Source of the DNA: Bacteroidales bacterium
Lineage (GTDB): Bacteria > Bacteroidota > Bacteroidia > Bacteroidales > P3
Length of the DNA: 46,220 nt
Direction of reading: 5' to 3'
Assembly (NCBI GenBank): GCA_024400545.1
Contig: JAKSMO010000015.1
Coordinates: forward strand, 1-46,220
Below, piece after piece: positions 1-46,220 of the stretch. Position numbers and translations under genes: made by a program. The stretch's first letter is position 1, and each line of letters opens with the position of its first letter. The notes beneath the pieces are model-generated. The model saw only the letters and a list, made by a program, of their open reading frames with translations, made no database searches and was not told the DNA's origin.

Positions 1-1
1 T

Positions 2-52
2 CGTAAGGGTAAGAAGAAAACTATCGCTAACAAGAAGAAAGCTACCAAGTAA
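2..52 (+). CDS. rpsM: 30S ribosomal protein S13, C-terminal fragment (gene runs off the left edge)
   Basis: Only the last 16 codons and the TAA stop are in the window. They read RKGKKKTIANKKKATK, the lysine-rich tail typical of S13, which contacts 16S rRNA in the head of the small subunit. Position directly before rpsK, rpsD, rpoA and rplQ matches the usual bacterial order and supports the call. A 105-nt gap separates it from rpsK; I see no terminator in that gap, so co-transcription is likely. Confidence 0.85.
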   Translation, partial: RKGKKKTIANKKKATK

Positions 53-157
53 AAATTAATGTGTAGCATCCAACTGCGGATTATATGAAATACTAGAGGT
101 ATTGAGACTGTCGAAGCTGTTGGAAAACAATGTAAAATCAAGCACAAACAAAAAATT

Positions 158-547
158 ATGGCAAAAACTTCTAAACCGACTAAAAAAAGAGTCGTAAAAG
201 TTGAACCTCTTGGAAGAGCATGCATCTTTGCTTCTTTCAACAACGTTATCATTTCGTTGACTAACAATGCCGGTCAAGTGATTTCTTGGTCGTCTGCAGG
301 AAAAATGGGCTTCCGCGGATCGAAGAAAAACACTCCGTACGCTGCACAGATGGCTGCGGAAGATTGCGGCAAAGTTGCTTATGATTTGGGCCTAAGAAAA
401 GTTAAGGTCTTTGTTAAGGGACCTGGTCAAGGACGTGAATCTGCAATTCGCGCAATCAATGGTTGTGGTATTGAGGTTATGGAGATCACCGACATCACTC
501 CTCTTCCCCACAATGGTTGCCGTCCCCCCAAACGTCGTCGCGTGTAA
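158..547 (+). CDS. rpsK: 30S ribosomal protein S11
   Basis: A 129-aa protein matching S11 over its full usual length. S11 sits on the platform of the small subunit and helps shape the mRNA exit region. Recognisable segments are the [13 protein letters not shown] stretch near residues 25-38, [14 protein letters not shown] in the middle, [13 protein letters not shown] near residues 87-99, and the arginine-rich end CRPPKRRRV. It lies between rpsM and rpsD, with 28 nt before rpsD, in the standard alpha-operon order. Confidence 0.97.
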
Positions 548-575
548 TTATTAACGAATTAAGACTTAAATTAAA

Positions 576-1181
576 ATGGCAAGATATACAGGTCCTAAAA
601 CCAAAATCGCAAGAAAGTTCCACGAACCCATTTACGGTCCCGACAAGAACTACGAAAAGAAACCTTACGCTCCGGGTATGCACGGCCAGAACCGCCGCCG
701 TGGTAAGACCTCGGAATATGGCATTCAGCTTCAGGAGAAGCAGAAAGCTAAATACACCTACGGTATCCTCGAACGTCAGTTCCGCAAACTCTATGCTGAA
801 GCCTCCCGTCGTGGTGGTATCACTGGTGAGGAACTCATGAAACTCATCGAGGCCCGTCTCGACAACGTCGTTTATCGTCTTGGCATCGGCCGCAGCCGTG
901 CTCAGGCTCGTCAGCTCGTGTCTCACTGCCACATCGCTGTCAACGGCAACGTTGTAAACGTTCCTTCTTATGAGGTGAAGATTGGTGATGTTATCTCCGT
1001 TCGCGAGCGTTCCAAATCTTTGGAAATCATCACCGACAATCTCGCTTCTCGCGCCAACAACTATGCTTGGCTCGAGTGGGATGGCTCCAGCCTTTCCGGT
1101 AAGTTCGTAAACTATCCCGAACGCGCCGAAATTCCTGAAAACATCAACGAGCAGCTCATCGTCGAACTCTATTCTAAGTAA
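576..1181 (+). CDS. rpsD: 30S ribosomal protein S4
   Basis: A 201-aa protein of normal S4 length. S4 is a primary 16S rRNA binder that starts assembly of the 5' domain; in many bacteria it also represses its own operon. The start [15 protein letters not shown], the [16 protein letters not shown] block, and the S4 RNA-binding region ([24 protein letters not shown], about residues 93-116) are clear. It lies between rpsK and rpoA. The 88-nt gap to rpoA holds competing hairpins, described separately. Confidence 0.97.
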
Positions 1182-1192
1182 TAGGGCTTAGT

Positions 1193-1245
1193 TACTGGTT
1201 TCTGGCCAAGGTCATCACTTCTAGAAACCAGAATCCAGAAACCAC
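1193..1245 (+). promoter_or_regulatory. Alternative hairpins in the rpsD-rpoA gap
   Basis: Bases 1195-1203 (CTGGTTTCT) pair perfectly with 1223-1231, while the overlapping bases 1197-1205 (GGTTTCTGG) pair perfectly with 1235-1243. The two 9-bp stems share the same left arm and cannot form together. There is no U-run, so this is not an ordinary terminator. It may tune the S4/alpha ratio, or it may simply be one of the inverted short repeats seen elsewhere in the window. Confidence 0.4.
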
Positions 1246-1269
1246 AATAACAATAAGAAAGGAATTAAA

Positions 1270-2262
1270 ATGGCAATATTATCTTTCCAGAAACCCGACA
1301 AAGTCGTCATGCTCGAAGCCGATGATTTCCGTGGCACTTTCGAGTTCCGTCCCTTGGAGCCCGGTTACGGTATCACCATTGGTAATGCATTGCGTCGTGT
1401 CCTTCTCTCTTCTCTCGAAGGCTTCGCAATTACCTCGGTTCGCATTGAAGGCGTTGATCATGAGTTCTCTTCTCTTCCTGGCGTAGTAGAGGATATGACC
1501 GACATCATCCTCAAGCTTAAGCAGATCCGTTTCCGCCGTCAGATTGAAGATTACGAGACTGAGAAAGTTGCATTCACCGTTGTTGGCCAGTCCGAATTCA
1601 AGGCCGGCGACCTCAACAACTTCCTCAATGGTTTCCAGGTGCTCAATCCCGAACTCGAGATCTGCCACATGGAGACTACTACCGAACTCAAGATTGAGAT
1701 TACCATCGAAAAGGGTCGTGGCTACGTTCCCGCCGATGAGAATAAAAAGCCGGGTGACGCTATCGGAGTTATCGCCATCGACTCTATTCATACGCCTATC
1801 AAGAAAGTTCAGTACGAAGTTTCCGACTATCGTGTTGAGCAGCGTACTGACTATGAGAAGCTGACGTTTGACATCCAGACTGATGGCTCTATTCATCCGA
1901 AAGAGGCCCTGAAAGAGGCTGCCACCATCCTCATCCAGCATTTCATGCTCTTCAGCGACGAGCGCATCACTCTCGAAGCCGAGCCCAAGCCTGTACAGGA
2001 AGAGTTCGACGAGAGCACCATGCACATCCGTCAGCTCCTCAAGACCAAGTTGGTCGATATGGACCTCTCCGTCCGTGCGCTCAACTGCCTTAAGGCTGCT
2101 GAAGTTGAAACCCTGGGCGAACTGGTAGCTTTCAACAGAGGTGACTTGTTAAAGTTCCGCAACTTTGGTAAAAAATCCTTAACCGAGCTCGAAAATTTGG
2201 TTGCCTCCAAGAACCTTGAATTCGGTATGAATATCACTAAGTATAAATTAGATAAAGAATAA
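1270..2262 (+). CDS. rpoA: DNA-directed RNA polymerase subunit alpha
   Basis: A 330-aa alpha subunit. Alpha dimerises to nucleate assembly of RNA polymerase, and its C-terminal domain contacts upstream DNA and regulators. The N-terminal domain has the hallmark block [24 protein letters not shown] (about residues 29-52) and the following [17 protein letters not shown]. The C-terminal domain shows the helix-hairpin-helix block ([19 protein letters not shown], then [12 protein letters not shown]) near residues 269-308. An A-rich purine leader (AATAAGAAAGGAATTAAA) precedes the ATG. rplQ follows after 6 nt, so the two are tightly coupled. Confidence 0.98.
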
Positions 2263-2268
2263 TAAGAA

Positions 2269-2739
2269 ATGAGACACGGTTGTAAAATAAATCATCTGTC
2301 AAGAACCCACGCACATCGCGTCGCTATGCTTTCCAACATGGCCACCTCTCTCATCATGGAGAAGAGAATTGAGACCACCTTGGCAAAAGCTAAAGCGCTC
2401 AGAGTATATGTCGAGCCCATCATCAATCGCTCGAAAGTGGACAGCACCAATAATCGTCGTGTTGTCTTCAGTTACCTCCACAGCAAGGAAGCCGTCAACG
2501 AACTTTTCCGCGAAGTTTCTCAGAAGGTTGCTAACCGCCCCGGTGGTTACACCCGCATCCTGAAGACCGGCATCCGTCATGGCGACAACTCCGCTATGGC
2601 TATCATCGAACTCGTTGACTACAACGAGAACATGCTGAAGGCTGGTACCGAAAAGAAAGCCAAGTCCACTCGTCGTAGCCGCTCCAAAAAAGCTGAAGCT
2701 CCCGCAGTAGCTACCGAAGAGGCTCCCAAGGCTGAATAA
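2269..2739 (+). CDS. rplQ: 50S ribosomal protein L17
   Basis: A 156-aa L17, longer than the roughly 120-aa core. The start [21 protein letters not shown] and the block [23 protein letters not shown] are diagnostic. L17 sits near the peptide exit tunnel of the large subunit. Residues from about 127 on form a low-complexity Lys/Ala/Glu tail ([20 protein letters not shown]...), an extension common in Bacteroidota L17. It is the last gene of the operon and is followed by a strong hairpin. Confidence 0.97.
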
Positions 2740-2757
2740 TCTTTGAGGACTTACATA

Positions 2758-2796
2758 AAAAGGAATGCGGGAATAAAAATTCTCAGCATTCCTTTT
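2758..2796 (+). terminator. Terminator after rplQ
   Basis: A perfect 11-bp stem (AAAAGGAATGC at 2758-2768 with GCATTCCTTTT at 2786-2796). The 17-nt loop can form a small inner hairpin (GAAT/ATTC around AAAA). The right arm ends in TTTT, as expected for an intrinsic terminator of the rpsM-rplQ operon. Confidence 0.8.
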
Positions 2797-2823
2797 ACTA
2801 TGTTAAATAGTAAACCATATTAA

Positions 2824-4146
<1,323 letters not shown>

Positions 4147-4168
4147 CATTCCTTTTTGAATAATGTAT

Positions 4169-4198
4169 AAAGGGCATTCCGCATGGAATGCCCTTTTT
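4169..4198 (+). terminator. Terminator after eno
   Basis: A perfect 12-bp stem (AAAGGGCATTCC at 4169-4180, GGAATGCCCTTT at 4185-4196) closed by a GCAT tetraloop and followed by more T residues. Confidence 0.9.
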
Positions 4199-4245
4199 GT
4201 ATGATGGCAAGCTATTCATAGGGGCTTGCCTGCTTGTTTGATAAT

Positions 4246-6732
4246 CTAATTTGTCTCTTCTTTAGCGGACTCCTTTCTGATAAAATCGTAAAAGTTTTTC
4301 CTTGTCAGAGTCACGCCTTTTGCAGCATTTTGGTTAATGCCGTAATTAAAGGGTTTGTCTAATTGTTTGTATTCTTCTATTTCCAATACTATGCGGAACG
4401 GTTTGTCATAGCCATCATAGGTGTCGGTTTTGCCTTTGGCCAAGTTTTTCTTTTGCGTGACTTTCAGCACTGTTGACATATCTGCCACCTTCGCCTCTTT
4501 CACCTTATAGTAGCCAGCCACTAAATGATCATTTACTGGGGCCAAATATTTCACCTTCTTAAAGTCAATGCCGGCCAACACTGTTGCGTATCCCGATACA
4601 AACTTTGTAGCTGTACCAGCCAATATTTCGTCGGCAATGTTCACGTGAGTGTCAATAGATGATAGCAAGTATTGTCCGCTGCTGGATGCCTCATCGGCAT
4701 AAACCAAACCTCTTTGCGGTACACTCTCGCCCACATGGGCAAACGTGCTTTCTTTCTTCAGCAGCACTTCTTCTAGGTGTTCCCACAGTTGCGGGCACTC
4801 CACATCTCGCCCTTGTTCGTCATATCCGCCATCCTTAGGTAGCAATGGCAGTGCGCCGATATTCACCTTCTCAATACTCTTATAAAAATAGCGGTCTTTG
4901 ATATGTTTGTCGTCACCTCTACCAGGGAATAGAATATAACCGCCGATAATCTCCTTGCTCTCGGGACGGTCCTCCTTATTCATGCCATAATAAATAGCAT
5001 CGCGGTAGCGGTGCATCTGGTTGATGGCATCGCTAGGCGGATAGTCTGCACCTTGCAACTTATCATTCTCAGCCAACCCCATATTCTCTTCATCCACGAT
5101 GGCGTTCATCTCCTCAACATCTTGTTCTTCCAATTCATTGTCCAGTTTCTTATCACTCCACACCCTGTATTTGGCGTCATACAGATAAGTCAACATGATG
5201 TCAGCTTGATGTATATTCATCACAATATCGGGTCTTTGTTCGGTGGTCAGCGTGTGAATCTTGAAATCATCAGGATTTTTACGGTTGAATACATGCTGGT
5301 AATGCAGTGTCACCACATCGCCCTTATGCCGCAGCAAATCATCCTTGTGGGCAAAACTCTCAGGCACATCCACCTCATTCGGGTTGGGATAGCGGAACTT
5401 TACGTGGTAGTCATCCTTATTCTTCTTATCGTAATGAATCAGTGGGCCGTTAGGCTCTGCAATCAGGTTGCCATAATCCGAGTCTGGTTTCTCGGGGTCG
5501 AAGCCTAAAAGATTGCGAACCATTCGTTTCATCTTGATGAAACACCACAGCTCATATATTTCCCATATCTGCAATGTGCCGATATTCGACAGGCCGTTGA
5601 AGAAATCGATGCCTCTCTTCAGTTTTAGCCACGACTTATACACCTGCTGATATCCCATTCCATTCTGCAATACCAGGCTCTCGTGGGTCAGTCCCTCAAA
5701 TCTTCCCACGTTCTTGAAGAATGGATGTTTCTGCAACCGCTGTATCTTGTGCTGATAGCCTTGCCATTCGGTTCGGTAAGTTTCCGACACATCCTTATTG
5801 CCATTCAGCAGTTTGTCAAACACTTCTGCCAGCTTTCCTCCGATGCTCTCCAGCGTATATTTCACAAAGCGGTTCTCCATAGTGTCCACCGTGTTGTCGT
5901 ATTCCTTGTGGCCGAAATAGTGGCTTTCGGCCTCGCCGCGATATTTGGCTTCCATATATTCCTCCTCCATGGCCGCGGTCCAATGACTTATGCGGTCGGC
6001 TTTGGAATATAGCATCTTGGTCTTCACCTTCGAGAATGGCGATTTGATGACATAGTCCACATATTTCAGATAGGTCTTTGCCACCTGTTGGAAAATCTGC
6101 ATCCAGATTTCCAGTCCCTTCTCCTTGCCTCGGTCAACCTGTTGGAAAGTCGTTGATAGATAGTCAAACACCAGCCCTTCGAACTCTTGGTTCACATCTC
6201 GCAATATGCGCTGATAGTCGTGCTTGGTGTCCAGTTTGGGCGACACCACATCAAAGGCCACAAAAGCACGCTTCTCCCTTCCGTCCTTCTTGTAGCAGAA
6301 CTCCAGTCTGAAAAACCCTGGCTTGTTCACAAAGTCCATTGTTCCTTCCAGGCTCATTTCGCTGGGGTCAGCCTCATGGTCGGGGAAGAAAGCGCGTTCC
6401 ACCTCCTTGTTGATATGGATTATCTTGGGGGAGGAAGAAGGGTCAACTCCATGAAACTTGATTTTGATGTTGTACTTGTTGGTCTCAAACACCACGGGGC
6501 GGTGCAACCTGCTGGCATCCAACTTCTCGGTCGAATCGAGCAGATAGATGTCGCTTTCGCTGCCTTCGTAGTGGCAATAAGCCTCTGGGTCGCTACCATC
6601 TTCCACCATTTGGTTGCGATAACGTATGCGGCCTTTGAAGTTTTTCCAAGCATAGTCAATACTGTCGGTCCTCACCAACACCTCATAGTCGCCACTGCGA
6701 CTCACATATTTCAACACCAACAGCTGATTCAT
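4246..6732 (-). CDS. DUF2357/McrC-like PD-(D/E)XK restriction nuclease
   Basis: An 828-aa protein, last gene of the cassette that begins at 10448. The central region (about residues 200-400, ending in the helix IWEIYELWCFIKMKRMV) resembles the DUF2357/DUF524 proteins that replace McrC in McrBC-like restriction systems. The nuclease motif is clear: RPDIVM (P501-D502) followed by LYDAKYRV (D519-x-K521), a standard PD-(D/E)XK pair, and then the QMHRYRDAIYYG helix at about 572-583 that usually follows it. By family analogy it would cut foreign, probably modified, DNA once loaded by the McrB-like motor. Residues from about 690 on look like an additional C-terminal domain that I cannot assign; its LVAGYYKVKEA stretch recalls modified-base readers, but this is a guess. 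The start is 5 nt after the preceding stop. Confidence 0.8.
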   Translation of the reverse strand: MNQLLVLKYVSRSGDYEVLVRTDSIDYAWKNFKGRIRYRNQMVEDGSDPEAYCHYEGSESDIYLLDSTEKLDASRLHRPVVFETNKYNIKIKFHGVDPSSSPKIIHINKEVERAFFPDHEADPSEMSLEGTMDFVNKPGFFRLEFCYKKDGREKRAFVAFDVVSPKLDTKHDYQRILRDVNQEFEGLVFDYLSTTFQQVDRGKEKGLEIWMQIFQQVAKTYLKYVDYVIKSPFSKVKTKMLYSKADRISHWTAAMEEEYMEAKYRGEAESHYFGHKEYDNTVDTMENRFVKYTLESIGGKLAEVFDKLLNGNKDVSETYRTEWQGYQHKIQRLQKHPFFKNVGRFEGLTHESLVLQNGMGYQQVYKSWLKLKRGIDFFNGLSNIGTLQIWEIYELWCFIKMKRMVRNLLGFDPEKPDSDYGNLIAEPNGPLIHYDKKNKDDYHVKFRYPNPNEVDVPESFAHKDDLLRHKGDVVTLHYQHVFNRKNPDDFKIHTLTTEQRPDIVMNIHQADIMLTYLYDAKYRVWSDKKLDNELEEQDVEEMNAIVDEENMGLAENDKLQGADYPPSDAINQMHRYRDAIYYGMNKEDRPESKEIIGGYILFPGRGDDKHIKDRYFYKSIEKVNIGALPLLPKDGGYDEQGRDVECPQLWEHLEEVLLKKESTFAHVGESVPQRGLVYADEASSSGQYLLSSIDTHVNIADEILAGTATKFVSGYATVLAGIDFKKVKYLAPVNDHLVAGYYKVKEAKVADMSTVLKVTQKKNLAKGKTDTYDGYDKPFRIVLEIEEYKQLDKPFNYGINQNAAKGVTLTRKNFYDFIRKESAKEETN

Positions 6733-6737
6733 TCTGC

Positions 6738-7229
6738 TTATTCTAATATTAAGATTTTCTTTGGAAATGCAATCCCATTTGAGGCCAGTAATCTCCGGAT
6801 AGAGGCGTTAGGTAGAAAATGCACTCCATTGGTTGCAACCCAGATAAAAGCAGGGTTGCTTTTGGGCAAAGTGTCAATATTGGGTTTGGGTGCGGATGAT
6901 TTCAACCATTCTCCCAAGGCACGACGTTTTTTAATAATAGTATTAATTTCACTAGTTTCTGCTTTGTGGACTTCAACAAAATAACACAAACTGTCATAAC
7001 CTATGGCATAGTCCCATCTAAAATCTTTTTCGTATTTCTTCTTCAAGCAAGCATCAAGGTCCACGCTTCCCTCAATCTTTCTGGGATATTTTGCGCTGAT
7101 AAGCTTAGTATGTTCTCGTTTAATGGCTTGTAGCCCCTCTTTATATCCGGTCGCCACATCGGCTGTACGAAGAACAGCCTCCTTAAATGTTAGTTTTGTT
7201 TGTGTTTTGCCTAATGTGCTCAGCCCCAT
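6738..7229 (-). CDS. Small protein of unknown family with nuclease-like residues, partner of the upstream ATPase
   Basis: A 163-aa protein that I cannot place in a named family. After a helical N-terminus (about residues 1-50) comes FRWDYAIGYDSLCYFVEVHKAETSE (about 71-95), a predicted beta-hairpin carrying Asp, Glu, His and Lys in an order that recalls a degenerate PD-(D/E)XK core (D...ExxK). A helix (KKRRALGEWLKS) and a further strand (AFIWVAT) follow. The ATG lies 3 nt after the stop of the ATPase gene, with a purine-rich stretch (GGGGGAATGAGAA) inside the end of that gene, so translation is probably coupled and the two proteins probably work together. Nuclease activity is inference only. 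Confidence 0.6.
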   Translation of the reverse strand: MGLSTLGKTQTKLTFKEAVLRTADVATGYKEGLQAIKREHTKLISAKYPRKIEGSVDLDACLKKKYEKDFRWDYAIGYDSLCYFVEVHKAETSEINTIIKKRRALGEWLKSSAPKPNIDTLPKSNPAFIWVATNGVHFLPNASIRRLLASNGIAFPKKILILE

Positions 7230-7232
7230 TTC

Positions 7233-8414
7233 TCATTCCCCCTCAGCGCAATAATCAATATCGTCATCTTCATAAAATTGCGACACCACATTGCCTGCCT
7301 CTGTGGCAAACGTGGTCAGCCCTCCCCACTCACTAATGTCAGTATCCAGGCTGTCAGGCTCCAACGATGAAATGTCTTTTGATATCACACCACCATTTTC
7401 GCGTGAGAAGTAATATGTCTTAATCGTCTTATTGAAAATACCGCGTAGCCATGCCGCATTATCTTCTGAGCGATCAAACAGCCTCATTAATCCCAATTCT
7501 TTATTGAGCCGACACGATTCTTTGATATAGTTGAATGCCCAGGCAAATTCAAGTGGAATTGACGAATGGGTACTTATCACAACCTTATATCCCGATTGAA
7601 TCAGCTCCAATATTTGCATCAATATTGCTTTAATGGCTTGTGGGTGAAGTCCCATCTCAGGCTCTTCAAGAATCACATATTCGTATTCTTCTTTTTTGAT
7701 TACCTTTGTTGGTGGACCTGATAAGCAGTAAAAACCCATCAGTAGAGGCATGAATTCTTTCTGCCCAGCACTCCATGTCATAAATGGCATGTCTAAGCCA
7801 TCAATTTTCAGCTTCATTTTTCTTTGAATGGATTGGGTGTCCATCACCACCTGCGCTCCATGGAAGATGGTTTTATCGAATGATTGTCGTTGAAATTTTT
7901 TCAGTCTAGTGCTAATTGGAAATAATACATCATTACCATATCCAAAGCCATTTGCCATGAACAATCTCACGGTTTCGCTAAACTGTCGTAGAACATAAGG
8001 ACATGATGGGTCGTACTCGGTGAAAGATCGCGGTCTTCCTTCCGACATACTTAATATTCTTTGGGCAGGTATATAAAAGATTTTTTCTTTTATTTCATTG
8101 TTGAGATTTTCAATGGGCGTTACTTTGGGATATTTCCGTTCGCCGTCAATGGTGATACGTGAATTATCTTTCCACAGTTCCGAAAGCCCTTCCCCGAAAT
8201 AAATATCCAAGAGGTTCTTTTGGTTTTTTCTATTGAGAATATAATTGAATTTTAGGAGATTATGCACTATGGCGTCCTTATCCTCCATTAGCTTTGCCAG
8301 CTCTAAGAAAAGGCTTTTCCCTGATGCTTGGGCACCGACCAATATGGTCAGGTCTCCAAACTCAACATCAACATGTCTGATTGGGCCAAAGTTATCTACT
8401 ACAATATTTTTCAT
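7233..8414 (-). CDS. RecF/OLD-like AAA (ABC-type) ATPase, 393 aa
   Basis: An ABC-type ATPase of the SMC/RecF/OLD group without a coiled-coil insertion. Walker A is GAQASGKS (residues 27-34), the signature loop is WSAGQKE (214-220), Walker B is VILEEPEMGLHP (247-258), and the switch histidine lies in STHS (281-284). Such single-headed ATPases act as sensors or motors in defence systems such as Gabija, Septu, PARIS and OLD, always paired with an effector. Here the likely effector is the adjacent 163-aa protein. No TOPRIM or HNH domain is visible in the C-terminal 100 residues. It sits 60 nt downstream of the McrB-like gene. Confidence 0.85.
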   Translation of the reverse strand: MKNIVVDNFGPIRHVDVEFGDLTILVGAQASGKSLFLELAKLMEDKDAIVHNLLKFNYILNRKNQKNLLDIYFGEGLSELWKDNSRITIDGERKYPKVTPIENLNNEIKEKIFYIPAQRILSMSEGRPRSFTEYDPSCPYVLRQFSETVRLFMANGFGYGNDVLFPISTRLKKFQRQSFDKTIFHGAQVVMDTQSIQRKMKLKIDGLDMPFMTWSAGQKEFMPLLMGFYCLSGPPTKVIKKEEYEYVILEEPEMGLHPQAIKAILMQILELIQSGYKVVISTHSSIPLEFAWAFNYIKESCRLNKELGLMRLFDRSEDNAAWLRGIFNKTIKTYYFSRENGGVISKDISSLEPDSLDTDISEWGGLTTFATEAGNVVSQFYEDDDIDYCAEGE

Positions 8415-8474
8415 GTCTCAGATATTTTGCTATTACTAACGTGGCATTGCTGCATTTATTGCCCACACTCTCCT

Positions 8475-10448
8475 TTACGACCAGAAGCGGGTGAAACCGG
8501 TGCCGCTTAGGCGGTCTGTCATCTCTTGCAGTTTGATTTTTAGGGCAGAGTCGTCTGCGCCGGGCAGTGCTTTTCTGAGTTTCTCCAGCTTGTTGTCGCC
8601 TTTGGGGCAGAGCAGGTCCTCGTCGCCCTCTATGCGGGGCAGCACCTTCATCAGGGCTATGTCGGCCAGGGCTGTGTCGGCCCATTCTTGAAGGGTCTTC
8701 TCTTCGGCGGTGTCTTGGTCTAGTAGGGTGGCCAGGTAAACCACCAGCTCATTCAGCACGCGGTACGACACCTCGAAGGGTGTTCCCTTCAACGCCTCAT
8801 TGATGGCATACAGCTTCTTGGGCAGCGAGTCGGCCACCTCTTCGCCTGCGCTGTCGCGGCCGGTGATGAAGGCTGCGGCGTCGGCATTGCCCTTCACTCG
8901 GGGGCATTGCTCCAGCACCTCGTCGGCTGTCACATATCTGGGTTTCAGCTGGTCTGCGGTCATCAGCTCATTGTCGGGCTGGGTGGGGTAGTCCAGACGT
9001 TTAGCGCCGCCGAACATATCCTCCAGTTTGCCGCCGTTCATCTCTATGGTGAATGCGCGGTCTATCACCTTGCGGCTGAACTTCTTGGTGGTCTCGTCCA
9101 TGTTCACCGTGCCCACTACGAACACATTGTCGGGCAAGGTCAGGCCTTTCTCTCTGAGCGAGTGGCTTGCATTGTCTTCTGCCGTGGGGGTGTGGGTATG
9201 ATCGGTATTGTCTGCATTGTCAACAATGCCGGCAAAGAAATGCTCATACCAGTCTCGGTCTGAGGGGTTTGGGTTCTCCACGCATTTCTTTCCGTCCTTT
9301 ATTGTGTAGATTTCTTGGAAATACTGCTTGTCCACCAACGCCCCGGTCACCACCTTGCGGCCATGGTCTTCGCCTGTCCATTTGCGGGTTTCGAGCACAC
9401 TCAGGAACTCTGCAAAATACTCTTCCACATGGGCCAGGTTCATCTCGTCCAGGCACACAAAGAAAGGCACATGGGGGTGCTGCAAGGCCTTGATGAGGAA
9501 CTGCACAAACTTAGTGTAGTTATATTTTTGGCTGATATTGCTGTAGTAGCCCAGCAACTCGGAGCTGTCGTGCCAGTTCGGCTTCACCTCAATCATGCAG
9601 TAATTGCCAGGCACCGTGGGGTCTTGCCGCAGATACGAGGGACAAGTGCTGAAAGCCATCTCCCTCACCCAACGGCTCTTACCTGTTCCGCTGATACCGG
9701 CCAACAACAAGAACGGTTTTGTGTGAAGGGCTTGGAGGAAGGGCGTATGTGTCTGGCCACTAAATGTAATTGACTTAATAATCGTTGAAGGACTAGTAGT
9801 TAGGGGAATGCCCGGCAAATGCATCATTTCGGGATGTTCGACAAAGTAGTCGTACATCTTATATGCGTGACCCAATTCTTGAGGTCTGAATTTTACCTCG
9901 TCAGAAGGAAATCTTTTTTTAGCAGCATTGATGATGTCGGATCCCGCTAGATTCAGCTCTTTGACTCGACTACCGTATGTGACCATGAAAATGGAAGCGC
10001 CAGGAGTGCTCAGCTCGACTGCCAGATCTCGATAGAACTTCACCAAGTCATCTATTGTATAGTTTTGCATCTTTATTAATGAATTATCTATTTCACGGAG
10101 TTCCCAATAAAAATCTTTATCAGTTTTGTAAAATCCAACAGTGGCATGGAAATTCTTCTTCAATTCAACATCATCTTCTCCTTTGGAATTCTTCACGTTA
10201 TCAAATCCGTAAGAATATTTTGACTTAATTGCTTTTATTAGTTCGGCATTGATTAATAGTCGATATTCCTCGTTTTTAGTTCCTCCGGAAAACGTTGCCT
10301 CGTATTGTTTTCCCTCAAAAATAATAGTAATTGTAGTCTCTTCTTTAAGTGTAGTAGTTAATCTGTCTCGTTCCTTTTTGTTGATGTACAAGTTGCCATA
10401 TCTAAGAAGGCTTTTGTCGACCTTATGTTTGAAAATCAAATCGCCCAT
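8475..10448 (-). CDS. McrB-like AAA+ motor protein of a type IV-like restriction system
   Basis: A 657-aa protein, first gene of the cassette. Walker A is GISGTGKS (residues 251-258). Walker B is VCLDEMNLA (331-339) with the downstream EFLSVLETR typical of the McrB family. Sensor 1 and arginine-finger region is VGTVNMDETTKKFSRKVIDRAF (445-466). McrB proteins hydrolyse GTP, some relatives ATP, to translocate DNA and drive the paired nuclease. The N-terminal 240 residues form one or two extra domains that should provide target recognition; residues 1-75 look all-beta (LRYGNLYINKKERDRL..., ITIIFEGKQYEATFSGG), but I cannot name the fold. The partner nuclease is probably the DUF2357 protein three genes downstream. 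Confidence 0.85.
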   Translation of the reverse strand: MGDLIFKHKVDKSLLRYGNLYINKKERDRLTTTLKEETTITIIFEGKQYEATFSGGTKNEEYRLLINAELIKAIKSKYSYGFDNVKNSKGEDDVELKKNFHATVGFYKTDKDFYWELREIDNSLIKMQNYTIDDLVKFYRDLAVELSTPGASIFMVTYGSRVKELNLAGSDIINAAKKRFPSDEVKFRPQELGHAYKMYDYFVEHPEMMHLPGIPLTTSPSTIIKSITFSGQTHTPFLQALHTKPFLLLAGISGTGKSRWVREMAFSTCPSYLRQDPTVPGNYCMIEVKPNWHDSSELLGYYSNISQKYNYTKFVQFLIKALQHPHVPFFVCLDEMNLAHVEEYFAEFLSVLETRKWTGEDHGRKVVTGALVDKQYFQEIYTIKDGKKCVENPNPSDRDWYEHFFAGIVDNADNTDHTHTPTAEDNASHSLREKGLTLPDNVFVVGTVNMDETTKKFSRKVIDRAFTIEMNGGKLEDMFGGAKRLDYPTQPDNELMTADQLKPRYVTADEVLEQCPRVKGNADAAAFITGRDSAGEEVADSLPKKLYAINEALKGTPFEVSYRVLNELVVYLATLLDQDTAEEKTLQEWADTALADIALMKVLPRIEGDEDLLCPKGDNKLEKLRKALPGADDSALKIKLQEMTDRLSGTGFTRFWS

Positions 10449-10591
10449 ATCGATTTATTAAAAATAGTTAGTCATCAAATAATACTAATCGTCGGTCATT
10501 TAAATTAATAAAAATACATAATTTTCCTTGATACCTGCAAATAGGTGGAATTCTTTTATTTTCATAAAAGCACGTATTATATATATAAATG

Positions 10592-10599
10592 CAAATTTA
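10592..10599 (-). promoter_or_regulatory. Possible -7 element for the McrB-like cassette
   Basis: On the minus strand these bases read TAAATTTG, fitting TAnnTTTG. No TTTG is found 19-21 nt upstream, and the leader to the ATG would be about 140 nt, so this is weak. The surrounding 10450-10700 stretch is very AT-rich with reiterated TTGCA-like motifs and no convincing gene. Confidence 0.25.
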
Positions 10600-10760
10600 C
10601 GCAATTTTTTGCAATTAATGAAAAATAATGACAAGTTGTTGCACTTTTTTGCTTTTAATCGCATGATTTCAATTTTGTTATCTATTGCAATTGTACTCGA
10701 TGTCGCTCTCCTTCTCCGAATATGTCTGCCAGTGATAGAGCTCTACTCTCATCGCGCTCC

Positions 10761-10858
10761 CGCTGATTCTATGGTCATTCTACGGTTATCTTACGGTAAT
10801 GGGGCGGTATGAGGGAGTGGGGCGGAACCGTAGGATAACCGTAGGATGTGGGTAGGAT
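10761..10858. repeat. Inverted 11-bp-period repeat array (copy A)
   Basis: Left half: three 11-bp units at 10770-10802 (TATGGTCATTC, TACGGTTATCT, TACGGTAATGG). Right half: three units of the opposite sense at 10826-10858 (AACCGTAGGAT twice, then GTGGGTAGGAT). The halves pair as a 22-bp stem (10776-10797 with 10827-10848) whose only two mismatches are G-T. Bases 10761-10786 match 39022-39047 at 24 of 26 positions, so this is a dispersed element. Confidence 0.75.
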
Positions 10859-10955
10859 GGGTGGAGCTTGGGATTTGGAATGGATTTTGGGGTGAGTCTG
10901 CATGGTTTGTGCGTGGGCGATGCGGAAAAATCGTTCGGGATTCTGGATTTTGTTG

Positions 10956-10963
10956 TATCTTTG
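10956..10963 (+). promoter_or_regulatory. -7 promoter element for the gene at 11005
   Basis: TATCTTTG fits the Bacteroidota -7 consensus and lies 41 nt before the ATG. There is no good TTTG at -33; TTCG at 10934 is the nearest. Confidence 0.55.
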
Positions 10964-11004
10964 CATGTTTGGAGGTGGAAATAAAACTGTGTAATTATTG
11001 ACTT

Positions 11005-12051
11005 ATGAGCATGATTGATAAAGCTTTGGATGTTTGCAGGCTGCTGGCGGATTATGAGTTGGATTACGACCAGCTGGAACTGGAATTTGATGTGGAAAAC
11101 CAACAATCGATTCTGGATTCTATAGGTGAGGAGTCTATTTTCCCGGTTTCGCAGCATAGGGTGTGGCATTCGATGTTGGGCAACCGGTATGTGGTGGAAG
11201 ATGTGGTGACCAAGGATTCGGACGGGAATTACCGGATACGGCATATTCTGCATGCTTTGATTGACTCGCCGGAAGGCACTACGGCATGTTCGTTTATGCA
11301 GCGTCAGCCGGAAGTCGATGCGTCAGCGCCGGAAGGCTCGTCGGCCATGCTGTTGGTGTATTCTCCGTCGGTGTTGCTCGGCTATTGCCATTATTGTGGG
11401 CGGGCGCTGGATGTGAATGCCGTGGCCTCGGTGGTGGGTTCGGCCGTGGGACCGCAGATGACCTATTGGATTGATGATGCTGGCGAGCATGTCTGTCTGC
11501 AGTGCCAAGGTGGCTATCTGCTGGGATCGGTGCGGATGGACGGGCCTATGGTGCTGACATTCACTGCCTTTATGCCCGAGACCAGAGTGGCTATGCCACG
11601 TACCTTGTGGCCGGCCGAGGTGGTGCCGTTTGCCGACCTGTTGGGTCGCGTGATGAGCCCCAAAGGTATGCAAGGCAAAGTGCTGCGTGCCGATAAAAAT
11701 GAGACGCTGGAGGCCATTCTGGCATTTGTGCGTCCGTTTGCAAGCTTGAAAACCCGCCGAGTGAAACGCAGTTGGGAAAACCTGTGGGTGTGGCTGCTCG
11801 ATTTTCAGCCAGTGTGGAACTATGTGGCCAAACCTTTGGGTGGCAAACCGTTCAATGCCAACAGCATTGCCCATATCCTGTCGCTGATGAATGAGGAGGG
11901 AGTTGTGGAGCTGGGAGTGAAGAGCCATATTGCCAAGTTGCAGCCCGAGGCCAACGAGAATTTCCGCACCAATCTCTCCTCGCCCCCTTCAGATCGGGTG
12001 CGCGGCGTTGTAAGGGGCTATTTAGAAAAGGTTGTAAAAAGTCGACTGTAA
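11005..12051 (+). CDS. Uncharacterised protein with a CxxC...CxxC zinc-type motif
   Basis: A 348-aa protein that I do not recognise. It has no signal peptide and no membrane segment, so it should be cytoplasmic. Two CxxC pairs, CHYC (residues 128-131) and CLQC (164-167), lie 32 residues apart and probably bind one zinc. The C-terminal half (about 230-348) looks helical, including a Trp-rich stretch (RSWENLWVWLLDFQPVWNY). The C-terminal region could be DNA-binding, but this is speculation. It has its own -7 element, and is followed by a 13-bp inverted repeat and then the promoter of the next gene, so it is probably monocistronic. Confidence 0.6.
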   Translation: MSMIDKALDVCRLLADYELDYDQLELEFDVENQQSILDSIGEESIFPVSQHRVWHSMLGNRYVVEDVVTKDSDGNYRIRHILHALIDSPEGTTACSFMQRQPEVDASAPEGSSAMLLVYSPSVLLGYCHYCGRALDVNAVASVVGSAVGPQMTYWIDDAGEHVCLQCQGGYLLGSVRMDGPMVLTFTAFMPETRVAMPRTLWPAEVVPFADLLGRVMSPKGMQGKVLRADKNETLEAILAFVRPFASLKTRRVKRSWENLWVWLLDFQPVWNYVAKPLGGKPFNANSIAHILSLMNEEGVVELGVKSHIAKLQPEANENFRTNLSSPPSDRVRGVVRGYLEKVVKSRL

Positions 12052-12077
12052 ATTTTTTTCGCTACTGATTGTCAGCA

Positions 12078-12115
12078 GTTGTGGACTTTTGCCTCCTCCA
12101 CAAAAAGTCCACAAC
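12078..12115. promoter_or_regulatory. Perfect 13-bp inverted repeat overlapping a promoter (operator or terminator)
   Basis: GTTGTGGACTTTT (12078-12090) is the exact reverse complement of 12103-12115, with a 12-nt loop. No T-run follows. The right arm covers the -33 zone of the TATCTTTG element at 12130, so a repressor site is plausible; a terminator for the upstream gene is the alternative. Confidence 0.5.
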
Positions 12116-12129
12116 GGGAGTAGTGTATA

Positions 12130-12137
12130 TATCTTTG
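12130..12137 (+). promoter_or_regulatory. -7 promoter element upstream of the gene at 12330
   Basis: TATCTTTG matches the consensus exactly. The leader to the 12330 ATG would be about 185 nt. It contains a TGGATTC/GAATCCA dyad and a 35-codon reading frame overlapping the gene start, neither of which I can assign. Confidence 0.5.
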
Positions 12138-12329
12138 CAAAATAATTCTGAGGGCCCGACGCCTGAAGGATTATCGTGGATTCACAAAACACACGGATTA
12201 AGGCCCGTGGAATCCATGCAAAGACAAAATTATGAATTACAGAGTAATACTGGGTCGTACCCGGCCCATGCGCCATGCGGTGGCGGAGATTAGCAAGTTG
12301 CGAAATGAAAAAGATGGAGGAATGGCAAG

Positions 12330-13142
12330 ATGGCACTAGTAGATTGTGATATCCCCATGCGGGGCTCGGTAGGTCAGATGACCTTTAAGCATTATGCCGA
12401 CAAAGTGGTGGTGTGCCAGAAAATAGGCAAGCGCACCAAATCGCTGAGCGAGGCGCAGGCTCGCGACAACTACCGTATGCGCAACGCCATGGCCATGTTC
12501 GGCCAGCTCAAGGAGGGTTTGTTGGAACACCTTGAGGGCTGTCCCGACCTACGACGTGCCAGCAACTGGTATGTGAGATATAACAAGTACCGCAACGAGT
12601 CGTACCTGACCAAACAAGAGGTGAAATGGAAGGCCTGTGTGGTGGAAGGCCACCAAGTGAGCCACGGCACATTGGCCGAGATCGACCAGCACCTTACGCC
12701 GGATGGCAGATTATTTACCGATATACGGATTGACGGTGAGATAGATGCGCAGACGACGGTAGGGGAGTTGTCGGCCGATATTTTGGCCCACAATCCCGCA
12801 TTTGCCCTGGGCGACAGGCTGGACTTGGTGTATTTGCATCAGCAGATAGATGCCGACGAGATGCCTCGAGCACAGTATCGTGAAACGCAGATGACACTAA
12901 ATAGGCATGATGCCCGGCTGCTGGGTACGCTGACCGCCGATATACCTTGGGTGCGGCACGAGGTTGGCGGACAGGGTGTGCTGGCCTTGGCCAGACCTTT
13001 GGGCCGTGATGCGTCGTGCTTTGTGCAAGTGCGGCACAGTCGGTCGGGACGACACCAAGTGTCGTCGCAGCGGATGCTGTGTGAGAATGACTTGGTGGAG
13101 CACTATCGCTGGGAGGTGCGCAAAGAGCTGATGATGGGCTAG
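12330..13142 (+). CDS. Uncharacterised 270-aa protein
   Basis: A cytoplasmic-looking protein that I cannot assign with confidence. Its N-terminal segment (MRGSVGQMTFKHYADKVVVCQK, then KRTKSLSEAQARDNYRMRNAM) resembles the opening of DUF6266-type Bacteroidota proteins, which also start with a short G-rich strand pair followed by an EAQ...R...F helix, but the rest does not obviously match. There is no signal peptide. The ATG at 12330 sits inside a weakly supported upstream 35-codon frame. The next gene has its own promoter at 13177-13207. Confidence 0.6.
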   Translation: MALVDCDIPMRGSVGQMTFKHYADKVVVCQKIGKRTKSLSEAQARDNYRMRNAMAMFGQLKEGLLEHLEGCPDLRRASNWYVRYNKYRNESYLTKQEVKWKACVVEGHQVSHGTLAEIDQHLTPDGRLFTDIRIDGEIDAQTTVGELSADILAHNPAFALGDRLDLVYLHQQIDADEMPRAQYRETQMTLNRHDARLLGTLTADIPWVRHEVGGQGVLALARPLGRDASCFVQVRHSRSGRHQVSSQRMLCENDLVEHYRWEVRKELMMG

Positions 13143-13176
13143 GCGGGAAGCCTGAAGTGGCCGGATTTGCTAGTTT

Positions 13177-13207
13177 TTTGATATTTCAAAAAAAAAGAGT
13201 ATCTTTG
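13177..13207 (+). promoter_or_regulatory. Full Bacteroidota promoter for the four-helix-bundle gene
   Basis: TTTG (13177-13180), a 19-nt spacer, then TATCTTTG (13200-13207): an exact match to the TTTG/N19/TAnnTTTG consensus. It decides the start of the next gene, because an upstream in-frame ATG at 13157 precedes this promoter. Confidence 0.8.
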
Positions 13208-13228
13208 CAAAGTTTTTCCATTAATGTT

Positions 13229-13972
13229 ATGCGGCAGGGCAGAGACATAGAATTGCGGCATTATGCCGACGGCACACCCAGTGTGCTGCGCAAGCCTACG
13301 GTGTATGCCGAGCTGTATTTCTATAAAAAAAGCGAGGTACTGGTGCAACTGACCAAGGCTTTCTGCGACAGATTTCTGCCCCATTATGGCGACAGGACAG
13401 TGGATCAGATGGTGCAAGCCGCGCGCAGCATCAAGCAGAATATTGTGGAAGGCTTGGTTGATGGCGAGACCTCGTTTGAGACAGAAATCAAGCTTTTGGG
13501 GGTGGCTCGTGGCAGCAACCGCGAGTTGATGGAAGACTACTGCGACTATCTCTCGCGACATCAACTTGCCGAGTGGGCCAAAGACAATAAGCCACGATTT
13601 GACCGCTTGCGCACCTTTGCCAAAGGCCACAGCGACTTGGCAGCCTATGCACCCTATTTCTATCAGTGGACCGAAGAGGAGATGGCCAACACAGCGCTGT
13701 GCCTGTGCCACATGGTGGACAGGGCGATAAGCACTTTTATGGAAAAAAGAGACCGTGAGTTTGTGGAAGAGGGCGGCATCCGCGAGCGCATGACGGCCGC
13801 AAGGCTTGATATGCGTGGCACCCAAAAACAGATAATAGCTCAGCAAGAGCAAGAAATAGCCCAGCTAAAAGCCCAAGTAGCCTCGCTGGAGCGTGAACTG
13901 GCAAGGTATAGAGCAGGGGAGGCCGGACAATCCGGAAATTCCGGAAAAACCGGACAATCCGGAAAACAATAG
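13229..13972 (+). CDS. Four-helix-bundle protein with C-terminal suffix and repeat-derived tail
   Basis: A 247-aa protein starting at the ATG about 20 nt after the promoter. Residues about 30-130 match the 23S rRNA intervening-sequence/four-helix-bundle family (FCDRFLPHYGDRTVDQMVQAARSIKQNIVEG, then ETEIKLLGVARGSNRELMEDY); the longer C-terminus fits the four-helix-bundle suffix variant. Its function is unknown; relatives pentamerise and are linked to rRNA inserts or retroelements in some hosts, neither of which is visible here. A coiled coil follows (QIIAQQEQEIAQLKAQVASLEREL). The last 15 residues (GQSGNSGKTGQSGKQ) are encoded by five 9-bp repeats and look like repeat DNA recruited into the frame. 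Confidence 0.8.
   Translation: MRQGRDIELRHYADGTPSVLRKPTVYAELYFYKKSEVLVQLTKAFCDRFLPHYGDRTVDQMVQAARSIKQNIVEGLVDGETSFETEIKLLGVARGSNRELMEDYCDYLSRHQLAEWAKDNKPRFDRLRTFAKGHSDLAAYAPYFYQWTEEEMANTALCLCHMVDRAISTFMEKRDREFVEEGGIRERMTAARLDMRGTQKQIIAQQEQEIAQLKAQVASLERELARYRAGEAGQSGNSGKTGQSGKQ
13923..13967 (+). repeat. Five 9-bp tandem repeats inside a coding end
   Basis: Units CCGGACAAT, CCGGAAATT, CCGGAAAAA, CCGGACAAT, CCGGAAAAC run without a break and encode the GxSGxSGKT-like tail of the four-helix-bundle protein. The period-9 design matches the intergenic arrays at 15152 and 30705. Confidence 0.8.
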
Positions 13973-13996
13973 AAAATAAATAAACACTAATATATT

Positions 13997-15130
13997 ATGG
14001 ATAGCAAGATTCTTTTGGATAAATTTGCTGAGCGTTTTGGCTCGGCCGATGCCGAGGTGTTTGCCGCACCTGGTCGTATTAATCTGATTGGCGAACATAC
14101 CGACTATAATGGTGGATTCGTATTTCCGGGTGCTGTGGCACAGGGTATTATGGCTGCCGTAAAGCCCAACGGCAAACGTTGGGTACGTGCCTATGCTATG
14201 GATCTGGACGCTTACTGCGAGTTTGACATGGACGACGACGAAGGGCCCAAGACCACCCATTTCCGCTATATCTACGGTGTGGTGCGTGAGATGATGGCCA
14301 AGGGCGTAAAAGTGGAGGGTTTTGATACGGTGTATGCCGGCGATGTGCCTCTGGGCGCCGGCATGAGCTCGTCGGCAGCATTGGAAAGCTGCTTTGCCAT
14401 GGCTATGAACGAGCTGTTTGGCGGTAGCCTCAGCCGCATGGAAATGGCGCTGGTGGGCCAGGCCACGGAGCATAAGTATGTGGGTGTGAACTGCGGCATC
14501 ATGGACCAATTTATCTCTATGCACGGCAAGGCTGGCAGCCTGGTGCGCCTGGACTGCCGTAGCGGTGAGTTTGCCTATTTCCCCTGGCACCCCAAGGGCT
14601 ATAAGCTGGTGCTGGTGAACAGCTGCGTGAAGCACGAGCTGGTGGGTTCGCCCTACAACGACCGCCGCAACAGCTGCGAGCGTGTGGCCAAGCTGCTGGG
14701 TGTGGAAACCCTGCGTGATGCCACCTGGGAAATGCTGGAAGGCGTGAAGAACCAGGTGCCGGCAGAGGACTATATGCGCGCCAAGTATGTGCTGGGCGAG
14801 AAAGACCGTGTGTTGGCCGTGTGCGACGCCCTGCAAGAGGACGACTACGAGACCGTAGGACAGCAGATGTATCTTACCCACGAAGGCCTGAGCAAGGACT
14901 ACGAGGTGAGCTGCGAGGAGATCGACTTTTTGGTAGATGAGGCTCGGCGCTGCGGTGTTACCGGCTCGCGTATTATGGGCGGCGGCTTTGGCGGCTGCAC
15001 CATCAACTTGGTGAAGGACGAGAAGTATGACGCTTTTGTGGCCGAGGTGCAGGTGCGCTATAAGGAGAAGTTTGGCGTGGAGTGCAAGGTGATACCCGTG
15101 GTGATTGGCGAAGGCGCGAGAAGAGTGTAG
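13997..15130 (+). CDS. galK: Galactokinase
   Basis: A 377-aa GHMP kinase that phosphorylates galactose at C1 with ATP, the entry step of the Leloir pathway. Motifs are the galactokinase signature GRINLIGEHTDYNGG (about residues 26-40), the GHMP ATP loop PLGAGMSSSAALE (about 117-129), GVNCGIMDQF with the catalytic Asp, and the C-terminal GGGFGGCTINLV. It precedes a GH97 enzyme of the alpha-galactosidase type, so freed galactose would feed straight into this enzyme. The coding style is strongly CTG/GTG-rich, unlike the ribosomal genes upstream. No galM or galT is present in the window. Confidence 0.96.
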   Translation: MDSKILLDKFAERFGSADAEVFAAPGRINLIGEHTDYNGGFVFPGAVAQGIMAAVKPNGKRWVRAYAMDLDAYCEFDMDDDEGPKTTHFRYIYGVVREMMAKGVKVEGFDTVYAGDVPLGAGMSSSAALESCFAMAMNELFGGSLSRMEMALVGQATEHKYVGVNCGIMDQFISMHGKAGSLVRLDCRSGEFAYFPWHPKGYKLVLVNSCVKHELVGSPYNDRRNSCERVAKLLGVETLRDATWEMLEGVKNQVPAEDYMRAKYVLGEKDRVLAVCDALQEDDYETVGQQMYLTHEGLSKDYEVSCEEIDFLVDEARRCGVTGSRIMGGGFGGCTINLVKDEKYDAFVAEVQVRYKEKFGVECKVIPVVIGEGARRV

Positions 15131-15151
15131 ATTTTAGAGTATTTTTTGGAG

Positions 15152-15192
15152 GCTAGATATTCTAGTTTTTCTAGCATTTCTAGTTTTTCTGG
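15152..15192. repeat. 9-bp-period TCTAG repeat in the galK-GH97 gap
   Basis: Units TCTAGTTTT, TCTAGCATT, TCTAGTTTT, TCTGGAGCG-like, preceded by a related CTAGATAT. It fills most of the short gap. It is one of several arrays with the same design and different motifs. Confidence 0.65.
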
Positions 15193-15200
15193 AGCGAAAA

Positions 15201-17192
15201 ATGTTTTTTATGAAAAAGATATGGTTTTTGGTGCTGATGGCTCTGGCTTGCCAGGCATGGGCTAAGGAGCAGGTGTGGGTGCTGAAATCGCCTAACGGCA
15301 AGCTGGTGGCACATATTACGGCTACGGCCGAGGAAGAACTGACATACGACGTGGTGTGTGACGGAGTGACGGTGATGCTGCCGTCGCATGTGGGGCTGAA
15401 CCGCGTGTATGGCAAGTCGGTGACGGGCAGCATGGCTGTGACCAAGGCCACAACTCGCACAATCGACGAGGTGGTGGCATCGCCCTTCACCCGCCAGGCC
15501 AGTATGCGCAACCACTGCAACGAGCTGACGCTGAAAGTGAAGAACGACTTGAACGTGGTGTTCCGTGCCTACGACGAGGGCATAGCCTACCGTTATCAGA
15601 TTTTACAGCCCTGCATGGTGCGGTACGAAAAGGTGGAGTATAACTTTGCCGGCGACTACAACGCCACGGTGCCATACGTGTCGAGATTTGATGAGAATAA
15701 CTTCGACGTGCAGTTTGGCTCATCGTTTGAGAATCTCTATACCACAACGTCATTGTCGAAACTGGATGAGATGCGACTCTGTTTCCTGCCGGTGCTGGTG
15801 CATGGGCCTAACGGATTGAAAGTGTGCCTGACGGAATCGACCTTGATAGATTATCCCGGACTGTATGTGCGTGGGCACAAGGGTAGGCTGGAGGGCGAGC
15901 ATGCACGCTACCCAAAGACCATGGAGCAAGGCGGCCACAACAATCTGCAAATGATTGTGAAAGAACGCGAAGAATATATAGCTAAGGTAGAGAAGCAAAG
16001 TGTGATGCCGTGGCGCATAGCGATGGTAAACCGCACGAGTGCAGACCTAGCCATGAACAACATGAGCTACTTGCTGGGCGAGCCCTGCAGGCTGGCCGAC
16101 CTGAGCTGGATTAAGCCCGGCAAGGTGGCATGGGACTGGTGGAACAACTGGAACCTGGAAGGCGTGGACTTCAAGGCAGGCATCAATAACGATACCTACA
16201 AATATTACATCGACTTTGCGTCGCAGTATGGCATAGAGTATGTGATACTGGACGAGGGTTGGGCCGTGAATAAGAAGGCCGACCTATTTCAGGTGGTGCC
16301 GGAGATCGACCTGCCGATGCTGGTGAAATATGCTGCGGATCGTAACGTGGGACTGATATTATGGGCCGGCTATTGGGCATTTGACCGCGACATGGAGCAT
16401 GTGTGCCAGCATTACAGCGAGATGGGCATCAAAGGTTTTAAGATCGACTTTATGGACAGAGACGACCAAGTGATGACCGATTTCTTTGAGCGGGCCGCAG
16501 CCATGTGCGCCAAGTATCATCTGCTGGCCGACTTCCACGGTGCTTTCAAGCCTGCGGGACTGAACCGCACATACCCCAACGTGCTGAACTTTGAAGGCGT
16601 GGCCGGATTGGAACAGCTGAAATGGGCACCCGCCAGCTGGAACCAGGTGCAGTACGATACGGAGATACCCTTTATCCGCCAGGCCGCCGGCCCGATGGAC
16701 TATACGCAGGGGGCTATGAGGAATGCGGCATGGGGCTGCTATCACCCCTCGTGGAGCGAGCCCATGAGCCAGGGCACCCGCTGCCACCAGTTGGCACTGT
16801 ATGTGGTGCTGGAATCGCCGCTGAACATGCTTTGCGACTCGCCTACCAACTATGAGAAAGAGCCTGATTTTGCCAAACTGCTGGCCGGTATTCCCACCGT
16901 GTGGGACGAGACCCGGGTGCTGTGTGGCGAGGTGGGCGAATATATTGTTACCGCACGTCGCAAGGGCAATGCCTGGTATGTGGGCGGCATTACCAACTGG
17001 ACCGAGCGTACCGTGGAGGTGGACCTCTCGGAGCTGGCTGCCGGCCGCACGATGAAGGCTGAGCTGTATCGCGACGGTGTGAACGCCAACCGCAAGGGCA
17101 GCGATTACTGCAAAGAGAAGATGAGTACCCCTATTGGAAGTTTGACAGTGCATATGGCTCCCGGAGGCGGTTTCTTTATGAAGATTTTTTGA
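15201..17192 (+). CDS. GH97 glycoside hydrolase, retaining alpha-galactosidase type
   Basis: A 663-aa exported enzyme. The signal peptide (MKKIWFLVLMALACQAWA) suggests the true start may be the ATG at 15210. The N-terminal beta-sandwich is followed by the (beta/alpha)8 barrel: KPGKVAWDWWNNWNLEG, YVILDEGWA, then FKIDFMDRDD with D416 as the likely nucleophile, and NFEGVAGLE with E465 as the likely acid/base. GH97 enzymes with Asp in this position are retaining and act on alpha-galactosides; the inverting SusB type has glutamates elsewhere. The gene sits behind galK and before a sialidase, so it probably trims alpha-galactose from host or plant glycans in the periplasm. Confidence 0.9.
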   Translation: MFFMKKIWFLVLMALACQAWAKEQVWVLKSPNGKLVAHITATAEEELTYDVVCDGVTVMLPSHVGLNRVYGKSVTGSMAVTKATTRTIDEVVASPFTRQASMRNHCNELTLKVKNDLNVVFRAYDEGIAYRYQILQPCMVRYEKVEYNFAGDYNATVPYVSRFDENNFDVQFGSSFENLYTTTSLSKLDEMRLCFLPVLVHGPNGLKVCLTESTLIDYPGLYVRGHKGRLEGEHARYPKTMEQGGHNNLQMIVKEREEYIAKVEKQSVMPWRIAMVNRTSADLAMNNMSYLLGEPCRLADLSWIKPGKVAWDWWNNWNLEGVDFKAGINNDTYKYYIDFASQYGIEYVILDEGWAVNKKADLFQVVPEIDLPMLVKYAADRNVGLILWAGYWAFDRDMEHVCQHYSEMGIKGFKIDFMDRDDQVMTDFFERAAAMCAKYHLLADFHGAFKPAGLNRTYPNVLNFEGVAGLEQLKWAPASWNQVQYDTEIPFIRQAAGPMDYTQGAMRNAAWGCYHPSWSEPMSQGTRCHQLALYVVLESPLNMLCDSPTNYEKEPDFAKLLAGIPTVWDETRVLCGEVGEYIVTARRKGNAWYVGGITNWTERTVEVDLSELAAGRTMKAELYRDGVNANRKGSDYCKEKMSTPIGSLTVHMAPGGGFFMKIF

Positions 17193-17223
17193 CAAAAGTA
17201 TTTGACAATTAAACAATAAAACG

Positions 17224-18414
17224 ATGAGAAGACTTATTTGGTGTTTGTTGCTGCTGCCCCTGATGGCATCGGCATGTAAGAAAGATAATAATAATGATAA
17301 TCCCGTGGATCCTGTGGTGAAGCCCGAGATAGTGCTGTGCGACAGCGTGTTCTTTTATGAGCAGCGCTTGTTTGCCCCAGGCGATTATGGGTCGAAGAAT
17401 TATCGAATTCCGGCTATCTGCACGTTGAACGACGGTACGTTGCTGGTGGTGAATGACCGCCGCAAGTATAACGAGGGCGATTTGCCACAAGATATCGATA
17501 TTGTTTGTCGGCGTTCGACAGACAATGGCCGCACTTGGTCGGAGCCAGAATATGTGATCAAAGGTCAGGGATACAAGAAAGGTTATGGCGATCCTGCTCT
17601 GGTGGTGTGCGAGAACGGCGATGTGCTGTGTGCTTTTTGTGGGTTGAATGGTTTTTGGCAATCGACTGAGGCCGATCCCGAGAAGATATTCATCAGCAGA
17701 AGTACTGATGGAGGCAAAACCTGGCAAGAACCCGATGACATCACATCTCTGGTGTGGGGCTCGCAGGCATTGAATGCCGACTGTCGCAACTACAAGGGTG
17801 CCTTTATCGCATCGGGCAACGGACTGAGACTGAAACGCGGCGAGCACAAAGGCCGTATCCTGTTTGTGGCGGCTTTGTGTCGCAAAAGCGAGAATGTGCC
17901 CGACAATTATGTGGTGTATAGCGACGACAACGGCCATAACTGGAAGGTGTCGGACTGCGCTTATCTGGCCGGCGACGAGGCTAAGGTGATGGAATTGGCC
18001 GACGGCAAGGTGCTGATGAGTATTCGTCAGAATGGCGCGAGGGGCTACAATGTGTCGGAAGATGCCGGTGAGCACTGGGGCACACAGGGCCGTTGGACCG
18101 AGATGACCACCAATGCCTGCAACGGCGATATGCTGCGGTTGAGCGCTGTGGATGAAGGTGGCGAACGTAATATCTTGCTGCATTCGATTCCTAACTCAAT
18201 GGAGAGGGAGAAGGTGAGTGTGTTTGTGAGCTATGACGAAGGCAAAACTTGGCAAGATCCCGTGCTGCTGTGCGATGGGCTGTCGGTGTATTCGTCGCTT
18301 ACCCTCCAGCATGATGGCACTATAGGCGCTTATATCGAGAAGAATACCAGCAAGGGTTGTGAGTTGTGGTATCAGAACTTTACTTATGCTTGGTTGATGA
18401 AGGGGAGGTTGTGA
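17224..18414 (+). CDS. GH33-type exo-alpha-sialidase lipoprotein
   Basis: A 396-aa lipoprotein: signal peptide and lipobox LMASAC with the acceptor Cys near residue 18, then an Asn/Asp-rich linker. The sialidase fold is shown by the YRIP motif (the FRIP box carrying the catalytic-triad Arg) near residue 60, and five Asp boxes: STDNGRTW, STDGGKTW, SDDNGHNW, SEDAGEHW and SYDEGKTW. It should release terminal sialic acid at the cell surface. It is 31 nt behind the GH97 gene and probably co-transcribed. No sialic-acid catabolic genes (nanA, nanE) are in the window, so it may serve to uncover underlying galactose. Confidence 0.9.
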   Translation: MRRLIWCLLLLPLMASACKKDNNNDNPVDPVVKPEIVLCDSVFFYEQRLFAPGDYGSKNYRIPAICTLNDGTLLVVNDRRKYNEGDLPQDIDIVCRRSTDNGRTWSEPEYVIKGQGYKKGYGDPALVVCENGDVLCAFCGLNGFWQSTEADPEKIFISRSTDGGKTWQEPDDITSLVWGSQALNADCRNYKGAFIASGNGLRLKRGEHKGRILFVAALCRKSENVPDNYVVYSDDNGHNWKVSDCAYLAGDEAKVMELADGKVLMSIRQNGARGYNVSEDAGEHWGTQGRWTEMTTNACNGDMLRLSAVDEGGERNILLHSIPNSMEREKVSVFVSYDEGKTWQDPVLLCDGLSVYSSLTLQHDGTIGAYIEKNTSKGCELWYQNFTYAWLMKGRL

Positions 18415-18428
18415 GGAGTTTTTGAAGT

Positions 18429-18468
18429 TTAGGAGTTTAGAGGTTTAATAGTTTATATGTTTAATGGC
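18429..18468. repeat. 8-bp-period TTAnnnGT repeat before the S8 protease gene
   Basis: Five consecutive 8-bp units begin with TTA: TTAGGAGT, TTAGAGGT, TTAATAGT, TTATATGT, TTAATGGC. A clear inverted half is not present here. Confidence 0.65.
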
Positions 18469-18517
18469 TGGGTTGTTCTGGTTTTACTAGTATTGCTGGC
18501 CTTATGGGTATGATATT

Positions 18518-20149
18518 ATGAAATATTGCAGAGGTATTTTTGCGTTGGCTTTACTCTTTTGGTGCCAATGTTGGGCTTGCTTGCAGGCGCAACGGGTGGA
18601 TAAATATTGGGTGCGGCTGCGCGACAAACAGGGCTGTGGCTACACGCTCGACAATCCGTCGGCTTTTCTTTCGCAACGAGCTTTGGAACGCCGAATGAAT
18701 CAGGGTATAAGTGTGGATAGTTTGGACCTGCCGGTGAGCGAAGTGTATGTGCGCACCTTGCAGGAGGCTGGGCTGATGGTGCAGAACAAGTCGAAATGGT
18801 TGAACGGCGTGGCGGTTTTTGTGCCCGAAGGTACCGATGTGAGTTTTTTGGACACGCTGGACTTTGTGGTTTCGGCCCAATTGCTGGAGACTAGTCCGTT
18901 GGAAATGCCCTATATGGGCGGTGAATTGCCTGTGTGGAGTCCGGTAAGGCCAGTCACTTGCGACGAGCCCTACTCCAGAGCCTATTATGGCCGGGCTTAC
19001 GACCAGATAGAACAGCTGAATGGTGTGGGCCTGCACAGAGCCGGATATGAAGGCCAAGGCGTGATTATAGGTGTGTGCGACGGCGGTTTTCCCGGGGTTG
19101 ACACCATGGCATTGCTGGACACGCTGAGGGCGGAAGGCAGGATTATGGCCACCCGCGACTTTGTGTGGAACGGCGATAGTGTATATACTGTGCATCAGCA
19201 TGGTACGAGTGTGCTCTCGCTTATGGCAGGTTATCGGCCAGGATTGTTTGTAGGCACGGCTCCCCGCGCCTCTTATGTGCTGTGCCGCACCGAGAACACC
19301 ATGATAGAGACGCTGATGGAGGAGTACAACTGGGTGGCGGCGGCAGAATATCTCGACAGCCTTGGCGCCGATATGATTACCAGCTCGCTGGGCTATTTTT
19401 ATTTTGACAACAGCGGCCATGACCATAGTCTGGCCGATTTGGACGGCCGCACGGCGCCGATGTCGATAGCGGCGGACATTGCCGTGACGCGCGGAATGCT
19501 GGTGCTGAACGCCGCCGGCAACGACGGCATGAGCCTTCCGCAGCATTTGGGCGTTGCCGCCGATGCCGAGAAGGTGCTGACGGTGGGAGCCGCTACGCAT
19601 GAGGGGCAGTGGGCCATGTTTAGCTCGTATGGGCCCACGGCCGACGACAGGGTGAAGCCCGATGTGCTGGCTTTGGGCGAAAATGTGCCTTGTGCTAACA
19701 GCAACGGAACGCTGGGTGTGGCCAGCGGTACTTCGTTGGCCACGCCCATCATGGCGGGAATGATGGCCTGCCTGTGGCAGCGATTTCCGGAATGGACTCC
19801 CGCGCAACTGTGCGATAGTGTGCGGGCCTGGGGACATTTGGCATCAAGTCCCGAGATGACCGCCGGTTACGGTATTCCCGATTTTGGTCGTGCTTTGCCA
19901 GAAGAGCCTGCCGTTGGCATTGAGGAACCTATGGCAGGCATATCCCTATATCCTAATCCGGCTCATGAGTACTTTGTGATAGCGGGAACGACAGAAGGCA
20001 GGCTGACCATTTATGATGTGATGGGCAGGGTGATGCGCGCAGCGGATTGCTGCGGAAGGGTGAGCACGCAGGGACTGCCAGCCGGGGTGTATTTTGTGAG
20101 AATCACTTCCGCAAAGGGGTGTGCGATGCGGCGTCTTGTGGTCGAATAA
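18518..20149 (+). CDS. Subtilisin-family (S8) serine protease with T9SS sorting tail
   Basis: A 543-aa secreted protease. Signal peptide: residues 1 to about 25. The S8 catalytic set is complete: Asp188 in GVCDGGF, His228 in HQHGTS, oxyanion Asn335 in NAAGND and Ser405 in GTSLATP. The C-terminal 75 residues form a type A T9SS sorting domain (ISLYPNPAHEYF, LTIYDVMGRVMRA, LPAGVYFVRI...), so the protein should cross the outer membrane and be anchored or released. The last 47 nt overlap the end of the convergent GH97 gene. No T9SS machinery is encoded in the window. Confidence 0.92.
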   Translation: MKYCRGIFALALLFWCQCWACLQAQRVDKYWVRLRDKQGCGYTLDNPSAFLSQRALERRMNQGISVDSLDLPVSEVYVRTLQEAGLMVQNKSKWLNGVAVFVPEGTDVSFLDTLDFVVSAQLLETSPLEMPYMGGELPVWSPVRPVTCDEPYSRAYYGRAYDQIEQLNGVGLHRAGYEGQGVIIGVCDGGFPGVDTMALLDTLRAEGRIMATRDFVWNGDSVYTVHQHGTSVLSLMAGYRPGLFVGTAPRASYVLCRTENTMIETLMEEYNWVAAAEYLDSLGADMITSSLGYFYFDNSGHDHSLADLDGRTAPMSIAADIAVTRGMLVLNAAGNDGMSLPQHLGVAADAEKVLTVGAATHEGQWAMFSSYGPTADDRVKPDVLALGENVPCANSNGTLGVASGTSLATPIMAGMMACLWQRFPEWTPAQLCDSVRAWGHLASSPEMTAGYGIPDFGRALPEEPAVGIEEPMAGISLYPNPAHEYFVIAGTTEGRLTIYDVMGRVMRAADCCGRVSTQGLPAGVYFVRITSAKGCAMRRLVVE

Positions 20150-22199
20150 TAACGGCGGCACCGCCGCTGGTGGCCAGGTGCAGACTGAGGGTGTCGCGCT
20201 TGGAAACGTGTAGTTTCGCTATCTTGTAGTTGGTAGGAGCGGTCAGATAGTCAGTATTAGCGGCATCGCCGTAGATGATGGCCTCGTAGGTTGTGCCGTC
20301 CGATAAGAAGTTGAGGGGGACAGATAGGCTGCGGGCCCTCTCGTTGGTGATGGCCCCTAAATAATAAGTGTTGCCGGCGCGCCGTGCAATAACCACGTAC
20401 TCGCCGGGGTGTCCCTGCAGGGCCTGCGACCAGTCGCAATCGGGATTATAGTCGCGAAAGAACTGAAACATAGGGTGCGTAGCCCAAGTGCCATCAGGTT
20501 GTTCAATCTGGTAATTCTCAATCAAGTCGGCCGCCATAACCACTGGCGAATACAGCACCACCCAAAGGGCTACCTGTTTGGCCAAAGTGGTGTGCACCCG
20601 GCATTGGCGGGCATCCTTCATATTCCATTGGCGGCAATCGGGATTGTGTTGGATGTGTTGATAGGTGATGTCGAAAATACCCGGCGTATAGTCCATGGGG
20701 CCGGCCAGCAGACGGGTGAAGGGGAGGATAGTTTCGTGAGCAGGAGTGTTGCCGTCGCTCCATGCATTCCACTCCATTCCGCGGGCACCTTCGGCCGACA
20801 TGAGGTTGGGATGAGAGTAGCGCAGTCCAGTGGGCTTGATGGGCTCATGCACAACGAGGGCTATGTGGTGCCGTTTGGCGCATTCCACCACCTTGGAATA
20901 ATGGTTGACCCCATATTGCGAATGGTGGAGGTGGCGATTGGGGAAACCGCCGGCATAGCCCGTCTTCACATAATGAATGTCGTGATCCTGGCACCATTGG
21001 AAGGCTCGTTCCATTTCGGCCTCGTAGTGGGGGATATTGCCCCCCGTTTCGTGATGCATGATTAGTTGAACCCCTTTGTCCTTGGCATAGGAAATTATGC
21101 GCTCCACATCGAAGTCGGGGGCTGGCTGAATGAAATCGAACACCTGTGTGCCACCCCATTGCTCCCAACCAAGGTTCCAGCCCTCAAAGAGTACGGCGTC
21201 GATATTATTGGCTGCGGCAAAATCAATATAGCGAAGGGCGCTCTTGGTGGTGGCGCCATGGCGGTGGTCGGGAGTCCAGCTGTTGATACCTAGATGCATA
21301 CCCCACCACACGCCGATATATTTGATGGGACGGGCAAAAGAGAGTTGGTCGTCGGGGAGGGAGTTGAGGGCGCTGCGGTGAGTGTTGAGTGTGAGGTTGA
21401 AAGTGCTGTTGATCAGATCCACAGCTTTGCGACCGATGGTGATAGAACGCCATGCGGTGTATTGTTTTGGACCATAATGGGCTGCGGTGCCTGTGCCCGT
21501 GTTGTCGGGACAAAGCCAGGTGTGGAAACTGAGTGAATCGAGACTGTCCTGCACCAGTGTCATCTCGGGCATATTGCAGAGGGCGGCCTCGTGAATGGAG
21601 CCCCATAGGCTGTCGGCAGTTACGAAAGTGAAGGGGGTGTTGGCATCAGGGGTTTGCGAGAGGGGCTGCTGGCGGTAGGCAAACTCGTAGCTCTCGAAAT
21701 TGGCCGGAATGCTCCAGCAGGTGCCGTTGGTGGCGAAATGGTAGGTGGTGCTCTCGCCGGTAAGGAGAGTGGAGTCGATATTGTCGTAGCAATATCTGAA
21801 AGCTACGCCGTCGTTAGACACGGTTAGCTCTAGGTCCATTTGCACGGAGTGCTGGGTTTGCAATTTGATGCGTTGGCTGTGTTGGTGGACTTTCACCTGC
21901 TTGTTCTCGCCCCATAGGAGCTGTTGGGTTTGCTGTTGGGTTTGGATTGGACTTGTGCTGATGTGGCGAAACCCGGTGGAGAGGTTGGTGTTGTTGTGGG
22001 TGGTGAGGCCGATATGGTTGATAGTCATATAGTCCTTCTCGTCAACTATCACTTTGATGAGAGGAGATCCACAGCTGTCGAGATATAAGCTTGCCACAAT
22101 CTTCCCGTCAGGCGAAGTCACTCGCGACAAGTTGCCATCGTTTTTGCAACCGCAGAGCATCAAAAATGAGGCCGCAATAATGAGATAAAGGACTTTCAT
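20103..22199 (-). CDS. GH97 glycoside hydrolase, inverting (SusB-type) alpha-glucosidase lipoprotein
   Basis: A 698-aa lipoprotein (lipobox LMLCGC, Cys18). It carries the glutamates of the inverting SusB branch: HHETGG (E384), VHEPIKPTGL (E452), SAEGARGMEWNAWS (E470, E476), and the calcium-site-like IHEAAL (E204). The retaining-branch Asp is replaced by the KTGYAG segment. By family knowledge it should release glucose or a related sugar from alpha-glucans in the periplasm. It is a second, mechanistically different GH97 within 3 kb of the first. Its 3' end overlaps the S8 protease gene in antisense for 47 nt. No susC, susD or regulator is adjacent. Confidence 0.9.
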   Translation of the reverse strand: MKVLYLIIAASFLMLCGCKNDGNLSRVTSPDGKIVASLYLDSCGSPLIKVIVDEKDYMTINHIGLTTHNNTNLSTGFRHISTSPIQTQQQTQQLLWGENKQVKVHQHSQRIKLQTQHSVQMDLELTVSNDGVAFRYCYDNIDSTLLTGESTTYHFATNGTCWSIPANFESYEFAYRQQPLSQTPDANTPFTFVTADSLWGSIHEAALCNMPEMTLVQDSLDSLSFHTWLCPDNTGTGTAAHYGPKQYTAWRSITIGRKAVDLINSTFNLTLNTHRSALNSLPDDQLSFARPIKYIGVWWGMHLGINSWTPDHRHGATTKSALRYIDFAAANNIDAVLFEGWNLGWEQWGGTQVFDFIQPAPDFDVERIISYAKDKGVQLIMHHETGGNIPHYEAEMERAFQWCQDHDIHYVKTGYAGGFPNRHLHHSQYGVNHYSKVVECAKRHHIALVVHEPIKPTGLRYSHPNLMSAEGARGMEWNAWSDGNTPAHETILPFTRLLAGPMDYTPGIFDITYQHIQHNPDCRQWNMKDARQCRVHTTLAKQVALWVVLYSPVVMAADLIENYQIEQPDGTWATHPMFQFFRDYNPDCDWSQALQGHPGEYVVIARRAGNTYYLGAITNERARSLSVPLNFLSDGTTYEAIIYGDAANTDYLTAPTNYKIAKLHVSKRDTLSLHLATSGGAAVIIRPQDAASHTPLRK

Positions 22200-22217
22200 T
22201 AATAGGGTGACTGGTGG

Positions 22218-23009
22218 TTAGTGATTGGGGCAATCTTGTTGGTTAGCATTTTTCACCAGTTCGGCCATGAGGATGGCGCAGGCTACAGAGGCATTGAGCG
22301 ATTCGGCAGTGCCGCCAAGATTGGGGATGGTGACCCTATGGGTGACACAGGCCTGGACCTCGGGTGTGATGCCCTTGGACTCGTTGCCGATGACCAAGAC
22401 AGCGCCTTCAGCCGGCACTTGTAGGCCGGGGCCTTGCCAGATGTTCTCGCCGTTGAGGAGAGCGCCGAAAACGGGTTGGTGGCAGGAACTGAGATAGGAG
22501 GGGAGGTCGCAGTAGGTAATCTGTGTGCGGAAAAGTCCGCCCATGGTGGATTGCACCACCTTGGGGTTGAAACACGAGACGGTGCCCTCGGAGCAAACGA
22601 TGTGGCGGATGCCGAACCAGTCGGCGGTGCGGATGATGGTGCCGAGGTTGCCGGGATCCTGCAAGTGGTCGAGAGCGATGGTGAGAGGACGTTGATTTGC
22701 AGATGTGTGAGTTTGTTGATTTGACGATAAGATGTTGCGGTCCAATAACATCCAAACCTCGTTAGGGGTGCGCATGCTACTGATACGTTCGAGCATAACG
22801 TTGTCAATTTCAAATACTTCTGCATTAGTTGGCGGGTCGGGGTGATCCGAGAGCCACGAATTTGTGGCGCAAATAGTGCGAATAGGCACGTTTGCTGCCA
22901 ATATTTCGTCGCATATCTTCACCCCTTCGACAACAAAAACTGAGTCTTCATCGCAACGCTTTTGTTGCTTATATACAGCAAGTTCCTTTAATTTTGTCTT
23001 TGAAATCAT
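22218..23009 (-). CDS. TrmH/SpoU-family RNA 2'-O-methyltransferase
   Basis: A 263-aa SPOUT methyltransferase that should methylate a ribose in rRNA or tRNA. The N-terminal substrate-binding part contains FVVEGVKICDEIL. The SPOUT knot shows the three family motifs: DPGNLGTIIRTADWFG, VLVIGNESKGI and IPNLGGTAESLNASVACAILMAEL. I chose the ATG at 23009 because the upstream in-frame ATG at 23024 coincides with the -7 promoter element; the mRNA may therefore be nearly leaderless. The exact target nucleotide cannot be read from the sequence. Confidence 0.9.
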   Translation of the reverse strand: MISKTKLKELAVYKQQKRCDEDSVFVVEGVKICDEILAANVPIRTICATNSWLSDHPDPPTNAEVFEIDNVMLERISSMRTPNEVWMLLDRNILSSNQQTHTSANQRPLTIALDHLQDPGNLGTIIRTADWFGIRHIVCSEGTVSCFNPKVVQSTMGGLFRTQITYCDLPSYLSSCHQPVFGALLNGENIWQGPGLQVPAEGAVLVIGNESKGITPEVQACVTHRVTIPNLGGTAESLNASVACAILMAELVKNANQQDCPNH

Positions 23010-23013
23010 GATA

Positions 23014-23021
23014 CAAAGATA
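23014..23021 (-). promoter_or_regulatory. -7 promoter element of the trmH-family gene
   Basis: The minus strand reads TATCTTTG ending only 4 nt before the chosen ATG (23009). Expected transcription start is at or next to the start codon. No TTTG at the usual -33 distance. Confidence 0.5.
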
Positions 23022-23040
23022 CAATTTTTTTCAAAATAAT

Positions 23041-23071
23041 TTTGTTATTTCAAAAAAAGTGTGTAATTTTG
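23041..23071 (+). promoter_or_regulatory. Full promoter for tRNA-His
   Basis: TTTG (23041-23044), 19-nt spacer, TAATTTTG (23064-23071). It is divergent from the trmH-family promoter and 23 nt upstream of the tRNA. Confidence 0.75.
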
Positions 23072-23094
23072 CACCCGATTTCAAAATCAAGATG

Positions 23095-23168
23095 GTGGGC
23101 GTAGCTCAGCTGGTTAGAGTGCCGGATTGTGGTTCCGAAGGTCGTGGGTTCGAATCCCACCTCCCACC
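23095..23168 (+). tRNA. tRNA-His (GTG anticodon)
   Basis: The cloverleaf reads GTGGGCG acceptor arm, D arm GCTC...GAGT, anticodon loop TTGTGGT with GTG at 23129-23131, T arm GTGGG-TTCGAAT-CCCAC, and acceptor return CTCCCAC with discriminator C. The base before it (23094) is G, the extra G-1 characteristic of tRNA-His. CA follows the discriminator, so CCA is partly encoded. Two pairs are imperfect: C6-U67 in the acceptor stem and C27-A43 in the anticodon stem. Confidence 0.95.
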
Positions 23169-23171
23169 CAG

Positions 23172-23201
23172 AAAGGTTGCAAGAGATTGCAACCTTTTTT
23201 T
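23172..23201 (+). terminator. Terminator after tRNA-His
   Basis: A perfect 10-bp stem (AAAGGTTGCA with TGCAACCTTT), 6-nt loop, and a run of seven T. Confidence 0.9.
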
Positions 23202-23233
23202 GTTTTGGTCGGCGGGGCTGATTTTTTATTGGC

Positions 23234-23329
23234 TTAGTAGTTTAGTTGTTTAATGGCTTAGTAGTTGCAACGATTAAGCGTATCAGCGACCAAGCATTTA
23301 AACAAATAAGCAGTCAAGCCAGCAACAAA
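23234..23329. repeat. 8-bp-period inverted repeat array, 12 units
   Basis: Left half TTAGTAGT, TTAGTTGT, TTAATGGC, TTAGTAGT; right half of opposite sense, for example TTAAGCGT, CCAAGCAT, TTAAACAA, ATAAGCAG, TCAAGCCA. The phase stays at 8 bp throughout. Bases 23265-23279 (TTGCAACGATTAAGC) recur exactly at 26713-26727. Confidence 0.7.
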
Positions 23330-23351
23330 GCCAACGTAAATTCACATTTTT

Positions 23352-23382
23352 TTTGATGAATGGAAAAAAATGTGTAATTTTG
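23352..23382 (+). promoter_or_regulatory. Full promoter for thiL-pcm
   Basis: TTTG (23352-23355), 19-nt spacer, TAATTTTG (23375-23382), 23 nt before the ATG at 23406. Confidence 0.8.
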
Positions 23383-23405
23383 CAACCCTAAATACAATTT
23401 GAATA

Positions 23406-24455
23406 ATGGAGCAACTAGAATACCAAGAAGGCCGTACAGAACTTGAAACTTTGGGCGAATTCGCACTGATTGACCGTCTGACCGATGGTTTTGAGTGTAA
23501 TCAGAAAAGCACCATCAAAGGTGTGGGCGACGATTGCGCCGTGATAGGAACAGGCAAGAAAAAGACTGTAGTGACAACCGATATGCTGGTGGAAGGTGTG
23601 CATTTTGATATGATGTACACTCCCCTCAAGCACCTTGGATACAAGGCCGTAGCCATCAATCTGAGCGATATTTGTGCCATGAACGCCACGCCGCGCCAAG
23701 TGTTGGTGAGTGTGGCAGTGAGCAATCGTTTTTCGGTAGAGGCCTTGGAGGAATTGTATGCCGGTATTCGTCTTTGCTGCGAACGTTACGATGTTGACCT
23801 TGTAGGGGGCGACACTTCGAGCAGCCGTATAGGCATGGTGATCTCGGTCACGGCCATCGGCGATGTGGATGAAGACAAGATTACTTACCGCAAAGGTGCG
23901 CAGTGCCACGAGCTGATATGCGTGAGTGGTGATTTGGGCAGCGCCTACAGCGGTTTGCTGGTATTGGAGCGTGAGAAGGTGACCTATCAGGCCAATCCTG
24001 ATTTTAAACCCGACCTGGACAGCTACGATTATGTGCTGGAGCGTTTCTTGAAGCCCGAACCGCGTGTGGATATTATCAAATATCTGGCAGAAAAGGAGAT
24101 TGTTCCTACCTCGATGATTGACGTGAGCGATGGTTTGGCCAGTGAGCTGCTGCATATCTGCAAGCAGAGCAATTGTGGATGTGAGGTATATGAGGAGCGT
24201 TTGCCTATCGATTATCAAACGACACGCGTATGCTCAGAAATGAGTAAGAATATGCTGCCAGTGAGCAACGCGCTGAATGGTGGCGAAGACTACGAGCTGC
24301 TTTTTACCATCAGCCAGAAAGATTACGAGAAGATTAAGGACAGCAAAGAGGTGCACATTATAGGCCATATTACCGAGGAAGGATCGGCAGCGGTGATGGT
24401 GACTCCGCAAAATACGGCAATACAACTGCGCGCTCAAGGTTGGAAGGAGGAGTAG
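23406..24455 (+). CDS. thiL: Thiamine-monophosphate kinase
   Basis: A 349-aa PurM-like kinase that phosphorylates thiamine monophosphate to the active cofactor thiamine diphosphate. Diagnostic segments: GVGDDCAVI (about residues 39-47), TTDMLVEGVHFD (about 57-68), the VAINLSDICAMNATPRQVLVS block, DLVGGDTSSS, and the C-terminal IDVSDGLASEL and GGEDYELLF. No other thiamine genes and no TPP riboswitch are seen nearby. pcm follows after 4 nt, suggesting one transcript from the promoter at 23352. Confidence 0.95.
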   Translation: MEQLEYQEGRTELETLGEFALIDRLTDGFECNQKSTIKGVGDDCAVIGTGKKKTVVTTDMLVEGVHFDMMYTPLKHLGYKAVAINLSDICAMNATPRQVLVSVAVSNRFSVEALEELYAGIRLCCERYDVDLVGGDTSSSRIGMVISVTAIGDVDEDKITYRKGAQCHELICVSGDLGSAYSGLLVLEREKVTYQANPDFKPDLDSYDYVLERFLKPEPRVDIIKYLAEKEIVPTSMIDVSDGLASELLHICKQSNCGCEVYEERLPIDYQTTRVCSEMSKNMLPVSNALNGGEDYELLFTISQKDYEKIKDSKEVHIIGHITEEGSAAVMVTPQNTAIQLRAQGWKEE

Positions 24456-24459
24456 CACC

Positions 24460-25125
24460 ATGATGATGCAGGATACTCCCAAATATCAGAATTGGCGTCG
24501 GCGAATGGTGGCGAGCCTGAAGGAGCGAGGTATTACTGACAAGCGTGTGCTGGCAGCTATGGAGAAACTGCCGCGGCATATCTTTGCCGGAGAAACGGCG
24601 CTTGACCATTTGTTGTATGATATTGACCATGCTGTGGCAATCGATTGCGGACAAACAATATCGAAGCCTTATACCGTGGCTTGGCAGAGCGAAATGCTGG
24701 AGCTGAGTGCCAATCAGTCGGTGCTAGAGGTAGGCACAGGCAGTGGCTACCAGACAGCCATCCTGTGCGAATTGCGTGCGCAGGTATTTACGGTGGAACG
24801 CCAAGTGAAGCTGTATCGCAAAACCAAGGCGCTGCTTGCCAGCATGAATTATAGGGTTAAATGTTTTTTGGGCGACAGTTTTAACGGAGTGCCCGAGATG
24901 AAAGATTATCTTTACGACCGCATATTGGTGACTTGTGGCGCACCCACCTTGCCTGAGGGCTTGATGAAATTGCTCAAGGTGGGAGGCATTATGGTGATCC
25001 CTGTGGGAGAAGAAGAGCAACGGATGCTGAAGATCGTCAAAAATGGTGAGGATCCATCCGAATGGGTGATAGAGGACAAAGGCGACGCCAAGTTTGTGCC
25101 CATGTTGGAAGGCCGCAATTTCTAA
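24460..25125 (+). CDS. pcm: Protein-L-isoaspartate O-methyltransferase
   Basis: A 221-aa SAM-dependent methyltransferase that starts repair of isoaspartyl residues in aged proteins. The SAM motif I is VLEVGTGSGYQTAIL (about residues 88-102); the preceding QTISKPYTVAWQ is the family's substrate loop, and LPEGLMKLLKVGGIMVIPVG is the post-III region. Three consecutive ATG codons at 24460-24468 leave the exact start open. Its stop overlaps the convergent SprT-like gene by 4 nt. Confidence 0.93.
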   Translation: MMMQDTPKYQNWRRRMVASLKERGITDKRVLAAMEKLPRHIFAGETALDHLLYDIDHAVAIDCGQTISKPYTVAWQSEMLELSANQSVLEVGTGSGYQTAILCELRAQVFTVERQVKLYRKTKALLASMNYRVKCFLGDSFNGVPEMKDYLYDRILVTCGAPTLPEGLMKLLKVGGIMVIPVGEEEQRMLKIVKNGEDPSEWVIEDKGDAKFVPMLEGRNF

Positions 25126-25748
25126 TTTTCTATAATAACCTCTGCGATACCATTCACGAGGTATTTCTGTTTGGTGACTACATCTTCGCACTGCCATCGG
25201 GTGCGACGTTTGGCGATTGCTTTAAACAACTGTTGGGGTTTTGCCTTGATGCGGAAAAGAGTGCCGGGCTGCAAGTCGTTGAGGCAGATGTGCTCTTCGG
25301 CCACAAAGTTGGGGTTGTATTGCTTGAGCAGAGTGTCGATCTGTTTCTCAATAGTGCGGCTGAGAGGGATGCGCCGCGTGTATTGTTTGATGAGGGTGGC
25401 CAGTTCAGCGGGGAAACAGCTGATGTATTGCAAGAGCAGATTCCTGTATTCGTTCTGCCATTCGTGTCCGTGAGGCTGGGTGGAGTCGCCATAGCGCTGA
25501 TGTGTGCAGAGGTGGGCCATTTCGTGTAGCAGCACCATCAGAAACTCATATTGATTTAGGTCTCCATTAACACTGATTTCTTGGTAATTGTGCCTAGGTT
25601 GGGGCCAACGATAGTCGCCCAGTTTGGAGGTGCGCTTGCGCGTGATGTGGAAATGAACACAATAGTGGTTCATGAAGTTGTAGATAGGATCTACCGCCAT
25701 GGATGGCAAATAATTGGCCAATATGCTTTTGTAGGCTTCGGGCGACAT
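25122..25748 (-). CDS. SprT-like zinc metalloprotease-type protein
   Basis: A 208-aa protein of the SprT-like family. The HExxH zinc site is LLHEMAHLCTH, followed by a third ligand candidate in QPHGHEWQNEYRNLL. The upstream block FHITRKRTSKLGDYRWP and the PQPRHNYQEISVNGDL stretch are typical of Bacteroidota members. Eukaryotic relatives (Spartan) cleave DNA-protein crosslinks; the role of the bacterial ones is not established. The start is 1 nt after the stop of the small lipoprotein gene, so the two are translationally linked. Confidence 0.85.
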   Translation of the reverse strand: MSPEAYKSILANYLPSMAVDPIYNFMNHYCVHFHITRKRTSKLGDYRWPQPRHNYQEISVNGDLNQYEFLMVLLHEMAHLCTHQRYGDSTQPHGHEWQNEYRNLLLQYISCFPAELATLIKQYTRRIPLSRTIEKQIDTLLKQYNPNFVAEEHICLNDLQPGTLFRIKAKPQQLFKAIAKRRTRWQCEDVVTKQKYLVNGIAEVIIEN

Positions 25749-25749
25749 A

Positions 25750-25923
25750 TTACATGTATGATATCGTGTCGGGAGGCAGCGATTGGGAGAACGTGGGGCA
25801 ATTGCAGTGGCGGCGTTTGCGGTGCTTGGGCATGTGGATGCCCTTGTTGCTGCATCCCACTGCCAACATCAGGAGGAATGCTCCTAAGAAGAAAAAGGCT
25901 ATATTGCGTTGACGATGTTTCAT
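25750..25923 (-). CDS. Small lipoprotein with basic HCNCPTF motif
   Basis: A 57-aa lipoprotein. MKHRQRNIAFFFLGAFLLMLAVGC is a signal peptide ending in a lipobox (LAVGC). The mature part is very basic and carries MPKHRKRRHCNCPTF, a motif I have seen in small Bacteroidota proteins of unknown role; the CNC pair could bind metal. I chose the ATG at 25923 because it begins a standard signal peptide; an ATG at 25941 adds six residues. It lies directly before the SprT-like gene. Confidence 0.7.
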   Translation of the reverse strand: MKHRQRNIAFFFLGAFLLMLAVGCSNKGIHMPKHRKRRHCNCPTFSQSLPPDTISYM

Positions 25924-25975
25924 TGCTACAATAACGAGCAAATGTTCGAAATAGTTTGTGGTGCGAGAAATTTTT

Positions 25976-26017
25976 AAAAAATAAGGGCCGCCTTTATGGA
26001 GGTGACCCTTATTTTTT
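25976..26017. terminator. Bidirectional terminator after the flavodoxin gene
   Basis: A 12-bp outer stem (AAAAAATAAGGG at 25976-25987 with CCCTTATTTTTT at 26006-26017). A- and T-runs at both ends allow function in either direction; it ends the flavodoxin transcript on the minus strand. Confidence 0.85.
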
Positions 26018-26034
26018 AAAGAAAAGTCAATAGA

Positions 26035-26601
26035 TTAGAGACCGAGGGTGCCGAACCAGCAGGTGATGGTGCTGTCGGCTACATCGTTCATCAGCAGGCC
26101 GTTCTGCCAGTTGATGTCGGTGTACTGGGCTTTGAAAACCTGGTCGGAGTTCTCAAGGTTGCTGCCGCCGCTGGTGGCAAAGAAAGCTACGGTCTTGCCG
26201 GCGAGGGCGGGATTGGCCTCGATGAAGGTGTTGATGATTCTAGGAGCGGTGTTCCACCAGATGGGGAAGCCGATGAGCACTACGTCGTAGTTAGCCACGT
26301 TAGCCTCGAAAGCCTTCATGGCGGGGCGGCAGTCGAGAGCCTTCATCTCCACGGAGGAGCGAGAGGTGGAATCCATGTAGTTGAGGTCGGCCTCGGTGTA
26401 TTCCTCTTCGGGAACGATGGCCATGAGGTCGCCGCCAGCCAGGGTGCAGAGGCGCTCGGCAGCAGCCTTGGTGTTGCCGGTAGCGGAGAAATAGGTCACG
26501 AGGACTTTCTTCTGAGCCTGTTCGTCGGCGTTGTCAGTTTTGGGAGCGCAGGCTGCAAAGCACAGCGAGAGCGCAGCAAGGATAATGGTCAAGTGTTTCA
26601 T
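26035..26601 (-). CDS. Flavodoxin-like lipoprotein
   Basis: A 188-aa protein with a signal peptide and lipobox (LCFAAC, Cys18), then a flavodoxin fold. The FMN phosphate loop is TYFSATGNTKAAA (about residues 37-49); later FMN-binding loops are GFPIWWNTAPR and FFATSGGSN. The family (often NADPH-dependent FMN reductase-like or flavodoxin_4) carries out low-potential electron transfer; export of the protein suggests a periplasmic or surface redox role. No partner gene is adjacent. It is followed by a strong terminator. Confidence 0.88.
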   Translation of the reverse strand: MKHLTIILAALSLCFAACAPKTDNADEQAQKKVLVTYFSATGNTKAAAERLCTLAGGDLMAIVPEEEYTEADLNYMDSTSRSSVEMKALDCRPAMKAFEANVANYDVVLIGFPIWWNTAPRIINTFIEANPALAGKTVAFFATSGGSNLENSDQVFKAQYTDINWQNGLLMNDVADSTITCWFGTLGL

Positions 26602-26713
26602 TTAATGTGTGTTTTGATTAATAATAAGTTTAATATTGTGTGTATAATCGAAATCAATAACGTAGAAAACCGATATTTATTATCCTATCATCAAATTATT
26701 TGGCATTTGCCAT

Positions 26714-26757
26714 TGCAACGATTAAGCATCTAAACAACTAAACGTCTAAGTTATAAG
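26714..26757. repeat. 8-bp-period repeat (right-hand type) before the CPBP gene
   Basis: Units TGCAACGA, TTAAGCAT, CTAAACAA, CTAAACGT, CTAAGTTA run to the stop codon of the CPBP gene. Only one sense is present. It shares 15 identical bases with the array at 23234. Confidence 0.6.
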
Positions 26758-27641
26758 CTCAGTGGGCTGGTGAAGATGTTCTCCTTGGTGACATATTTGT
26801 CGAAGAGGAAGAACAGGAGGTCGATGACCAGGAGGGTGAGGATGCCGGCCAGGCCGGTGGAGCCGCAGAGGAGGTCGTTGAAATTGTTGATGAGCAGGAT
26901 GCTGAGTCCGGCTACGGCGTTGAAAGTGCCGTGCATGATGGCGGCCACGATGACTGAGCCGCTCTTGACGCGGATATATTGGATAATCGGGGTGAAGCAC
27001 ATGCAGAATAGCACCATCATGAACACTCCGGCCACAGGATGCTGGGGGTAGTTGTGGCCCAGGAGGATGATGGGCGAATGCCAAGCGCCCCAGATGGCAC
27101 CGATGATGAGGGCCGACTTGAGGAAGTGCTGACCCTGGAACTGGCGGAGCAGATAGCCGCGCCAGCCGGATTCCTCGCCAAAGGCAAGGAGGGCGTTGAT
27201 GGTGGCACCGGCAAAGAGACCGCTGAGGAGGGAGATGGCGATGAGCAGCGCGGGTGTGAAAGTGATGCCGCCCTGGCTTTCGGCCATTTCATTCATTGCG
27301 TAGATTTGTGCCTGAAGCAGTTCGGTGTTGGTGGTGAGTTCGGCTCTGGGCATGAGTCCGCTAACGCCTAGGGTAATCAGTGCTATGACGGGCATCAGCA
27401 GCCAGCCGATGAACCACCAGCGGTTCACCTTCCAGCTGATGCCGATGTTGCGCAACGGCTTCTCGTGGGCCATGAGCTGCAGCGTGATGGTGGCGATGAG
27501 TGGGAATAGCATGCAAACGGCGGCAAGTCCGCTGCCCAAAGGGCTGTGATAGTCGATCTGACTGCCAGACCAACCCATGAAAATCATAGGTGCAAAGGCT
27601 AGGAAGGAGAATTGGAAGATGTTTTTGGTTTGTTTGTTCAT
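26751..27641 (-). CDS. CPBP-family intramembrane metalloprotease
   Basis: A 296-aa membrane protein with about eight hydrophobic segments. The family motifs are GEESGWRGYLLRQF (EExxxR, about residues 169-182) and IWGAWHSPIILLGH (HxxxH-type, about 198-211), which form the intramembrane active site. Relatives process CAAX proteins, bacteriocin leaders or immunity targets. It is the last gene of the transporter operon and is separated from the permease gene by a gap filled entirely with short repeats, which may reduce its expression. Confidence 0.88.
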   Translation of the reverse strand: MNKQTKNIFQFSFLAFAPMIFMGWSGSQIDYHSPLGSGLAAVCMLFPLIATITLQLMAHEKPLRNIGISWKVNRWWFIGWLLMPVIALITLGVSGLMPRAELTTNTELLQAQIYAMNEMAESQGGITFTPALLIAISLLSGLFAGATINALLAFGEESGWRGYLLRQFQGQHFLKSALIIGAIWGAWHSPIILLGHNYPQHPVAGVFMMVLFCMCFTPIIQYIRVKSGSVIVAAIMHGTFNAVAGLSILLINNFNDLLCGSTGLAGILTLLVIDLLFFLFDKYVTKENIFTSPLSL

Positions 27642-27650
27642 GGTGTGATT

Positions 27651-27757
27651 GGCTTAGATGTTGAAGTGCTTAGTTGTTTAGTTGCTTAGTCGTTTAGTCG
27701 GCTTGTGTGACAACAATTAAGCATCTAAGCCACTAAACAACTAAGCTGTCTAAACTA
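27651..27757. repeat. 8-bp-period inverted repeat array, about 13 units
   Basis: Units run in constant 8-bp phase: TTAGATGT, TGAAGTGC, TTAGTTGT, TTAGTTGC, TTAGTCGT, TTAGTCGG, then the opposite sense TAAGCATC, TAAGCCAC, TAAACAAC, TAAGCTGT. Perfect dyads: 27668-27681 with 27733-27746 (14 bp) and 27651-27660 with 27722-27731 (10 bp). The arms are crossed rather than nested. It fills the gap between CPBP and permease genes and touches the permease stop codon. Confidence 0.75.
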
Positions 27758-28711
27758 TTTTGAGAACATGATTTTTTCGCTGTTGAACATCTTAGTGAGG
27801 GCTACTACGGCACCCACGGTGTAGATGATGTTGGCTGCGATGGTGATGACCAGGGGCAGCATCTCCACCTTGAAGGAGAATACGGAGGCCATGCATTGTG
27901 CGCTGTTGTACACGGGGATGAGGTAGAGCAGGGGAGAGGAGGGCGAGCCAATCATGGGGGTGAGGGCAGCCATCATGATGAAGAGCATGAGGGGTGTGAT
28001 CATGGTGCCGGCGGACTTCACATCCTTGGCCCAGGCCGAGAAGATGCTGATGGCGGAGATGATGATGAGCACGGTGCTGATGATAAGGAGGAAGATAAGT
28101 GCGAAGTCGGATGTCTGGTAGGGTAGGGCGAGGTTGAGTTGGTCGGCCTCTTCGGCACCCATTTTCAACATCTTAGGCAGCGAGAGGATGATGCCAAGGA
28201 AGCTAGACAGGCCGCTGAGAAGTGCGAAACAAGAGAGGCTGATGATCTTGCCCAAGGCCAGTTCGCTGCGCTTCATGGGGGTGACAAGAAGAGTGGCTAT
28301 AGTGCCGCGCTCTTTCTCGCCGGCGATGGCGGTAGGTGCCACGGCCATGCTGCCCGAGAAGAGAAGCATGATGATGAGCATGGGGATGAGGTTTCCGAGG
28401 ATGTCGCCAAGTTCGTCTTCGTCAGAAGAGCCTATGCTGGCCTCGTATTCATAATATGCAGTGTTGCGCACCTCTTGCAGCGAGTCGAGCAGGCGCTCCT
28501 CGTCGGCTGTGAGTGGCGAGATGAATTCGGTCTTCTGCTGTTCATCTTTGGCTATTTGCTCTTGCACTTTGTCGCCCATGAAAGAACCCATGAGTGTGTA
28601 TATGACATAGATAAGCAGGCCGGGCATGATGACGGAGGTGAACACCAAAGAGCGGTCGCCAAAGAAGCGGGCGAACTCTTTGCGTATGATTGTTCCTACA
28701 TTGTTTTTCAT
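27755..28711 (-). CDS. ABC-2 type exporter permease (NatB-like)
   Basis: A 318-aa permease. One N-terminal transmembrane helix (VFTSVIMPGLLIYVIYTLMG), a roughly 80-residue extracytoplasmic region, then five helices including MLIIMLLFSGSMAVAPTAIAGEKERGTIATLLVTP, the ABC-2 consensus loop (EKERGTIATLLVTPMKRSEL). Partner of the ATPase whose gene it overlaps by 4 nt (ATGA). NatAB-type exporters move Na+ or small toxic compounds; the substrate here is unknown. Confidence 0.88.
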   Translation of the reverse strand: MKNNVGTIIRKEFARFFGDRSLVFTSVIMPGLLIYVIYTLMGSFMGDKVQEQIAKDEQQKTEFISPLTADEERLLDSLQEVRNTAYYEYEASIGSSDEDELGDILGNLIPMLIIMLLFSGSMAVAPTAIAGEKERGTIATLLVTPMKRSELALGKIISLSCFALLSGLSSFLGIILSLPKMLKMGAEEADQLNLALPYQTSDFALIFLLIISTVLIIISAISIFSAWAKDVKSAGTMITPLMLFIMMAALTPMIGSPSSPLLYLIPVYNSAQCMASVFSFKVEMLPLVITIAANIIYTVGAVVALTKMFNSEKIMFSK

Positions 28712-29484
28712 TCTTCGTCTCCTTTCATTTCTTTATAGATTTCAAAAAAGCGATCTTCAAGATTCATGCCGTTGCATACGGCTTCGAGGGTGTCGCAATG
28801 GGTCAGTTTGCCATCGATGATGATGCCCACGCGGTCGCAGAGACGCTCTACGAGGCTGAATATGTGGGTGGAGAGTATGACGGTCTTGCCCTCGGCCTTG
28901 AGCTCTTGTAGGAAGTCGGTGACGGTGCGGGCTGTGATGACATCCAGGCCATTGGTGGGCTCATCAAAGATGATGATGTCGGGGTTGTGTACCAGCGAGA
29001 TAACGATGCTCACCTTCTGCTTCATGCCAGTGGAGAGGTTGGCCACTTTGACCTCGGCAAACTTGTCGATGCCAAAGCGGTTGAACAGTGCTTTCTTGCG
29101 GGTGGCTGCGGTGGCGGGGTCAACGCCGTGGAGGTCGCTGAAGAAGTTGTAGAGATAGTTGGGGGTGAAAAAGTCCTCCAGCTTTAGCTCGCTGGTGAGG
29201 AAGCCGATTTTGGAGCGTACCTGCTCGGCTTGAGACACTATGCTGCAACCGTCCACCCAGGCATCGCCTTGGTCGGGACGGATGAGGGTGGCAAGCATGC
29301 GCAAGGTGGTGGTCTTGCCAGCGCCGTTGGGGCCTAGGAGACCGAAGATTTCGCCACGATAGGCGTTGAGCGTCAGGTTGTCCACGGCCACTTTGTTGGT
29401 GGCGTGGGTGCGCTCTATTTTCTGTTGCTTCTTGGAGAGTTTGAAGGTTTTCGATAGGCCTTCAACTTTTAATATTTCTTCCAT
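28708..29484 (-). CDS. ABC transporter ATP-binding protein (NatA-like)
   Basis: A 258-aa ATPase. Walker A GPNGAGKTT (about residues 51-59), signature LSTGMKQKVS (about 148-157), Walker B IIIFDEPTNGLD (about 168-179), H-loop STHIFS. It matches the NatA/CcmA class and should power the ABC-2 permease encoded by the overlapping downstream gene. The upstream gap holds a GTGAAT/ATTCAC repeat hairpin. Confidence 0.93.
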   Translation of the reverse strand: MEEILKVEGLSKTFKLSKKQQKIERTHATNKVAVDNLTLNAYRGEIFGLLGPNGAGKTTTLRMLATLIRPDQGDAWVDGCSIVSQAEQVRSKIGFLTSELKLEDFFTPNYLYNFFSDLHGVDPATAATRKKALFNRFGIDKFAEVKVANLSTGMKQKVSIVISLVHNPDIIIFDEPTNGLDVITARTVTDFLQELKAEGKTVILSTHIFSLVERLCDRVGIIIDGKLTHCDTLEAVCNGMNLEDRFFEIYKEMKGDEE

Positions 29485-29507
29485 TGTGTTGATTTATTGT
29501 TTTTTCA

Positions 29508-29565
29508 GTGAATTGTGAAATAGTGAATTGTGAATTGAGGCTGCCGCGCTATTCACTACTTTACT
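29508..29565. repeat. GTGAATT repeat hairpin between the membrane protein and ABC ATPase genes
   Basis: Reiterated GTGAATTGTGAA on the left; bases 29515-29528 pair with 29551-29564 at 12 of 14 positions. The right arm runs through the stop codon of the upstream minus-strand gene. Confidence 0.5.
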
Positions 29566-29996
29566 GTTCCCTTTCTCATTTTGATTGAGCACCAGATGGC
29601 GATGGGCAGGGCGCATAGCGGAGCAAATGCCGAGGCGTGGAACACCTTTTGGATGAAGGGGGTGCCGTAGACCTCTGACAGTATGAAGCTGAATCCCAAG
29701 AGGGCGAGCGAGAGGGAAATGAGACCATCTGCCAGGAAGCGGTAGTTCCCGGTGTCGATCAATTTGTTCTTGCTGCGCCATTCGAATTTGCGTTTCTTGA
29801 AATTGAAGGTGTATTGGCCATTCCAGTCGGGGCGCAGTGTTACTACCAATAGTGCGGCCATGATGAGGGTGAATGTTGCCAATTGCAACCACAGCTCAAT
29901 GTTGCCACCCTTTACCCCTAGAAAGACCGTGGTGGCTATGTCCATGGCAAAGGAGAGGGCGAAGAACGTGATGCCTATAATCTTGCGAGCTATCAT
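29556..29996 (-). CDS. Small four-helix membrane protein, paralogue A
   Basis: A 146-aa integral membrane protein of unknown function, with four hydrophobic segments in two pairs around a cytoplasmic loop (TLRPDWNGQYTFNFKKRKFEWRSKNKLIDTGNYRF). It is homologous along its length to the next upstream protein: both start with RKIIG, and share SLRP/TLRP, FNFxxKKFEW and the GNYxxxxxGxxxLxLxLL block. I chose the ATG at 29996 because it aligns with the paralogue's start; an ATG at 30077 overlaps the previous stop and would add 27 residues. Confidence 0.65.
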   Translation of the reverse strand: MIARKIIGITFFALSFAMDIATTVFLGVKGGNIELWLQLATFTLIMAALLVVTLRPDWNGQYTFNFKKRKFEWRSKNKLIDTGNYRFLADGLISLSLALLGFSFILSEVYGTPFIQKVFHASAFAPLCALPIAIWCSIKMRKGTVK

Positions 29997-30066
29997 GATT
30001 GTCAGGTTAAGGATTATGATTTTTTGATTGGCGTTGGCTGTTCTGGTTAAAGGGTCGGAGGCTGGG

Positions 30067-30528
30067 CTATTGCTCATAACCGCCTGTGCGGTACATGATG
30101 ATGCAGAGCCAGATGATTACGGCAAAGACCACTACGAGCATGCTTAGCGTAATGATGAACAAGGTTTCCCAGAAGTGTCGGCCGGTGAGGTCCATCATTA
30201 TCCTGCAGGCTGTCAGCAACGAGAGCCAAAGTGCCACTGTGCCGTTGAGGACTATCTGATAATTGCCCACATCGCGTAGCTTCTTGTTTCTCTTCCATTC
30301 GAATTTTTTGGCACGAAAGTTGAAGACCATCTGTTTGCTAGTTATGTTGGGACGTAAACTGATGATGATGAAGGCGGCCTCGGCGATGGCCATCTCGGCG
30401 AAGCTCCACCAAATATTGAACCAGTCGGCCTGCTCGGCTTTTGTCACGAGAATGCGCACGAGGGTGAACAATGTGACGATTATCGAGAGTGCCAGCATGG
30501 CGAATCCTATAATCTTGCGAATCTGCAT
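30067..30528 (-). CDS. Small four-helix membrane protein, paralogue B
   Basis: A 153-aa membrane protein paralogous to its downstream neighbour (shared RKIIGFAMLALS start, SLRPNITSKQMVFNF, AKKFEWKRNKKLRDVGNYQI and two C-terminal helices). The function is unknown. It lies 4 nt after the ribbon-helix-helix gene and belongs to the same minus-strand operon. A tandem duplication inside an exporter operon suggests accessory membrane subunits, but nothing in the sequence shows the job. Confidence 0.7.
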   Translation of the reverse strand: MQIRKIIGFAMLALSIIVTLFTLVRILVTKAEQADWFNIWWSFAEMAIAEAAFIIISLRPNITSKQMVFNFRAKKFEWKRNKKLRDVGNYQIVLNGTVALWLSLLTACRIMMDLTGRHFWETLFIITLSMLVVVFAVIIWLCIIMYRTGGYEQ

Positions 30529-30532
30529 ATTA

Positions 30533-30694
30533 TTATTCTTCTTTCTTTTTGGGTGTGCGCTTCGCCTTTTTGAGTGCCTCGGAGAGTATCCACTCTATCT
30601 GGCCATTGGTGCTGCGGAACTCGTCGGCAGCCCATTTCTCAATGGCGGCGTACACCTCTTCATCAACGCGTAAAGCGAAACTTTTTTTTGCCAT
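30533..30694 (-). CDS. 53-aa ribbon-helix-helix (Arc-type) DNA-binding protein
   Basis: A short gene, easily missed. The protein begins MAKKSFALRVDEEVYAAIEK, a ribbon strand plus helix of the Arc/MetJ type, continues WAADEFRSTNGQIEWILSEAL (second helix), and ends in a lysine-rich tail. Such proteins dimerise and bind DNA through the paired N-terminal strands, often as autorepressors. It sits between the SPFH gene and the paired membrane proteins, so it may regulate this operon. No toxin partner is apparent. Confidence 0.85.
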   Translation of the reverse strand: MAKKSFALRVDEEVYAAIEKWAADEFRSTNGQIEWILSEALKKAKRTPKKKEE

Positions 30695-30704
30695 GGGGTG
30701 AGTA

Positions 30705-30740
30705 AATCTAGATAATCTAGGACTTCTAGAAATTCTAGAG
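30705..30740. repeat. 9-bp-period TCTAG repeat before the ribbon-helix-helix gene
   Basis: Four units: AATCTAGAT, AATCTAGGA, CTTCTAGAA, ATTCTAGAG. It fills the gap between the SPFH stop and the small gene and is palindromic enough to fold. Confidence 0.65.
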
Positions 30741-30744
30741 GGAA

Positions 30745-31725
30745 TTAGTACAGCGAGCCAGTGTTGATTACGGGGCTGGCGCTCTCGTCGGCGCAGAGGA
30801 CTACCAGCAAGTTGCTGACCATGGCGGCTTTGCGCTCTTCGTCAAGCTCTACAATCTGGTCCTGAGATAGTTTCTTGAGGGCGAGGTCAACCATGCTGAC
30901 GGCACCTTCCACAATCTTCTCGCGGGCAGCGATGATAGCGTCGGCCTGCTGGCGGCGCAGCATCACTTGGGCGATCTCAGCAGCGTAGGCCAGGTAGTTG
31001 ATACGAGCTTCCACAATCTCGATGCCGGCAATGCTCAGGCGGCTAGCCAGTTCTTCCTCCAATTGATTGTTAATCTCTTCGCCACCGCTACGCAACGTCA
31101 CCTCGGGAGCGTGGTTGTCCATATTATCATAGGCATAGAGTCCGGCCACCTTGCGCAGTGCTGCATCGCTCTGCACACTGACGAAGCTGTCGTAGCCTTT
31201 CAGATCCTGCTTGTTGGCTTGTTCACCATTGGTCTTGGGAGCGGCCAGGGTATCTACATCGATGTCGAAGCAAGCCTTGTAGCAGTCTTTGATTTTCCAC
31301 ACTAGTACTAGGCCGATCATGATGGGGTTGCCGTTCTTGTCGTTCACCTTGATAGGGGGCACATCCATGTTGCGGGCGCGGAGCGAGAGTTTCTTCTTGC
31401 TGTAGAAAGGATTCACGAAGAAGAATCCGGTCTCGCTGATGGTGCCGCTATACTTACCGAAGAAGGTGAGCACGCAGGCCTGGTTGGGTTGGAGGATGAT
31501 AAAACCGACGCAATGCATGATATAGATAAAAGTGAACAGGATTCCGAGGCAGATGGGCAAAGCAATCCATGCGGTGGGTTCGCCGGTGGCATCAACCATG
31601 CAGGGTTGAGAGCCAATCCATATTTCGACAAGGATGAAGGCTGCAAGCATCAATAGATTGATAGCCAAGTGAAAGAAGCCGTTGTTGGCTGCGGTCATTT
31701 TTTTTGCAAATTCTTTTGTTTCCAT
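30745..31725 (-). CDS. SPFH/Band 7 domain membrane protein
   Basis: A 326-aa protein with two N-terminal membrane helices (about residues 18-38 and 52-76), then an SPFH domain: [38 protein letters not shown] and a following coiled region ([43 protein letters not shown]). These proteins oligomerise into membrane microdomain scaffolds. It is the first gene of the operon that continues with the RHH protein, paired membrane proteins, NatAB-like exporter and CPBP protease, so it may scaffold the exporter. Confidence 0.9.
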
Positions 31726-31740
31726 AGTATGTTGTTTTGT

Positions 31741-31835
31741 TAGTTATCAGTTATCAGTGATTTGTGCTTGTGTGATTGGTGAATTGGGTGTACTTCTCAA
31801 CAAAAAACAAATCAACAAATCAATCCTCAATTTGA
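31741..31835. repeat. Short-period inverted repeat in the divergent SPFH / M1 spacer
   Basis: Left part reiterates TTATCAG and TGATTTGTG/TGATTGGTG; right part has the opposite sense CAAATCAA twice. The period is 7 to 8 bp and less regular than in the other arrays. Confidence 0.45.
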
Positions 31836-31856
31836 TATTATTTTGATATCACTTTG

Positions 31857-31888
31857 CAAAAGTACGAACTTTTTTTTATTCCAACAAA
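31857..31888 (-). promoter_or_regulatory. Promoter of the SPFH-exporter operon
   Basis: On the minus strand TTTG (31888-31885), a 20-nt spacer and TACTTTTG (31864-31857). It is the only promoter-like site I find upstream of the operon. Confidence 0.65.
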
Positions 31889-31899
31889 ATTTTTTTTCG

Positions 31900-31907
31900 T
31901 ATCTTTG
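31900..31907 (+). promoter_or_regulatory. -7 promoter element for the M1 peptidase genes
   Basis: TATCTTTG, divergent from and overlapping the upstream zone of the SPFH promoter. No TTTG at the usual distance; a T-rich tract lies there instead. Confidence 0.6.
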
Positions 31908-31962
31908 CATTTCGGAATAGAAAAACAATATGCTAATTGTTGACTTTAAATATCATACACTT

Positions 31963-34299
31963 ATGAGAAAAATACTAGCATTTGCGCTCCTCGTACTGCT
32001 TATTATGGTTGCAAAAAACTCGTTTGCACAGTCTTCTGAGACCGATTTGATAGATGTTGAGCTGTATACGATTGAAATTAATTACGATTTCCCTGAAAAT
32101 CAATATATTTTTGAGGCAAATACTTCTGTTTTCTTTAACACAAGAGACCCTCAAAGCGACACCATCATTCTTGATCTTATTTGCGACGAAGTGTTAGATG
32201 TTGTTTCAGAATATGGCGATACTTTGGGCTTCCGCTACGACCGGTCCAATGTCAGTCTGCACATAGCCTTGCCCCAGACAAGGTTTGGTGTGAAAATTCA
32301 TTATGGTACCAATGGCTATGTAGAAGGTTATGGCTGGGGCGGACTCCACATCAGTCGTGATATGTGCTACAACCTGGGTGTAGCTTTCGACGAATATCCC
32401 CACAATTACGGCCGTGCCTGGTTCCCCTGCCGCGACAATTTCTACGACAAAGCCAACTATTTCATTCGTGTCCATTCCCCCAACCGCTATCAGCATCAAT
32501 GCTCCGGCGTCTGTCTGTCTGCCACCGAGAATGATGGCATCCGCACTACCGAGTGGGAGCTCTCCAATCCGGCTCCCACCTACTTGGTTTCGGTTGCCCT
32601 TGCTCCGTTTCACACCATCGAACGTCCCGTCAATAGCCTTTATGGAAACTATCCTCTCACATTGGCTTTCACCTCACACGACAGCACTCGCGTTGCTGAA
32701 GCCTATGAAATATTGGACGATGTAGTGCCGATGTTCGAACGCTGCCTAGGTCCGTATCGCTGGAACAGAATTGGCTACGTGGCCACCGAGAAAGGCTCGA
32801 TGGAACATATCAACAACATAGGACTTGTGTCGGTGTGTATGGCCGATAAGGAGCAGGTGGCCTGCCAGATGACCATTTGCCACGAACTTGCCCACGCATG
32901 GTTTGGCAACCTGATTACCTGTGCTTCGCAGGAGGATATGTGGTTCAATGAAGGTGGTGCCAGTTTCTGCGAGGAATTGGCCAACGAGGCAGCCTATGGC
33001 AAAGAGTCGTCGGTTAATTATTATCAAGAAATGCTGTCGAAAGTGCTTCGTACCGCTCATATGGATGATGGCGGCTATCGGTCACTTTCGGGCATGGATC
33101 GCCACTACACCTATGGCACCACATCGTATAAGCAGGGAGCCATGATGTGGCATTCGCTTCGAGGCTATCTTGGCGACTCCCTCTTCTACCAAACCATGCG
33201 ACAGTTCTTTGCTCAGAGCGGATTGAATTTCCCAAGTCTTTCGGCCGAACAGATTCGCGATAGTCTCAGTGCTATCAGTAATGTTGACCTCACAGATTTT
33301 TTCAACTTCCATGTATTCAATCCGGGTTTTGTTGACTATTCGGTGGATGCTTTTGAGGTGGCTGGAAACAATGCCTCCATCACCCTGCGTCAGCTTTTAA
33401 GAGCAGCACCCAGCTACAGCCGTGGCAACCGCGTGCCCGTCACTTTCTTCTCGCAAGATCGTAGAGAAGAAACCCGCCTAATGGAGTTTGACGACAGTGT
33501 TGCCACCGAAACATTCAGTTTGCCTTTTGCTCCTGCCTATGCTGTGGTTGACTACTATCATGCGCTCTCCGACGCATGCACTTCCGATACCGTAGCCCTT
33601 GCCACCAAAGGCTTGAAGGATTTGAATAACGCCTATGCCAAAATATATGTCAACCATGCCACTTCTGGCACCGATGCCTGGGTGCATGTGGGACACCACT
33701 ATGTGCGTCCTGAAGGTGAGTTGCCCGAAGGTATGTTGCGCATTTCCGACCGTTATTGGCAGGTTGCGGGCATAGTGCCTTGGGATGGCGATGTGCAAGG
33801 CCGCTTTTTCTATAACCAAGGCACCAATAACACTGCTGGTGCTGCCTTTCTCGACTATGGTTTTTACGATAAGCGTCAAACCCTCGACTCCATGTGCCTA
33901 GTCTATCGCCCCACGACTCACGACGTTTGGCAGGTGGTATCGCGCACACGCACCTCTTCTAGCTCTGTCACCAAGGGTTATTTTACTGCACGACTGTTTC
34001 CAGGCCAGTATGCTTTGGCCGTCATTGATAGCAATATGGTTTCTATTCCGGAAATTGAACAGCCCCAGTCGCTCAGCATCCGTCCCAATCCGGCGCATTC
34101 CAATCAGTTTGAACTTTATTGGACTTCGGCAACACAACCATTTGATATTACCATTTTCGATGCTACGGGCAAAGAAGTGTTCCGTCAGGCTAATGTGACC
34201 AACGCGACAAAAATCCGCCATCATCTTACTGCCGGTATATATGTGGTTGTGGCCCAGATCGGCAACAAAGTGGCACGGGCCAAACTTGTAATTGAATAA
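31963..34299 (+). CDS. M1-family aminopeptidase-like metalloprotease with T9SS tail (first copy)
   Basis: A 778-aa exported protein. The start at 31963 gives a clean signal peptide (MRKILAFALLVLLIMVAKNSFAQ); an ATG at 31930 would add 11 residues. The zinc site HELAH (H307, E308, H311) with E330 in WFNEGG is complete. The usual GAMEN substrate loop reads GSMEH. The C-terminus is a type A T9SS domain (IRPNPAHSNQF, ITIFDATGKEVF, LTAGIYVVVAQI). It should digest peptides at the cell surface. A second copy follows 22 nt downstream. Confidence 0.92.
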   Translation: MRKILAFALLVLLIMVAKNSFAQSSETDLIDVELYTIEINYDFPENQYIFEANTSVFFNTRDPQSDTIILDLICDEVLDVVSEYGDTLGFRYDRSNVSLHIALPQTRFGVKIHYGTNGYVEGYGWGGLHISRDMCYNLGVAFDEYPHNYGRAWFPCRDNFYDKANYFIRVHSPNRYQHQCSGVCLSATENDGIRTTEWELSNPAPTYLVSVALAPFHTIERPVNSLYGNYPLTLAFTSHDSTRVAEAYEILDDVVPMFERCLGPYRWNRIGYVATEKGSMEHINNIGLVSVCMADKEQVACQMTICHELAHAWFGNLITCASQEDMWFNEGGASFCEELANEAAYGKESSVNYYQEMLSKVLRTAHMDDGGYRSLSGMDRHYTYGTTSYKQGAMMWHSLRGYLGDSLFYQTMRQFFAQSGLNFPSLSAEQIRDSLSAISNVDLTDFFNFHVFNPGFVDYSVDAFEVAGNNASITLRQLLRAAPSYSRGNRVPVTFFSQDRREETRLMEFDDSVATETFSLPFAPAYAVVDYYHALSDACTSDTVALATKGLKDLNNAYAKIYVNHATSGTDAWVHVGHHYVRPEGELPEGMLRISDRYWQVAGIVPWDGDVQGRFFYNQGTNNTAGAAFLDYGFYDKRQTLDSMCLVYRPTTHDVWQVVSRTRTSSSSVTKGYFTARLFPGQYALAVIDSNMVSIPEIEQPQSLSIRPNPAHSNQFELYWTSATQPFDITIFDATGKEVFRQANVTNATKIRHHLTAGIYVVVAQIGNKVARAKLVIE

Positions 34300-34321
34300 T
34301 GAAATTGAAAAAATATTTAAT

Positions 34322-36709
34322 ATGAAGCGTTTCTTATTATCTTTCGCACTGATGCTTGGCATGATATGCTTTTGTGGCAAGCTTCAAGCTCAAATTGTGG
34401 AAAACGATTCCATTGATGTATTGCACAACGAGATTGTGCTTGATTTCGATCATCTTTATCCAGGTCTCCTTTATGTGCATTCGCAGGTTACTTTTATCGA
34501 CAAAACACATGCCTCGTACTATCCTTTTGATGTGATTGTTGATTCTCTTATCTCGATTGATTTCGATGGCCAGAACATCAGCCCATATACTTTTGCTTTC
34601 GGCTACGACGCTTCGGCCCACACTTTCAAGATTGTGCCCAATCCTGAGAACCAGATAGGCGACACGCATGTGCTCACAATGACATATTGTGTAGTTCCTT
34701 CCAGTTTTGGTAATGAAACGGGCGATGGAGGTATTTTCTTTAGACCAGAAGAAAACCTCTTCTATAATCTAGGCGAAAGTCGCACCACGCCCTATTCTCA
34801 TAGTGTAGGCCGAGCTTGGCATCCTTGTCGCGACAATTTCTACGAAAAATCCACTTACCATATCACCTTCACTTCTCGTCCAGGATGGCATCAGCTCTGC
34901 AGTGGTACATGGGACTCTGAAGTGGTCAATCCTGACAGTTCCACCACTAGCCAGTTTACTTTAGATAAACCTGTGTCATCCTATGCAGTAGGCATCTGGG
35001 CTGGTGCCGACTCGATATACACTACATCGTTCCAAGGCGTTAATGGCACAATTCCTGCTGTGTTTACTGTGCCTGAATTGGCTTCCGTCAGTCAAGTGGC
35101 CGATTTTGTGCAGCGACTCCAACCTATCATCAATACATTTGAGTCGCATTTCGGACCTTTCCCCTGGAATCGTATAGGCTATGTTAACTGTGGTAATAGC
35201 TATGCCGGAATGGAGCATGTTGATAATATCGCAGTTCCAATGTGGGCTTTCTTTATAGAAGATCCCTCGTCCGAGTATTTGCTCTATCACGAACTTGCCC
35301 ATTTCTGGTTTGGCGATTTGGTGACCGGAGCCAATGAGCGAGAAATGTGGTTCAACGAGGGTGGCGCCACTTTTGCCGAAGAATTGGCCCTCGAAGCCCT
35401 TCATGGTTCTGCCAGTGCCGACTCTCTTTATCAGAGTTATATTGAATATTGTCTTCGCGGATTTGCCGATGATGGTTGTCCTAATGTACCTTTGCTCAGT
35501 ACTCCTCATCGTTATTCTTTCGACGGTTTGGTTTATCGGCGTGGCGGCATCTTTTGGCATTCTTTGCGCGGTTACATGGGCGACAGCCTTTTTTACTCTT
35601 CTATGCGTCGCCTCTTCAGCACTATGGCCTATTCTGCCATTACATCCCAACAACTTATCGATAGCCTTTCGCTCTATTCGGGCATTCCCATTGGCGAGTT
35701 TGTCAACTTCAACCTTGCCACCACAGGCTTTTTGTCGTATAGCCTTGAACAGTTTGTGCCCCAAAGCAACGGCGCCACAATCACTGTGCTTCAACGCTTG
35801 CGCGACACCGATGTGCACCTTATGGCCAATCGTTTGCCTGTAACCTTCTTCTCGGCCGACCTTCAGCAGGCTGACTGCCTGATGGTTTTCGACGACACTT
35901 TGTCCACCCAGACCTTTAGCCTACCCTTCACTCCTGCTTTTGCTATTCTCGACTACCATCACCAGCTTTCCGATGCCTGTACCGAGAACGAACTTTCTCT
36001 TGCCGACAAAGCTACCACCGTTCTGCCTCAGGCTTATGCCAAGGTTGTGGTGAGTCAGCCCACTTCCAATGCCTATGCCTGGGCACATGTGGGCCATCAC
36101 TCCCTGCCTCCTGCCGGTGATATGCCTGATGGAGTGTTGCGTGTGGCCAACCGCTTTTGGCAAGTGAGTGGCTTGATCCCCAACGATGTGCGTGTCCGAG
36201 GTCAGTTTGGTTATGACAATAGTTCAATCGATAGAGATTTTCTGATTGGACAACATGTGATGGACTCTGTTGGCCTTATTTATCGAGCCGATCCCTCGCA
36301 GGAGTGGCAGCTAGTATCCGTATCTCGCACTTCTTCCAGCACCATATGCAAAGGCTTTTTTGTTGCAAAGTTGGCTCCTGGCCAGTATGCTTTGGCCGTG
36401 GTTGATACCAATATTATCAGCGTGCTTGAGGAAGAACCCCTCTCGATTACCCAAGTGGGACAGGATGCCGGAGCTTTGCATCTTATCCTTGCTCCCAACC
36501 CCAGCACACAAGGCCAGTTTAAAGTAATGGTGGCCGACTGCGACAAAAAATTCGACCTTCAGGTTTTCGATCTTTTGGGTCGCAAAATGTTGCAACAGAG
36601 TGATGTAGTGAATGGTCAGGTTATCAACCATCAACTACCTGTTGGAAGATATATCGTAATAATTAAAAATAATTTCTTATCTTTGCATTCGCAAATAATT
36701 ATACAATGA
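34322..36709 (+). CDS. M1-family aminopeptidase-like metalloprotease with T9SS tail (second copy)
   Basis: A 795-aa paralogue of the upstream protein. The start at 34322 gives the signal peptide MKRFLLSFALMLGMICFCGKLQAQ; an ATG at 34292 would overlap the preceding gene. Zinc site HELAHFWFGDLVTGANEREMWFNEGG; the GAMEN-like loop reads AGMEH. T9SS tail: LAPNPSTQGQF, LQVFDLLGRKML, LPVGRYIVII. The copies have diverged widely, so the duplication is old. The last 30 codons contain the -7 promoter element of the next gene, and the stop overlaps its ATG (ATGA). Confidence 0.92.
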   Translation: MKRFLLSFALMLGMICFCGKLQAQIVENDSIDVLHNEIVLDFDHLYPGLLYVHSQVTFIDKTHASYYPFDVIVDSLISIDFDGQNISPYTFAFGYDASAHTFKIVPNPENQIGDTHVLTMTYCVVPSSFGNETGDGGIFFRPEENLFYNLGESRTTPYSHSVGRAWHPCRDNFYEKSTYHITFTSRPGWHQLCSGTWDSEVVNPDSSTTSQFTLDKPVSSYAVGIWAGADSIYTTSFQGVNGTIPAVFTVPELASVSQVADFVQRLQPIINTFESHFGPFPWNRIGYVNCGNSYAGMEHVDNIAVPMWAFFIEDPSSEYLLYHELAHFWFGDLVTGANEREMWFNEGGATFAEELALEALHGSASADSLYQSYIEYCLRGFADDGCPNVPLLSTPHRYSFDGLVYRRGGIFWHSLRGYMGDSLFYSSMRRLFSTMAYSAITSQQLIDSLSLYSGIPIGEFVNFNLATTGFLSYSLEQFVPQSNGATITVLQRLRDTDVHLMANRLPVTFFSADLQQADCLMVFDDTLSTQTFSLPFTPAFAILDYHHQLSDACTENELSLADKATTVLPQAYAKVVVSQPTSNAYAWAHVGHHSLPPAGDMPDGVLRVANRFWQVSGLIPNDVRVRGQFGYDNSSIDRDFLIGQHVMDSVGLIYRADPSQEWQLVSVSRTSSSTICKGFFVAKLAPGQYALAVVDTNIISVLEEEPLSITQVGQDAGALHLILAPNPSTQGQFKVMVADCDKKFDLQVFDLLGRKMLQQSDVVNGQVINHQLPVGRYIVIIKNNFLSLHSQIIIQ
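36678..36685 (+). promoter_or_regulatory. -7 promoter element inside the end of the M1 gene
   Basis: TATCTTTG within the codons for FLSLHS of the T9SS tail, 20 nt before the ATG at 36706. No -33 TTTG is visible. It would give the outer-membrane protein its own transcript besides readthrough. Confidence 0.45.
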
Positions 36710-37314
36710 AAAAAATAAATATTGTCTTACTGATAGTTATGCTCTTTGCCGCTGTGTCGGCATCGGCTCAGTACACCCAGCAGCGTCCTAATGTTGAGTA
36801 CATGCTCAAAATCGAAGCTGGCTACCTCCAAAATGTTGGCAACTATGGCAAGCCTTCCATTGATGGTGTGGCTCCCAATGTCAGACCCCAAGGCTATAAC
36901 CTCAATGCTCATGAAGTGGCCTTTGGCCTCAACATCATCAATGGTGTCAATATCAGCCAGGATTTCTTCCTAGGTGGTGGTGTGGGTTTCAGCTACTGCC
37001 TGCCCATGCTCAACGACCCCACCCTCCAGCCCAGTCCTATGGGTCAGGTGTTCGTTGATATGGATTATCGCCCGGTAGGCGACACCTGGGCACCTATGGT
37101 AGGTGCTCGTCTGGGTGGCAGTTTCCTTATGAATTCCAACAACTACGGTACCACCATGAGCCCCTATGTTGAGATTTACACTGGCCTCAACTGGTTCTAC
37201 GACCATGCCCTCCAGCAGATGGATCGTAACTACCACTCCTTCTATGTGGAGGCAGGTGTTGTGTTCCAACAACAAACGGTCTTTATCCCCATCCGTCTTG
37301 GTTGGAGACTTTAA
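36706..37314 (+). CDS. Exported, probably outer-membrane beta-barrel-like protein of unknown function
   Basis: A 202-aa protein with the signal peptide MKKINIVLLIVMLFAAVSASAQ. The mature part has alternating hydrophobic strands (YMLKIEAGYLQNVGN, DFFLGGGVGFSYCL, APMVGARLGGSFLM, YVEIYTGLNWFY) and ends FIPIRLGWRL, an aromatic-containing end typical of outer-membrane barrels. The family is not recognised. It overlaps the stop of the second M1 gene by 4 nt. Confidence 0.7.
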   Translation: MKKINIVLLIVMLFAAVSASAQYTQQRPNVEYMLKIEAGYLQNVGNYGKPSIDGVAPNVRPQGYNLNAHEVAFGLNIINGVNISQDFFLGGGVGFSYCLPMLNDPTLQPSPMGQVFVDMDYRPVGDTWAPMVGARLGGSFLMNSNNYGTTMSPYVEIYTGLNWFYDHALQQMDRNYHSFYVEAGVVFQQQTVFIPIRLGWRL

Positions 37315-37317
37315 CGA

Positions 37318-37390
37318 ATTGATAATTGATAATTAAGAATTAAGAGTAGGGTTGACCCAATATTCTTAATTCTTAATTTTTAGTTCTTAA
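37318..37390 (+). terminator. Long AT-rich hairpin (7-bp-period repeat) before rbfA, probable terminator
   Basis: A perfect 15-bp stem (37331-37345 with 37364-37378) made of AATTAAG repeats, with an inner GGGT/ACCC hairpin, followed by TTTT. The flanks carry more ATTGATA and TTCTTAA units, so it is also a member of the short-period repeat group. Confidence 0.6.
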
Positions 37391-37395
37391 TTATT

Positions 37396-37773
37396 ATGCA
37401 GTCCACTCGACAACAAAAAATAGCGCGTCTAATTCAGCAGGATCTTGGCGACATCTTTCTTCGTGAAATGAAGCCTGTCTTGGGCAATTCGCTGATCACC
37501 GTAACAGGTGTGCGTATCTCGCCCGACCTCTCCATTGCGCGTGTCCATGTCAGCATCATGCCTATTGGCAATATTCCTGCTTATGCAGACCGCCCTGAAG
37601 AGCCTGCTACCAAACAGGGCATTATCGATGCTATCCTTACCTTCGCCCCCGACATCCGTCGCCGATTAGGTTTGCGCGAAGGCAAGCAGTTGCGCATCAT
37701 CCCCCAGCTTGACTACTATCTTGACGACTCTCTCGACTACGTTGAGAACATTGAGCGCCTCTTAAAGCAATGA
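37396..37773 (+). CDS. rbfA: Ribosome-binding factor A
   Basis: A 125-aa KH-type protein that binds the 30S subunit and is needed for late 16S maturation and cold growth. Family segments: STRQQKIARLIQQDLGDIF, VTGVRISPDLSIARVHVSI, and APDIRRRLGLREGKQLRIIPQLDYYLDDSLDYVENIERLL. The stop overlaps the start of the LolC/E-type permease gene (ATGA), a pairing common in Bacteroidota. Confidence 0.95.
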   Translation: MQSTRQQKIARLIQQDLGDIFLREMKPVLGNSLITVTGVRISPDLSIARVHVSIMPIGNIPAYADRPEEPATKQGIIDAILTFAPDIRRRLGLREGKQLRIIPQLDYYLDDSLDYVENIERLLKQ

Positions 37774-39002
37774 ACCTCCATCTGCTCATTGCTCGTCGAT
37801 ACTTCTTTTCGCGTAAGCAGAAGACAGTTATCAATATCATTTCCTGGATATCTCTTATAGGTATCGCCGTCAGCACCACAGCACTGATTGTGGTGCTGAG
37901 TGTGTATAATGGTATTGGCAACCTCACGCAAAGCCTCTTCAATTCATTCGATCCGCCCATCCTGGTGCAGCCTGCTCAAGGCAAAACTTTCCACACATCG
38001 CAGATGCCGTATGACCAGCTTGCTCAAGTGCCGGGTGTGGCTGCTGTTTCGCAGATAGTTGAGGAAAACGCATGGATTACCTATCACCACAATCAAGCCA
38101 TTGTCTCCCTCCGTGGTGTTGACGAGGCTTATCCCCAGGTAACCGGACTCGACACACTTCTGTATCAAGGTCAATACATTCTCAACGGTGGTCAGCTCTC
38201 GGGTATTCCCGATACGGCCAACTCCGCTGTCAATTTTCTTATCTTTGGTGCTGAAATATATTATAATCTCGGCATCCGAGAAACGTCCAATACTCCTGTG
38301 TCAGTGCATATACCCAAGCGCGGCGTAGCTATGGGCGTCACCATGGATCAGGCGCTCAACACCGGATATGCCTACCCAGCAGGCAACTTCTACATCCAGC
38401 AAGATATCGACACCCGTTATGTGGTGGCCTCCCATACTTTTGTGCGGCAACTCCTCAATTATGCACCCGACGAGTGCACCTCTTTGGCCTTGGCTCTCGA
38501 ACCCTCGGCCAATATCAAGCGAGTAAAACAGCAAATCCGTCAGTTGCTAGGCAGCGACTATCGAGTGCTCGACCGCTTTGAGCAACAGCCTATCTACTAC
38601 AAAGTGTATCGTTCCGAACGATTGGGCATTTACCTCATATTGGCACTTATCGTGCTTATAGCCACGCTCAACCTTGTGGCCTCCCTTTCGCTTTTGGTGC
38701 TCGACAAACGCCGTGATATATCCACCCTCCGATCATTAGGTATGCTGCGCACCGACATTTGTCGCATTTTCCGTATTGAAGGACTTCTCATTTCGGCCTT
38801 TGGTGTGATTGTGGGACTGTTGGTTGGTTTTGTTGTTTGCTTTGTCCAGCAACAGTTCGGCTTGGTGAAAATGGGCGACGGATTTATTGTCTCCGCGTTC
38901 CCCGTAGCCATGCGCCTCACCGATTTTCTGCTCACCTTCCTTCTCGTTATGGCAATCAGCGGCACATCTGTGCTGGTTTCCATCACCCGCCGAAAGTTCT
39001 AA
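37770..39002 (+). CDS. LolC/LolE-type ABC transporter permease (FtsX family)
   Basis: A 410-aa permease with one N-terminal helix (VINIISWISLIGIAVSTTALIVVLSVYNG), a large periplasmic domain (about residues 50-270) and three C-terminal helices (IYLILALIVLIATLNLVASLSLLVLDKRRDISTLRSLGM, the FtsX consensus, then two more). Family members extract lipoproteins from the inner membrane (LolCDE). No LolD ATPase is encoded next to it, so the ATPase must come from elsewhere. It is co-translated with rbfA. Confidence 0.9.
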   Translation: MNLHLLIARRYFFSRKQKTVINIISWISLIGIAVSTTALIVVLSVYNGIGNLTQSLFNSFDPPILVQPAQGKTFHTSQMPYDQLAQVPGVAAVSQIVEENAWITYHHNQAIVSLRGVDEAYPQVTGLDTLLYQGQYILNGGQLSGIPDTANSAVNFLIFGAEIYYNLGIRETSNTPVSVHIPKRGVAMGVTMDQALNTGYAYPAGNFYIQQDIDTRYVVASHTFVRQLLNYAPDECTSLALALEPSANIKRVKQQIRQLLGSDYRVLDRFEQQPIYYKVYRSERLGIYLILALIVLIATLNLVASLSLLVLDKRRDISTLRSLGMLRTDICRIFRIEGLLISAFGVIVGLLVGFVVCFVQQQFGLVKMGDGFIVSAFPVAMRLTDFLLTFLLVMAISGTSVLVSITRRKF

Positions 39003-39021
39003 CCATTCCCACTTTTGGCTC

Positions 39022-39120
39022 GCTGATCCTACGGTCATTCTACGGTCATTCTATGGGGTTTCTACGGTCTATAGAGCGTTGTTGCTCCGTAAAATGACTG
39101 TAGGAACCCCGTGATATCAT
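39022..39120. repeat. Inverted 11-bp-period repeat array (copy B)
   Basis: Units TACGGTCATTC twice (39031-39052), TATGGGGTTTC, TACGGTCTATA, then opposite sense CCGTAAAATGA, CTGTAGGAACC, CCGTGATATCA (39088-39120). Bases 39054-39070 pair with 39097-39113 with only G-T type mismatches. Related to copy A at 10761-10858. It lies between the LolC/E gene and the lone recombinase gene. Confidence 0.75.
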
Positions 39121-39186
39121 TGGGTCTTGGCTGATCATAGATGGCTGCCCTGACGATTGTTTTTTTAGCTAAGTAGGTGAGTTAGC

Positions 39187-39226
39187 AAAAAGGTGGTTGT
39201 TTCCAAAACGGGAATGGCCACCTTTG
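39187..39226 (-). terminator. Terminator of the recombinase gene
   Basis: An 8-bp stem (AAAGGTGG at 39189-39196 with CCACCTTT at 39218-39225) and an inner TTCC/GGAA pair. Read on the minus strand the stem is followed by T residues. Confidence 0.7.
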
Positions 39227-39242
39227 CGTTTGAACATCTATA

Positions 39243-40247
39243 TCAATCTTTACTCCCAAACACGATGTACCCTTCGGTTGTTGTCGCAAACTTATGGCCA
39301 ACTGCGTGCTGACTGTCAATTATTCTGTTCTTCATAACGAGAATGTTTTGTGTTATGAATGTTCTTCGTGCAACGTGTGACGACATACACTTCCATCGTG
39401 GTCGCTCTATACGCTTTATCTTGTCGCCAACCTTATATTCTATCACTTCAATATCATCAAACGTTTTGTGGAGGTGCTTGCAAATGTCCTTTAGATGGTG
39501 GTTGTAGTTGCTGATGTCGCCACGATATGGGATTTCGTGGTTCGGGTATTTGGCTTGAAGGTCGTTGAACATTCGCTTAAATAGTACCATGTCGAGTTTG
39601 TTCGTAACCTTTAAGCCTGTCTTTTGCTGCAACATTGAGAATCCGCTTTCGTTACCTATAAAGGCTGAATTGTCTAGTCTTGATAGGTCGGAATATCTAA
39701 GTCCGAATCCTATTGCGTTCATTAGGAATGTATCTCGGACTAGCTCTAATGTACGCTTTTTGTCGGCACGATAGCTTGTTGTGTTGATGTCGAAATAATA
39801 AAGTTGTGCAAGCTCTGCCATTGTAAGGCACATTCTGAGGGGTTCGTATGCTGGCTGGGGAACAAAATCGTAGGTGTCGGACAATTCTGCTCCGTGCCTG
39901 CCAGACCAGTGTAGCATTGATATTAGGTTGTGCAGGTATGTCACTGCTGACGACGGACGAAATTCAAGATGTTCCACCATGTACATGTACAGCTGTTGGT
40001 TGAAGTATCTGTCGAATTTGTATGTTGGAAAGTTTGGATTGATTGTGTTTAGAAAATTAATTATAACTTTCAATTGTTCACGTTTTTTGTCGGTGATGTA
40101 TCTTGAAGATAGTAGGAACGTTGCCGCACATTGTTGTGTTGATTTGCCTTGAAGGTTTATAGTGTTGTGTCTAGTGTTGTCGTTAGCTAACACTAGAAAT
40201 TCATCTAGGTTGAATTGTTGTGCCATGATATGATGGATTTTAACCAT
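39243..40247 (-). CDS. Tyrosine recombinase (phage-integrase family)
   Basis: A 334-aa site-specific recombinase. An N-terminal SAM-like core-binding domain (about residues 50-125) is followed by the catalytic domain with the full set: Arg in GLRYSDLSRLD, Lys in LQQKTGLKV, HxxR in SSHVARRTF, His in HAVGHKF and the nucleophile Tyr in TTEGYIVF. The gene is AT-richer than its neighbours, and no other phage or transposon gene is adjacent. The start may instead be the ATG at 40226 (MAQQFNLDEF). It could act on a distant element, on local repeats, or be a relic. Confidence 0.88.
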   Translation of the reverse strand: MVKIHHIMAQQFNLDEFLVLANDNTRHNTINLQGKSTQQCAATFLLSSRYITDKKREQLKVIINFLNTINPNFPTYKFDRYFNQQLYMYMVEHLEFRPSSAVTYLHNLISMLHWSGRHGAELSDTYDFVPQPAYEPLRMCLTMAELAQLYYFDINTTSYRADKKRTLELVRDTFLMNAIGFGLRYSDLSRLDNSAFIGNESGFSMLQQKTGLKVTNKLDMVLFKRMFNDLQAKYPNHEIPYRGDISNYNHHLKDICKHLHKTFDDIEVIEYKVGDKIKRIERPRWKCMSSHVARRTFITQNILVMKNRIIDSQHAVGHKFATTTEGYIVFGSKD

Positions 40248-40308
40248 TAATTAACTTATTGGCATTAGGCTTATATAGGAATACCTATGATCAGTCTTAA
40301 GTATAATG

Positions 40309-40419
40309 TGCATATCGTTAATGCATATGGTAAATAGTGCATGAATGCATTATTAGGGTAGTATAAGAGTTGGCAATAAAAACTCCGAAAAGACAAAAAA
40401 TGTTGCATGTTATTATGCA
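40309..40419. promoter_or_regulatory. Cluster of TGCAT/ATGCA palindromic sites
   Basis: TGCAT occurs at 40309, 40322, 40338, 40346 and 40404, with ATGCA at 40415. Two pairs form inverted repeats: 40338-40350 and TTGCAT(40403-40408)/ATGCAA(40415-40420). The last sits in the -33 zone of the sulP promoter. It could be a regulator operator or recombinase arm sites. Confidence 0.4.
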
Positions 40420-40437
40420 AAAATTAATAAAAAGTCG

Positions 40438-40445
40438 TATCTTTG
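40438..40445 (+). promoter_or_regulatory. -7 promoter element of the sulP gene
   Basis: TATCTTTG, 55 nt before the ATG. The -33 zone is occupied by the TTGCAT...ATGCAA dyad instead of TTTG. Confidence 0.6.
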
Positions 40446-40500
40446 CAAATTCATTAGTTTAGAACATATTAATATTAATTATTTAGATACAATTAGTTAA

Positions 40501-42240
40501 ATGAAATTTATTGAAACTAACAACATCAAAGGCGACGTTTTCGGCGGTGTAACTGCCGGTATTGTCGCACTTCCTTTGGCTTTGGCTTTTGGTATCCAGG
40601 CTTTTGGTGGCGTGAGCGACCCTTCGGCTGCTTCGATGGGTGCGCTGGCCGGTCTTGTGGGTGCCACTATGCTGGGATTTTTTGCAGCTCTGTTTGGCGG
40701 CACACACAGTCAGATTAGCGGTCCCACTGGTCCTATGACCGTGGTTACAGCCACTTTGGTGAGCGGTGTGTGGGCTAGCAGTAATGGCAATATCTCCTCT
40801 GTGTTGATCAGCATGGCGCTGGCAGGCCTGTTCTGCGGTCTTTTTCAGATTTTGTTTGGTGTGATTAAGATTGGCAAATATGTGCGCTATATTCCCTATC
40901 CCGTGCTGTCGGGTTTCATGAGCGGTATTGGTATCATCATTATCCTGCAGCAGCTGTATCCCCTGGTGGGTCTGAAAGGTTCTGGCACGATGATCGACCT
41001 CGTAATGGGCATTCCCGCTGCAGTGGCCGGTGGCATTAGTGTTAAGGCTCTGTTGCTGGGTCTGGGCACTATTCTGATTATCGAACTATTCCCCAAAATC
41101 ACCACCAAGGTGCCCGCTACGCTGGTAGCTTTGATTGTGATGACTGTAGTATCGCTGTTCTGCGGCTTGGAAGAAAAACTGATTATTGGCGACATCCCTG
41201 CAGGGATGCCTCTGCCTTTCTTTATGAAGGGTATGGACATGGCCAGCGTTGATTGGGCTACAGTGCTGAAGGCCGCCATTATCCCCGGTTTGACACTGGC
41301 TGGTTTGGGTTCAATCGACACGCTGCTGACTTCGGTGGTGGCCGATAATATCACCAAGACCAAGCACAATTCCAATCAGGAACTTATTGGCCAGGGTATT
41401 GGTAATGCTGTGGCTGGTTTGTTCTGCGGTTTGCCCGGTGCTGGTGCTACTATGCGTACCGTGGTAAATGTAAAGAGCGGTGGCCGTACTCAGATTTCGG
41501 GTATGATTCATGCGGTGTTGCTGCTGGCTATTTTGCTTGGTTTGGGTAGTGTGGTGAAATTTGTTCCGCTGTCGGTTTTGGCCGGTATCCTGATCACTGT
41601 GGGTTGGGGCATTATCGACTTCAAGGGCTTTAAGGACTTGCTGCGCATACCTCGTGCCGACGCAGTGGTGCTGGTAGTGGTGCTGTTGGTTACCGTGTTT
41701 GTAGATCTGCTGACAGCTGTGGGTATCGGTATGGTGATTGCCTGCGTGCTGTTTATGAAACGTGCTTCTGACCTGGTGGAAGGTGGCTATAGCTCGGCAG
41801 CTATGAGCGACACCGACTTGCGTAAGGGTCTGCCCGATCCTGGCCAGGCCAATTTCGATAAGACCAAGGCTTGGTCCGACGAGGGTGGTATCACCGAAGA
41901 GATGCGTAAACATATCTACATCCAGCGTCTGAACGGACCTATCTTCTTTGGCTCAATCAATAAGTTCAAAGAGGTGATGGAAGATGTGCCCACCGATGCT
42001 AAGGTGGTGATTATCCGTATGAAATTGGTGAGCTTTATGGACCAGAGCGGTTTGTATGCTATGGAAACCGCCATCAAGGACTTGCAGGCTCGTGGTATTT
42101 TGGTGCTGATGACCATTATCCAGCCCCAGCCGCTGTATATGCTTAAGACCTTGAATATGATTCCCGCCGTGGTGCCTGAGGAGCATACCTTTAAGACCTT
42201 TGAGGACTGCACCGCATATCTGCAGACTTTGGAGTGGTAA
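40501..42240 (+). CDS. SulP-family anion transporter with STAS domain
   Basis: A 579-aa inner-membrane transporter. The first 420 residues hold the SulP core of about 12-14 helices, starting with GDVFGGVTAGIVALPLALAFGIQAFGGV and GGTHSQISGPTGPMTVV (family signature). A cytoplasmic STAS domain follows (about 470-575) with the phospho-site-like loop SFMDQSGLYAME. SulP proteins carry sulfate, bicarbonate or dicarboxylates; the substrate here cannot be read from sequence. The yebC gene follows 57 nt downstream with no terminator between. Confidence 0.93.
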   Translation: MKFIETNNIKGDVFGGVTAGIVALPLALAFGIQAFGGVSDPSAASMGALAGLVGATMLGFFAALFGGTHSQISGPTGPMTVVTATLVSGVWASSNGNISSVLISMALAGLFCGLFQILFGVIKIGKYVRYIPYPVLSGFMSGIGIIIILQQLYPLVGLKGSGTMIDLVMGIPAAVAGGISVKALLLGLGTILIIELFPKITTKVPATLVALIVMTVVSLFCGLEEKLIIGDIPAGMPLPFFMKGMDMASVDWATVLKAAIIPGLTLAGLGSIDTLLTSVVADNITKTKHNSNQELIGQGIGNAVAGLFCGLPGAGATMRTVVNVKSGGRTQISGMIHAVLLLAILLGLGSVVKFVPLSVLAGILITVGWGIIDFKGFKDLLRIPRADAVVLVVVLLVTVFVDLLTAVGIGMVIACVLFMKRASDLVEGGYSSAAMSDTDLRKGLPDPGQANFDKTKAWSDEGGITEEMRKHIYIQRLNGPIFFGSINKFKEVMEDVPTDAKVVIIRMKLVSFMDQSGLYAMETAIKDLQARGILVLMTIIQPQPLYMLKTLNMIPAVVPEEHTFKTFEDCTAYLQTLEW

Positions 42241-42297
42241 ACTTTTTGATTAGAGAAAATTAATAATATACGAATCAACAAATAAACACATATTACT

Positions 42298-43008
42298 ATG
42301 GGAAGAGCGTTTGAATATCGTAAAGCAAGAAAAATGAAACGTTGGGGTCACATGGCCCGCACATTCACCAAGATCGGTAAAGAAATTGAGTTGGCAGTAT
42401 TGGCCAGCGGTCCCGACCCGTCGAGCAACCTGCGTCTGCGCCTGCTGATGGCTACCGCCAAGAGCGAAAGTATGCCCAAGGAGAACGTGGAACGTGCTAT
42501 TAAGCGTGCCACCGAGAAGGACAAGAGCGCATATAAAGAAGTGGTGTATGACGGCAAGGGCCCTCACGGTACAGTGTTTGTGGTGGAAACCGCTACCGAC
42601 AACCCCACCCGCACCGTGGCAAACATCCGTGCTGCTTTTGTTCGCGGCAAGGGCGAGCTGGGCACCATGGGTATGAATGACTTCCTGTTTGAGCGCAAGT
42701 GCTCGTTTGTGGTGGCCATGAAGGACGGTGTGGATATGGACGAACTGGAACTGGAACTCATTGATTATGATATCGACGAGGTGTTCTTGGACGAAGGCGA
42801 AATCAATATCTTTGCCGACTTTAAGAACTATGGTCCTATCTCCAAATATCTTGAAGACAATGGCTTTGAAATCAAGTCGTTTAAATTCGAGCGTATCCCC
42901 ATGACCATGCGCGAGCTCACTCCTGAGCAACAAGAGGATGTAAATGGATTGATTGAGCGCCTTGAGGCTGACGACGATGTGGTAAATGTGTTCCACAACA
43001 TGGCTTAA
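42298..43008 (+). CDS. YebC/PmpR-family protein
   Basis: A 236-aa YebC-family protein of normal length: MGRAFEYRKARKMKRWGHMARTFTKIGKEI start, ATAKSESMPKENVERAIKRATEK, YDGKGPHGTVFVVE, and the acidic MDMDELELELIDYDIDEVF region. The family has been described as a transcriptional regulator and, more recently for YebC, as a translation factor for proline-rich stretches; the two roles cannot be separated by reading. A terminator follows directly. Confidence 0.95.
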   Translation: MGRAFEYRKARKMKRWGHMARTFTKIGKEIELAVLASGPDPSSNLRLRLLMATAKSESMPKENVERAIKRATEKDKSAYKEVVYDGKGPHGTVFVVETATDNPTRTVANIRAAFVRGKGELGTMGMNDFLFERKCSFVVAMKDGVDMDELELELIDYDIDEVFLDEGEINIFADFKNYGPISKYLEDNGFEIKSFKFERIPMTMRELTPEQQEDVNGLIERLEADDDVVNVFHNMA

Positions 43009-43021
43009 GCAATGTAATATC

Positions 43022-43052
43022 AGCCGCCCTGCCAGCAATGGCGGGCGGCTTT
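43022..43052 (+). terminator. Terminator after yebC
   Basis: GC-rich stem of 12 bp with one bulge (AGCCGCCC-T-GCCA with TGGC-GGGCGGCT), GCAA tetraloop, then TTTAATAAA. Confidence 0.8.
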
Positions 43053-43068
43053 AATAAAACTCTGCTCC

Positions 43069-43389
43069 ATGATATTATATTTAATAGCTATCAATATTAT
43101 TACCATGGCCTTGTTTGTTTTCGACAAGATAAGGGCCTCTAAGCATCATCAGCGCAATAAGTATCGTGTGCCCGAAGGGGTGTTCCATACTTTGGAGTTG
43201 TTGGGTGGTGCTTTTGCTACATTACCTCTCTGTTTTCTTCTTAAACACAAAATCGGTAAGAAGAACAAGACTTATTTTGTTTATTTTTCTGCCGTGATGG
43301 TGATAGGATGGATTAGTCTGTTGGTGCTTATGCAAACGCAGTTCGGTACTATCGATATCTTTGCTATCGCTATGAACGAATTGGATTAG
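43069..43389 (+). CDS. DUF1294 small membrane protein
   Basis: A 106-aa protein with three membrane segments. The DUF1294 pattern is clear: FDKIRASKHHQRNKYRVPEGVFHTLELLGGAFATLPLCFLLKHKIGKKNKTYFVYF (short basic loop, RxPE, GG helix, HKxxK). The function is unknown. It is a single gene between two terminators. Confidence 0.88.
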   Translation: MILYLIAINIITMALFVFDKIRASKHHQRNKYRVPEGVFHTLELLGGAFATLPLCFLLKHKIGKKNKTYFVYFSAVMVIGWISLLVLMQTQFGTIDIFAIAMNELD

Positions 43390-43406
43390 GTTATAAAGAA
43401 GAGTAT

Positions 43407-43446
43407 AAATAAGGGTGGTCGTCTGTTGGATGATCGCCCTATTTTT
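43407..43446. terminator. Bidirectional terminator between convergent genes
   Basis: A stem of about 16 bp with one bulge and three G-T pairs (43407-43423 with 43429-43444), TGTTG loop, T-run on the plus strand and A-rich start for the minus strand. It sits exactly between the DUF1294 and DUF4838 stops. Confidence 0.7.
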
Positions 43447-45741
43447 CTATTTGACAATAATCTCGTCGGTGAATATCCAGGCAGGATTGCCTGTGGCCCT
43501 ATGCCATTCGGGGATGGTGGGCAATGGCTCGGCAACTACTTTGATATAACGAGCCTTACCATTGAAATTCGGCGAGGAGAATGTACCAATCTGCGGAACG
43601 GCCAGCTTCTCAGGGTCGGTAGGATGCAGGTCGCCAACCAACTGCCAATGCTTCTTATCTGTTGAGATATAGAACCGAATATTCTGCGGGAAGAAAATCC
43701 ACGAAAGCGGATAATAATAGAAGTCAATGCTGATGCTGGAAACCTTGCACTTCTTCCCCAAGTCAATCACAGCATCAATTGTTTCGCCATAAAATCCCAT
43801 CCAACAGTTGTGGTAGTTGAGCATGCCGGCACGGCCGTCGGTCAACCCTTGCGCACCCCCCGAGTAATATCGCTGATCAGGCTCGTGACGAAGTTCCACT
43901 TTGCAGCCGCGAGCCAGATTTGTCCGTGAACACTTGGCCAAGTAGCCGTCAATATCGCCCCGATATTCGTCGGGAGTGTAGCCCATTTCGTGCAAACATG
44001 TAATCCCGAAATCCTTACTGTCATCTACAAAGTTTTCTACCATAGGCAGGAAAGTGCTGTCCATGGGCAGGACACCGGCCATGGTCAGCTCGATGGTGGC
44101 AAAGTCGAGCGACAGCTCCAGTTCGCGAATCCTTCTATTCTCCAGATCACTATACCCCATGTCAGTGCCATCGGGCAAGGTTTTGTGATAAAACTGTGGC
44201 TGGTGCCGCGACACCGAGTCGCGGGCATCCTGGATGAGCTGGCGATAGCGCGCCAAATTGGCCGGCGAGAGATAGCCCTTGGCAGCATCTATCGGGTAGC
44301 CGTAGATATCAAGCCACTGTTCGGAATTGCATAATGCCTGATGCATGGAGTGATACAATGTTTCAATAGGCTGGGCGGCCACACCGTAATAGTGGTGGCA
44401 GAATTCATGGATGAGGGAATCGACATTGGCATCGGCGTTCCACATAAGTTTGGCCAGGAGATATTGGCGCAGATGCATCCAGGAAGTGATGTTCTGCGCT
44501 CCTGATCCCTGCTCAAACATCCACCGTACCCCATTGTCGCGGAAAAACTTGAGATTAGGGCCGAGGACATGAAGGTTGGGAAACGGGTCCCAATAGTTGC
44601 GGAACTGCACCACATAGTCCCACATATAAATATTAGATGTAAGGGCCGACCAGTCGTGCATATCCTGGCGAAACGAGGCCTCGCGAGGGGCAGTGGCTAT
44701 GGCCTCTTGGCGGCCGCACTCGATAGAGCAGAACATGATGTTGACATTGCTGTCGGGCCGCTCAATATGGCCATTCACCGGCTTGGGTGCCTGCCGGGTA
44801 TATTGGTAGGCAAGGGTGGAGATGGTCTTGGTGGGGAAGCGGCGTGCCACCTGGTTGATGAAATGAATCAGAGTGCCGCTAGGTCCGCCATAGAGCGAAT
44901 CGGCATGACGGCACTTAGCGCACTGGCAGCCATTGATATTGTCGTTGTTGGAAACCGACCAGATCTGCGCCTCGGGGTGGAGGGCGATGCTGTCGGCCAA
45001 GTGAGCACATAGGGTGTCGAGCACCTCGGGATTGGTAAGGCAGAGCTGACCATCGCGCACTCGGCGACCATTAATCTCGGAAAACCACTCGGGATGGGCC
45101 TCAAAATACTGCTGGTGTGGCACAAGGCGCTGGAATGTGTGCACAAACAGGTTGGACCACTGCAAGTTGGAGCGGAAGTGGAGGCCGTGCCAATCGACGT
45201 ATTCTTGGCTGTGGTAAGGGGTGTAGTACCACATCTCGCGGTGGGCGAAGCTGGGGTTGTTTACCTCATCCGCCTTTACAAATGGGGATGACACATGGTT
45301 CTTTACCAACGATGCCACCTCGGGGTGAGTCATGGCCAGGCCATTCAGCTCCAAGAATCGGGCCGCTCCATAGATAACGCCTTTGCCTTGAGGGGCATAG
45401 ATGTCCACAAATCGACCATCGCAGTGGAGTCGGAAACCATCATCGCGCACGTCCTCCTTGCGCGAGAGGAATCTTCTGGCCCACTGGGTGTTGCCAACAA
45501 AGGCCACCGGGCCAGAATCATTGTTTAGGTGCCAGACGAGGTCTTCTACCATGTCTGGCTCAGGTAGTACAATGTCGAAATCGCTTATCTTTTCCTTCAA
45601 AAGTTCAGCCGCCTGCAGTTCCTCCGCAGTGGGTTTTTGTGGCACAAAGATGCAGCGATTCACCTTCAAAAGAGAGGGTTGCTGGGCGATGGAACCAAGG
45701 GCACAAAATAATAAAAGACAAACGATAACGACCTTTTTCAT
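43447..45741 (-). CDS. DUF4838 glycoside-hydrolase-like protein with C-terminal F5/8-type C domain
   Basis: A 764-aa exported protein (signal MKKVVIVCLLLFCALGSIAQ). Residues about 30-150 form an alpha-glucuronidase-like N-terminal domain (TAEELQAAELLKEKI, GVIYGAARFLE). The central DUF4838 barrel includes HPEWFSEINGRR, LCLTNPEV, WSVSNNDNINGCQCAKC and WDYVVQFRNYWDPFPNL. The C-terminal 150 residues (LARGCKVELRHEPDQRYYSGGAQGLTDGR..., IDAVIDLGKKCKVSSISIDF) look like a discoidin-type carbohydrate-binding module. The substrate is unknown; the architecture suggests glycan cleavage at the surface. Confidence 0.85.
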   Translation of the reverse strand: MKKVVIVCLLLFCALGSIAQQPSLLKVNRCIFVPQKPTAEELQAAELLKEKISDFDIVLPEPDMVEDLVWHLNNDSGPVAFVGNTQWARRFLSRKEDVRDDGFRLHCDGRFVDIYAPQGKGVIYGAARFLELNGLAMTHPEVASLVKNHVSSPFVKADEVNNPSFAHREMWYYTPYHSQEYVDWHGLHFRSNLQWSNLFVHTFQRLVPHQQYFEAHPEWFSEINGRRVRDGQLCLTNPEVLDTLCAHLADSIALHPEAQIWSVSNNDNINGCQCAKCRHADSLYGGPSGTLIHFINQVARRFPTKTISTLAYQYTRQAPKPVNGHIERPDSNVNIMFCSIECGRQEAIATAPREASFRQDMHDWSALTSNIYMWDYVVQFRNYWDPFPNLHVLGPNLKFFRDNGVRWMFEQGSGAQNITSWMHLRQYLLAKLMWNADANVDSLIHEFCHHYYGVAAQPIETLYHSMHQALCNSEQWLDIYGYPIDAAKGYLSPANLARYRQLIQDARDSVSRHQPQFYHKTLPDGTDMGYSDLENRRIRELELSLDFATIELTMAGVLPMDSTFLPMVENFVDDSKDFGITCLHEMGYTPDEYRGDIDGYLAKCSRTNLARGCKVELRHEPDQRYYSGGAQGLTDGRAGMLNYHNCWMGFYGETIDAVIDLGKKCKVSSISIDFYYYPLSWIFFPQNIRFYISTDKKHWQLVGDLHPTDPEKLAVPQIGTFSSPNFNGKARYIKVVAEPLPTIPEWHRATGNPAWIFTDEIIVK

Positions 45742-45775
45742 AAGAAACTAGATTTTCTAGAATTAATTGATAGTA

Positions 45776-45814
45776 AAAAGGGTGATGAAATGAGCGGCAT
45801 TTCATCACCCTTTT
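45776..45814. terminator. Strong terminator downstream of iorB
   Basis: A perfect 17-bp stem (45776-45792 with 45798-45814), 5-nt loop AGCGG, A-run left and T-run right, so it can work in both directions. It ends the iorB transcript on the minus strand. Confidence 0.9.
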
Positions 45815-45887
45815 TAGTGATTTGTGATGAGTGATCTGTGAACTGACAAATTATTTGTCCGATCACTAATCACTCATCACCGTTCAC
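45815..45887. repeat. GTGAT/ATCAC short-period inverted repeat
   Basis: Left part reiterates GTGATTT, GTGATGA, GTGATCT; right part is the opposite sense. Bases 45824-45835 are the exact reverse complement of 45869-45880 (12 bp). It fills the space between the terminator and the iorB stop. Confidence 0.6.
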
Positions 45888-46220
45888 TTATTTTGCATCG
45901 CGACCGGCGCGGATAGCGGCGATGTTGGTGTTGACAACAGCCTCGCCTTTGCGGCCAAAGATGTTCTGGATGGCTTTCTCCAACTCGGCGAATTCAATCT
46001 CGAGATAGGGAGCAGCTGCACCAAGGAGCACCATGTTACCACGGGCGTTGAGGTCCTTAGCAATCTGGTTGGCGTTGAAGCTTACGCACTTGGGCAGTTT
46101 TGCGAGCTCAGCGTTTACCTTTTCAATCTCAGGATAGTTCTTGATATTGATGAAGGGGTCGGAGTTGGTGATAACGCAACCGTCGGCAGCCAGATAGGGG
46201 AGGTAGCGGAGAGCCTCCAT
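45888..46220 (-). CDS. iorB: Indolepyruvate:ferredoxin oxidoreductase beta subunit, C-terminal part (runs off the right edge)
   Basis: The last 110 codons of a 2-oxoacid:ferredoxin oxidoreductase gamma-type domain. The visible segments (ALRYLPYLAADGCVITNSDPF, ARGNMVLLGAAAPYLEIEFAELEKAIQNIFGRKGEAVVNTNIAAIRAG) match IorB, which with IorA converts arylpyruvates to aryl-acetyl-CoA and reduced ferredoxin. The 5' end and iorA lie outside the window. The in-frame ATG at the edge is internal, not the start. Confidence 0.85.
   Translation of the reverse strand: MEALRYLPYLAADGCVITNSDPFINIKNYPEIEKVNAELAKLPKCVSFNANQIAKDLNARGNMVLLGAAAPYLEIEFAELEKAIQNIFGRKGEAVVNTNIAAIRAGRDAK

Follow-up and report, generated by a model that had tools for sequence, protein, structure and literature searches.

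A putative NxD-type McrBC operon carrying an autonomous PDC-M56 defense pair, a probable second-line back-up

Analysis of the window, which is the whole stretch of 46,220 nucleotides that was studied from a Bacteroidales-type bacterium, revealed a cassette of four intact reading frames on the minus strand, positioned inside a 46-kb contig. The cassette is flanked by eno, which was named by eye, and by a divergently oriented gene for a 348-aa protein. The genes and junctions are as follows.

8475..10448, minus strand: McrB-like AAA+ motor, 657 aa, assigned from its motifs and HMM matches
8415..8474, minus strand: 60-nt junction between the McrB and ATPase genes, start of the nested pair
7233..8414, minus strand: OLD/SMC-type ABC ATPase, PADLOC PDC-M56A, 393 aa
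3-nt gap, minus strand: spacing between the ATPase gene and the gene for the 163-aa protein, taken from the gene coordinates
6738..7229, minus strand: predicted PD-(D/E)XK-like nuclease, PADLOC PDC-M56B, 163 aa
6733..6737, minus strand: 5-nt junction of the nested pair with the McrC-like gene
4246..6732, minus strand: 828-aa McrC-like subunit comprising DUF2357, PDDEXK_7, and a C-terminal region
11005-12051: divergently oriented gene for the flanking 348-aa protein, without a Pfam family

The first-pass annotation of this DNA had described four minus-strand genes separated by 60, 3, and 5 nt; its coordinates and strand proved correct, and all of the motifs it had listed were found on reading the translations of the McrB, ATPase, and DUF2357 genes. 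The HMM search of the four proteins that it had proposed was run, and the families obtained agree with the motif-based naming. In NCBIfam, no family came near the cut-off for the cassette proteins. The annotation had also considered that the four genes might match one already named system; instead, the outer two and the inner two match different families and systems. No terminator-like site was called on the minus strand anywhere in 4100-11050. The scan of the cassette region gave 16 promoter-like sites, compared with 12.9 (sd 3.4) in shuffles, and 5 terminator-like sites, compared with 7.3 in shuffles. The 348-aa flanking gene was present in 2 of the 99 genomes searched, namely, its own genome and G400. 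When an attempt was made to read the cassette-free chromosomal site in G400, the 348-aa gene and eno were found on different contigs.

The McrB-like protein contains the Walker A motif GISGTGKS, the Walker B motif LDEMN, and the motif NMDE, which is of the NxD type, all read in the translation. It matched AAA_5 in Pfam (9.5e-06) and PDC-M26A in PADLOC (5e-47), and comparison with McrB in the PDB gave an E value of 0.035. NxD-type McrB motors form a branch of their own (PMC11090510, in excerpt). A PD...DAK motif was read in the translation of the DUF2357 gene, and Pfam analysis of this McrC-like protein predicted DUF2357 at residues 130 to 368 (6.8e-36) and PDDEXK_7 at residues 391 to 606 (3.6e-23); the match to PADLOC M26B was weak (E value, 0.0017). 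Both features of McrBC membership, an NxD-motif McrB and a DUF2357/PD-(D/E)XK subunit, were thus found in one operon. In this respect the cassette resembles the NxD branch of McrBC and PDC-M26, from which it differs by two additional genes between motor and nuclease. Judged by its sequence features, the host is a putative NxD-type McrBC, Type IV-like, a designation that does not imply GTP-dependent cutting of modified DNA. The N-terminal part of McrB (residues 1 to 220; window 9774-10448) has a GC3 of 0.39, compared with 0.71 in the remainder of the gene. For this part, Pfam gave no match and the PDB none that was convincing, and the neighbors examined contained no relative. The low GC3 of these 220 residues suggests a separate domain exchange, and the N terminus is probably a swapped specificity domain.

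The deduced ATPase shows the Walker A motif GAQASGKS, the signature WSAGQKE, the Walker B motif EEPEMGLHP, and the sequence STHS. It matched AAA_15/AAA_21 in Pfam and, over residues 1 to 382 of 393, PDC-M56A in PADLOC (1.3e-152). AriA was its second-best PADLOC family, at an E value of about 1e-21, far below the M56A model. Fold comparison of the ATPase revealed PtuA heads, SMC, and Rad50 among the closest folds, among the matches listed; the 50 fold matches listed did not include AriA structures, which excludes nothing. The 163-aa protein matched PDC-M56B over residues 11 to 159 of 163 (1e-44). The composition of PDC-M56, an M56A-type ATPase with an M56B-type small protein encoded directly downstream, is therefore present here with a 3-nt gap between the genes.

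Alignment of 55 homologues of the 163-aa protein revealed nine invariant residues, including D73, E86, H88, and K101. Because of these residues, and because the protein co-occurs with the ATPase in 78 of 80 loci described below, the 163-aa gene is not a chance reading frame. In the AF2 model of the protein (pLDDT, 93.4), D73 immediately precedes one strand, and the following strand carries E86/H88. The structures matched by the model were mostly PD-(D/E)XK enzymes, among the matches listed, and the M56B profile found nothing among PDB sequences. D73 and E86 are present in 55 of 55 homologues, H88 occupies the lysine position, and the invariant K101 is located on the next helix. On the basis of the model, the protein looks like a PD-(D/E)XK nuclease and is predicted to be one, and the earlier description of it as a small nuclease-like partner appears fair.

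The GC3 values of the inner genes (0.41 for the ATPase and 0.37 for the 163-aa gene) were compared with those of their hosts (0.71 for the AAA part of McrB and 0.58 for the McrC gene); the mean of the window is 0.61 (sd 0.10) over 37 genes, cassette genes included. By this contrast, the pair is a recent arrival in the window.

Both inner proteins match the two-gene PADLOC candidate PDC-M56 over nearly their whole length, and the novelty of the window lies in McrBC as the context. The name PDC-M56 was absent from the literature searched. A similar arrangement is that of RloA-RloB, in which accessory ATPase/nuclease genes are embedded in hsd operons. PrrC, too, is embedded in a type I locus (PMC12707154, in excerpt). 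The 163-aa protein had no match to PF13707 with the same library that detected RloB in another locus of this study (L222), so it was not assigned to RloA-RloB. PARIS (AriA-AriB) likewise combines an OLD-type ABC ATPase with a small nuclease, and ariAB sits inside a Salmonella BREX island (PMC11341690, in excerpt). The partner in the window is PD-(D/E)XK-like, whereas AriB is of the TOPRIM/DUF4435 type; no TOPRIM, DUF4435, or AriB match was found for the 163-aa protein in Pfam and PADLOC, and membership in PARIS was rejected. Septu (PtuA-PtuB) was rejected as well, as neither HNH nor PtuB was matched in the same libraries. PtuA heads lie near the fold of the ATPase and PtuA-PtuB occupies the same slot in a related locus (L195), but the best match of the window ATPase is not PtuA. 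OLD-ABC ATPases with an alternative nuclease that back up BREX are of the same general kind, PD-(D/E)XK partners included. In the excerpted text of PMC12839542, OLD-ABC proteins with a TOPRIM, HNH, PD-(D/E)XK, or PIN nuclease are BREX back-up effectors, and RM-like systems are cited. The host there is BREX, whereas the host in the window is McrBC. Restriction loci that contain an OLD-ABC ATPase and a nuclease as back-up are already known, and PADLOC lists the pair; new is the nesting of the PDC-M56 pair in McrBC, of which no description was recognized in the literature searched.

To describe how often the pair occurs, and with which neighbors, genomes and contigs were searched for its genes. 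In the family of the window, M56B was found in 12 of 190 genomes and McrB-like M26A matches were found in 41 of 189; the other 11 copies of the pair in this family had no McrB or DUF2357 gene found near them. Genome contigs were queried with the ATPase only, and the best 80 of 357 relatives were examined. M56B was present in 78 of these 80 loci; gene calling detected it in 61 and frame search in a further 17, one of them with a weak match (L114; E value, 2e-6). The flanks of these best 80 of 357 loci contained no McrB or DUF2357 gene. Pooling the genome-contig loci with those retrieved at the family, class, phylum, and order levels and from viral and plasmid sequences gave 112 rows. Three without a called M56A (L020, L176, and L206) were dropped, and merging of 14 duplicates or near-copies left 95 distinct loci, the window apart. 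Frame search (E value, ≤1e-4) revealed M56B in 92 of the 95 and did not find it in L106, L148, and L177. Frame search of the flanking DNA, which extended to about 10 kb at most and less far on many contigs, revealed McrB or DUF2357 in 0 of 112 rows and hence in 0 of 95 distinct loci. The pair forms one unit because both proteins match one PADLOC candidate and M56B accompanies the ATPase in 92 of 95 loci, and it is autonomous because the flanking DNA searched lacked McrB and DUF2357 in all 95. These results show that the pair is a separate, conserved, and widely scattered unit.

One plasmid carries both genes of the pair. The ATPase alignment search retrieved three viral contigs, including L177, which lacks M56B, and L176, which is cut inside the ATPase. 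Single-sequence searches of viral contigs found neither the 163-aa protein nor a DUF2357 protein, and phage records contained neither the 163-aa protein nor the ATPase. In three loci from the genus of the window (L027, L028, and L029), the pair follows lepA, confirmed by Pfam in L027, and a similar 180-aa gene is located after the pair.

Searches of the family and order of the window, together with its own genome, yielded 39 McrB/DUF2357 loci. Of these, 31 were counted; eight with one gene missing were left out, and L187 and L188 were counted despite McrB pieces of 324 and 63 aa. The PDC-M56 pair was found in 0 of these 31 related loci with both genes readable. The neighborhood survey suggested by the first-pass annotation therefore had a mixed outcome: the ATPase/163-aa pair does occur without McrBC, as the 95 loci demonstrate, and its repeated occurrence inside McrB-DUF2357 operons was not observed. 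The McrB and DUF2357 genes are less than 250 nt apart in 19 of the 31 relatives, and 12 of the 31 carry different inserts at the McrB/McrC junction.

SLFN_AlbA_2 with HATPase: L072, L075, L080, and L197
Fic: L074 and L186
DUF1016/YhcG: L082 and L200
122-aa DUF1016_N pieces: L194 and L198
PtuA and PtuB (Septu): L195, 8783-10884 (PtuA, 2.9e-86; PtuB, 5.1e-58)
202-aa gene without a Pfam match: L063, 8728-9336, in a second McrBC operon of the genome that contains the window

Cargo of a toxin or defense type occupies 11 of the 12 filled slots, and the McrB/McrC junction is a cargo slot. The Septu-carrying locus belongs to a genome of the same genus; a stop divides its McrB region into two frames, and this McrBC host may be broken. 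In BREX loci, Schlafen RNases, HNH and PD-(D/E)XK nucleases, and OLD-ABC pairs are auxiliary or back-up effectors, and the excerpted text of the same source does not name Fic or DUF1016 among them (PMC12839542). A cargo set overlapping that of BREX seems to serve McrBC in this bacterial group. C5 DNA methyltransferase-like genes precede several McrB-DUF2357 operons of the genus (L067-L074; confirmed by Pfam in L067), and no such gene is located beside the operon of the window.

Analysis of the 95 loci revealed the pair inside other restriction operons. In seven loci (L125, L126, L155, L160, L162, L164, and L222), it is positioned between the hsdS and hsdM genes of a type I system (Methylase_S and N6_Mtase genes). 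One more small gene separates the pair from hsdM in L164, and in L222 the M56 ATPase gene was called only as a 162-aa piece. The hsd operon of L222 (8785-15262) contains an AAA_21-RloB pair together with the PDC-M56 pair. L144 has the pair immediately upstream of hsdM. The BREX operon of L019 (4951-19000), which also contains BrxC, BrxL, and a HipA-like gene, carries the pair between PglX and PglZ; M56B was identified there by eye. With McrBC in the window counted, the pair thus separates core genes in restriction operons of three kinds, type I RM and BREX being the other two.

A survey of neighbors in 104 rows, made before L222 was added, placed the HsdS match at gene position -1 in six loci, and only L144 and L116 had it at another position; the HMMs were built from the same loci, and distant restriction families could be missed. 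This position bias therefore links the pair to the operon and not to a general island. Nesting is not random. The distribution of nesting was also mapped on an ATPase tree of 81 tips, which comprised the window, L019, and 79 of the 80 genome-contig loci. Three extra OLD ATPases of the first tree were omitted from this second tree, and L222 is in neither. The eight restriction-nested rows (the window, six hsd loci, and L019) need seven label changes, at least four of which are forced by starred branches, gains and losses being indistinguishable in this count. The nesting label was not clustered on the tree (106 of 500 shuffles were as low). These results show that nesting in restriction operons is not one common inheritance, and the best reading is that the pair was recruited into such operons more than once.

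In pairs of this type, the OLD/SMC-type ATPase acts as a sensor and gates a nuclease. The ATPase of PARIS recognizes the anti-restriction protein Ocr and frees AriB, PrrC fires on inhibition of its type I host enzyme, and both have been termed RM guardians (PMC12707154, in excerpt). We consider it probable that the window contains an NxD-type McrBC operon in which the autonomous PDC-M56 pair serves as a second-line back-up. McrBC would attack incoming DNA first, and a dimer of the ABC ATPase would act as an ATP-gated sensor that keeps the PD-(D/E)XK-like protein inactive. On a phage signal, the ATPase would release or activate the small protein, and the freed nuclease would cut nucleic acid, by which the infected cell would be killed or arrested. 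The pair would then represent a second line expressed from McrBC's own operon. By analogy with PARIS and PrrC, an anti-restriction protein or loss of the host restriction complex might be the trigger, a step that is less certain than the others. A guard or back-up role is plausible because type I RM operons (seven loci) and BREX (one locus), where such back-ups have been described, contain the nested pair as well. A broader and more tentative proposal, which we regard as possible and rather doubtful, is that the McrB/McrC junction is a general docking slot for back-up effectors and that PDC-M56 guards McrBC, type I RM, and BREX alike, firing in the case of McrBC when it senses a phage inhibitor of this system or the loss of the complex.

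The position of the pair could instead be without meaning beyond transcription or shared transfer, if an independent abortive-infection pair inserts downstream of any expressed gene. By the HMMs used, 86 of the 95 distinct loci lie outside restriction operons, as expected from such behavior. Consistent with it as well, an upstream gene of at least 100 aa was available in 90 loci and lies on the same strand within 100 nt in 28 of them; six of these are hsd nested, and the upstream genes include those for LepA (L027) and AIR carboxylase (L127). However, the pair is located between two restriction core genes in 8 of the 95 loci, which are scattered on the ATPase tree, and the filled McrB/McrC slots hold almost exclusively toxin- or defense-type cargo. 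Neutral insertion would presumably strike such small targets only rarely. We therefore regard insertion without functional meaning as a serious but unlikely explanation.

The first-pass annotation had inferred a fusion of two defense modules in one operon, which would work either as guard and back-up, with the second firing on inhibition of the first, or as one four-part machine. The combination of two separate modules was borne out, the pair and McrBC each occurring apart. In a four-part machine, the ATPase and the small nuclease would be subunits of a new McrBC variant in one complex. The close spacing (3 and 5 nt) on a single strand would suit a single complex, but the base composition of the pair differs from that of its hosts, and the four-gene combination was found neither in the 31 related McrB-DUF2357 loci, 19 of which have closely spaced genes, nor in the flanking DNA of the 95 other ATPase loci. 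The four-part machine was rejected as very improbable. The cassette could also be an artifact of assembly or binning that joined unrelated pieces, as the draft genome has an estimated contamination of 8.27% and the McrBC-nested arrangement is unique among the loci found. This explanation is scarcely credible in view of four intact genes with operon-like spacing inside one contig and of pairs that nest likewise in unrelated operons.

PrrC and PARIS exemplify the known or proposed guards of type I RM and BREX. If the same portable pair backs up McrBC, anti-McrBC phage proteins would be a predicted trigger, and PDC-M56 would gain a concrete function that can be tested. Together, the seven type I loci, the BREX locus, and this McrBC provide natural replicates for the dependence of a nested module on its host. 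The McrB/McrC slot, with its Schlafen-AlbA, Fic, DUF1016, Septu, and 202-aa cargo, represents a small hunting ground for new effectors. Upstream of McrBC in L075 (4508-6198), a different OLD-like ATPase adjoins a DUF3226 protein and perhaps forms another ATPase-effector pair with it.
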